Both the position numbers and the translations under genes were made by a program. Below the pieces are notes generated by a model that saw only the letters and a program-made list of their open reading frames with translations, searched no databases and had not been told where the DNA came from. Shown here piece by piece: positions 1 through 43,667 of a stretch of 43,667 bases of DNA. Every line of letters starts with the position of its first letter. The stretch's first letter is position 1. Origin of the DNA: Akkermansia muciniphila (GTDB lineage: Bacteria > Verrucomicrobiota > Verrucomicrobiia > Limisphaerales > UBA9464); NCBI GenBank assembly GCA_945898055.1, contig CAMDGV010000036.1, forward strand, positions 1 to 43,667. The letters run 5' to 3'.

Positions 1-132
1 GCACAGATCCAGCAGAAATCGGCGGCAGTCCCATCCCTGGGCTTGGGCACTGGCCAGCGTCTCCGGATAGCGCTTGGCCATGGTGGTCAGGTTGAAGGAA
101 CGCAGCAGCAGGCTCAGGGGATCAGCCGACAT
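1..132 (-). CDS. istB: IS21-family helper ATPase IstB, N-terminal fragment
   Basis: A partial reading frame starts with ATG at 132 and runs off the left edge of the window. The 44 visible residues (beginning MSADPLSLLLRSFNLTTMAK, then a stretch with WDCRRFLLDLC) have the leucine-rich helical look of an IstB N-terminus. The AAA+ Walker motifs would lie outside the window and are not seen. The start overlaps the istA stop codon by 11 bases in another frame, which is the usual coupled istA-istB arrangement of IS21 elements. IstB is the ATP-dependent target-selection partner of the IstA transposase. The call rests on this short N-terminus plus the overlap with istA. Confidence 0.75.
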   Translation of the reverse strand, partial: MSADPLSLLLRSFNLTTMAKRYPETLASAQAQGWDCRRFLLDLC

Positions 133-1606
133 CGGGAACCTCCGATCCGAGCAAGGCGTCGTAGATTTGAAAATCGGGCACCAAGTCAGGCGTCTTGAGC
201 CACTCGCCCTGCGTCGGGGATAACTCGCGGGCCAACATTAGGGCCGTCCACTTTTGGTTCGGTCCTAGCCAATGGGTTAAGCGGTCTGCCACGGCGTCCA
301 CACCGTGCTCAGCGGCCACGCGCAGCACTTGCAAGTACTCGACCACTCCCAGACGTCCGCCGTGATCGGCCACCAACCGGTCGTAGGCCGCTCGATATCT
401 AGGGGTTGGATACAACTGCTCCCGGTGCTGGTAGTTGGCGAAGGCGCCGGGCTTTCGCGTAAGTGGCCCAATCACGTGGCGGAAATCAATCAAGGCTCCG
501 CGGTCGCCCCTCTGCCGGGGCAGCTGAAGCACCAGATCGCGGCCCAAAAACACCTTCAGTTCCGCCTCGTAACGTTCAACCCGCACCCGTTGTCCAATGA
601 GCCGAGAGGGAACCGAGTAACTGACATTCTTGACCCGGATCGTGCTCTGCGAGCTGACCACAACACACAACTCGCGGTACTCCGCCAACCGGTTGGGTGG
701 CAGTGGCTTCATCACAGCCAGTTCCTCTACCAACCGGGCTTGGCGTCCGGCATTGGCTGACTCCAACATCGAGGCGAGGAACTGGTCGTAGGCTTCCACG
801 GAAGCGAAATCCCGACTTCCCCGCAGCAGCAGATGTTGATTCAAGCGCCGCTTCAAATGACGGTTGGCCGACTCCACATCCCCTTGCTCGTTGGGACAGC
901 CCACGTTGATCGTCAGGGGACTCAGATCGTAGTGAGTGCACAAGTCTAGGTAGTCCGGGTTGTAGGCCCGTTTGCCAGCGTCAATCTCGTGGGTCGCTGC
1001 GCTGCTATTATCCGTCCCCAGACATTGAGGAGCCTTTCCCAGACGGCTCAAACAGGCTTGGACGCCTGCTACCAGGCTCAGAAACGACTCAGATTGACAC
1101 CGTACCGCCCACTGCCAGTTGGAGTAGGCCAACACCCCGTGGCAGAGCAGATGGTCCAGAGGTTGCCCCTGTACGGTCACCTGCAGTTGGCCGGGGTGCG
1201 TCCAGTCCACTTCCAACAGACCACCGGGCACTCGCGACTGACCGAACATTACCTCCTGTTCCGGTCCAGCGGTTCCCCGCCATTGCCGCACCCTCCTTTG
1301 AAAGGTTCGGATGTGTCCGGGCTTCAATCCGCTCCCGGGTTGTGCGGCCAGAAACTCGAACAACGCCTTGGCCTCCAACTCCGGAGCCTCAGCCAGCATG
1401 GCACTGGCTTTGGACCAAATATCGGCCAACGGATCAGCCCGTGTTAGCCAAGTATGGGGCTTTTGGAGTTGTTCCGGCGACGCTTGGGTTTGCAGATACT
1501 TCCGGGCCGTCTTGCGATCGACCCCAGCTTTCATGGCACTCAGCTTCATGTTGTGGGTGCGGGCAAACTCCCTTCGGAGTCGCCCGCATTGCTTTTCAGT
1601 GATCAT
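122..1606 (-). CDS. istA: IS21-family transposase IstA
   Basis: This is a DDE transposase of the IS21 family and catalyses strand transfer of the element. Numbered from the ATG at 1606, the first ~45 residues form a helix-turn-helix-like region (RREFARTHNMKLSAMKAG, then RKTARKYL). An rve-type integrase core follows with candidate catalytic residues D134 (in LEVDWTH), D199 (in LGTDNSSAA) and E245 (in NEQGDVESANRH). The C-terminal part holds the Mu-transposase-like beta-barrel (VSYSVPSRLIGQRVRVERY). An upstream in-frame TTG at 1684 would add 26 residues, but they look non-homologous, so the ATG is preferred. The frame is open over the full family length, about 495 residues, and ends in an 11-base overlap with istB. 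The element appears intact on its right side. Confidence 0.93.
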   Translation of the reverse strand: MITEKQCGRLRREFARTHNMKLSAMKAGVDRKTARKYLQTQASPEQLQKPHTWLTRADPLADIWSKASAMLAEAPELEAKALFEFLAAQPGSGLKPGHIRTFQRRVRQWRGTAGPEQEVMFGQSRVPGGLLEVDWTHPGQLQVTVQGQPLDHLLCHGVLAYSNWQWAVRCQSESFLSLVAGVQACLSRLGKAPQCLGTDNSSAATHEIDAGKRAYNPDYLDLCTHYDLSPLTINVGCPNEQGDVESANRHLKRRLNQHLLLRGSRDFASVEAYDQFLASMLESANAGRQARLVEELAVMKPLPPNRLAEYRELCVVVSSQSTIRVKNVSYSVPSRLIGQRVRVERYEAELKVFLGRDLVLQLPRQRGDRGALIDFRHVIGPLTRKPGAFANYQHREQLYPTPRYRAAYDRLVADHGGRLGVVEYLQVLRVAAEHGVDAVADRLTHWLGPNQKWTALMLARELSPTQGEWLKTPDLVPDFQIYDALLGSEVPDVG

Positions 1607-1686
1607 TTTGCGGCAAGCCACAAGACCAATGGGCAATCGCCCATCGTCCGGCCGGCCGGACGAACCAAAAACCCCCTCACCCAAAG

Positions 1687-1734
1687 TGGGGAATTTTAAT
1701 CGTCGTCACTGGGAATAATAATCGTCGTTGTACA
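1687..1734 (-). repeat. Right terminal end of the IS21 element with two internal direct repeats
   Basis: Read on the minus strand, the element would begin TGTACAACGACGATTATTAT, with the TGT...ACA ending common in IS21. Two 18-base copies sit at 1689-1706 and 1711-1728 (plus-strand form GGGAATTTTAATCGTCGT and GGGAATAATAATCGTCGT, 16 of 18 identical), spaced 22 bases apart. Multiple terminal repeats are typical IstA binding sites in this family. The boundary at 1734 is set by where the minisatellite unit (CAGGCTACCTATTCC) resumes. The left end is outside the window, so the inverted repeat cannot be compared. Confidence 0.65.
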
Positions 1735-2325
1735 CAGGCTACCTATTCCTCGGTAGAGGGGGAACTATGGGGCAGGCTATCTATTCCTCGGTAGACGGGT
1801 GAACTACGGGGCAGGCTATCTATTCCTCGGAGGGGTGAACTATGGGGCAGGCTATCTATTCCTCGGAGGGGTGAACTATGGGGCAGGCTATCTACTCCTC
1901 GGTAGCGGGTGAACTACGGGGCAGGCTATCTATTCCTCGGTAGAAGGGATGAACTATGGGGCAGGCTACCTATTCCTCGGTAAAGGGGGAACTATGGGGC
2001 AGGCTACCTATTCCTCGGGAGAAGGGGTAAACTATGGGGCAGGCTATCTATTCCTCGGTAGCGGGTGAACTATGGGGCAGGCTACCTATTCCTCGGTAGA
2101 AGGGGTGAACTATGGGGCAGGCTATCTACTCCTCGGTAGCGGGTGAACTACGGGGCAGGCTATCTATTCCTCGGTAGAGGGGTGAACTATGGGGCAGGCT
2201 ATCTATTCCTCGGTAGAAGGGGTGAACTATGGGGCAGGCTACCTATTCCTCGGTAAAGGGGGAACTATGGGGCAGGCTATCTATTCCTCGGTAGACGGGT
2301 GAACTATGGGGCAGGCTATCTATTC
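1735..2325. repeat. Minisatellite: 15 tandem units of 36-40 bp plus a partial unit
   Basis: Each unit begins CAGGCTAYCTAYTCCTCGG (19 bases, almost invariant) and ends GAACTAYGGGG, with a short variable hinge between them (for example TAGAAGGGGT, TAGCGGGT, TAAAGGG, AGGGGT). Successive unit lengths are 38, 39, 36, 36, 38, 40, 38, 40, 38, 40, 38, 39, 40, 38 and 39, then a 14-base partial copy at 2312-2325. Almost all length change is in the hinge. Units 5 and 11 are identical, as are units 7 and 14, and the 1-2 block resembles the 14-15 block, so the array has grown by multi-unit duplication. Unit lengths are not multiples of three, so it is unlikely to be a protein repeat. Its role is unknown. 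Confidence 0.95.
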
Positions 2326-2698
2326 ATGATCGACAGCTGGCCCCTCGGTATCTGCAGGGACGATCGTGATGACTTCGAAGCCGTAGTAGACCAGAAACTG
2401 CGGTTGTTCCTCATCGTGGTAAATGGGGAGCAAGGGATTGTGCCTTTCAACGCCGAGGATCATTGATCCGAGGGGGCACGGGTGCCGAGCGTTCTGGTTT
2501 CGGTGCTGATTGGGAAAACGCAGCTGCGGGCTGATTCGCAATCGGCTCATTTGTCGCAGCCTCAGCGGGGGTTGGCCCTCATTGACCAACCTTGGAAATC
2601 CGGTCCCGCATAAAATCCATCAGGCTTGAGGGAGTTAATGGCTCGTCTAATTTTTTAGATTTATCCTGAAAATTCAGCGATCTAGAGAGGGATAATCC
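2326..2698. other. Intergenic stretch between the minisatellite and thiC
   Basis: No gene is supported here. A minus-strand frame of 89 codons (2320-2589, TTG start) exists and its tail (PQFLVYYGFEVITIVPADTE) looks protein-like, but there is no recognisable family, no convincing ribosome site, and its last codons run into the repeat array. It may be a remnant of a small gene cut by growth of the array. The 60 bases next to the thiC stop are AT-rich with two short weak inverted repeats and no clear terminator. Confidence 0.4.
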
Positions 2699-4720
<2,022 letters not shown>

Positions 4721-4787
4721 TCACTCTGGAAACCGAGTCCGACGGTCTCTCTTGAAGAAACCCGACGCGTCAGCAGGGAAGGGGTGA

Positions 4788-4883
4788 GGGTGTCATCCCT
4801 TCGCCGGCATAACCCGGATCAGGTTCCAAGGGTCTGGTACTGCGGTACCACTCTCAGCCGTGACAGAACGGCTCCCCGGACCC
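4788..4883 (-). promoter_or_regulatory. TPP riboswitch (THI element) upstream of thiC
   Basis: On the minus strand the THI-box consensus is clear: CCGGGGAGCC, then GGCTGAGA, a P3-type hairpin TGGTAC-CGCA-GTACCA, then ACCCTTGGAACCTGATCCGG, GTTATGCCGGCGAAGGGA, and a closing GGGT/ACCC pair. These are the conserved bases of the pyrimidine and pyrophosphate sensor arms. The aptamer ends 106 bases before the thiC ATG, leaving room for an expression platform. No run of U after a stable hairpin is obvious there, so control could be at translation or by Rho; this is not resolved. Confidence 0.95.
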
Positions 4884-5022
4884 GCCTACTATGAAGCTCA
4901 GCGGTGAGGGTGCAAAGGGCATTTTGGATCTAGGGCTGCCAACGATAAATTTTTTCCCTGAATTCGAGACACTTTCTGGGTGATGTCGAACGTCTCTTGG
5001 GGCAGACTCACTCTCCTACAAT

Positions 5023-8000
5023 ATGCCGTCTCGTTCCAAATCTGGAGTTGCCGTGTCTGTGATCGAACCCGCGTCTTTTGGTAAATTGATGGCCGCAAAT
5101 CGGTCGGAGATTGCGGTTCGCATCTTTCGCGCCGCTAATGAACTGAACATCAAGACAGTGGCGGTGTACGCGCAAGAAGACCGCTTCTGCATTCATCGCT
5201 TCAAGGCCGACGAATCGTATTTAATCGGCCATGGAAAAGGTCCAGTGGCTGCGTACCTGGATATCGAGAGTATTGTGGCAACCGCTAAGGCCAAAGGTGT
5301 TGATGCCATCCATCCGGGGTATGGATTTTTGAGCGAGAATCCAGAGTTTGCTCGAGCCTGCGCGCGGTCGGGGATTACCTTTGTTGGGCCGAGCCCGAAT
5401 CTGCTTGATATGATGGGTGACAAAACGGCCGCGCGCGCGGTGTGTCAGCGGATTGGTATTGCGACCCTGCTGGGAACGGACGAAGCGATTTCAGATCGTG
5501 AAGAAGCACTAAAAGCGGCCCGCGGAATTGGATTCCCCTTGATCATTAAAGCGGCCTTTGGGGGTGGCGGTCGCGGGATGCGGGTGGTTCGCAAGGAATC
5601 CGAACTTTCATCGCTGTTAGATGAAGCGCAAGGCGAGGCTGGACAAGCTTTCGGTAACTCATCTGTCTTTTTAGAAAAATATATTCCCAACGCAAAACAC
5701 ATTGAGGTGCAGATCCTAGGGGATCGTCACGGCAATGTCATTCATCTCTATGAGCGCGATTGCTCAGTGCAACGGCGGCATCAAAAAGTCATCGAGGTGG
5801 CGCCGTCTTTCGGATTGCCTGAGCATGTCATCCGAGAGCTTTGCGATGCGGCAGCTCGTTTGGCGCGGGAGATCCGTTACGACAATGCAGGCACGGTAGA
5901 ATTCCTCTATGATCTGGATCATCATGAGTGGTTCTTCATTGAGATGAACCCGCGGATCCAAGTCGAACATACGGTGACAGAGGTCCTGACCGGATTGGAT
6001 TTGGTCCGGGCCCAAATCTTAATCGCTCAAGGTTATTCATTACATTCTAAAGAAGTGGGAATGCCTGTGCAAAATCAGGTGCCCCGCAATGGATATGCGA
6101 TTCAGTGCCGGGTCACCACAGAGGATCCTGAAAATAAGTTCACTCCGGATTACGGTAAAATACTCGCTTACCGTTCACCCGGTGGCTTTGGAATTCGTTT
6201 AGACGGCGGCATGGGCTATTCGGGATCGGTGATTACCCCATTCTACGATTCACTGTTGGTGAAGGTAATCGCCTCAGGTCAGAGCTACGAAATTGCCATG
6301 AACCGCATGGACCGAGCTCTCTCTGAATTTCGGATTCGCGGGGTAAAGACCAATATTCCGTTTCTGGAAAACGTCATCAGTCATGATCGCTTCCGTAGTG
6401 GACAGGCTACAACTACCCTGATTGATACGACCCCAGAATTGTTCACCTTCCGCAAGCGGAAGGATCGAGCCACTAAACTGTTAAATTTCTTAGGTAACGT
6501 CATTGTAAATGGAAACCCGCATGCCAAGGGTTTTAGGCCGTCGAAGGCGTTTGATGCACCGGTGATTCCCAAGTTTAACCTAGCGGACCCACTCCCCAAA
6601 GGGACGCGTGATTTATTGCTTCAGTTAGGACCGAAAGGGTTTGCGGAATGGACCCTAAAACAGAAGCGATTGCTGGTGACTGACACAACCTTTCGAGATG
6701 CGCACCAGTCCTTGATGGCGACCCGTGTGCGGAGTTACGATATGTTAGCGTGTGCTGAGCCAATGGCTCACCGGTTCGGTGACGCAAAGACGGGATTGTT
6801 CTCATTGGAAATGTGGGGAGGTGCGACTTTTGACACCGCGATGCGATTCCTGAACGAGGATCCGTGGGAGCGTTTGCGGCAGTTACGGGCCCGGGTCCCA
6901 AACATCTGTTTTCAGATGCTCTTTCGCGGATCCAATGCGGTTGGGTATTCGAATTATCCGGATCATGTCGTGGCCGGTTTCGTCAAACACGCCGCGGCTT
7001 CGGGGATGGATATTTTCCGGATCTTCGATTCGCTCAACTACCTTCCTAATCTCCAGGTGGCGATGGATGCCGTGCAGGAGACACACGCCCTTTGTGAAGC
7101 TGCGGTCTGTTACACCGGCAATATCCAAGATGGCGCGCGTGATAAGTACTCTTTGAAGTACTATGTGAAGTTGGCGAAAGAGTTAGAAAAAAGGGGAGCC
7201 CACCTGCTGGCGATCAAAGATATGGCGGGCCTTTGTCGGCCTTATGCCGCGCAAAAATTAGTCAAGGCATTGAAAGAGGAAGTGGGAATTCCGATCCATT
7301 TCCACACCCACGATACCAGCGGAATTAATGCGGCAAGTATTCTATGGGCCAGTGATGCTGGGGTCGATGTGGTGGACTTGGCCATAGCCTCAATGAGTGG
7401 TAGTACGTCACAACCCAATCTTAATTCTGTGGTTGCGGCACTTCAAGAGACCCGGAGGGATACTCGGCTCGATCTTGGATCCCTCAACGAATTCTCAGAT
7501 TATTGGGAGAAAGTACGGGAAATCTATTCTCCATTCGATACCGCTCCTAAGACCGGCTCGGCTGAGGTTTATCTCCACGAGATGCCGGGTGGACAGTACA
7601 CGAATTTGAAGGAGCAGGCGGCGAGTATGGGAGTGTCCCATCGCTGGCCCGAAATCGCCCGGATGTATGCCGATGTTAATGTGCTGTTTGGGGATATCGT
7701 GAAGGTGACACCCTCCAGTAAAGTGGTCGGTGATATGGCTCTTTTTCTTTTCAGTAAAGGTATTCGTGCTGCGGACGTCATCAATCTTGAACCCGGTTCT
7801 ATGCCATTTCCGGAGAGTGTCATTGATATGCTTTCCGGCGGTTTAGGATGGCCGACGGGCGGATTTCCAGAAGCTATTCAACGGGTGGTTCTTGGTGAAA
7901 AACGCTTTAAGGAAGCGGCGGTTGCCTTTAAGGCGGGACGAGCCGGCAATCGCGCAGAAGCAGTGAATCTCGTTAAGTTGCAAAAGGAAGTGTCAGAAAA

Positions 8001-8550
8001 ACTTAAACGCGAGGCGACGGACGATGATCTCTATTCGCATCTGATGTATCCGCAGGTGTTCGCTGACTTTTCGAAACACCTGACCCAGTACAGTGACGTC
8101 AGTGCAGTACCCACCGGCGCTTTCTTCTACGGGCTACGGCGCGGCGAAGAAATCAGCGTGGAGATCGAGTCGGGCAAGGCTTTAGTGATCCGCTTAGTGC
8201 AAGTGAGTGAACCCGATAAGGATGGACGCCGAACGGTGTCCTTCGAGCTGAACGGGATGACTCGCGAGGCGTTTATCACCGATAAGAAAGTGACGCCTCA
8301 GACCAAGACGCGTCCGAAAGCTGATCTGGCCGATCCTCTGCAGATTGGGGCACCCATTCCAGGGCTAGTCGCCAGCATTGCGGTGAGTGTCGGCCAAAAA
8401 GTGGTTAAAGGTGACAAGCTCTTAATGATGGAAGCAATGAAGATGCAGACCACCGTCACCGCCCCAGCCGACGGGGTTATTGCTGAACTTCTTTGCGCTC
8501 TTGGTGAAACGGTGGAGAGCAAAGATCTACTCGTGAAGCTGCGGGTTTAA
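5023..8550 (+). CDS. pyc: Pyruvate carboxylase
   Basis: This single-chain biotin enzyme converts pyruvate, bicarbonate and ATP to oxaloacetate. Order in the 1175 residues: biotin carboxylase domain (about 20-480; AANRSEIAVRIFRAA, the glycine loop FGGGGRGMRVV, and EMNPRIQVEHTVTE), carboxyltransferase domain of the HMGL-like TIM barrel (about 555-830; DTTFRDAHQSLMATRVRSYD and the metal/substrate segment HFHTHDTSG), the conserved PYC/OADA domain, and a C-terminal biotinyl domain with the biotin lysine K1140 in EAMKM. Length and order match the alpha4-type enzyme. The ATG at 5023 is used; it leaves a short non-conserved leader before the Rossmann-like start, so a later start cannot be excluded. 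It is divergent from thiC, with the riboswitch leader between them. Confidence 0.97.
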   Translation: MPSRSKSGVAVSVIEPASFGKLMAANRSEIAVRIFRAANELNIKTVAVYAQEDRFCIHRFKADESYLIGHGKGPVAAYLDIESIVATAKAKGVDAIHPGYGFLSENPEFARACARSGITFVGPSPNLLDMMGDKTAARAVCQRIGIATLLGTDEAISDREEALKAARGIGFPLIIKAAFGGGGRGMRVVRKESELSSLLDEAQGEAGQAFGNSSVFLEKYIPNAKHIEVQILGDRHGNVIHLYERDCSVQRRHQKVIEVAPSFGLPEHVIRELCDAAARLAREIRYDNAGTVEFLYDLDHHEWFFIEMNPRIQVEHTVTEVLTGLDLVRAQILIAQGYSLHSKEVGMPVQNQVPRNGYAIQCRVTTEDPENKFTPDYGKILAYRSPGGFGIRLDGGMGYSGSVITPFYDSLLVKVIASGQSYEIAMNRMDRALSEFRIRGVKTNIPFLENVISHDRFRSGQATTTLIDTTPELFTFRKRKDRATKLLNFLGNVIVNGNPHAKGFRPSKAFDAPVIPKFNLADPLPKGTRDLLLQLGPKGFAEWTLKQKRLLVTDTTFRDAHQSLMATRVRSYDMLACAEPMAHRFGDAKTGLFSLEMWGGATFDTAMRFLNEDPWERLRQLRARVPNICFQMLFRGSNAVGYSNYPDHVVAGFVKHAAASGMDIFRIFDSLNYLPNLQVAMDAVQETHALCEAAVCYTGNIQDGARDKYSLKYYVKLAKELEKRGAHLLAIKDMAGLCRPYAAQKLVKALKEEVGIPIHFHTHDTSGINAASILWASDAGVDVVDLAIASMSGSTSQPNLNSVVAALQETRRDTRLDLGSLNEFSDYWEKVREIYSPFDTAPKTGSAEVYLHEMPGGQYTNLKEQAASMGVSHRWPEIARMYADVNVLFGDIVKVTPSSKVVGDMALFLFSKGIRAADVINLEPGSMPFPESVIDMLSGGLGWPTGGFPEAIQRVVLGEKRFKEAAVAFKAGRAGNRAEAVNLVKLQKEVSEKLKREATDDDLYSHLMYPQVFADFSKHLTQYSDVSAVPTGAFFYGLRRGEEISVEIESGKALVIRLVQVSEPDKDGRRTVSFELNGMTREAFITDKKVTPQTKTRPKADLADPLQIGAPIPGLVASIAVSVGQKVVKGDKLLMMEAMKMQTTVTAPADGVIAELLCALGETVESKDLLVKLRV

Positions 8551-8646
8551 TCGGCAGAGTTAAATTTTTACGGTCCCCTTGTTTCTACAAGTTGCCCTTC
8601 GAATTGAGGTGCTGAAGCCGCCCTCTGTGAGCAGTCTAGGCAGCCG

Positions 8647-10338
8647 ATGAGCCGGCTTATCTCGTTTATTGTTCTTCTCCTGACGGGGCGGCTCACTACT
8701 GACGGAGCGGGATCGGGTCTGATCAGTAAAGGATGGGTAGCAACCGTCCAGCCTATCGCAACGCAAGCGGGTTTGGAGGCGCTGAAATCGGGGGGCAACG
8801 CGGTGGACGCGGCGATCGCCTGCGCTCTAACCTTGGGGGTTGTCGATGGCCATAATTCCGGCATTGGAGGAGGTTGCTTTATGACCTTACGTTTGGCCGA
8901 TGGTCGAGTTGTGACCTTGGATGGACGAGAGACCGCCCCAGCGAGGGCGACCAAGGATATGTTTTTGCGCGACGGCAAAGTGGAGGCCCGGATCAGTCAA
9001 GACGGGGCATTGGCCGTGGGAATTCCGGGGGAAATGGCCACGTTAGCCTACGCCAGTAGACGCTTCGGCCGTTTACCCTTAAGGCAGTTATTGGAAGCTG
9101 CCGCCCAAGTCGCTGACCGGGGCTTTGCCATTGATCGTCAATATGCAAATCGGCTTCATTCAACCCGCGATCAGTTGGCCTCTTTCCCGGAGAGTGCTGC
9201 TATTTTTATTCAAGGTCTCCCTCACAACCCCAAGGAGGGCGATCGTCTTCGTCAAGCGGACCTAGCCCACTCTTACCGCGCCCTTGCGACCAACGGCATC
9301 GACTGGTTCTACAAAGGGACCTTTGCGCACGACGTGGGGACGTGGATGAAAAGTCACGGCGGTAGCGTGACGGCCGCCGACTTTGCCAGTTACGAAATGG
9401 TCTCACGCGAACCGGTCCGAGGTACTTATCGCGGCTATGAAATCGTGAGCTTCCCTCCCCCCAGTTCCGGCGGGGTGCATGTGATTCAAATCCTCAATTT
9501 ACTGGAGGGCTTTAATTTGCGGGCAATGGGGGATTCTTCAGCTGACTTTGTTCATGTGGTGACCGAAGCAATGAAACTGGCCTTTGCCGACCGGGCAAAA
9601 TGGTTAGGAGACCCTGATTTTGCACCTGTGCCGCGAGGTCTTCTGCGGAAAGAGTACGCCGGAGAGTTAGCCCAGCGGATTCGCTTGGACCGAGCGTCTG
9701 TGGTGACCGAAGCGGGCCACCCGCCCCAAGCGGAGACCGACGTTTTCAGTCGTGAACAGAAGCGACACACCACCCATTTTTCCACCGCAGATCTGGAGGG
9801 AAACTGGGTTGCGTGCACCGCATCGCTCAATACCAGTTTTGGCAGTAAAGTTGTCGTTCCGGGGACCGGTATTTTGCTCAACAACCATATGGATGACTTC
9901 TCGGCTCAGGCGGGGGTGCCGAATTATTTTGGTTTAGTGGGGGGCGAAGCGAATGCCATCGAGGCGCGTAAACGACCGTTGTCTAGCATGAGTCCAACTC
10001 TCGTACTCAAAAATGGACGGCCAATATTAAGCGTCGGCGCGGCAGGCGGGCCAACCATTATTTCTCAGACACTTCTGGTCATTCTGCGGACCCTCGATTT
10101 TGGCCAGTCACCCCGTGAAGCCCTTGCTGGAATTCGGTTTCATCACCAATGGAAACCGAATGAATTGCACGTCGAAAAAACCTTAGGTAAAGGGGTGATT
10201 AAGGAACTTCAAAAACGGGGTCATCCACTGGTGGTCGAAGACTCACTCGGTGCAGCTCAAGCAGTGGGTCTTGACGCCCAAGGGCAATTAATTGGTGCGG
10301 CCGACCCACGCGGCCAAGGTTCAGCTGCAGGCCTGTGA
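8647..10338 (+). CDS. ggt: Gamma-glutamyltransferase (glutathione hydrolase), exported
   Basis: The enzyme is an Ntn hydrolase that cleaves gamma-glutamyl bonds, such as that in glutathione, after splitting itself into two chains. The 563-residue precursor starts with a hydrophobic leader (MSRLISFIVLLLTG), implying export. The large-subunit signature GGNAVDAAIACALTLGVV and the segment GGCFMT...DGRETAP are present. The autocleavage and nucleophile threonine is T375 in HTTHFS, followed by the small-chain motifs NTSFGSKVVVPGTGILLNNHMDDFS, RPLSSMSPT and GAAGGPTI. It follows pyc by 96 bases on the same strand, but a shared role is not evident. The start has only a weak upstream purine run. Confidence 0.95.
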   Translation: MSRLISFIVLLLTGRLTTDGAGSGLISKGWVATVQPIATQAGLEALKSGGNAVDAAIACALTLGVVDGHNSGIGGGCFMTLRLADGRVVTLDGRETAPARATKDMFLRDGKVEARISQDGALAVGIPGEMATLAYASRRFGRLPLRQLLEAAAQVADRGFAIDRQYANRLHSTRDQLASFPESAAIFIQGLPHNPKEGDRLRQADLAHSYRALATNGIDWFYKGTFAHDVGTWMKSHGGSVTAADFASYEMVSREPVRGTYRGYEIVSFPPPSSGGVHVIQILNLLEGFNLRAMGDSSADFVHVVTEAMKLAFADRAKWLGDPDFAPVPRGLLRKEYAGELAQRIRLDRASVVTEAGHPPQAETDVFSREQKRHTTHFSTADLEGNWVACTASLNTSFGSKVVVPGTGILLNNHMDDFSAQAGVPNYFGLVGGEANAIEARKRPLSSMSPTLVLKNGRPILSVGAAGGPTIISQTLLVILRTLDFGQSPREALAGIRFHHQWKPNELHVEKTLGKGVIKELQKRGHPLVVEDSLGAAQAVGLDAQGQLIGAADPRGQGSAAGL

Positions 10339-10464
10339 ACGAACTCAGCGGAGGTCGACGGAAGTGTCGTCGGCTTCATTGAATCGAGAAAATTGGGAAG
10401 TGAGAGAGGGGTAGGCGAGGGCAAGTGGAGAGACTCAAACTCGGTTCCCTTTGGCGGTGCCAAG

Positions 10465-11199
10465 TTATTGGCCGATTTGATAGTACCAATCCACTTTGCC
10501 GTTAACCCCTTTGGACAAGACTTTCCACAAGAGAATGGAGACATGGCCATCGGCCCACGCATAGTTGCCACCTTGATTATGGCGCACATAACGGAAGAGC
10601 GGACTACCGTTGCTGGGCGGGTATAAGTAGCCGTAATTCCACCATTCAAGACCTTTAGTTGGGTCGAGGCCGTCTCCGTTCATGCAAGTATCGGAGGGCT
10701 TGGTGATGACCGATAGCTTGACGTGGTCAGCTTGAGTGTAGCCGAGGTAGGCGTAGTTATGGGCATACCCGCCGTACCCTTGATATCCTGGGACATTTGC
10801 TGGGATAACATTGGTTCCGATTTTTGCTGTGGGACAAGCAACCACCTTATTCTTGGCGACAAGATTTGTGAAATTGGGATTTTCCGTCGCGATATAGGGA
10901 GAAATTTCGGCAAACCACCGACTGGGTGCAACCCAACCGGAACCAACGGGAACTTCGGTGCCGGCTACAGGCAAAAAATCCAACTGGTCACCGGCATAAA
11001 GGAGGTAACCAAGACTGATCTGTTTTTCATTGCTGACACACCGCACCGTTTGAGCCTTGGTTTTCGCACGGGCAAGTGCTGGAAGCAGCATTCCGGCAAG
11101 GATTGCAATGATCGCAATCACCACCAATAATTCGATCAAGGTGAATCCGCGACGGCTGAGCTTTGGCAGGTGCGGCGGTCTTGCATTGATTGAATTCAT
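10465..11199 (-). CDS. Type II secretion-like pseudopilin with H-x9-DG tail
   Basis: The protein has a class III prepilin leader: 17 residues rich in basic amino acids, then G18 | F19-T-L-I-E23 and a long hydrophobic helix ([20 protein letters not shown]). The glutamate at +5 of the mature form is conserved. The remaining ~200 residues form a globular tail with a YAGD segment and a C-terminal [16 protein letters not shown] motif. This fold is found in dozens of paralogues per genome in Verrucomicrobia and Planctomycetes, usually of unknown role. There are no other pilus or secretion genes nearby. Convergent with ggt. Length of 244 residues is usual for the family. Confidence 0.88.
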
Positions 11200-11426
11200 T
11201 AGTTTTTAATCGCCCTTTTGAGCTGGCCTTAATTGCTGAAGACCTTGCCTGTCCCTTGAAAAAAATGCAGGGGCTAAGGTAAACTCACTCTCTTCGGGTT
11301 ACTCTTTTCAATATACTCACGGTGAACGTGGGTCAATGCTCTCTTGATCCCTGAAATGAATTTCCAATCGATCTTCGATCCAAGGTCCGTTTACCGGCGG
11401 TTGAGCTAGACTGCATTTCCCCAAAG

Positions 11427-14400
11427 TTATTGAGCGGATAATCGAAAAAAGCGGACGGCTGTGTCGTTCGGAAGAAGGGCCGAACGGGTCTGATGAGTCG
11501 CGTCGGTCGCCGTTATTTGGCTCTCCACCTGAGCCCAAACCGCGGCATTCAACGCAGAAGCAGTTTCTAATTGAACTCGGACTCCGGATCGATCCAGTTG
11601 GACGCGGAACCGAATAGAAGGTGGATTCGTGGTAACCAAGGAAAGCGGTGACTGAGTCTCAGCAGTCTTAGGATCTCGGCCTAAGACAAATTCAAGCAGG
11701 TTGGGTATCCCGTCATGATCTGGATCTGCTCCGGGACCCTGTGCCTCTGGGGTGAGATTGAAAGTTCTGATCCAGTCCTTAAAAAGCCATCCTTGAAACG
11801 CCGCGCCAGGTGTGGGGAGCGCCGCTATCCAAGGGGAGGGATCATTACCGTAGTCATTCAGAGCCTGCTTTTGCAGAGAGTAACCCGTTCCATTCGCCTC
11901 CACGGGCCAAGGAGGCACGCGATCGAAGCTGACACGGTCCACCCGAGCAAACTGTCGAATTCCCGCGTCATCGAGTCCAGCGGGTTGGCTGATTTGGAGG
12001 GACTCGCCTTCATTGGCCAAACGACCGCTCGTCCATTGCAAAACACGGGTCCCTGGAGGGACTCTAAAGGCTGCGTTAAAATGAGAGAGACTGCCCGCAA
12101 GAATGATCCGCTCATTGGGCGCAAGCACCAGAGCTGGGTTGGAGGGGAATTCAAAGTTGACGCCATCGGTCAGCCGCCAAGAACTAGAGCGAAGAGAGTC
12201 GTAAAGTGAAACCGGTGCAGTTGTGATATTCATCAACTCCAAAAACTCGCTCTCTGGATCACCGAATGGCGCGTAATGAATTTCCGATATCACCACTGGC
12301 CCTCTGCGCGGGAGACTGTTCGGTTGGCCTGGCGTCGGTGTTTGGAGAGGAACAAAATTCCAAGTTCCAGTCGAACTCTTGAAATAGTTCCCTAAAGTTT
12401 CAGATGGAAGGGTGGGTCCGAAGTCCTCTTGAGTGCGGTATCCAGTCAGTTCATCCCGCTCCGCTGAACTGAGATAAACGGTCTCGCCGACCTCGCTGAG
12501 AGCAAAGGCGGTGACTCGACCTAGATCCAAACTGCTTGCGCCAAAGTGCTGATCTTCAGAAAAAACGGCTCGACCTTCGGGCGGCAGAACTGTGCCCATG
12601 GGGATTCGATACTTCCGAAGGTCCACCGCGCTATTGCTTAGGAACCAACCACTGATATCGACCGCCTGAGCGGAGCGATTAAAGAGCTCAATCCAGTCGT
12701 TGCTACCTTCAGAATTAGCGAGGAGTTCATCGATCACGACTGTTGGTTGAAGAGAGTAAGGATAATCATCCTTCCGATACTGGTAACCAGCACCAATATC
12801 GGATCGGGAACCATCGCCATCGGGGGCATGGTTTGGATCGCCATGATTCAAAGCTGGGGAATTTACTTGCAGTCCAAAGTCGAGCCCCGATGGATTGATG
12901 AACCGTGGATTGGCGACCAGATTACCAACTCCTCCGCCTACTATTGCAACTGTGTCGGACAACGAGTAACCGGTTTCCACTTGGGAAAAAGAATCCGCAC
13001 GGACAGGGGCTACTTTGCACATCGAAAAGAGGGTGTTGGTAATCAGTGCTAATCCGCCGCCAACACCAAAATTCTTCTCATAAACGGAAATACCAAGAGG
13101 ACACTGAACAAAAGTGTTTTGATCGATAAAAACCTGCGATCCGGCATCCTTAACCCCCACCCCCAGTGCACAACCGACCACCAAATTATGGCGCAGCCGA
13201 ACCGATGAGCCCTGTCCGACCGAGATTCCTTTATCGGAATTGAAATAGATGCAGTTGTTCTCCAATAAAATATCCCGACAGGCCTCACCGATGTCGATAC
13301 CGTCGGAGTTTGGGCCTTGGAATCGATAAATTCGGCACCGACGCACCACCCCGCCGACCACGCCGTCATAATCAATGGCATCAGTATCCGGTGCCATGTT
13401 TCCGATGAAATCGCAGTCTTCGATGAAGGCCTGCCCCTGCTTTACGTTAATACAGTCTCCAGAATAAGGGGTGTGGAGACGGCTCTGGCTCAGATGAATT
13501 GAACCGCCCCGACAAAAGATAGGCCCTTCGGACTGTTCAATATCGAGATGCTCAATTCTCAGAATGGCGTCGAGGCCTGAGATCGCACTCGGGAACTTGA
13601 TTGGATCTATTCCCCGAGTGGCGTGTCGGATGCGGCAATAGCGTAGCAGGGAAGGAGCGCTCGGCGTCTCGAAACTAATACCGCCCCACTGGGCTCCATT
13701 CCGGCCCTCGATTCGGACAGGGGCCTCGGCTGTTCCTTCAATATTAAGTGCACCGAATATCCGTAAATGGCAACCCATAGGCATCTGTAAGGTGACACCT
13801 GCTGAAAGGGTAAGAGTGATCCCCTTGGGCACAATCAGATCGGATTCGAGGGTGAGAATTGAGCCTAGTTTGACGGTAGTATCGGCAGTGAGACTCCCGA
13901 CTAAAATGGATTCATCCGAAGGAACAAATCGGGCGGTCACTTTCGATGAATCGGTGAGGGTTAAAAGAATTTCTGTTCCCCCATCGGCCCCGAGCCATCC
14001 GGCGAACTTAAAGCCCGGAGCGGCTTCAGCTCTTAGAGTTGCTGGAAGATGAGGAAAAAGGAGATGCACCCCCGGGTCGATCGGTACGCCTTGCAGAACG
14101 AGGTGCCCACTCCTGGGCGGGTCTGAGCTGATCGTCAATTCGATCGCCGGTTTGGGAAGGTTAAGGTGGACCTGGACGTCGTTGAGAAAACTAAGGGCTC
14201 GAGCGTTTATAAATTGGCTCATATCGGCCAAAGCGGCGGCACGACTTTTGAGGGTCATACCGCCACTTGAGGCCCAACGAGCGACATGTCTCGGCACCTC
14301 CGACTCAACCTCGGAAGCCATAGAATCCAAGAGCCGCTGAACGCGCTCAGGTTTAAAGGTAGATCTTGTATGTGCGGCAAGGCGTTGAGCCAAACGTTGA

Positions 14401-16679
14401 CGAAAGGCATCGCTCGTTTTCATCCGACTCAGCAGAGCGTCCTGAGACAGCATATCACTGAGAACGCTCACCCCGAGCGACGAGGCACGAAAGGTTTGAT
14501 CCATATCCGGCAAAAACCATTGCCAACGGCCGCCGGGTGTTCGTGGCCGCCAGAACTCCCGATTGTGGGGCCAACTGGTGTTGATACCCCAAGATTCCGC
14601 GGCGATAAAGTCGATGAAACTGTCTAGATCGATTCGAGATTCAACATAGGCGAAATGAGTCGGATCATTCAGATTATGACTTTGAAGGAAGACGAGGAGT
14701 TCAAGCCACTGTGCGGTGTCCCCTTTGTCCGCACCCAGTGTAATTGAACTCGAAGTGAGATGTCCGTAAAGTAGATGATCCACCTCCCCCAAGTTGAGGC
14801 GGTGATGCTCGAAAAACCAGGTGTCGTCCCAACGAGATCGTAAATTATGAATGCCCCAATAACGCCCATTTATAAACAGCACTGAGGGTCGATAATCGGA
14901 GACGCCCACCTTCATTTGGCCACGCTGAATGAAGGACCAGAGCCCGTCTCGCAACATTTCTCGATCCCAAGCATCCCCACCCTCGCGTAAAGTAAACGAG
15001 GCGTGATTAGGGATGTGGGTTCCGGGAAATAAATCATACGCCACGCTGTCGTTACCGTAAGATCCCTTTAGCATAAAGTTCATCGCCCGCTGGGCGTGAA
15101 CCCAATTATTCTCTCCACCCATTCGGTAGGCACCGTTAACCCTGAATCCAACCCCTCCGTCCGCAGGAAAATATTCGAGAGATCCTGGGGCATTCTTGCC
15201 CTTATAGACATCCCTCAGACCACCAGCGCCCGAACCACCGGCCGGCAATTCATGTTTATTATAATAAATCCCCAAGCGATCGCCGAACAGCAACTCTGGA
15301 TCGGCAACCGCGGAGAGGGTAGGGAGTGTGCGACGGGCCTCGCCCATTAAATAGGTTTGGGTGTTAACCGGGCCTTGGGGCTTTCCTAATTCAATGACAC
15401 GCGCTCGAACCACCGTGTTGGTTTTCACCAAAAAAGGTTGCTCATAAAGCGGCGATTCTGGGCCCGGCGAAGCTCCGTTTAATGTATAATGGATCGCTCC
15501 CGACCTCGTAGTGAGGGTAACTAAAACCGGCTCACTATAAAGACCTCCCTCGGGTGTAGTGGTCACACTTTCAGCCGAAAGGCGGAGATCTGGAATCTCT
15601 CCACCACCATTAGGGCCCCCCGGGGTCGGGGTCGCAAACTGGACCCACTGTCCAGTCCGATTGCGACCGCGTGAGACATCGGGAAGTTGTAGCCCATAGG
15701 TCTGAGTCTCTTCAACGGCTACTCCATCAACCGCCAAACCCGAAAGCGACAGATCAAAGCTGAGATCAGAACTGCCCGGCGTACTTTGATGAACCTCGAC
15801 CGCGAGGGTATTGGTGCCAGTGAAGAGGTGAGTCGAGGGCAATCGATAAAGAGTAAACGCGTCTTCGTCTGCTCCAACTATTCCCGACACGGCAAGGGTA
15901 GCTAATTGGATCAGTCCAGCGGGCATATTCTGGCGGACGACCTCGCTTCCGTTCAAATAAACTACCGCCCCATCATCAGCGAGCAGACGAAGCTCTAAGC
16001 CGATTATATTTGCTGAGTCTACAACCGCGAATTGATGGCGAAAATAGGTCGTAATCGGCCGTTTTGCAGGACTGGTTCCAGCAGAAATGATCGTGGACTC
16101 ATCGCCGTCACCGAATCCAAGCTGTGCGGGTCCACTCGCCCACTTACTGTCGTCAAAGTCAGGCTCGCGCCAGAGGGAACCCAAATTCAAACTTTCATCC
16201 GTAAAGCGCCAAGTCGAGGCCACCGCTGAGCCCGACGTGCCGGCTGTAATGAGGTGGGTGGTCACAGCCCCTGTGGATCGCGTTAAGACGAGCGTCTCAC
16301 CCCCAGCAGAAAGGGAAAAGTTGGCATGATAACCTTCGGTAATAAAGTCTCGCCAAGGCCAGTAGCCGCGAGGATGAGATTCACCCGGAATTGCATCCCG
16401 CCCGTCCGCCCAGACAACCATGTAGCCATGGGCTGGAATCGAAGCGGTTGAGGGAAAGGCCCACCTTAACGGTTTGGAAGGATCATCGCTGAGATACCAT
16501 CCCTTTAAAGAGACCGTGTTTGTTGACGAGTTCTCGAGCTCAATCCAGTCAGGATAATCCTCGAAGTCCACGATGTCGGGAGAGGCCAGCGTGTTAGAAG
16601 CCATGAACTCACTAATCCGTACTTGTGCCGCCGCCGAGATCGATAAAGAACCCAGCGCGGCAATGAGAAGCCAATTCAT
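11427..16679 (-). CDS. Giant secreted protein: lamin-tail, CotH and beta-helix domains
   Basis: This 1750-residue protein starts with a Sec signal peptide (about 1-18, ending SISAAAQ). Domains read in order: lamin-tail domain (about 19-130; ISEFMASN...DWIELENSS), a beta-sandwich resembling a galactose-binding fold (about 155-320), a chitobiase C-terminal-like segment (about 370-440; GAIHYTLNGASP), a CotH kinase-like domain (about 450-830; LRDGLWSFIQ, NGRYWGIHNLR, and D726/D728 in LPDMDQTF), an InlB/bacterial-repeat-like stretch near 850-920, a right-handed beta-helix (about 945-1230), two more lamin-tail domains (about 1300-1400 and 1445-1560), and a calcium-loop tail (DPDHDGIPNLLEFVLG, near 1665). 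Known CotH proteins phosphorylate spore-coat proteins; the substrate here is unknown and a surface role is inferred. Confidence 0.9.
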   Translation of the reverse strand: MNWLLIAALGSLSISAAAQVRISEFMASNTLASPDIVDFEDYPDWIELENSSTNTVSLKGWYLSDDPSKPLRWAFPSTASIPAHGYMVVWADGRDAIPGESHPRGYWPWRDFITEGYHANFSLSAGGETLVLTRSTGAVTTHLITAGTSGSAVASTWRFTDESLNLGSLWREPDFDDSKWASGPAQLGFGDGDESTIISAGTSPAKRPITTYFRHQFAVVDSANIIGLELRLLADDGAVVYLNGSEVVRQNMPAGLIQLATLAVSGIVGADEDAFTLYRLPSTHLFTGTNTLAVEVHQSTPGSSDLSFDLSLSGLAVDGVAVEETQTYGLQLPDVSRGRNRTGQWVQFATPTPGGPNGGGEIPDLRLSAESVTTTPEGGLYSEPVLVTLTTRSGAIHYTLNGASPGPESPLYEQPFLVKTNTVVRARVIELGKPQGPVNTQTYLMGEARRTLPTLSAVADPELLFGDRLGIYYNKHELPAGGSGAGGLRDVYKGKNAPGSLEYFPADGGVGFRVNGAYRMGGENNWVHAQRAMNFMLKGSYGNDSVAYDLFPGTHIPNHASFTLREGGDAWDREMLRDGLWSFIQRGQMKVGVSDYRPSVLFINGRYWGIHNLRSRWDDTWFFEHHRLNLGEVDHLLYGHLTSSSITLGADKGDTAQWLELLVFLQSHNLNDPTHFAYVESRIDLDSFIDFIAAESWGINTSWPHNREFWRPRTPGGRWQWFLPDMDQTFRASSLGVSVLSDMLSQDALLSRMKTSDAFRQRLAQRLAAHTRSTFKPERVQRLLDSMASEVESEVPRHVARWASSGGMTLKSRAAALADMSQFINARALSFLNDVQVHLNLPKPAIELTISSDPPRSGHLVLQGVPIDPGVHLLFPHLPATLRAEAAPGFKFAGWLGADGGTEILLTLTDSSKVTARFVPSDESILVGSLTADTTVKLGSILTLESDLIVPKGITLTLSAGVTLQMPMGCHLRIFGALNIEGTAEAPVRIEGRNGAQWGGISFETPSAPSLLRYCRIRHATRGIDPIKFPSAISGLDAILRIEHLDIEQSEGPIFCRGGSIHLSQSRLHTPYSGDCINVKQGQAFIEDCDFIGNMAPDTDAIDYDGVVGGVVRRCRIYRFQGPNSDGIDIGEACRDILLENNCIYFNSDKGISVGQGSSVRLRHNLVVGCALGVGVKDAGSQVFIDQNTFVQCPLGISVYEKNFGVGGGLALITNTLFSMCKVAPVRADSFSQVETGYSLSDTVAIVGGGVGNLVANPRFINPSGLDFGLQVNSPALNHGDPNHAPDGDGSRSDIGAGYQYRKDDYPYSLQPTVVIDELLANSEGSNDWIELFNRSAQAVDISGWFLSNSAVDLRKYRIPMGTVLPPEGRAVFSEDQHFGASSLDLGRVTAFALSEVGETVYLSSAERDELTGYRTQEDFGPTLPSETLGNYFKSSTGTWNFVPLQTPTPGQPNSLPRRGPVVISEIHYAPFGDPESEFLELMNITTAPVSLYDSLRSSSWRLTDGVNFEFPSNPALVLAPNERIILAGSLSHFNAAFRVPPGTRVLQWTSGRLANEGESLQISQPAGLDDAGIRQFARVDRVSFDRVPPWPVEANGTGYSLQKQALNDYGNDPSPWIAALPTPGAAFQGWLFKDWIRTFNLTPEAQGPGADPDHDGIPNLLEFVLGRDPKTAETQSPLSLVTTNPPSIRFRVQLDRSGVRVQLETASALNAAVWAQVESQITATDATHQTRSALLPNDTAVRFFRLSAQ

Positions 16680-16816
16680 ACAGAGGTGAAAAGGGTAGCA
16701 ATTCCAGAGCCAAAAGTAAGGAGGAGGTCGACTTTATCAAGCCGACAGAGCCCGGTTCTGAGAGCCTTGCTCGAGACTGGTAACGATCTCTTCCCCCTCA
16801 GGGGCTTCACACGGCT

Positions 16817-18217
16817 TCAGCGGGTATAGCCGTCTTCACCGTGCTCGGCGAGATCGAGACCCTGATTCTCGATATCCTCGCTGACTCGACAACCGATCAG
16901 GCGATCAATCACCCAGTACAATCCAGCAGTGACCCCGATTGAGAGGACTAACACGAGACCAGCGGCCTTAAGTTGTTCGAGCCACAGAGAATGACCGATC
17001 AGCGGTTTGAGCAGAGTTACAAGATTGGGGTTCATTTCAGAACTGGCCAAAAATCCAACCATCAGAGAGCCTAATGTGCCCCCAACTGCGTGCACTCCAA
17101 AGGTATCTAAAGAGTCGTCGTAACGGAAAAAAGACTTTAATTTGCCGCAGGCAAAGAAGGTAGAAACGCCAGCGATGAGTCCGATCAGAATCGCCCCGGT
17201 GGGAGTAACAAAGCCGCTCGCTGGAGTAATCGTTGCTAAGCCAGCCACAGCTCCTGAGCACATGCCTAGAACCGAGGGCCGCCCTCGAAGAATTTTTTCC
17301 AGAAGAGCCCAAGCGCAGAGCCCAACGCCCGCACTCAGCGTGGTTGCGGTGAAAGCGTTAGCGGCGACTTTATCGGCGGCCACCGCGCTTCCAGCATTAA
17401 ATCCATACCAACCAAACCAAAGCATTCCAGTTCCCACCATACACAGAACCATACTGTGCGGTACGATTGCTTCACGACCGAATCCTCGGCGGCGCCCCAA
17501 TAAAAGACAAAGCACCAGTGCGCTCCAGCCTGAGGTCATATGCACAACAATGCCACCCGCGAAATCAATGGCTCGGACCCCAGCTTGGGCATTCCAGAGC
17601 CCATTCATCCAGCCATCAGAAGCCCACATCATATGAGCAACCGGAAAGTAGACGAGGAACATCCATAAAGTGCAAAAGAGCATTAAGGCCGAGAAACGCA
17701 TCCGCTCCGCGATCGCACCAACAATGAGGGCCGGTGTAATAATCGCGAACATCAACTGGTACATTGCGTACACGTTGTGTGAAACCCAAGGACCATAATC
17801 GGGGTTGGGATCTGCGGTCACACCGCGCAGGAATGACCACTGTAAGCCACCGATAAACGGCGTGCCTTTAGCGAAAGACAGCGAATACCCACACGCCCAC
17901 CAAAGAATAATTACGATGCCGCTCAATCCGAGGCACTGCGCCATCACCGAAAGAACGTTTTTTCGACGGACCAATCCGCCGTAGAAAAGAGCGAGGCCCG
18001 GGAGGGTCATAAACAGAACCAGACCGGCACTCAGCATCATCCAGCCATTGTGCCCAGGCCCAGTTTCACCCCGTAAAGAATGCTCTGGAGCCGTATTACG
18101 GATGTAGGCCTCTAGATCAGCCACCCGTTGCTCCACGCTGGGCACGACGGCTGCGGAGATAGGATTTGAAAAGCATTGAGCCGCAAACAAGGCGATCAGG
18201 AAACAAAGAAGTTTCAC
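16817..18217 (-). CDS. amt: Ammonium transporter Amt
   Basis: Amt/Rh-family channel for ammonium uptake, placed in the inner membrane. The 466 residues start with a cleavable leader and a short extracytoplasmic coiled segment (VEQRVADLEAYIRNT), then 11 expected membrane helices. Pore features are visible: the twin-histidine positions in GGIVVHMTSGWSALV and FGVHAVGGTLGSL, and the conserved LFYGGLVRRKNVLS. The cytoplasmic tail (CRVSEDIENQGLDLAEHGEDGY) matches the segment that docks PII proteins in AmtB-GlnK pairs. It lies 36 bases downstream of the PII gene, and the two are almost certainly one operon. The leader-containing form is common in the Amt branch with an N-terminal signal. Confidence 0.96.
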   Translation of the reverse strand: MKLLCFLIALFAAQCFSNPISAAVVPSVEQRVADLEAYIRNTAPEHSLRGETGPGHNGWMMLSAGLVLFMTLPGLALFYGGLVRRKNVLSVMAQCLGLSGIVIILWWACGYSLSFAKGTPFIGGLQWSFLRGVTADPNPDYGPWVSHNVYAMYQLMFAIITPALIVGAIAERMRFSALMLFCTLWMFLVYFPVAHMMWASDGWMNGLWNAQAGVRAIDFAGGIVVHMTSGWSALVLCLLLGRRRGFGREAIVPHSMVLCMVGTGMLWFGWYGFNAGSAVAADKVAANAFTATTLSAGVGLCAWALLEKILRGRPSVLGMCSGAVAGLATITPASGFVTPTGAILIGLIAGVSTFFACGKLKSFFRYDDSLDTFGVHAVGGTLGSLMVGFLASSEMNPNLVTLLKPLIGHSLWLEQLKAAGLVLVLSIGVTAGLYWVIDRLIGCRVSEDIENQGLDLAEHGEDGYTR

Positions 18218-18253
18218 GCGAGAAAAATAGGTAAAAGAACGAGGTTAACTGGT

Positions 18254-18592
<339 letters not shown>

Positions 18593-18980
18593 CTAAGTTA
18601 GGGTGTCAATTGAATGTCAATTGGGCAGCAAGCCGATCTCGAATGCAATTCCTTGAATGAATAAATTTCATCAAGTCGTGATAAAAATTGAACTCCTTTT
18701 CAGTCTCGCGATGGGGTGCCTGAAACTGGGATGGAATCCTTTCCGCTCGTTTGCACGCAAAAGACTGGAATTTCCTGAGGCAAAGTCTTGGCCTGAGCAC
18801 TTAAATCTATAATATCTCTTAACAATCAGTCTCAGATAGATTACCTAAAAATGTCAGAGGCCGAAGCCAATGGGTCGCTCAGTCTGTTTGAGCAGATTCC
18901 GAAGTCACTCGACACAAGAACATTCATTAGGTAGTGCGCCGCCGAAGCAAAATATTACTTAAAGTAAAAAATTTAGTTAG
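18593..18980. other. Intergenic region between glnB and the AT-rich gene
   Basis: This divergent gap should hold promoters for glnB (leftward) and the AT-rich gene (rightward). The only clear structure is the direct repeat at 18604-18623. A minus-strand frame of 64 codons (18606-18800) has no family resemblance and is not called. On the plus strand a 27-codon frame (18851-18934, beginning MSEAEANGSLSLFEQIPK) is open but has no ribosome site. The last 150 bases are AT-rich like the gene that follows. Confidence 0.4.
18604..18623 (-). promoter_or_regulatory. Direct repeat just upstream of glnB, possible operator or -35 pair
   Basis: The 9-base word TGTCAATTG occurs at 18604-18612 and again at 18615-18623, 11 bases apart, which is about one helical turn. 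On the coding strand of glnB this reads CAATTGACAnnCAATTGACA and ends 11 bases before the ATG. Each copy contains TTGACA. Phased half-sites so near the start codon could bind a nitrogen or other regulator. This is inference from spacing only. Confidence 0.35.
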
Positions 18981-20105
18981 ATGAAGAAAATCATAAAAAT
19001 TTCTCTCGGATTTATAACTTTAATTTTAATCGGCCTGTATTTATCCTCCAATATTATACTGACCCGAGTTTCTAATTACTTACTCGATTCGTTTGCGCCC
19101 TCTATAAAATTTGGAAATACTGAGTATGAGCGTCCTGTATTCAATTCCGCGCAACTCATTGGAGTGACCACGTTAAAGTGGGATGGAATCGAAATTAAAA
19201 ATCGAGGAAAAAGTGATCCGACTGGCCTTAACCGCTCTAACGATTCAGTCCGGATTGACGAAGTGCGGGTTTCAATCTTAGATTTATCTCGCAGATCATT
19301 TAATTTCTCAATTAAAGGTTTGAGTGGGACACTTAAATATAAAGAAAATGGAGTAGGTTTAGCTGGGCAAATAGTGCAATTTGAAGAGGTTAATATAAAC
19401 GTACCTATCGACTTAACCGGAGTAGAAAAGACCACAATCAGTCAGCAGATTAAAGCTATCAGGGCCGAATTATCTCAGATATTAACCCTCGGTATGACCC
19501 GGCATCCAGTTTCTTTAAGTGGAAGAATTAAATTCCAATTTCAAAATCGAGAGCAAATATCTAGAATCACTATAGAGAAAGAAGTTGATGATTATAAGAT
19601 AATTCTCGATGAGTCTGATTTACTAAAAATCAGCTCGTATAAAAATGGCTCTAAATTAAACCCAGCTGAACTGAGGGTGGTCAGCCGTAACCCATTTGCA
19701 ATCTTGTCATTACTCCAACTATCTGACAAAGCTAGAGATGTTGCAAAAGCTGCGCACCTAGAAAACTCAAAGGTTTCTGAAGATGCCTATCGGCATATTC
19801 TATGGAGTTATTTAGTCACAAAAACTCATGGGCTAAAACTAGCAAAAAATATAACAGACGCGCATGAATTTGAACCTGATGAAGACGAGCTTAAAAGACT
19901 TGGCCCTGAGAACGTTGCTGTCTTCACCTATCAAGATTTTATAAATAACGCGTTGGGTAGACATTACGCCACTCTCGGAATTTTAGAGTCTGATATTTTG
20001 GAGCGGGTGCTATCAGATCCATCAATTATTAAAGATGATGAAGTTGTAAAAAGATTTGATGCGGCAAATTTCCAGAAATTAAAGTTAGAGAGTGAACAAA
20101 AATAA
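18981..20105 (+). CDS. Membrane-anchored protein with C-terminal RH...HE domain, function unknown
   Basis: I do not recognise the whole 374-residue protein. Residues ~1-25 are a positive start plus one membrane helix (KKIIKISLGFITLILIGLYL). Residues ~30-250 are beta-rich and repetitive in the manner of AsmA/translocation-module-like proteins (KWDGIEIKN, SFNFSIKGLSGTLKY). The C-terminal part has A269-Y-R-H272-ILW...H295-E296, resembling a small family seen as C-terminal domains of secreted proteins and possible toxins (the DUF6973-like AxRHxxW...HE pattern); His and Glu could bind a metal. Base composition is much more AT-rich than its neighbours, with many AAA, AAT and ATA codons, suggesting horizontal transfer. 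It sits next to a transposase relative. No immunity-like gene is adjacent. Confidence 0.75.
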   Translation: MKKIIKISLGFITLILIGLYLSSNIILTRVSNYLLDSFAPSIKFGNTEYERPVFNSAQLIGVTTLKWDGIEIKNRGKSDPTGLNRSNDSVRIDEVRVSILDLSRRSFNFSIKGLSGTLKYKENGVGLAGQIVQFEEVNINVPIDLTGVEKTTISQQIKAIRAELSQILTLGMTRHPVSLSGRIKFQFQNREQISRITIEKEVDDYKIILDESDLLKISSYKNGSKLNPAELRVVSRNPFAILSLLQLSDKARDVAKAAHLENSKVSEDAYRHILWSYLVTKTHGLKLAKNITDAHEFEPDEDELKRLGPENVAVFTYQDFINNALGRHYATLGILESDILERVLSDPSIIKDDEVVKRFDAANFQKLKLESEQK

Positions 20106-20427
20106 AATGAGAGCGTTGCGATGCTTGAGTTTGAACCCTAAGACAGCCCATTGGTGGAGCCTTTTGGTCTGATGTGACGAGCTTATTGAGGAGCGGTTCG
20201 CACTTTACCCGGCGGTCGCTGCGGCTAAAGGCGAGTGGGTTTGAATTTTTAGCCGAGTATTTGGGTTCTCTTCTCGCTCGAAGGAGTCGACGTCAAGGTC
20301 ACTTGGGGTCGACTCAAGACGATTTTACCCACGATGTGAACTTCAGGGTCGAGGCTCTTTCCAAGCCTCATTGGATGGACCTTCCAAAAGGTAATTAGGG
20401 TGTTTTAGGGCGTTCTAATTTTCGACT
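20106..20427. other. Intergenic region before the transposase relative
   Basis: GC content returns to the window average right after the AT-rich gene stop. A plus-strand frame of 74 codons (20174-20398) is open, but its arginine-rich translation resembles no family and it lacks a ribosome site, so it is not called. A short inverted pair around GTCGAC (20287 and 20310) is present. No RNA gene is recognised. Confidence 0.35.
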
Positions 20428-20475
20428 TTGCCACCGGGCGCCAAGTGCCCATTCCGATTCCATCCTAAAGTGAGT

Positions 20476-21273
20476 ATGTTCCGATCAAACAAGCCCGCGG
20501 CGATCGCAGGTACTCGTTTGATACAGGTTAAAAACCTCAAGAATTGGATGAAATCGATGATATTAAAACCAACCGAAAATGCCACTAACGCCCCCAAAGC
20601 TTATATTTACCATCTCGCGCGCGTGTTAGAAAGGCGCCCTGTTTTAGGGGTCAGAGAGAAAGAAAAATTTGTCCAGCTCACACAGAGTTACGCACAGTTT
20701 TGCGGGGTTAGAATCCTCACCTACTGCGTGATGGTGAATTACTTCGAAATTCTTGCTGAGGTACCGCAGCGGCCTGATCGGCTTCCAAATCTCGATGAAT
20801 TAATAGTGCGATTGATGAGCATTGCGTCCCCTCAACGTGTGGCAGCGATACGAATGGAGCTAGTAGCGTTGCCAGAGGAAGAGCGGGCCCTACGTCTTGA
20901 ATCCTACTGGCAACGGATGTGGGACCTAAGCCTCTTTATGAAAGGGCTGAAACAGCGCTTCGGTCAGTGGTATAATTTAGGCAATGGTCGCACGGGTCCC
21001 TTCTGGGAAGATCCATTTCGAAGGAGAAAGCTCATTCCGGGTGGATCGGCTTTGGTGGCTACCGCCGTCTCCATTGATTTAACTCCAGTGCGAGCTGGGG
21101 CCGTGGCCCATCAGGGAGCCTATCGATGGACTGGTTATTCTGAGGCGATGGGGGGTAGTGAAACGGCCTTGGCAGGATACCAAGTGCTGATGAAAGCGGC
21201 CGACGGAGTGGAGCGAAATCCGCAAGAAGCTTTTGAAAAGTATCAATTACTTCTGCTCGAAGACGGGACCTAA
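20476..21273 (+). CDS. REP-associated (IS200-like) transposase relative with degenerate HUH motif
   Basis: The fold signature of Y1/RAYT transposases is clear: YHLARVLERRPVLG at the first strand, CGVRILTYCVMVNYFEILAEVP at the HUH strand, the helix SLFMKGLKQRFGQWYN, then GRTGPFWEDPFRRR and LTPVRAGAVAHQGAYRWTGY. In active members the HUH strand reads NHFHLL. Here both histidines are replaced (N-Y-F-E-I-L), and the tyrosine position in QRY is F (QRF), although a tyrosine follows four residues on. The protein is therefore probably catalytically dead, yet the frame is open over its whole length, which argues for retained use or very recent loss. The first ATG is at 20476; later ATGs at 20548 and 20557 are equally possible. 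No REP-type palindromes are evident beside it. Confidence 0.8.
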   Translation: MFRSNKPAAIAGTRLIQVKNLKNWMKSMILKPTENATNAPKAYIYHLARVLERRPVLGVREKEKFVQLTQSYAQFCGVRILTYCVMVNYFEILAEVPQRPDRLPNLDELIVRLMSIASPQRVAAIRMELVALPEEERALRLESYWQRMWDLSLFMKGLKQRFGQWYNLGNGRTGPFWEDPFRRRKLIPGGSALVATAVSIDLTPVRAGAVAHQGAYRWTGYSEAMGGSETALAGYQVLMKAADGVERNPQEAFEKYQLLLLEDGT

Positions 21274-21444
21274 GACAGGGACAACCGATTGGAAGAGAGA
21301 CAGACGGTTCAGTGCTAAGTCCACTCTGGGATAGTGGCAGGAGCGCGCCGATGAGCAGGGGTTTAAGGATTACCCTTAAGCCAACCTGTCGGGGGCTAGC
21401 AAAAGGAGAAAAGAAGACAGAGAAGAACGATATTTTCAGGAATT

Positions 21445-22554
21445 TTACCCGATTTTTCCCCTTAGCTTCTTTAAGTCGCGAGGCTTAAAAATACCCAGCG
21501 GAGTGATAATTCCAGTGATCAACTCTGGCGGGGTCACATCAAACCCTGGATTCCGTGCGGTGCTGGAGGGATTAGCAATTCGGACATAGGCGCGCTTCCC
21601 AATTCTACCTTTCACCGCTGGCAAAACTCCCCAAGCACCAAGCACCTCGTCCTCAGAACGATCTTCGATGGGGATTTCAAGGCCTGACCCTAAATCCCAG
21701 TCGAGGGTTGAGAGCGGGATAGCAACGTAGAAGGGGATATTATGGCGATGAGCTAGAACCGCCTTGGTGTAGGTCCCAATCTTATTCGCGACTTCGCCCG
21801 TGCGACCAAGCACTCGGTCACTCCCCACAATTACCAGATCAATCTCGCCGCGGCTCATCAGGAATCCAGCGGCGTTATCGGCGATCACTTGATGGGAAAT
21901 TCCTTGCTGAGCTAGTTCCCATGCGGTCAGTGATGCCCCTTGGCAACGGGGGCGCGTCTCGTCGCAGTAAACATGAAAAGCTTTCCCCGCTGACTGAGCC
22001 GCATATAGCGGGGCGGTCACGGTCCCGATGTCGACAAAGGCAAGCCAACCTGCGTTGCAATGGGTCAAAATCCGAAGGCCATTATGGATAAGCGATACGC
22101 CCTGCTCCCCCAAATGACGACACTGTTCGACGTCTTCATCGGCAAAGCGAGTGGCAGCGGCAAAGGCAATATCCTGTCTTTCGGAGACCGACTGCCCATT
22201 AGCCATTTCCTGTACGAGAGCGTTCATGGCGTTAATTGGATCAATCGCGGTTGGGCGGGCTTCTTTCAATGTCGTGTAGACGGCAGAGATATGGGCCTCA
22301 AATCGCTGGAGATCGCGTCCTCGGAAAGCCCTCGCCCCTTGGGCTAGGCCAAAGGCAGCCGTGGCTCCGATAGCGCCCGCTCCGCGGACCACCATACTGC
22401 GGATTGCCTCCGCCGTTTCGCGGTAGCTACGGGTCTTCACTCTCTTAAAAGTATGAGGCAACAACCTCTGTTCGATGAGGACAACAGCATTCTCGGTGGC
22501 ATCGAAGGAGACGGTTCGGTAAGGGCGGCTTTGTCCGCGAATTGTGACGTTCAC
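21445..22554 (-). CDS. mtnA: Methylthioribose-1-phosphate isomerase
   Basis: MtnA isomerises 5-methylthioribose-1-phosphate to the ribulose form in methionine salvage. It belongs to the eIF2B-alpha/ribose-isomerase fold. The signatures are the phosphate loop VVRGAGAIGATAAFG, the catalytic cysteine in LTHCNAG and the catalytic aspartate in VIVGSDRV, followed by EVANKIGTYTKAVLA and FYVAIPLSTLDWDL. The GTG at 22554 (VNVTIRG) gives about 369 residues; an upstream TTG at 22590 would add 12 unremarkable ones. No other salvage gene is adjacent. The family also includes aldose-1-phosphate isomerases of similar sequence, so exact substrate is a homology call. Confidence 0.92.
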   Translation of the reverse strand: MNVTIRGQSRPYRTVSFDATENAVVLIEQRLLPHTFKRVKTRSYRETAEAIRSMVVRGAGAIGATAAFGLAQGARAFRGRDLQRFEAHISAVYTTLKEARPTAIDPINAMNALVQEMANGQSVSERQDIAFAAATRFADEDVEQCRHLGEQGVSLIHNGLRILTHCNAGWLAFVDIGTVTAPLYAAQSAGKAFHVYCDETRPRCQGASLTAWELAQQGISHQVIADNAAGFLMSRGEIDLVIVGSDRVLGRTGEVANKIGTYTKAVLAHRHNIPFYVAIPLSTLDWDLGSGLEIPIEDRSEDEVLGAWGVLPAVKGRIGKRAYVRIANPSSTARNPGFDVTPPELITGIITPLGIFKPRDLKKLRGKIG

Positions 22555-22656
22555 GGGGACCAGTTTACCTGATCGAGAACAACATCCCAAGCGGAGGTTA
22601 TTGCGAGTGGGTCGGTGAAAAGGGTATCTTCACTAGGTGCTGTCCGGAGGCTTGGT

Positions 22657-23919
22657 TTAGGGCAACCATCGTGGATGATCTGCTCCACGACCCTCATGGC
22701 CTCGATTGATTTCTCGAGCCATCTCGCCTTCCGCGTTCGAAATCCAAAGTGAGGTCATTTTACCGGTTGCAGCTTGGCAATAGGCGAGGTGGTGTCCATC
22801 AGCTGAGGGACAGGCTCGACATTTCCAGACGCCTTCCTCAAAGGGGATAATAGTTTTCTCGGCGCCCGTCGTCGGATCCAGACGACAGATGCTGGTTCCG
22901 CCCCGAGCCGCTTCGGGCTTGAAGTCTCGATTGAAGTGATCGGTGTCGGGACGGGACGCTTGAAATTCCCAAGGAACCTTCGCCCCAACCGATCGTCGCG
23001 AATACAAAATGTGCCCGTCTAAAGTCCATTCTGGCATGTTTGAACCACCACCGTGCCGATCGTTCCCACCGTAGGTAGCCGCAAACCAATGAGCCTGACC
23101 CTGAGTCAAAGCACGATGCTCAGATCTGTCAGCACGACCGATGCAAATATCCGACGCATCGTGCCCCGGATCTGTGTGGTGCAGACAATCCTGAAAAAGA
23201 ATCCAGTGGCCGTCTGGCGACCAACTGGTGCCGAAGTACAAATGATTGGGATCGCCTGCCACCTTCACTCGGTCGTTGCCGTTCAAGTCCGATGTCCAAA
23301 TCTCGTAACCGCGCGAACTCGCTAAATGAAAAGCCACTCGCTGCCTATTTGGACTCAGGCTGAGGCCGTAGGGAAGACCCTCTCCGGCCCGGGTAAACTC
23401 GCGAGCCTCTGTGCCATCCAGATTGATGCTGAAGAGTTGGCCAACCCGATTGCGAACTACTTGGACCAAAAGACGTTCGTCGGAGAGCAGAAGTGCAGGC
23501 GTATAAAAGACAGCAAGCCGTTCCTTTTGGGCGATCTCGGTGAGGGTTCCCCGATCGAGATCGTGCAACCACAAGTGCGTGGGTGTCTGGGTGTAAAACT
23601 CGTCGAAGGATCGCCCAGGTCCATCGCGCCGTGCTTCCATACTTAGAAAGATCACTCGCCGGCCGTCGGATAAGAAAGGCCCCGGTTGCCATGTGACTTG
23701 GTTGGGCAATTGAAAGTCAAAGTAACGTAACCCAGTTCCATCAGCATTGACCACCGCGGTCCGACCGTCGGAAGTAAAAAACAATCGATGGTGTTGCCGT
23801 TTGATTCCGGAATGGCAACCCCCGCCAAATAGCAATGACACGGCAAAGGCCTGAGTCAGAAAGTGGCGGCGCTGCGGATCGGACGGTAACCGGGTGGCGA
23901 CGGGAAGCATGGGGACCAT
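22657..23919 (-). CDS. Exported TolB-like beta-propeller (PD40 repeats) lipoprotein
   Basis: The N-terminus has twin arginines and a hydrophobic stretch ending in a lipobox (RRHFLTQAFAVSLLFGGGC), so the protein is likely exported and lipid-anchored. The rest of the 420 residues is a propeller of WD40-like PD40 blades: GLSLSPNRQRVAFHLASSRG, GTSWSPDGHWILFQD, MPEWTLDGHILYSRR and CPSADGHHLAYCQ. A histidine-rich insert (HHTDPGHDAS, YGGNDRHGGGSNM) between blades is similar to those in oligogalacturonate-lyase-like propellers, but the catalytic set of that family cannot be confirmed. A sugar- or peptidoglycan-associated role is only a guess. It is downstream of clc, separated by a terminator-like hairpin. 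Confidence 0.8.
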   Translation of the reverse strand: MVPMLPVATRLPSDPQRRHFLTQAFAVSLLFGGGCHSGIKRQHHRLFFTSDGRTAVVNADGTGLRYFDFQLPNQVTWQPGPFLSDGRRVIFLSMEARRDGPGRSFDEFYTQTPTHLWLHDLDRGTLTEIAQKERLAVFYTPALLLSDERLLVQVVRNRVGQLFSINLDGTEAREFTRAGEGLPYGLSLSPNRQRVAFHLASSRGYEIWTSDLNGNDRVKVAGDPNHLYFGTSWSPDGHWILFQDCLHHTDPGHDASDICIGRADRSEHRALTQGQAHWFAATYGGNDRHGGGSNMPEWTLDGHILYSRRSVGAKVPWEFQASRPDTDHFNRDFKPEAARGGTSICRLDPTTGAEKTIIPFEEGVWKCRACPSADGHHLAYCQAATGKMTSLWISNAEGEMAREINRGHEGRGADHPRWLP

Positions 23920-24066
23920 CGGTAGGGAAAAAGATCAATAAACTCAAGTGAAAGGCTGCAAATAGTAAGTCAACCCGGAGTTTATTAAAGGTGTCTGATA
24001 GTGGGATCTGACCCGGTCGCGAGCCATTGATTTTCAGCGAGGCCAACCCGGCGACGGCTTAAAATC

Positions 24067-24086
24067 AGAGGGTTTTTTGACCCTCT
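24067..24086 (-). terminator. Hairpin overlapping the clc stop codon
   Basis: On the minus strand AGAGGGTCAAAAAACCCTCT forms a stem of six to seven pairs and is followed by GATTTT. It begins within the clc stop codon region. The T run after the stem is short and interrupted, so termination strength is uncertain. Confidence 0.55.
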
Positions 24087-25425
24087 AAACCCGGTGAGGT
24101 TTTGGGTGTCGTTGATCGGCTTGATTTATTAGTAACGGTTGATAATCCGATGCAGTGGGCAGGTAGATCCCTGATTTTCCGCTGAAGTAATAGGCCACAA
24201 AGCAGGCGATAGCCAAATAGGGGCCAAATTCTGGGCCAAATAATTCCATCCCCAGAAGAGTGCAAGCGAGCGGCGTCTTGCTCGCTCCGGCAAAAACGGC
24301 AGCAAAACCTAAACTAGCCAATAAATCGGCTGGAACCTTGAGGAAAACACTCAAGATATTACCTAAGGCAGCACCGATAAAAAATAACGGGGTGACTTCG
24401 CCACCTTTGAACCCAGAGCTCAGAGTAATGGCGGTAAAAACTAGTTTCCAAAGCCAACTCCAAGACGTTGCGCCGTCCTTCTGAAAGCAGGACAGAAGAC
24501 TGACCTCATTTCCATCGAGGCTCTGGACGCCTAGACCCAAATAAGACTGGGTCCCGAGGCAGTAAGTGAGAGCAATTAGAAGCAAACCACCCACCACCGG
24601 CCTGAGCCAATAGGGGGCGATCCTTTGTTGAAATTGATTTTGAAGAGTGTGATTCAATCGACAAAAAAGTCGGGCGCAGAGTCCGAAGAAGATCCCTGAC
24701 ACACTGATCTTAAGAAGGAGCAAAAGATCAAAATGACCGAAGAGAAAACCACTTTTTGTAACGATGGGTGCAACGGTGTAAGCGGTATGTTGGACGCCCC
24801 AAGCAGAACAGGTGAGGTCTCCAATCAACCCCGCGATGAGACAAGGAATGAGTAGGTCGTAACGCACTTGGCCAAGGACTAAAACCTCGAGAGCGAAGAC
24901 CGTTCCCGCGAGCGGTGTACCAAAGACCGATCCAAATCCGGCGGCAATTCCAGCTAGGAGTAGAGTCCGTCGATAACATTCTGGGATCCGACACCAATGA
25001 ATAAGCCCCCCTGCGAGGCCTCCGCCCATTTGAAGTGCGGTACCTTCACGTCCGGCCGAACCCCCAAAAAGATGGGTGATCAGGGTGGTCAAGAGGACCA
25101 GTGGCGCCATCCGAAACGGCACCCTTAGATCAGGTTGATTGATTGCGTCTAATAGAAGAGGAGTACCACGGGTGGTGGAGCCTCCCCAATTTTTATAAAG
25201 CCAGACGACGAAGATTCCGGCCAGCGGCAGTAGATAAAGAAACCAAGGCGACTGCTGACGCAAGTTGGTCACTCGATCTAAAGTGAAGAGAAAGATCGCA
25301 CTGGCCGAACCGGATAAGATGGCCACCAGCGTCACCAGCAACAGGGTGAGGCCCCAACGGCGAAGGGCATCCAGAGCCGAGTGAGGAGTTAGTAAATCCC
25401 TCATCCTAGAGAAGGACGGACACAT
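24085..25425 (-). CDS. CLC-family anion transporter, probable fluoride/proton antiporter type
   Basis: The 446 residues form a CLC transporter with the gating glutamate E127 in GGSAGREGTALQMGG, a GSVFGTPLAGTVFALEVL helix, and GFKGGEVTPLFFIGAALGN. The E343-V344-T345 triplet in the last motif is the hallmark of the CLC-F branch, which exports fluoride; ordinary chloride CLCs carry a G-x-F-x-P sequence there. The tail has the matching aromatic segment YYFSGKSGIY. The canonical serine motif GSGIP is replaced (RGTPLLL). Two start codons are possible (25425 or 25404). It follows the DUF1501 gene by 45 bases, so it may be co-transcribed with it, and no fluoride riboswitch fits in that gap. Fluoride selectivity is inferred from the motif. 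Confidence 0.85.
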   Translation of the reverse strand: MCPSFSRMRDLLTPHSALDALRRWGLTLLLVTLVAILSGSASAIFLFTLDRVTNLRQQSPWFLYLLPLAGIFVVWLYKNWGGSTTRGTPLLLDAINQPDLRVPFRMAPLVLLTTLITHLFGGSAGREGTALQMGGGLAGGLIHWCRIPECYRRTLLLAGIAAGFGSVFGTPLAGTVFALEVLVLGQVRYDLLIPCLIAGLIGDLTCSAWGVQHTAYTVAPIVTKSGFLFGHFDLLLLLKISVSGIFFGLCARLFCRLNHTLQNQFQQRIAPYWLRPVVGGLLLIALTYCLGTQSYLGLGVQSLDGNEVSLLSCFQKDGATSWSWLWKLVFTAITLSSGFKGGEVTPLFFIGAALGNILSVFLKVPADLLASLGFAAVFAGASKTPLACTLLGMELFGPEFGPYLAIACFVAYYFSGKSGIYLPTASDYQPLLINQADQRHPKPHRV

Positions 25426-25470
25426 TTTTCACAGGAGCGAGAGATTTTGTTGGAGCAACTCTCGATTAGC

Positions 25471-26925
25471 CTAGGATCGCAGCAGCTTTTTGACGACTTC
25501 ACCATGGACATCGGTGAGACGAAAATCACGACCTTGGAAGCGGTAGGTGAGTTTCTCATGATCGAATCCCAGCAAATGGAGCATGGTAGCATGAAAGTCG
25601 TGCACATGGACCTTGTCTGTGATGGCATTGAAGCCGAAGGGATCAGATTCGCCGACGGTAATCCCTGGTTTGATCCCGCCGCCGGCAAACCACATTGAAA
25701 AACAGTTGGGATGATGATCTCGACCATCATTACCCCCTTGTACCATCGGGGTGCGGCCGAATTCGCCCCCCCAGATCACCAAGGTGTCCTCGAGTAATCC
25801 GCGTGCCTTGAGATCCCGAAGAAGGGCAGCGTTCGCCTGATCGGTAGCGGCGCAATTGTTTTTGAGGCCGCGCGTCAGATCTCCGTGCTGATCCCAAGCC
25901 TCGTGAAAGATCTGAACGAACCGAACGCCACGTTCCACCATGCGACGCGCCAGAAGACAGGCTGAGGCATAGGTGGTTTTGCCTGGAGTGGCGCCATACA
26001 TGTCCAGCATATGTTGAGGCTCCTTGGAAATATCCATCAAATCAGGGGCACTAGCCTGCATCCGATAAGCCATCTCAAAGGCATTGATGCGGGTGGCAAT
26101 TTCGGGATCCCCTACTCGATCCAGCCTTTCTTGATTTAGTTCACGGATAGCATCGAGGGTGTCGCGCTGGCCCGGGCGATCGACGCCCTTTGGATTGGAT
26201 AAATAAAGAACGGGATCCCCCTCAGAGCGAAAAAGGACGCCATTGTGGCTTCCCGGAAGAAAGCCAGCTCCCCAGTTAGACGCTCCACCGCTGCTTCCCT
26301 TCCCTCCGGTTGAAAAAACCACGTAGGCCGGTAGGTCACTACTTTCCGAGCCCAATCCATAGGTCGTCCAAGCACCAAAACTAGGGCGACCAAACTGCTG
26401 CGAACCTGTGTTCATCAAGATCTGTGCTGGAGCATGGTTGAAGGCGTCAGTGTGCATCGATTTAACGATGGCAATATCGTCAGCGACCGAGGCTAGGTGA
26501 GGCATAATCTCGGAAATTTCAGCTCCGGATTGGCCGTGTCGCGCAAACTTAAATTTGGGCCCGAGTAAAGTGGCGTTGGGGTTGATGAAGGCAGCACGGT
26601 AGCCTTTGAGTAATTCATCGGGTGGTAGCTTGCCGTCCCATTTTACCAGTTCCGGTTTATTATCAAAGAGCTCCAAGTGACTTGGTGCACCGGCTTGAAA
26701 CAAATAGATCACCCGCTTGGCCCTCGCTCGAAAAGGCGGTTTTTTTGCGGCCATGGGATGCCCCCCTAAGGGTGCTGCACTTGCCTTGTCCCCCATCAGG
26801 GAATGAAGGGCGGCTAAGCCAAGTCCCACCCCGCATTCTTTGAAGAACCAACGGCGGCTTTGAAAGGCGCGTGCTTCCTGAAAAGCCTGTTGAAGAGCAG
26901 TTGTTCGGTTCATGTCGGGGATCAT
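25471..26925 (-). CDS. DUF1501 protein, sulfatase-like, Tat-type leader
   Basis: A 484-residue member of the alkaline-phosphatase-like DUF1501 family, abundant in Planctomycetes and Verrucomicrobia. A twin-arginine leader (SRRWFFKECGVGLGLAAL) indicates folded export. Family motifs include KRVIYLFQAGAPSHLELFDNKP, HTDAFNHAPAQILMNTGSQQFGRPS, VQIFHEAWDQHGDL, VIWGGEFGRTPMVQGGNDGRDHHP and a final VHDFHATMLHLLGFDH. The function is unproven; the partner gene suggests work on polysaccharides or other periplasmic substrates. Its ATG overlaps the stop of the upstream DUF1549/DUF1553 gene (ATGA), which indicates translational coupling. Confidence 0.93.
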   Translation of the reverse strand: MIPDMNRTTALQQAFQEARAFQSRRWFFKECGVGLGLAALHSLMGDKASAAPLGGHPMAAKKPPFRARAKRVIYLFQAGAPSHLELFDNKPELVKWDGKLPPDELLKGYRAAFINPNATLLGPKFKFARHGQSGAEISEIMPHLASVADDIAIVKSMHTDAFNHAPAQILMNTGSQQFGRPSFGAWTTYGLGSESSDLPAYVVFSTGGKGSSGGASNWGAGFLPGSHNGVLFRSEGDPVLYLSNPKGVDRPGQRDTLDAIRELNQERLDRVGDPEIATRINAFEMAYRMQASAPDLMDISKEPQHMLDMYGATPGKTTYASACLLARRMVERGVRFVQIFHEAWDQHGDLTRGLKNNCAATDQANAALLRDLKARGLLEDTLVIWGGEFGRTPMVQGGNDGRDHHPNCFSMWFAGGGIKPGITVGESDPFGFNAITDKVHVHDFHATMLHLLGFDHEKLTYRFQGRDFRLTDVHGEVVKKLLRS

Positions 26926-29813
26926 TCCTTGGTGAAGGTTTCGTCGAGATTCAAGAGAGCCCGCGAAACCGAAGTGAAAGCAGCTAAAGTGACGGGGGTA
27001 ATTCCATTCGGTAAATCAAGAGGGGTCTCAGGCTTTCCAGTAGCCAGTTCCGCAGCACTCACCCAACCCTCGGCCAACCGGGTCCGTTGACGTCCCAACA
27101 GTTGGATGAGAACGCGCATTTCACGGGCATTAGGGCGGCGGCTTAACACCCGCCTGAAAGCATAGCTAATTCTTTGCTCGTCGGATTTTCCACCCTCTAT
27201 GACTGTGGCGCGGGCTAGGGCCTGGGCCGCTTCAACAAACTGGGGTTCATTTAATGAAGTTAATGCTTGAAGAGGGCTGTTGGATCGAAGGCGTCGTACG
27301 CAAGAGGCATCGCCATTGGGGGCGTCAAAGTTTTGCAGCACTGGGTAAGGAATACTGCGGAAACGAAAGGTATAGAGAGAGCGACGATACCGTTCGGAAC
27401 CGGTTTCTTCTTTCCAAGTCTTGGGACCGTAACTCGCCGGCGGTTGAAAGAGAAAAGCGGGTGCGGGCGGATAAACGGCGCGTCCTCCAAAAGCGGGATT
27501 CAAAAGCCCAGCAGCCGATAGCACGACATCTCGGACAATTTCCCCCTCGACGCGAAGGCGGGGAGAGCGAGCGAGGAGTCGATTGTGTGGGTCTCGCTCA
27601 AATGCTGCTGGGGTCATTCGACTCGACTGCCGATAAGCGACGGAGTTTAGTATAAGGCGATGGATGTGTTTCATCGACCAAGGGGCCACCCCAGGAGTGG
27701 AAGGTTGCATCAGTTCGACCGCTAACCAGTCGAGAAGTTTAGCATGGGAAGGTTTGGCGGATTGGAGACCAAAGTCTTCAGAAGTTTCAACTAGTCCAAT
27801 CCCAAAGTAGTGTTGCCAGAGGCGATTAACGGCCACCCGGGCGGTGGTGGGAGAACGGGGATCGGTGAGCCAACGCGCCAATGACAAGCGGGAATCATCA
27901 GCATCAGCAGGCAAAGGATGCAGAACGGCAGGAGTGCCAAAGGTGACTTCCTGATCGGGTTTGAGCCAGTCACCTCGCTTAAAGAGGCGCGTCGGAACTC
28001 GTTTTTCACCCGGGCCGCTGCCAGTACGTTGAGCAAAAACAAGGGAGGGAGTCCCGTCTGGCCACTGTTTCCAGAGCGCTTCAATTCGCGCATTCGCCTC
28101 CTTAAACTCAGGCTTCAAAGTGCGCCAATAACTGAAAATTGCTGCGACCTGCGTCGGTGTTCGTTGGTCTTTTGGAATGCTTTCGAGACAGTGCCTCACC
28201 GTTGCGGGTAAAGGGTCTGCCACCACCTGAGTGCTGGGCGTGACCGAAAGGCGAAAGCGCCCCAGATTATGGGTCTGTAAATCGTCAGAGTTCCAACCGC
28301 CATGTTTTTGAGCCAGCGCAAATTTTAATCTCATCCCAGCGGGGAAAGCGACCGGCTTATCCGGCACAAAAACGGCCTTGCGCGCCTGATTGCGGCGCCC
28401 AGGACCCGCGTCAATTCCCCAAGCGGTCGTCTCATTTCCATCAATCGCATGGGCCACGGGGCCATAGGTCCGCTTTTTTGCTGATTTATCGTCAAACTCT
28501 GATTCAAGAGGCTTCTCCGCATTCTCAAAGTCCGCTGTTGCTCGGAGGAAGTTCACCGTGACTCGGTTGGTGGGCACGGCTAAGTCTTCAGCGACGACTT
28601 TAAATTCGGTGAGAGCCGCCATTCCGAACACAGACCGTCCGGGGCCGCCCGCCGGCAAGTTGGGATCGGGAAGTTGCTCCAGCCTAAAAGCTCCAATTGA
28701 AGGGAGCAGGTTGGTACCTTCAAAATGGGCGGTCCATTGGGTTGGAGCATAACTGGCCGCACGAATAGAACCGTCCTCATAATAGTAGAATCTCTCCCCA
28801 TTCTCACCGTGATAAGTCGGCCGCACCACGGTCCATTTCGGTTGGTTTCCCCGCACAGAGTCTTCCCAAGCGGCCATTGATGTTTCCCAATCGGGAGTCG
28901 TATGACGCAAGTCCTCTTCTATCGCTCTCATTTGACGCGACAATGTATCGCGCAGTTGTTGTTCACGAGGGGTGTAAGCGGTCATTGAAGACTCGTGATC
29001 GTTATTGAGAAAGGCAAAGAGACGGTAGTATTCCTCCTGTGAAATCGGGTCAAATTTATGATTATGGCATTGGGCGCATTGGATAGTGACTCCCAAGACT
29101 GCCTTACCGATACAGTCCATTCGATCGATGAGACCTTCCGTCCTAAATTGTTCCGGATCCGCTCCACCTTCTTCGTTCAACATAGAGTTTCGCAAGAAAC
29201 CAGTGGCGATCCGTTGCGAATCAGTTGCTGCAGGGAGTTGATCACCAGCGATTTGTTCGAGGATGAACCGGTCATAAGGGAGATCGTTGTTTAAGGCGTT
29301 CACAACCCAATCGCGATACGCCCAAATAAACCGCGGTTTGTCTTTTTCGAAGCCGTCGGAGTCTGCGTAGCGTGCAGCATCGAGCCAATGTCGGCCCCAG
29401 CGTTCGCCAAAGTGAGGCGAAGCCAAAAGTTCATTCACCGTGCGTAACCAAGCCGATTGCGATCGATCGGCAACAAAACGATCCGTTTCTTTAGCGGTTG
29501 GGGGCAATCCGGTGAGATCAAAATGGATTCGTCGGAGGAGGGTAATACGGTCTGTTTCTGGGGAAGGTCGAAGTCCTTCTGATTCCAATTTCTCTAAAAT
29601 AAAACGGTCGATAGGTGTGCTCGGCCAGCGGTTATCGTGAGTTGCGGGAAGCGAGGGTCGAACGGGAGCTTTCCATGCCCAATGTTCTAGGCTGACCTTC
29701 GACGTTGCGGCGTTGGTCGGACCTGCTGCTTTCCCGGTACACGGGATCAAAAAGGGGGCCAACAGGAAAAACCCTCTCAAGGCAGCGGACAAGAAAGTGG
29801 AACGAGTGTTCAC
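26922..29813 (-). CDS. DUF1549/DUF1553 secreted protein with one CxxCH motif
   Basis: The protein of about 960 residues contains DUF1549 (PIDRFILEKLESEGLRPSPETD, RRIHFDLTGLPPT, FGERWGRHWLDAARYADSDGF) and C-terminal DUF1553 (ARWLTDPRSPTTARVAVNRLWQHYFG, FDAPNGDASCVRRLRSNSPLQAL). A heme-type CAQCH motif lies inside DUF1549. Many relatives also carry an N-terminal cytochrome (PSCyt1) domain; it is absent here. The GTG at 29813 is chosen because it places a clean signal peptide at the start (RSTFLSAALRGFFLLAPF); an upstream GTG at 29930 would add 39 residues before it. A concanavalin-like insertion near the middle (about 300-550) is not assigned. It is coupled to the DUF1501 gene by a four-base overlap; the pair is always treated as one unit in this phylum, with unknown substrate. 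Confidence 0.92.
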   Translation of the reverse strand: MNTRSTFLSAALRGFFLLAPFLIPCTGKAAGPTNAATSKVSLEHWAWKAPVRPSLPATHDNRWPSTPIDRFILEKLESEGLRPSPETDRITLLRRIHFDLTGLPPTAKETDRFVADRSQSAWLRTVNELLASPHFGERWGRHWLDAARYADSDGFEKDKPRFIWAYRDWVVNALNNDLPYDRFILEQIAGDQLPAATDSQRIATGFLRNSMLNEEGGADPEQFRTEGLIDRMDCIGKAVLGVTIQCAQCHNHKFDPISQEEYYRLFAFLNNDHESSMTAYTPREQQLRDTLSRQMRAIEEDLRHTTPDWETSMAAWEDSVRGNQPKWTVVRPTYHGENGERFYYYEDGSIRAASYAPTQWTAHFEGTNLLPSIGAFRLEQLPDPNLPAGGPGRSVFGMAALTEFKVVAEDLAVPTNRVTVNFLRATADFENAEKPLESEFDDKSAKKRTYGPVAHAIDGNETTAWGIDAGPGRRNQARKAVFVPDKPVAFPAGMRLKFALAQKHGGWNSDDLQTHNLGRFRLSVTPSTQVVADPLPATVRHCLESIPKDQRTPTQVAAIFSYWRTLKPEFKEANARIEALWKQWPDGTPSLVFAQRTGSGPGEKRVPTRLFKRGDWLKPDQEVTFGTPAVLHPLPADADDSRLSLARWLTDPRSPTTARVAVNRLWQHYFGIGLVETSEDFGLQSAKPSHAKLLDWLAVELMQPSTPGVAPWSMKHIHRLILNSVAYRQSSRMTPAAFERDPHNRLLARSPRLRVEGEIVRDVVLSAAGLLNPAFGGRAVYPPAPAFLFQPPASYGPKTWKEETGSERYRRSLYTFRFRSIPYPVLQNFDAPNGDASCVRRLRSNSPLQALTSLNEPQFVEAAQALARATVIEGGKSDEQRISYAFRRVLSRRPNAREMRVLIQLLGRQRTRLAEGWVSAAELATGKPETPLDLPNGITPVTLAAFTSVSRALLNLDETFTKE

Positions 29814-30005
29814 GACAAAAAAGTGTGCTCTTAGACTGGAAGAGAGTGTTATAGAATGCAAGGACGGTTGCTCTGGCGAAGGGGGCCGCTTTCCGCACGC
29901 GGTTTTTAACTCATCCTTTACAAATTTCACCCTTAGAAAAATAAAATCTTCACTTAGGCAAAGTTAAATAAGGGGTACGTTCGAATTCGGTCTAACTAAA
30001 ATTAA

Positions 30006-31784
30006 ATGAAAGTCCAACTCGCCTCCTTGGTCCTCTTCGTAGCGACCACTCTCGCTGGAGATCCACGACTTGACTCATGGCTCACCACAAATTCAGGGAA
30101 GTATGCCCGAATTTATACGACCCCCGCCAATCAGGCCGCGGGCAATGCTGTGAGCACGTGGAGTAATGGGACCCAAACCCAAGCTTTGCCTGCGTATGCT
30201 GGGGTGCAGGAACTTTTCTCTTCGCCTCTTTGGGTTTATATCCGTACCACCGGCCTTGGAAGTCATACCATGGGGCCTTGGGCGAACGGTAACTTTCCCA
30301 ACTTGCCCGTGAATCGTAAAGCCCTCTATCGGCTTCCCCGGGTTCCTAACGTTCCTGTTACTAAGACTCTCACTGGACTCGGAGTCATTGGTTACTTGGT
30401 GGACGGCGTCGCCCTCTATGATGGTCGGGATGCCTTTGTCTGGAATGGTACAAGCGAGACCCCGAATGGTACCGGTTATTGGAACCGCGAAGCTTACGTG
30501 AACGAGGGATCTACTTTCGACCCAGCCATGGCTCATCAAGAGCCCACGGGTACCTATCATTATCATGCCAGTCCGGTCGCACTCCGCTATCTGTTGGGTG
30601 ACCATATGACCTACAATTCAGGGACCAAAACTTACAAGGAGGCTTCAACTCCGGTGGAACGTCATTCACCTCTTCTCGGATGGGTCAGGGACGGTTTCCC
30701 AATTTATGGTCCTTATGGCTATTCAATGACCAATGGATCCGGGGGGCTGAGTCGCATGCTTTCAGGGTACCAACTTCGCAACGGTCAACGCGGTTCCGAC
30801 ACCCTCACCGATCGCGCAACACTTCCCGCCTGGGCCCAGCGGCTTTATGGGGTCAGTGCTGGCCAGCGAGGGCCCGTGGTGTCGACCGCTTATCCCTTAG
30901 GCCGTTATATGGAGGACAATGCTTTCTTGGGTGATCTCACGAATGCGTTAACGGGCAAAGCCTACCTTCAAGGGGTCGATTTCGATCTAGATGTCTCGAA
31001 TGGTCGATGGTGTGTTACCCCAGAATATCCTGAAGGAACGTATGCCTATTTCGTAACCATTGCCACTGATGGAACCCCTGTTTTCCCCTATAACATCGGA
31101 CGCGCTTTCCACGGATCCCCGACTGGAACCGCAGTCACTACGTTCTCGGAAGCGGTTAGCACTAACTTCGTAGGTGGGCCCACTTCTTCCCTCGTCTCAT
31201 CCCTCACCCCGAGCACAGGTGCTCAAGTGACTTTACGTTGGACCGCAGTGGAAGGTGGAAGCTACCAGATCGAATCGTCGACGAACCTTGCGGTCTGGAC
31301 AACAAACGCGACGGCGGTTGCGGTTACCGGTAGCTTCGGCAGTAACAGCGTTACGACGATGGCCGCTCCGCATTCGTTTTACCGTATTCGGCAAACCGAA
31401 CTTGCCACTTATGATTCGGCAGTAGGAACGGCCGATAACGGCGGCGGCGGCGGCCCTGGGCCGAATGGAGGCGGAGGAATGGGACCGATAGAGCAGCCCT
31501 TGGCTTCGGTCAGTCCGCCGTCCGCCGCCCTTGGGACCGTCTTGACTGTCACCTTTACCTTGGGCGGTATGGTGCCACCTCCGGAGATCATACCTTCTTC
31601 CGCTCTACTCGGTACCCTGACCGGGACGTCCGTCCGCCGAGCAAGCCCAACAACAGTGACCGCTAACTTTAGCCTCCCCGCCAACGCGGCTGCGGGACCT
31701 GTTAATGCGGCGGTGGTGTTCCCAGGCCCGCCAGGAATGGGGTCTGTGACCTTCTCTCTTGCGAACGGATTTATTTTCCGCTGA
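30006..31784 (+). CDS. YHYH-domain secreted protein
   Basis: A signal peptide (MKVQLASLVLFVATTLAG) leads a 592-residue secreted protein. The YHYH domain covers about 90-330 and shows its defining features: GVALYDGRDAF, TYHYHASPVALRYLLGDH, and SPLLGWVRDGFPIYGPYGY. Metal binding by the histidine pair is likely from the motif but unproven. The C-terminal part has a beta-sandwich typical of verrucomicrobial exported proteins (SYQIESSTNLAVWTTN...FYRIRQT), a glycine/proline linker (GGGGGPGPNGGGGMGP) and an Ig-like end. The next gene starts 28 bases on and encodes an MbnP-peroxidase fusion, so the two likely form an operon. Confidence 0.9.
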   Translation: MKVQLASLVLFVATTLAGDPRLDSWLTTNSGKYARIYTTPANQAAGNAVSTWSNGTQTQALPAYAGVQELFSSPLWVYIRTTGLGSHTMGPWANGNFPNLPVNRKALYRLPRVPNVPVTKTLTGLGVIGYLVDGVALYDGRDAFVWNGTSETPNGTGYWNREAYVNEGSTFDPAMAHQEPTGTYHYHASPVALRYLLGDHMTYNSGTKTYKEASTPVERHSPLLGWVRDGFPIYGPYGYSMTNGSGGLSRMLSGYQLRNGQRGSDTLTDRATLPAWAQRLYGVSAGQRGPVVSTAYPLGRYMEDNAFLGDLTNALTGKAYLQGVDFDLDVSNGRWCVTPEYPEGTYAYFVTIATDGTPVFPYNIGRAFHGSPTGTAVTTFSEAVSTNFVGGPTSSLVSSLTPSTGAQVTLRWTAVEGGSYQIESSTNLAVWTTNATAVAVTGSFGSNSVTTMAAPHSFYRIRQTELATYDSAVGTADNGGGGGPGPNGGGGMGPIEQPLASVSPPSAALGTVLTVTFTLGGMVPPPEIIPSSALLGTLTGTSVRRASPTTVTANFSLPANAAAGPVNAAVVFPGPPGMGSVTFSLANGFIFR

Positions 31785-31812
31785 CGCCTCGGGCTTTTTG
31801 ATTCTCGATAAA

Positions 31813-33594
31813 ATGGGATCACGGTTAAAATCGTTCAGCAGACGCCTCGGGTTCATCGCTACTTTTTTTTTGGCGACACTCGAGGTGGACGCAGTGACCC
31901 TTCAGATTCGGCATTTGTTTGGAGAACGACCCCTTCGGTTGGGTGAGTTGGAAACGGTCAGCGCGGGAAGTCCAATGATGTCCGTGACCCGGTTCGATTA
32001 CTTATTGTCGGACTTCCGCTGGGTTAAATTCGATGGCTCAGAATCCCCTTTGTCCCCGCAAGTCGCTTATATCAGCGTTGGTTCTGACCGGACGTTTTTA
32101 ACCCTGACCGCGGCGCCTTTGGGAACGAGTGCTGCGTTACGTTTCCGAGTCGGACTTCCACCGCATCTTAACCACGCAAATCCCGTCCAGTTTGCTGCCC
32201 TTGATCCACTGAATCCCTCGGTGAATGGATTGCACTGGGGTTGGCAGGGCGGCTACGTGTTTATGGCCTTGGAAGGCAATTGGCGGCGGAGTGATGGGTC
32301 CCTCGATGGGTATTCTTTTCACTTGGCTACCGATGCTCTGGTGATGCCGATCGAGATACCAATTAGGGAGGGAACGGATGTGTCCGTAGTGATTCCACTT
32401 GTGCTGGATATAGCGCGAATTTTCGGTGCGGTTAAAAAACTGCCACTAGACATCGGACACACGTCGACCCATTCCCGAACAAATGATGCTCTTGCCAGTC
32501 TTATGGCGGCGAATGTAGCGCGCGCTTTTCGATGGGATCACTCTCCCGCCGCAGTTGCTGCGGTTGCTGCGGTGCCGGCGCTGAAGATCGAAATCGGCCC
32601 CAACGCGACCCCTTATCCATTTACTTTCTCTCGCCTCTTTCCTGTCCCCGCATTACCTCGCGACAATCCATTAACCGAGGAAGGCGTTCGATTAGGCGAC
32701 CGTTTGTTTGGTGAGAATTTGCTCTCCATTAATGGGAGCCAATCTTGCGCGTCCTGTCATCAGGCGTCGTCGGCCTTTACCGACGCCGGACGTCGGACCA
32801 GCCGGGGGGCGGAGGGAATCGCTGGAGCACGTAATACCCAGTCTCTTGAAAATATTGCTTGGCAGACCACATTTTTCTGGGACGGCCGAACCGCGTCGCT
32901 TCGTGAGCAGGTTCTTCAACCCATTGGCAACCCCATTGAAATGCATGAGTCTTTAACAAATGTCGTTTCAAAATTGGAGCGTGCCGGTTATGGCGCCGCT
33001 TTCGAGGCCGCTTTTGGAACTTCATTGATCACTGTCGACCGCTTGTCGCGGGCCTTGGAGCAATACCTTCTTACCCGGGTCTCGGGTGACTCCAAGTTTG
33101 ACCGAGCCGCTCGGGGCGAAGAGATTCTGACGTCGGAAGAACAGCGTGGATTTGAACTTTTCCAGACTGAATATGATCCTAGGCACGAACAGTTTGGGGC
33201 CGACTGTTTTCATTGCCACGGAGGGACATTTTTCAGCGACTTTGCCTTTCACAATAACGGACTGGATCGGGCCGAGTCGCTACGGGATACCGGCCGAGCG
33301 GCAATTACCGGACGTTCTTCCGACCGAGGGCGATTCAAAACGCCTTCCTTACGGAACGTCGCCATAACTGGGCCCTATATGCATGACGGCCGCTTCGCCA
33401 GCTTGGAGGAAGTGGTAGCGCATTATAGCACTGGGGTGCAACGGAGTCCGGCCCTCGACCCCAATCTAGCCAAGCATCCCGCCAATGGAATCAGCCTTTG
33501 TTCTGCGGATCAGCGGGCGTTGGTCGCTTTTTTAAAGACTCTTACTGAAGTCTCCTTGGTTAATTCAGAAAAGCCAAAACGAAGACAACCTTGA
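31813..33594 (+). CDS. Fusion of an MbnP-like copper protein and a di-heme MbnH/MauG-type peroxidase
   Basis: Two domains that are usually separate genes are joined in one ~593-residue exported chain. Residues ~1-25 are a leader (RRLGFIATFFLATLEVDA). Residues ~26-260 match the MbnP family, with GLHWGWQGGYVF (W142 and W144), YSFHLATDALVMPIEI and LDIGHTSTHSRTNDALA. Residues ~275-585 are a cytochrome c peroxidase/MauG-type domain with heme sites C312-x2-C315-H316 (CASCH) and C465-x2-C468-H469 (CFHCH), plus WDGRTASLREQVLQPIGNPIEM and TPSLRNVAITGPYMHDGRF. In the known pair the heme enzyme oxidises an MbnP tryptophan to kynurenine to make a copper site. The ATG at 31813 is chosen over an upstream TTG that would overlap the YHYH gene. 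An intramolecular version of that reaction is inferred. Confidence 0.9.
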   Translation: MGSRLKSFSRRLGFIATFFLATLEVDAVTLQIRHLFGERPLRLGELETVSAGSPMMSVTRFDYLLSDFRWVKFDGSESPLSPQVAYISVGSDRTFLTLTAAPLGTSAALRFRVGLPPHLNHANPVQFAALDPLNPSVNGLHWGWQGGYVFMALEGNWRRSDGSLDGYSFHLATDALVMPIEIPIREGTDVSVVIPLVLDIARIFGAVKKLPLDIGHTSTHSRTNDALASLMAANVARAFRWDHSPAAVAAVAAVPALKIEIGPNATPYPFTFSRLFPVPALPRDNPLTEEGVRLGDRLFGENLLSINGSQSCASCHQASSAFTDAGRRTSRGAEGIAGARNTQSLENIAWQTTFFWDGRTASLREQVLQPIGNPIEMHESLTNVVSKLERAGYGAAFEAAFGTSLITVDRLSRALEQYLLTRVSGDSKFDRAARGEEILTSEEQRGFELFQTEYDPRHEQFGADCFHCHGGTFFSDFAFHNNGLDRAESLRDTGRAAITGRSSDRGRFKTPSLRNVAITGPYMHDGRFASLEEVVAHYSTGVQRSPALDPNLAKHPANGISLCSADQRALVAFLKTLTEVSLVNSEKPKRRQP

Positions 33595-33789
33595 AACTGG
33601 GCGCGGTGATTCAAACGGCGGTTTTACTCAAGGAAGGTTCACGTTGTCCGAGGTTCGGCCTAGATCCTTTGGCACTCTCTGATGGGAGCCTCTCGGTACT
33701 GTGCTTCTGCAGGAATGTGACTCGCCAAGTAGCCTTTAATCGCCGATAAAAGGGGGGCCTTCTACTTCAATGGTTGCCTCAAATCCCCT

Positions 33790-35484
33790 ATGACTTTTCA
33801 ATCTGGTGCTTCTCGATGCAATTTGGCCCTCAGTCTTTTGCTGGCAGTGAGTGCTGTCCTCCGATTAGCTGCGGCACCGGTTAACCCGAGGCCCCTTCAG
33901 ATCTTCATTCTCGCCGGTCAATCTAATATGGAAGGTCAGTCGGTGGTCGATCTCGAGGGACCTGACTATAACGACGGCCAAGGCACTTTGGCTCGTTTAA
34001 TGCAGGATCCCGCCAAGGGGTTTGCGCTGCGGCATCTGCGAGATAATCAAGGGCGATGGACCGTTCGCAATGATGTGTGGGTACGCTATCAACTCGACTC
34101 CGGAAAGCTCCTTCACGGTCGGTTGAGCGTGGGATTTTCGGGGTATGGCGACGCGCATCATTTTGGGCCTGAACTTCAATTTGGTCATCGAGTGGGTGAC
34201 GCTATCGACGCGCCCGTTCTTTTGATTAAAACCGCTTGGGGGGGTAAAAGCCTCCATACCGATTTTCGCCCACCTTCAGCGGGCGGCCAAGTCGGCTCGT
34301 CTTACACTCGGATGATCGCTGAGATCCGGGGGGCACTGGCTCGATTAACCACTGATTTCCCTGAGTTTACTGGTTTAAAACCGGGGTTAGCGGGATTTGT
34401 TTGGTATCAAGGTTGGAACGACGGCGTTGACCCAATTCATGCTGTGCCAGCGTATGAATTTAACTTGGCGTGTCTTATCCGCGATGTTCGTAAAGAATTT
34501 GAAGTATCCGATCTTCCCGTGGTGATTGGTGAGTTGACTGGGCCTTGGAAAGAGGCTCCGCCTGAGTGGACCGCATTGCGTCGCGCTCAAGCCAGGGTGG
34601 CTGGCCGCAAAGAGTTTCTTGGCACTGTCGCCTTTGCCCCAACCGCAGAGTTTGTCCGACCCGCCCAAGAATCACCCAACACCGGCCATGGGCACCACGA
34701 GTTCGGGAATGCTGAGACTGGCTTTCTCGTGGGGGACGCGCTTGGGCAGGCCATGTTAGGCCTACTGAAGCTTCAGCAGAAATCCAACGGATCGGCGACA
34801 CCGACACCCCCTCCCGCGACAGACCTATCCGATCGGAGCGGTGTTCGGTTCGAACCGATCCGCCGAGACATTGAAGGATGGGCTGTAGAAATAGATCCCT
34901 CCTTAATCGAGGGCCAACATCAACCGGCTGGGAACCGAGCCCTGACGATGCTCGCCAATCACTTACAGCGAATTCGAATCCTAGTGTCGCCCGTCCCATT
35001 AGCTCAGATGCAGAAGGTAGGAATCTGGATCGAGCGAGATCATCCGCGTCTTCATTCGATGCAATATCATCCCAGCCGAGATTGGCTGCTCGCAAATCGG
35101 CATGATCCACGCCTGACCCGCAAAGTTCATATTACTCAAGCGGCAGAACTGCTCTCACGAGAACAGATGTTGAAGCATCCGGCCGTCATTCTGCATGAAT
35201 TAGCTCATGGATATCATGACCAAGTACTAGGATTTGACGATGCGTCGATCCGATTAGCCTACGAAGCGGCAAAGAAAGCGGGGATTTACGAACGAGTCCT
35301 ACTTTATACCGGAGAAAAAGTCCGCCACTACGGGCTCACCACACCGCAAGAATATTTTGCCGAAGGCACCGAAGCCTATTTCTATAGAAATGATTTTTAC
35401 CCGTTTGTCCGCGCCGAACTTAAGGAGCACGATCCGGTTCTACACGCTCTCCTAGAAAAAGTATGGGGTTCCGCGTCGCATTAA
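33790..35484 (+). CDS. SASA-type esterase fused to an HExxH metallopeptidase-like domain
   Basis: A signal peptide (about 1-28) is followed by a sialate-O-acetylesterase-like SGNH domain (about 35-340) with catalytic serine S45 in ILAGQSNMEGQ, the block IKTAWGGKSL, and a late histidine region TGHGHHEFGNAETGFLVGDALGQAM. A proline/threonine linker (about 340-355) leads to a C-terminal domain (about 370-564) with the zincin motif H469-E-L-A-H473, followed 40-60 residues on by EYFAEGTEAYF, whose glutamates could be the third zinc ligand, and NDFYPFVRAELKEHDP. Similar C-terminal domains occur alone in planctomycete and verrucomicrobial proteins; the fusion is unusual. Substrates are unknown, likely acetylated extracellular glycans for the first domain. 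Confidence 0.88.
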   Translation: MTFQSGASRCNLALSLLLAVSAVLRLAAAPVNPRPLQIFILAGQSNMEGQSVVDLEGPDYNDGQGTLARLMQDPAKGFALRHLRDNQGRWTVRNDVWVRYQLDSGKLLHGRLSVGFSGYGDAHHFGPELQFGHRVGDAIDAPVLLIKTAWGGKSLHTDFRPPSAGGQVGSSYTRMIAEIRGALARLTTDFPEFTGLKPGLAGFVWYQGWNDGVDPIHAVPAYEFNLACLIRDVRKEFEVSDLPVVIGELTGPWKEAPPEWTALRRAQARVAGRKEFLGTVAFAPTAEFVRPAQESPNTGHGHHEFGNAETGFLVGDALGQAMLGLLKLQQKSNGSATPTPPPATDLSDRSGVRFEPIRRDIEGWAVEIDPSLIEGQHQPAGNRALTMLANHLQRIRILVSPVPLAQMQKVGIWIERDHPRLHSMQYHPSRDWLLANRHDPRLTRKVHITQAAELLSREQMLKHPAVILHELAHGYHDQVLGFDDASIRLAYEAAKKAGIYERVLLYTGEKVRHYGLTTPQEYFAEGTEAYFYRNDFYPFVRAELKEHDPVLHALLEKVWGSASH

Positions 35485-35749
35485 TTTCGCTGGAGCAATC
35501 ACTTAAGGGTGAAGGCGTTACTTTTGGATAAAATCTAATTTTTAGATGACGTATAATTGAGGGACTGCGTAAGCCTCAAATGTTCTTTGGATCGCGTAGG
35601 GTTGGGAGATGATTTCAAGGGAAGGTATTTTTTAATTCGGCCGACCCTGAATCTAAGTCTTGGGGGTTCCCATTAAACTGTGGCAATAGACCGGAGGGCG
35701 CACCCCGCTTTTGGTTTCGAGATGCTTGGCAGGCCTGAAGGACAGCCCT
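35485..35749. other. Intergenic region between convergent genes
   Basis: Two genes end toward each other here. Apart from a short stem GAAGG-CCTTC near 35738-35752 without a T run, nothing is recognised. No RNA gene is apparent. Confidence 0.3.
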
Positions 35750-37714
35750 TCACGGATGGATATTTAAATAGGTGTATTCCTTTAGCCCCCGCTCATAGTC
35801 ATCGAGGAGTCTCATTCCTTCGGTTGGCTTAAGTTTATCGCTGCGAATTGCCGCATCTACTTGTGCCTTCATTTGCCGCTTGAGTTCCCCTTCGTCGTAT
35901 TGAACCGAAGTGAGGCACTGACTAATAGTATTTCCTTCGATCACTTCTTCAACGTAGTAACCGCAGGGTTCGTCTGGTTCGAGAAAAACATGCACTTCGT
36001 TCACCCGACCGAAAAGGTTATGGAGATCGCCCATAATATCTTGGTAAGCGCCCATAAGGAAGAAGCCGAGATAATAAGGTTCCTGACCACTGGTTCCTTG
36101 GCGAAGTTCATGGAGAGGCAAGGTGTCGCGTACATCTCTGAGATCGATAAACTTATTGATACAACCGTCAGAATCACAGGTGATATCAACTAAAGTTCCC
36201 TCGCGAGTTGGTCGCTCGAGGAGTCGATGAACCGGCATAATAGGGAAGAGTTGACCCAGAGCCCAGTGATCTAGCAAGGACTGGAAGACCGAAAAGTTGC
36301 AGAGATACTGTTCGCTCAAACTATCTTCTAACTTACGGATTTCCTCGGGGATATAAGCCTGTCCGCGGAAGGTAGCTACGACAGCTTTGGAAATATCCCA
36401 GTAGAGAGTTTCGATTTTTGCTTTCTCAGGTAATTCCAACACCCCGAGAGTAAACATCTGATGGGCATCTTCCTTGCGCTCGAGTGCATCATGAAAAGCT
36501 TCCAGCTTGTTTAATTTCTCAAGATTTTCACGGATCTCGAGCATTTCTTTTACCAACCGATGTTCATCGGGTCCGTATTGAAATTCGATCTCCTGACGCG
36601 CTTTATCGATGGAACCGAAGACCTCGACAACGAGGACTGAGTGGTGAGCGACGAGCGCGCGGCCGGATTCGCTAACGATGTCCGGATGCGGCACCCCCTC
36701 AGCATTGCAGACATCAGAGATGTAATAGACAATGTCGTTGGTGTATTCTTGGAGTGAATAATTAGTTGAACTATCGAAGGCACTTCGTGAACCGTCGTAG
36801 TCAACGCCGAGTCCTCCGCCGACATCTAAGAACTCGATGGGAAATCCCATCTTATACAGTTTAGCATAAAAACGAGAAGCCTCTTGAACCGCCTTTTTGA
36901 CGGTGAGGATGTCTGGCACTTGGGAGCCAATATGAAAATGGAGAAGCTTAAAGCTGTGGGTGAGTTTTTCGGCGCGAAGCAATTCTGCGGCCGCGAGGAG
37001 TTCAGCTGTGCTGAGTCCGAACTTGGCATTTTCGCCACCGCTCTCTGCCCATTTACCGGCACCTTTGCTCAGTAATCGGGCCCGAATACCGATCAGCGGT
37101 TCGATGCCAATGAGTTTGGAAACGGTGATGATGTGTCGAAGTTCCTCTAACTTCTCGACCACCATGATCACTCTCTTGCCCAATTTAATGCCTTGGAGCG
37201 CGAGTTTGATAAAGGCGGCGTCCTTGTAGCCGTTGCAGATGATCAGTCCACCTGGTTGGTCTTGAAGTGCCATCCCAGCGTAAAGTTCTGGCTTTGAGCC
37301 AACCTCGAGTCCGAAGTTGAAGGCTTTTCCAGCGTCGAGAATTTCCTCAACGACTTCCCGCAGTTGATTGACCTTAATTGGGAAAACACCCCGATAGTTG
37401 CCCTTGTAAGCGAACTCAGCGATGGAACTACGAAAAGCGAGATTCAAGTGAGCGACGCGGTCGCGCAGAATATCTTGAAAACGTATGAGAAGGGGAAACT
37501 TCAAACCCCGACCGCGCGCCTCTTCAATGATATCACTGATTTTCACGGCAGCACCTTTATCTCTCAGCGGCGTGGCAATAACATTGCCGTCGGCGTTGAT
37601 ATCAAAATACCCCGCGCCCCAACGGTCGATGTTGTAAAGAGTGCGAGCGGCAGGGATATCCCAAGGCGCAGGTGCGGCCGGTGCGGGAGGTTCGGCAGAA
37701 TGGAAGTCGCTCAT
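35750..37714 (-). CDS. speA: Biosynthetic arginine decarboxylase SpeA
   Basis: SpeA is a PLP enzyme that makes agmatine from arginine, the first step of polyamine synthesis by this route. The fold-type III barrel begins with WGAGYFDINADGNV; the PLP lysine is in GVFPIKVNQ; further motifs are ICNGYKDAAFIKLAL, HFHIGSQVPDI, DVGGGLGVDYDGS and the cysteine segment ITCDSDGCINKFID. Length, about 654 residues from the ATG at 37714, is right for the family. A GTG at 37789 would add 25 residues that do not look conserved. Divergent from ubiX. No agmatinase or speB gene is near. Confidence 0.97.
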   Translation of the reverse strand: MSDFHSAEPPAPAAPAPWDIPAARTLYNIDRWGAGYFDINADGNVIATPLRDKGAAVKISDIIEEARGRGLKFPLLIRFQDILRDRVAHLNLAFRSSIAEFAYKGNYRGVFPIKVNQLREVVEEILDAGKAFNFGLEVGSKPELYAGMALQDQPGGLIICNGYKDAAFIKLALQGIKLGKRVIMVVEKLEELRHIITVSKLIGIEPLIGIRARLLSKGAGKWAESGGENAKFGLSTAELLAAAELLRAEKLTHSFKLLHFHIGSQVPDILTVKKAVQEASRFYAKLYKMGFPIEFLDVGGGLGVDYDGSRSAFDSSTNYSLQEYTNDIVYYISDVCNAEGVPHPDIVSESGRALVAHHSVLVVEVFGSIDKARQEIEFQYGPDEHRLVKEMLEIRENLEKLNKLEAFHDALERKEDAHQMFTLGVLELPEKAKIETLYWDISKAVVATFRGQAYIPEEIRKLEDSLSEQYLCNFSVFQSLLDHWALGQLFPIMPVHRLLERPTREGTLVDITCDSDGCINKFIDLRDVRDTLPLHELRQGTSGQEPYYLGFFLMGAYQDIMGDLHNLFGRVNEVHVFLEPDEPCGYYVEEVIEGNTISQCLTSVQYDEGELKRQMKAQVDAAIRSDKLKPTEGMRLLDDYERGLKEYTYLNIHP

Positions 37715-37844
37715 TTTTTTCGGACCAGAGGCGGGAACTGTATGAGGGGCTGAACGGGATTCAAGCGGCAGGTTGTAAAAGTTAATCACACTGACACGGA
37801 ACCCGGTTGGCTGACGGGGTTTTTAGCAGTAGGCTCGAGGGGTC

Positions 37845-38402
37845 ATGCGACTTCTGATTGCCATCACCGGAGCCAGTGGATCGATCTACGCTCAACGTTT
37901 ACTCGAGCAAATTGATCCCAATCAGCATGAGGTTCATGTCATGCTAAGCCAGTATGCCCCGCAAGTCTTAGCCGAAGAGTTACCGGAAGGATTACATTTG
38001 AAGAAGGGAGTGATCCAACACAGTCATCGATCGATGAATCTCCCCTTTGCGAGTGGATCGAATCCGCCAGATGTTATGGTGGTGATTCCTTGCAGTTTAG
38101 GCACCTTGGGACGGATTGCTCACGGGTTGAGCTCCGATTCCCTCTTGCGCTGTGCCGATGTCGTCTTGAAGGAGCGTCGGAAGTTAATTCTTGTTCCACG
38201 CGAAACTCCCTTGTCGTTGATTCACATTAAAAACTTTGAGCTACTGCTGTTGGCTGGGGCCACTTTACTTCCCGCCAATCCTCATTATTACTTCCGCCCC
38301 ATCACGGTTGAAGCCGTCGCCGATACGGTGGTCTCTCGGGTGCTCGACCAAATGGGGATTGAGCATAATTTGGGTAACCGATGGCGGGATGAACCGGAAT
38401 AA
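37845..38402 (+). CDS. ubiX: Flavin prenyltransferase UbiX
   Basis: UbiX makes prenylated FMN, the cofactor of UbiD-type decarboxylases. The 185-residue protein has the flavoprotein start LIAITGASGSIYAQRLLEQ, VIPCSLGTLGRIAHGLSSDSLLRCADVVLKE, and the conserved LVPRETPLSLIHIKNF and LPANPHYY. It is followed 84 bases later by a UbiA-family prenyltransferase gene, which suggests quinone biosynthesis. No ubiD or mqn genes lie within the window, so ubiquinone versus futalosine-route menaquinone cannot be told. A GAGGGG run precedes the ATG. Confidence 0.96.
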   Translation: MRLLIAITGASGSIYAQRLLEQIDPNQHEVHVMLSQYAPQVLAEELPEGLHLKKGVIQHSHRSMNLPFASGSNPPDVMVVIPCSLGTLGRIAHGLSSDSLLRCADVVLKERRKLILVPRETPLSLIHIKNFELLLLAGATLLPANPHYYFRPITVEAVADTVVSRVLDQMGIEHNLGNRWRDEPE

Positions 38403-38486
38403 GCAGCCCACGCCTTGCTTCTGTAGGTTTTCTTAGGTCAAGGTTGAGGCGCGTCAATTGAACCCTGAGTCTTCGCTTTACCTGAC

Positions 38487-39434
38487 ATGTTTCGCCTTCT
38501 CCAACGCTGGGCTTCGTTTGTGACTTTTAGTCATACGATCTTTGCGCTGCCCTTTGCTTTGGCCTCGATGATGCTTGCGGCGCGGGACAGTCGGGGTTGG
38601 CCAGGTTGGCGAATTTTCCTCCTGATCCTTACGGCAATGGTTGGAGGTCGCACCTGTGCGATGGCGTTTAACCGGATCGTGGACCGTCGCTTCGATGCCT
38701 TGAATCCGAGGACTGCGCGGCGCCATTTACCGACTGGGCAGATCTCCCTGAGTAGTGCGATTGTCCTGTGTCTTCTGAGTGGAGCAGCCTTGGTGGTTGC
38801 CAGTTGGGGTTTGAATCCGTTGTGTTTTGCTTTATCGCCGGTCGCGCTCTTTTTTGTTTGTTTTTATTCACTCACCAAACGTTTCACTGATTTCACCCAT
38901 GTCTGGCTGGGAATCGCCTTGGCGATTGCCCCAGTCGGAGCTTGGCTAGCCGTGAAGGGTGGGCTGGATTTTTTACCTTACATCAACGGGAAGCTCCTAC
39001 TTTCCCGCAGTGCCTTTGTTCCGATGGTCATGTCTTTTGCAGTGATGCTTTGGCTTTTCGGGTTCGACATTATTTATGCGACCCAAGATTACGAGTTCGA
39101 CCGGCTGAATAAGCTCCATTCCCTTGCGGTGCGTTGGGGCCCAAAGAATGCGCTCGGCGTCGCTTTTATTGCTCACCTCATGCTCTGGGGCGTCCTAGCT
39201 TTATTGGGGGCTTTATGCGCCTTTCGCCTCGCTTACTGGTTAGGGTTAATGGTTATCGGGCTTCTCTTATTTCTAGAGCACTTATTTGCCCGAAAGCGCG
39301 ATTCTCGCTCGGTTAATCTCGCTTTCTTTAAGTTAAATGGGGTCATTAGCTTGTTGTTTATTGGAATCGTCGCGGTCGAGGTGGTTTTCCCTTGGTTCCG
39401 CCTGCGTTGGACAGAAGGAATGCCGGCGTTCTGA
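38487..39434 (+). CDS. UbiA-family polyprenyltransferase, quinone biosynthesis
   Basis: An integral membrane prenyltransferase of 315 residues with 8-9 predicted helices. The two aspartate motifs are present: NRIVDRRFDALNPRTARRHLP (first) and YATQDYEFDR (second). It should attach a polyprenyl chain to an aromatic acid. The sequence is compatible with UbiA or with MqnP of the futalosine menaquinone route; a link with ubiX points to a route that also needs a UbiD-type decarboxylase. No transmembrane anomaly or truncation is seen. Confidence 0.92.
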   Translation: MFRLLQRWASFVTFSHTIFALPFALASMMLAARDSRGWPGWRIFLLILTAMVGGRTCAMAFNRIVDRRFDALNPRTARRHLPTGQISLSSAIVLCLLSGAALVVASWGLNPLCFALSPVALFFVCFYSLTKRFTDFTHVWLGIALAIAPVGAWLAVKGGLDFLPYINGKLLLSRSAFVPMVMSFAVMLWLFGFDIIYATQDYEFDRLNKLHSLAVRWGPKNALGVAFIAHLMLWGVLALLGALCAFRLAYWLGLMVIGLLLFLEHLFARKRDSRSVNLAFFKLNGVISLLFIGIVAVEVVFPWFRLRWTEGMPAF

Positions 39435-39697
39435 TTCCAATTTACTTTCAAGATGAACTTTATTTCAGCCCCCATTCTTTGACCTAAAATCGGATCTGCC
39501 GTTTGGCGGGTGATGACTTTCCCCCTTTGAACCGGCCAACCGACCGCGTCGGTACAAGCAGTGTTACCGACTCTGTACATTCTCAAACGGCAAGTGGTAC
39601 TAGGCGACGCTTGAGGCGACGTCTTGGCTCGGGATCGCCCGCCAAAACCGCCCAATCCAATGCTCTGTACTTTGTAAACTTTGTGTACCGCGGCTGG

Positions 39698-39734
39698 TCA
39701 TCGGGGACAGGTCAGTAGTAACCTGTCCCGATGA
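39698..39734 (+). promoter_or_regulatory. Strong inverted repeat that contains the start codon of the VOC gene
   Basis: The left arm TCATCGGGGACAGGT (39698-39712) pairs with the right arm ACCTGTCCCGATGA (39721-39734) with a single extra G in the left arm and an 8-base loop. The right arm includes the ATG at 39731. In the mRNA this would sequester the start codon. The GGGGACAGGT/ACCTGTCCC core also resembles small palindromes spread by REP-associated transposases, so the element may be a mobile repeat rather than a designed switch. Confidence 0.6.
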
Positions 39735-40144
39735 TTGTCCTTCGCCTTCTCCACACACGATATCGGGTCAACGATTTGGAGACATCGGTCGCCTTTTATA
39801 AGTCGGTCCTTGGACTGGAAGAAGTCCGGCGCCATAGCTCTCCAAGGGGATCTCAATTGGTTTTTCTCAAGGCACCGCAGAGCGAGGAAACCATTGAACT
39901 CTGCCAGTATCCCGCTGCGGGGCCGGTCTTGGTGCAGGCGGATCTGACCCATGTAGCCTTTGAGGTCACTAGTTTGGCCGAGTTCGGTGAGCATTTGGGT
40001 CGGTTAGGGTTGAAGTATAGCGATGGTCCCACCTACAGGGCGGGTGGATCGGGAGGATTCGCTTTTATTGATGCGCCAGAGGGGTATGAAATCGAACTGA
40101 TTGAACGGTCGGCGGCGCCGCCGGCGGTGGGAGCCAGCTATTAA
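39731..40144 (+). CDS. VOC-family protein, glyoxalase I-like
   Basis: A 137-residue vicinal-oxygen-chelate protein. It begins LRLLHTRYRVNDLETSVAFYKSVLGLEE, continues ETIELCQYP, DLTHVAFEVTSLAEF and ends GGFAFIDAPEGYEIELIER. The H, E, H, E metal ligand positions fit lactoylglutathione lyase, which detoxifies methylglyoxal, but this short form could serve another substrate. Its start codon sits within an inverted repeat, and no Shine-Dalgarno is visible before it. The next gene, folP, follows by 23 bases. Confidence 0.88.
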   Translation: MIVLRLLHTRYRVNDLETSVAFYKSVLGLEEVRRHSSPRGSQLVFLKAPQSEETIELCQYPAAGPVLVQADLTHVAFEVTSLAEFGEHLGRLGLKYSDGPTYRAGGSGGFAFIDAPEGYEIELIERSAAPPAVGASY

Positions 40145-40167
40145 CCCTTTTACGAATTAGAACGACG

Positions 40168-41007
40168 ATGGTTTTTGTTGCGCGCCAATTTCGTTTTGAG
40201 TTTCCGAGGGTCCCGGTCGTGATGGGTATTCTCAATGTAACCCCCGACTCGTTTTCGGATGGGGGGCAGTTTTTGGATGTCGAACGAGCCGTGGCGCGTG
40301 CGGAAGAAATGGTGAGTGAAGGAGCGGAATTGATTGATGTGGGAGGAGAATCGACGCGGCCTGGGGCAGTGCCTTTGGGAGAGTCAGAAGAGTTGTGTCG
40401 AGTCCTTCCTGTGGTTCGCCGATTGTGTTCGCGAGTCGCGGTCGCTGTCTCGGTGGATACACGAAAAGCAGCGGTGGCGCGGGCGGTGCTTGATGTGGGG
40501 GCGTCGATGATCAATGATATCGAAGCAACCCGATTGAATCCTGAGATGTGGCGTGTCGTGGCTGAATCTGGGGCGGGATACTGTGCGATGCACATGCAAG
40601 GAACTCCGGAAACGATGCAGATCAATCCGGTGTATGAGGATGTCGTCTCGGAGATAGGGTCGTTTTTTGAAGATCGATTGGGGCGACTGAGTGCGGTGGG
40701 GGTGAGGAGTGAACGAGTGTTGCTTGATCCGGGAATTGGCTTTGGCAAAACTTTGGAACAGACGCTGGCGTTGCTGCAGGGGCTTCCTCAATTATGCCGA
40801 GCTGGGCGGCCAATTTTGTTGGGTATTTCGCGAAAATCATTCATGGGAAAAGCACTGGGAATTAAATTGGAAAATCGGCTTCCCGCTGCGTTGGCTTGCT
40901 CTCTCTGGGCGGCAGCCCGAGGCGTGAGCTTCTTTAGGACTCACGACGTGGCGGCAACCGTGCAGGCCTTGCGCCTGCACGCTTTGTTGGGAGATCAGTT
41001 ACGGTGA
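40168..41007 (+). CDS. folP: Dihydropteroate synthase
   Basis: FolP joins pterin pyrophosphate with p-aminobenzoate in folate synthesis. Signatures of the 279-residue barrel: MGILNVTPDSFSDGG, GAELIDVGGESTRPGA, VDTRKAAVARA, INDI, MHMQGTPETMQ, LLDPGIGFGKT and GISRKSFMG. All catalytic loops are intact. Its stop codon overlaps the GTG start of cdaA in GTGA, so the two are translationally coupled; folP-cdaA-cdaR is a common order. It begins at the ATG preceded by ACGACG, with no strong ribosome site. Confidence 0.97.
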   Translation: MVFVARQFRFEFPRVPVVMGILNVTPDSFSDGGQFLDVERAVARAEEMVSEGAELIDVGGESTRPGAVPLGESEELCRVLPVVRRLCSRVAVAVSVDTRKAAVARAVLDVGASMINDIEATRLNPEMWRVVAESGAGYCAMHMQGTPETMQINPVYEDVVSEIGSFFEDRLGRLSAVGVRSERVLLDPGIGFGKTLEQTLALLQGLPQLCRAGRPILLGISRKSFMGKALGIKLENRLPAALACSLWAAARGVSFFRTHDVAATVQALRLHALLGDQLR

Positions 41008-41837
41008 GTTGGCTTCTGGCAATCTCTCTGGCTGCTTGGCGGCCCGTGGTGGAAATCACCCTTTTGGCGGTCGGCATTTACTATGCTTACCGTTTTCTCA
41101 AAGGGACTCGTGGGCAGGCTGTCGTGACAGGCTTCGTCGTCGTTTTGTTAGTGCTGACCCTTACAGTTCGACTTTTACGATTGGATGTTCTTAGTGCCTT
41201 GCTGAACCTTATTCTCCCTTTTTTGGCTTTAGCCATCGTCGTGGTTTTTCAACCGGAAATTCGCCGGTTGCTCGCCGAGGTGGGTAATCTTTCGGTTTTT
41301 ACCAATTCACAGGAACAGCGCGAGAATTTGGAAGTCATTGTCGAAGCCGTGGGACGATTGGCTCCGACGCCTGTCGGTGCTCTGATTGCGATTGAACAAA
41401 GTATTTCCATTCAAGAAACGATCGAGTCGGGTATTTCGGTTGATTGCGAGGCAACCCCCGAAATGATTGAAACGATCTTTTTCCCAAATAATGCTATTCA
41501 CGATGGTGCCATTATCATTAAAGGCGATCGTATTTTGCGAGCTGGAGTGATCTTTCCGCTGACGCAGCGGGCAGATTTGCCCAAGTCGTTGGGGACCCGC
41601 CATCGGGCGGCGATTGGATTAACCGAAGAAACCGATGCCGTAGTCGTGGTGGTCTCGGAGGAAACCGGCGCTGTCTCGATAGCGCATAAGGGGCAGTTGA
41701 CTCGGAATGTATCGATTGGGCAGTTGCGCTCCTTTTTGACCGGGGTGTTGGTCCGACGATCGCAACCGCGTAATGCCATGAGTTTCCTCCGTCGTTGGGG
41801 GAGTGAGACAACTCGTAACCCTTCCAAGTTAGATTGA
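41004..41837 (+). CDS. cdaA: Diadenylate cyclase CdaA
   Basis: CdaA makes cyclic di-AMP from two ATP. Three N-terminal membrane helices (about 1-80) precede a DisA_N domain with the DGA motif (AIHDGAIIIKGDRI) and the RHR motif (LGTRHRAAIGLTEETDAVVVVVSEETG). The GTG start at 41004 overlaps the folP stop. CdaA is membrane-bound and normally regulated by CdaR, encoded three bases downstream. The typical third partner, glmM, is not next, probably because a transposon sits there. Confidence 0.96.
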   Translation: MSWLLAISLAAWRPVVEITLLAVGIYYAYRFLKGTRGQAVVTGFVVVLLVLTLTVRLLRLDVLSALLNLILPFLALAIVVVFQPEIRRLLAEVGNLSVFTNSQEQRENLEVIVEAVGRLAPTPVGALIAIEQSISIQETIESGISVDCEATPEMIETIFFPNNAIHDGAIIIKGDRILRAGVIFPLTQRADLPKSLGTRHRAAIGLTEETDAVVVVVSEETGAVSIAHKGQLTRNVSIGQLRSFLTGVLVRRSQPRNAMSFLRRWGSETTRNPSKLD

Positions 41838-41840
41838 TTC

Positions 41841-42233
41841 ATGAGCTTCGCGTCCTTTATATCCGAAAATCGCTGGCAAAAGAGTGCGTCCTTTTTGCTG
41901 GCAGTGCTGATTTGGTTGACGGTGAATGCAGAGTTGAGCCGTGGGGGTGCACCCTCGCGAACTCGACTCTTTTTGAATATTCCAGTGGGGCAATTGGATT
42001 CTAGTGGGATCGGTACAAATCGTTTCCGGGTGAGTCCAGCCGTGGTGAATGTTAAAGTAGAAGGGCGGCCCGAGACCCTTCAGTTGTTGCGACCGGATGA
42101 ATTGGAGGTTTATGTGACTATTTCGAGTGGGGAAGTTCGTCCCCAATTTTTAGGGCGAGTCCAAGTCCGGGCGCCGGGAGTTCGTTCCGCGGAGGCCATT
42201 CCAGAAGAGGTGAAGGTGGAGAGGGATCCTTAG
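41841..42233 (+). CDS. cdaR: YbbR-domain regulator CdaR, single-repeat form
   Basis: A 130-residue membrane-anchored protein: one N-terminal helix (SASFLLAVLIWLTVN) and a single YbbR domain (FLNIPVGQLDSS...VNVKVEGRPETLQLLRPDELEVYVTIS). In Firmicutes CdaR has several YbbR repeats; here there is only one, as in many Gram-negative bacteria. It binds CdaA and tunes c-di-AMP synthesis. The stop is natural, so it is not cut by the transposon that begins about 180 bases later. Confidence 0.88.
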   Translation: MSFASFISENRWQKSASFLLAVLIWLTVNAELSRGGAPSRTRLFLNIPVGQLDSSGIGTNRFRVSPAVVNVKVEGRPETLQLLRPDELEVYVTISSGEVRPQFLGRVQVRAPGVRSAEAIPEEVKVERDP

Positions 42234-42410
42234 AAAACAGAGGGTGGTTTTGGAGTTCAGCGCGTCTTGCTGGGAAGGTGACTCGCTGGCAAAACCACAG
42301 GCTGGGGTGAACCCTAGGGCTGATTCATCTGCATCTGAATAGTTGCCTGTGAAGTGGGATCGTTTGCGTTTTGACCGATTTATTTTTACAGCCCGTGTTT
42401 AAGATTTGCG

Positions 42411-43667
42411 GTGCGTAGCACCAATTTGCCCGCCGAAGCGGATCTTCTCAAGCGAGTCACGGTCCGTCTGATCGATTCCGATGAGCGTGAGGAGTTCGAC
42501 CGCCGGCTCGAGGCCGACCACTACCTTGGCAAATGCGCGCTTTACGGCCCCTCGCTTCGTTACGTGGCCGAACTGGATGGCCAGGACGTCGCCTTGATTG
42601 CCTTTGGCGTCGCCGCCTTGCACCTCAAGGCACGGGATCGCTGGATTGGCTTCATCCCCGGGGCTGCGCCCTCCTGCGCCAGGCAAGGCTGCCCGAGCCG
42701 CTTGCCGACTACGAGACGCCGGTCGCCGGGCCCTGTCCTCTTCAGGCCCACGCCCTGGGCGATCTCTATCAGCGCTTCCAACAGTTGGGAGATCCACGCC
42801 GCGGCCACGGACTCCTTCATAGTCACTCCTTTATTCTCGCGACCGCCGCTGTGTGCACTCTCATGGGAGCCGGCGGCTTCCGGGATTTCGAGGCTGTCAG
42901 TAGCAAGTTCACAACCCGCCAGTTCAAGGCTCTGGGTTGTCGCCCCGACACCCACGGTCAGTTGCGCTCGCCGAGCGACTCGACCTTTCGGCGCGTCATC
43001 AACGACTGCGACGTCCGGACCTTTGTGCGGATTGTCGGACAATGGATGCTCGAGCAGGAAATCTCAGCCATCGCCCGACTCGCTCTCGACGGCAAGACGC
43101 TCCGCGGCAGTGGTCGTCGGGACGGCAAGCCACTGCAGATCTTCTCGGCCGTCACGCACCACCTGCGCCTGACACTCGAACAGGTGCCGATTGAGGAAAA
43201 AACCAACGAAATCCCCAACTTTGTCCCCCTGCTCAAAGAACTGGATCCGCCGCCCGGAACGTTGATCACGGCCGATGCTATGCATTGCCAGCAAGAGTCG
43301 GCGCGGTATGTCGTGCAGGAGATGGGAGGTGACTATCTCTTCGGGTTGAAAGGCAACCAGAGCGAAATCCTCGATCGAGCCCAACGCCTGCTGGCCCAGC
43401 AGGCTTTCCCCCCCTGAGGCAGAGGCGAAGTGGGAAAAGCATCACGACCGCCTGGAGTGCCGGCAGGTGGCACGCGTCGCCGTGAGTCCCGAGGAGATTG
43501 GCCTGGTGGGTTGCTGGCAGGTGATTGCCGTAAAGCGCGATCGCATCCCCATGAACCCGGCCAAGCCGCCCGGCCAACCCGAGGTGGGATACTACGTGAG
43601 CAGTATCGCGCTGGAGGCCCTGAGCGATGAGGAAATATCCCAGTTGATCCGCGATCACTGGTCGGCC
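42411..43667 (+). pseudogene. Decayed ISAs1-family transposase with N-terminal DruA-like (DUF4338) fragment
   Basis: Three frames must be joined. From a GTG at 42411, frame 1 encodes about 80 residues of the DUF4338/DruA type (LLKRVTVRLIDSDEREEFDR, ADHYLGKCALYGPSLRYVAE, LHLKARDRWIGF), then the homology stops. From about 42685 another frame carries the ISAs1 transposase: HGLLHSHSFILATAAVCTLM, RSPSDSTFRRVI, DGKTLRGSGRRDGKP (candidate first catalytic D) and ITADAMHCQQESARYVVQ (candidate second D), ending at a stop (43416) after seven consecutive C. Removing one C restores the frame, which continues to the window edge with YYVSSIALEAL and IRDHW. It is therefore broken by an internal deletion and a frameshift; the C7 change could also be a sequencing error. 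It runs off the right edge. Confidence 0.85.

Follow-up and report, generated by a model that had tools for sequence, protein, structure and literature searches.

An MbnP-MbnH fusion in Verrucomicrobiota, a candidate self-maturing copper protein

MbnP and MbnH belong to the few systems in which oxidation of a protein's own tryptophan is thought to create a metal site. For a separate MbnP/MbnH pair, Manesis et al. in 2021 reportedly described the conversion of tryptophan to kynurenine by the heme enzyme and Cu(I) binding that depends on kynurenine made from the first tryptophan. The gene discussed here encodes relatives of such a copper protein and its enzyme in one molecule. It lies in a stretch of 43,667 nucleotides, the whole of which we call the window, and the original prediction read it as an MbnP-like domain fused to a di-heme peroxidase domain. 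That reading is borne out by two Pfam families that both score above cut-off in one open frame, which contains no internal stop when the sequence is read directly: MbnP (PF20243) matches residues 27-206 with 91.8 bits against a gathering cut-off of 27 (E 7e-26), and CCP_MauG (PF03150) matches residues 290-437 with 166 bits against a cut-off of 25.6 (E 1e-48). The features are collected in Table 1.

Table 1. Positions in the window of the fused gene, its domains and motifs, and its upstream neighbor
Feature	Position	Strand	Remarks
YHYH-protein gene (PF14240), putative partner	30006..31784	+	ends 28 bases upstream of the fused gene
Fused MbnP-MbnH gene	31813..33594	+	593 aa; ATG at 31813, stop ends 33594
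N-terminal 26 residues, signal-peptide-like	31813..31890	+	sequence reading and a low-confidence model helix, residues 8-18
MbnP domain	31891..32430	+	residues 27-206 by Pfam; 7l6g fold match over 24-245
H141-W142-G143-W144, WxW motif	32233..32244	+	W142 is the predicted kynurenine site
H170, predicted copper ligand	32320..32322	+	at the place of the HLG-motif His of classical MbnP
Stretch between the Pfam/NCBIfam domain matches	32431..32655	+	residues 207-281
H220, predicted copper ligand	32470..32472	+	at the place of the CM(S/G)-motif Met of classical MbnP
MbnH/MauG-type di-heme domain	32656..33570	+	residues 282-586; TIGR04039 E 1.4e-67, under cut-off; 6e1c Z 32
First c-heme motif, CASCH (312-316)	32746..32760	+	C312, C315 and H316 in 117/117
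W356, Trp in the FWDGR segment	32878..32880	+	117/117
Second c-heme motif, CFHCH (465-469)	33205..33219	+	115/115 rows reaching that far
Y538, aligned with the Tyr common to MbnH proteins	33424..33426	+	112/113 rows reaching that far; 7/7 in alignment A4

One polypeptide combines a domain of MbnP fold with a di-heme domain of MbnH/MauG type, an architecture shared by many relatives. Searches of its own genome with the fused protein, with PF20243, and with PF03150 (at E 0.001) find the fused gene and nothing else. The chain is probably exported to the periplasm. Scores against the NCBIfam models fall below the curated cut-offs, with 38.7 bits against 140 for TIGR04052 (the MbnP equivalog, with four Cys and WxW), 228 bits against 363 for TIGR04039 (MbnH), and 187 bits against 444 for TIGR03791 (MauG). 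Because both halves lie far under these cut-offs, we regard the protein as a relative of the MbnP/MbnH pair that falls outside NCBI's narrow families.

An AlphaFold2 model of the fused chain, built from 54 sequences, has a mean pLDDT of 88.4 and a pTM of 0.87. Compared with known folds by VIA-align, the model matches MbnH (6e1c) with Z 32.0 over residues 267-586 (305 residues) and MbnP (7l6g) with Z 17.9 over residues 24-245 (209 residues, rmsd 3.4). A mismatch between the N-terminal domain and the MbnP profile had been named in advance as something that would count against the fusion; the profile and the 7l6g fold both match. Searched against the PDB, a sequence profile of the MbnP domain reaches 7l6g at just E 0.015, so the domain's identity rests on Pfam and the fold. 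The fold scores indicate that the two halves match best the two partners of one known pair. In the model, the stretch between the domain matches contains H220, a helix at residues 226-238, and a coil linker, and the alignment to 7l6g ends within it. The pTM suggests that the two domains are packed in a fixed fashion. In addition, for 19 of 24 rows of the bacterial cytochrome c peroxidase (bCcP) type, the alignment starts in the WxW segment (model residues 140-144), an indirect hint that in the model this segment packs against the heme domain. CorA and MopE are not among the rows displayed by the PDB sequence or fold comparisons, an absence that excludes nothing.

The residues on which a modified copper site would depend are close to invariant. 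The GLHWGWQGGY segment with W142 and W144, singled out in the original prediction, is present, and across 117 distinct fused chains, the window's included (158 fused ORFs minus rows sharing the last 320 residues), W142, H170, and H220 are kept in all, W144 in 116 (L051 has P instead), and H141 in 114 (Tyr in the other three). Two peptide patterns, one with WxW in it, served to find the best 80 of 278 loci, and the WxW counts there therefore hold partly by construction; this bias does not touch the 48 rows that came from profile or protein searches, and they retain W142, H170, and H220 throughout, W144 in 47, and H141 in 48. Eight separate MbnPs that we aligned have WxW and counterparts of W142, W144, and H170 without exception, H170 falling on the His of their HLG-type motif. 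H220 aligns with the Met of CM(S/G) in six classical MbnPs. By reading of the sequence there is no Cys in residues 1-311 of the window chain, and the four conserved Cys named in the molecule title of 7l6g are missing from it; over the stretch 26-270 of 118 fused rows (the window counted twice), 81 have no Cys, 30 have one, 5 have two, 1 has three, and 1 has six. With neither the CMS Met nor the four-Cys signature present, and with the NCBIfam cut-offs missed, the copper site may differ from that of classical MbnP.

A precedent for a two-histidine site comes from the gammaproteobacterial methanotrophs. Passages of PMC3912023 describe CorA as a Cu(I) protein that is co-transcribed with a di-heme partner and has a site of kynurenine and two His, and CorA/CorB and MopE/SACCP share a Cu(I)-kynurenine-two-His site and an adjacent di-heme gene; they are separate proteins, surface bound or secreted, unlike the single chain here. 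MbnP itself has, according to passages of PMC3621798, no marked sequence similarity to CorA/MopE. Their invariance, together with the Kyn-His-His site in CorA as an analogy, leads us to infer that H170 and H220 bind copper.

The reading we favor, and hold to be fairly probable, is that the fused chain is a self-maturing copper protein whose attached heme domain oxidizes W142 to kynurenine and thereby gives a Cu(I) site. Peroxide or oxygen would charge the di-heme domain to a high-valent state, and the charged domain would oxidize W142, either in its own chain or in another one. H170 and H220, perhaps joined by H141, would then form a tight Cu(I) site with kynurenine-142. The linkage would keep the enzyme beside its product at 1:1, and the protein would serve to capture or buffer copper in the periplasm, with no need of methanobactin. 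W142 oxidation, within-chain action, and copper binding are all extrapolated from the characterized separate pairs. The statement that no methanobactin gene accompanies the fusion is supported for the MbnB family (PF05114), no member of which was found in this 95% complete genome. A further-reaching version, which we consider doubtful, has the chain making kynurenine-142 and its Kyn/His copper site staying wired to both hemes as a self-maturing copper-heme oxidoreductase. The site would again draw on H170, H220, and possibly H141, a His thus taking the place of the Met of classical MbnP, and the protein would be a three-metal redox enzyme with a standing periplasmic function in verrucomicrobia and planctomycetes without methanobactin.

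A rival that we think unlikely is a permanent electron-transfer complex, in which MbnP-bound copper exchanges electrons with the hemes, for example by coupling the reduction of peroxide to the oxidation of Cu(I). On this view a single modification of the Trp may still take place, without being the reason why the domains are linked. It can be argued that a lifelong linkage of enzyme and product is unnecessary for a one-turnover modification. The fixed packing suggested by the pTM of 0.87 and the predicted His-rich copper site fit this alternative, as do some of the neighboring genes: a CusA/CzcA-type RND pump gene lies directly upstream of the fused gene in locus L083, and among the best 80 of 278 loci, one histidine-kinase cluster occurs in 16 and one response-regulator cluster in 15. 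The nearest NCBIfam model for the kinase in L111 is a heavy-metal sensor, under cut-off; for the regulator in L066 it is PmrA, with a heavy-metal model second, also under cut-off. Against electron transfer as the reason for the linkage, WxW is kept exactly as in the pairs for which the modification has been described.

The neighborhood bears on a second, distinctly less probable alternative, namely that the di-heme domain has a different substrate, for instance the YHYH protein encoded upstream, and that docking or copper delivery is all that the MbnP domain does. A YHYH gene stands directly upstream in 55 of the 80 nearest loci (the best 80 of 278), with 21 lacking it and 4 without room, yet this genome has just two YHYH matches in all, the sole yardstick for the adjacency counts. 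Passages of PMC7824862 describe the YHYH domain as predicted to bind zinc. Among the relatives' loci YHYH is directly upstream in 15 of 30 (10 without, 3 without room, and 2 without an MbnP match), and in the phylum-wide set, scored over a flank of only 1.5 kb and with one split-gene piece omitted, in 6 of 27, whereas the fused chains there keep W142. The relatives' and phylum-wide sets include the window, and the nearest-80 and relatives' sets overlap in genomes; a poorer distance rule gave 7/27 and 11/30, and an earlier count of the nearest loci gave 56/80. YHYH as a universal partner is rejected on the phylum-wide count, and the gene is a frequent but clade-limited neighbor. The YHYH protein has a beta-rich C-terminal tail, and its model, with a pLDDT of 64, was too poor for a fold search.

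A Pfam scan of 14 proteins of the window turned up no recognizable copper gene. Downstream in the window, positions 33790-35484 encode a carbohydrate esterase of the SASA type (PF03629); the C-terminal half of this protein has, by eye, a zinc-peptidase-like HELAHGYH motif, and the gene may be an esterase-peptidase fusion. In seven other loci (L095, L111, L121, L124, L128, L130, and L133) the fused gene is closely followed, on its own strand, by a gene for a protein of some 840-860 residues; the two that were scanned, in L111 and L133, match glucose/sorbosone dehydrogenase (PF07995).

The di-heme domain itself has the two c-heme motifs that the original prediction pointed out, both present and conserved among the fused chains. 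We take W356 to be at the position of the superfamily's inter-heme Trp, and Y538 is presumably the heme axial Tyr of MauG/MbnH. MauG oxidizes Trp, acting in trans on methylamine dehydrogenase to form TTQ. The domain shares the di-heme fold with MauG of methylamine utilization (Z 26.7-29.1), with the fused protein under the TIGR03791 cut-off, and a search with a Methylobacterium MauG at E 1e-60 listed no match. It is quite improbable that the chain is an ordinary bCcP with an accessory domain, detoxifying peroxide. Its membership in CCP_MauG is in line with such a role, and by fold MauG and the best bCcPs (all bCcPs together span Z 18.4-28.4) are tied, so that only MbnH stands clear; since PF03150 covers MauG and MbnH as well, the family match cannot decide for bCcP. 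By sequence, the best PDB relative is 6e1c, the MbnH of Methylosinus trichosporium, about twelve orders of magnitude ahead of the best bCcP. In addition, bCcPs are known to have Met or His where MbnH has its shared Tyr, and the fused chain keeps the Tyr (alignment A4, 7 rows, contained no bCcP). Relatives in the same order or family groups have another di-heme enzyme (L179-L185), 40-42% like this heme domain, in which profile A2 detects no MbnP domain at E 1. A different N-terminal stretch is common to six of these seven.

The fusion recurs in many genomes. Among GTDB genomes we found 278 relatives, and of the best 80, 79 have both domains fused in one frame. By their record labels these 80 are mostly from Verrucomicrobiota, with 4 from Planctomycetota/Phycisphaeraceae, 1 from Fimbriimonadia, 1 from Proteobacteria, and 1 labeled simply as a bacterium. 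The sole exception, L059 (G008:C139), is split by a frame change and a TGA; it is the closest homologue (87-90% identical), and the break is either a MAG error or a sign of a decaying gene. In the search for relatives, 44 of 59 genomes match, many to the heme half only, and 27 of 30 loci, the window included, have an ORF with both domains; the 30 include partial or frame-broken members such as L017 and L025. A missed stop or an assembly join had been named as refuting the fusion, and neither was found: the same open frame in independent genomes rules out two genes joined by error, and with 79 of 80 loci and 25 of 26 phylum-wide genes fused (the window's own among them), we give such an artefact practically no credence.

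A phylum-wide search for the two-domain architecture, which had been suggested as a check, covered 387 sampled genomes and found PF20243 above cut-off in 22 of them. These carry 26 MbnP genes, of which 25 are fused, counting the window's and that of G166, which is in two pieces with frame changes flanking the fused frame on both sides but enters as one gene; the other, in G179, is cut short. A separate, unfused MbnP in the phylum was considered for G179, the sole non-fused Pfam match, and set aside, as the gene ends early and is followed by what looks by eye like a transposase ORF. This truncated gene (L052, G179:C1) also has a YHYH frame upstream. A gene in G295, found by profile A2 only, is interrupted at the contig end. 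Fusion is the usual state of the MbnP family in this phylum.

Quick trees were made from every second fused locus (40 of 79 picked, one too short dropped) plus the window. In both, a single branch sets the fused chains apart from the other rows, with SH-aLRT 100 for MbnH (40 fused of 53 rows) and 98 for MbnP (40 fused of 48 rows). The non-fused rows are 9 labeled as separate MbnH (the Diaphorobacter one has no annotated MbnP next to it), 4 other di-heme proteins, and 8 separate MbnPs, all from plasmids. A single origin of the fusion is favored, and it is not proved because the separate rows in the trees are few. Each half is already known and the architecture is readable from Pfam; in the literature passages covered, we found no description of a natural MbnP-MbnH fusion, a statement that leaves aside the two main MbnP/MbnH papers, which may well mention one. 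The words "fusion" and "fused" do not occur in PMC3621798, nor does "fusion" in PMC8788703.

The closest comparison is with MbnP (7l6g) and MbnH (6e1c) of Methylosinus trichosporium OB3b, which share with the fused chain the folds, WxW, the HLG-type His, the two CXXCH motifs, the MbnH-type Tyr, and the gene order P then H. They differ in being separate proteins with a four-Cys signature and the CMS Met, whereas here there is one chain and both are absent; furthermore, no MbnB-family gene was found in this genome, and the halves are under the NCBIfam cut-offs. The MbnP-family protein of Deinococcus radiodurans resembles the fused chain in matching Pfam MbnP yet scoring under TIGR04052, and in having WxW. 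In D. radiodurans and D. grandis, by contrast, the MbnP and di-heme peroxidase genes are separate, and no His aligns with H141 or H220. Passages of PMC9426467 describe MbnPH-like genes as occurring with copper genes. By annotation, 5 of the 8 separate-MbnP loci lie beside copper or methanobactin genes: D. radiodurans beside CopC and CopD, D. grandis with a copper resistance protein nearby, Paracoccus with PCu(A)C and SCO nearby, and two Methylocystis loci beside mbn genes; near the other three, in Pseudoalteromonas, Trichormus, and Ideonella, there is no annotated copper gene. Several MbnH-type di-heme proteins (L169:4899-6050, L170:4914-6068, L174:4834-6003, L175:4854-6125, and L176:3885-5045) are labeled "methanobactin export MATE transporter MbnM", a label that looks wrong, since L169 has both heme motifs and L176 matches 6e1c at E 1.5e-201.

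A transient two-protein complex is hard to study, and a natural 1:1 fusion is a ready-made enzyme-substrate complex, suited to structure work and time-resolved spectroscopy. At the putative copper site it proposes a precise, testable change, from Met to His with loss of the four-Cys signature. It also shows the MbnP/MbnH system outside methanotrophs as a fixed unit.
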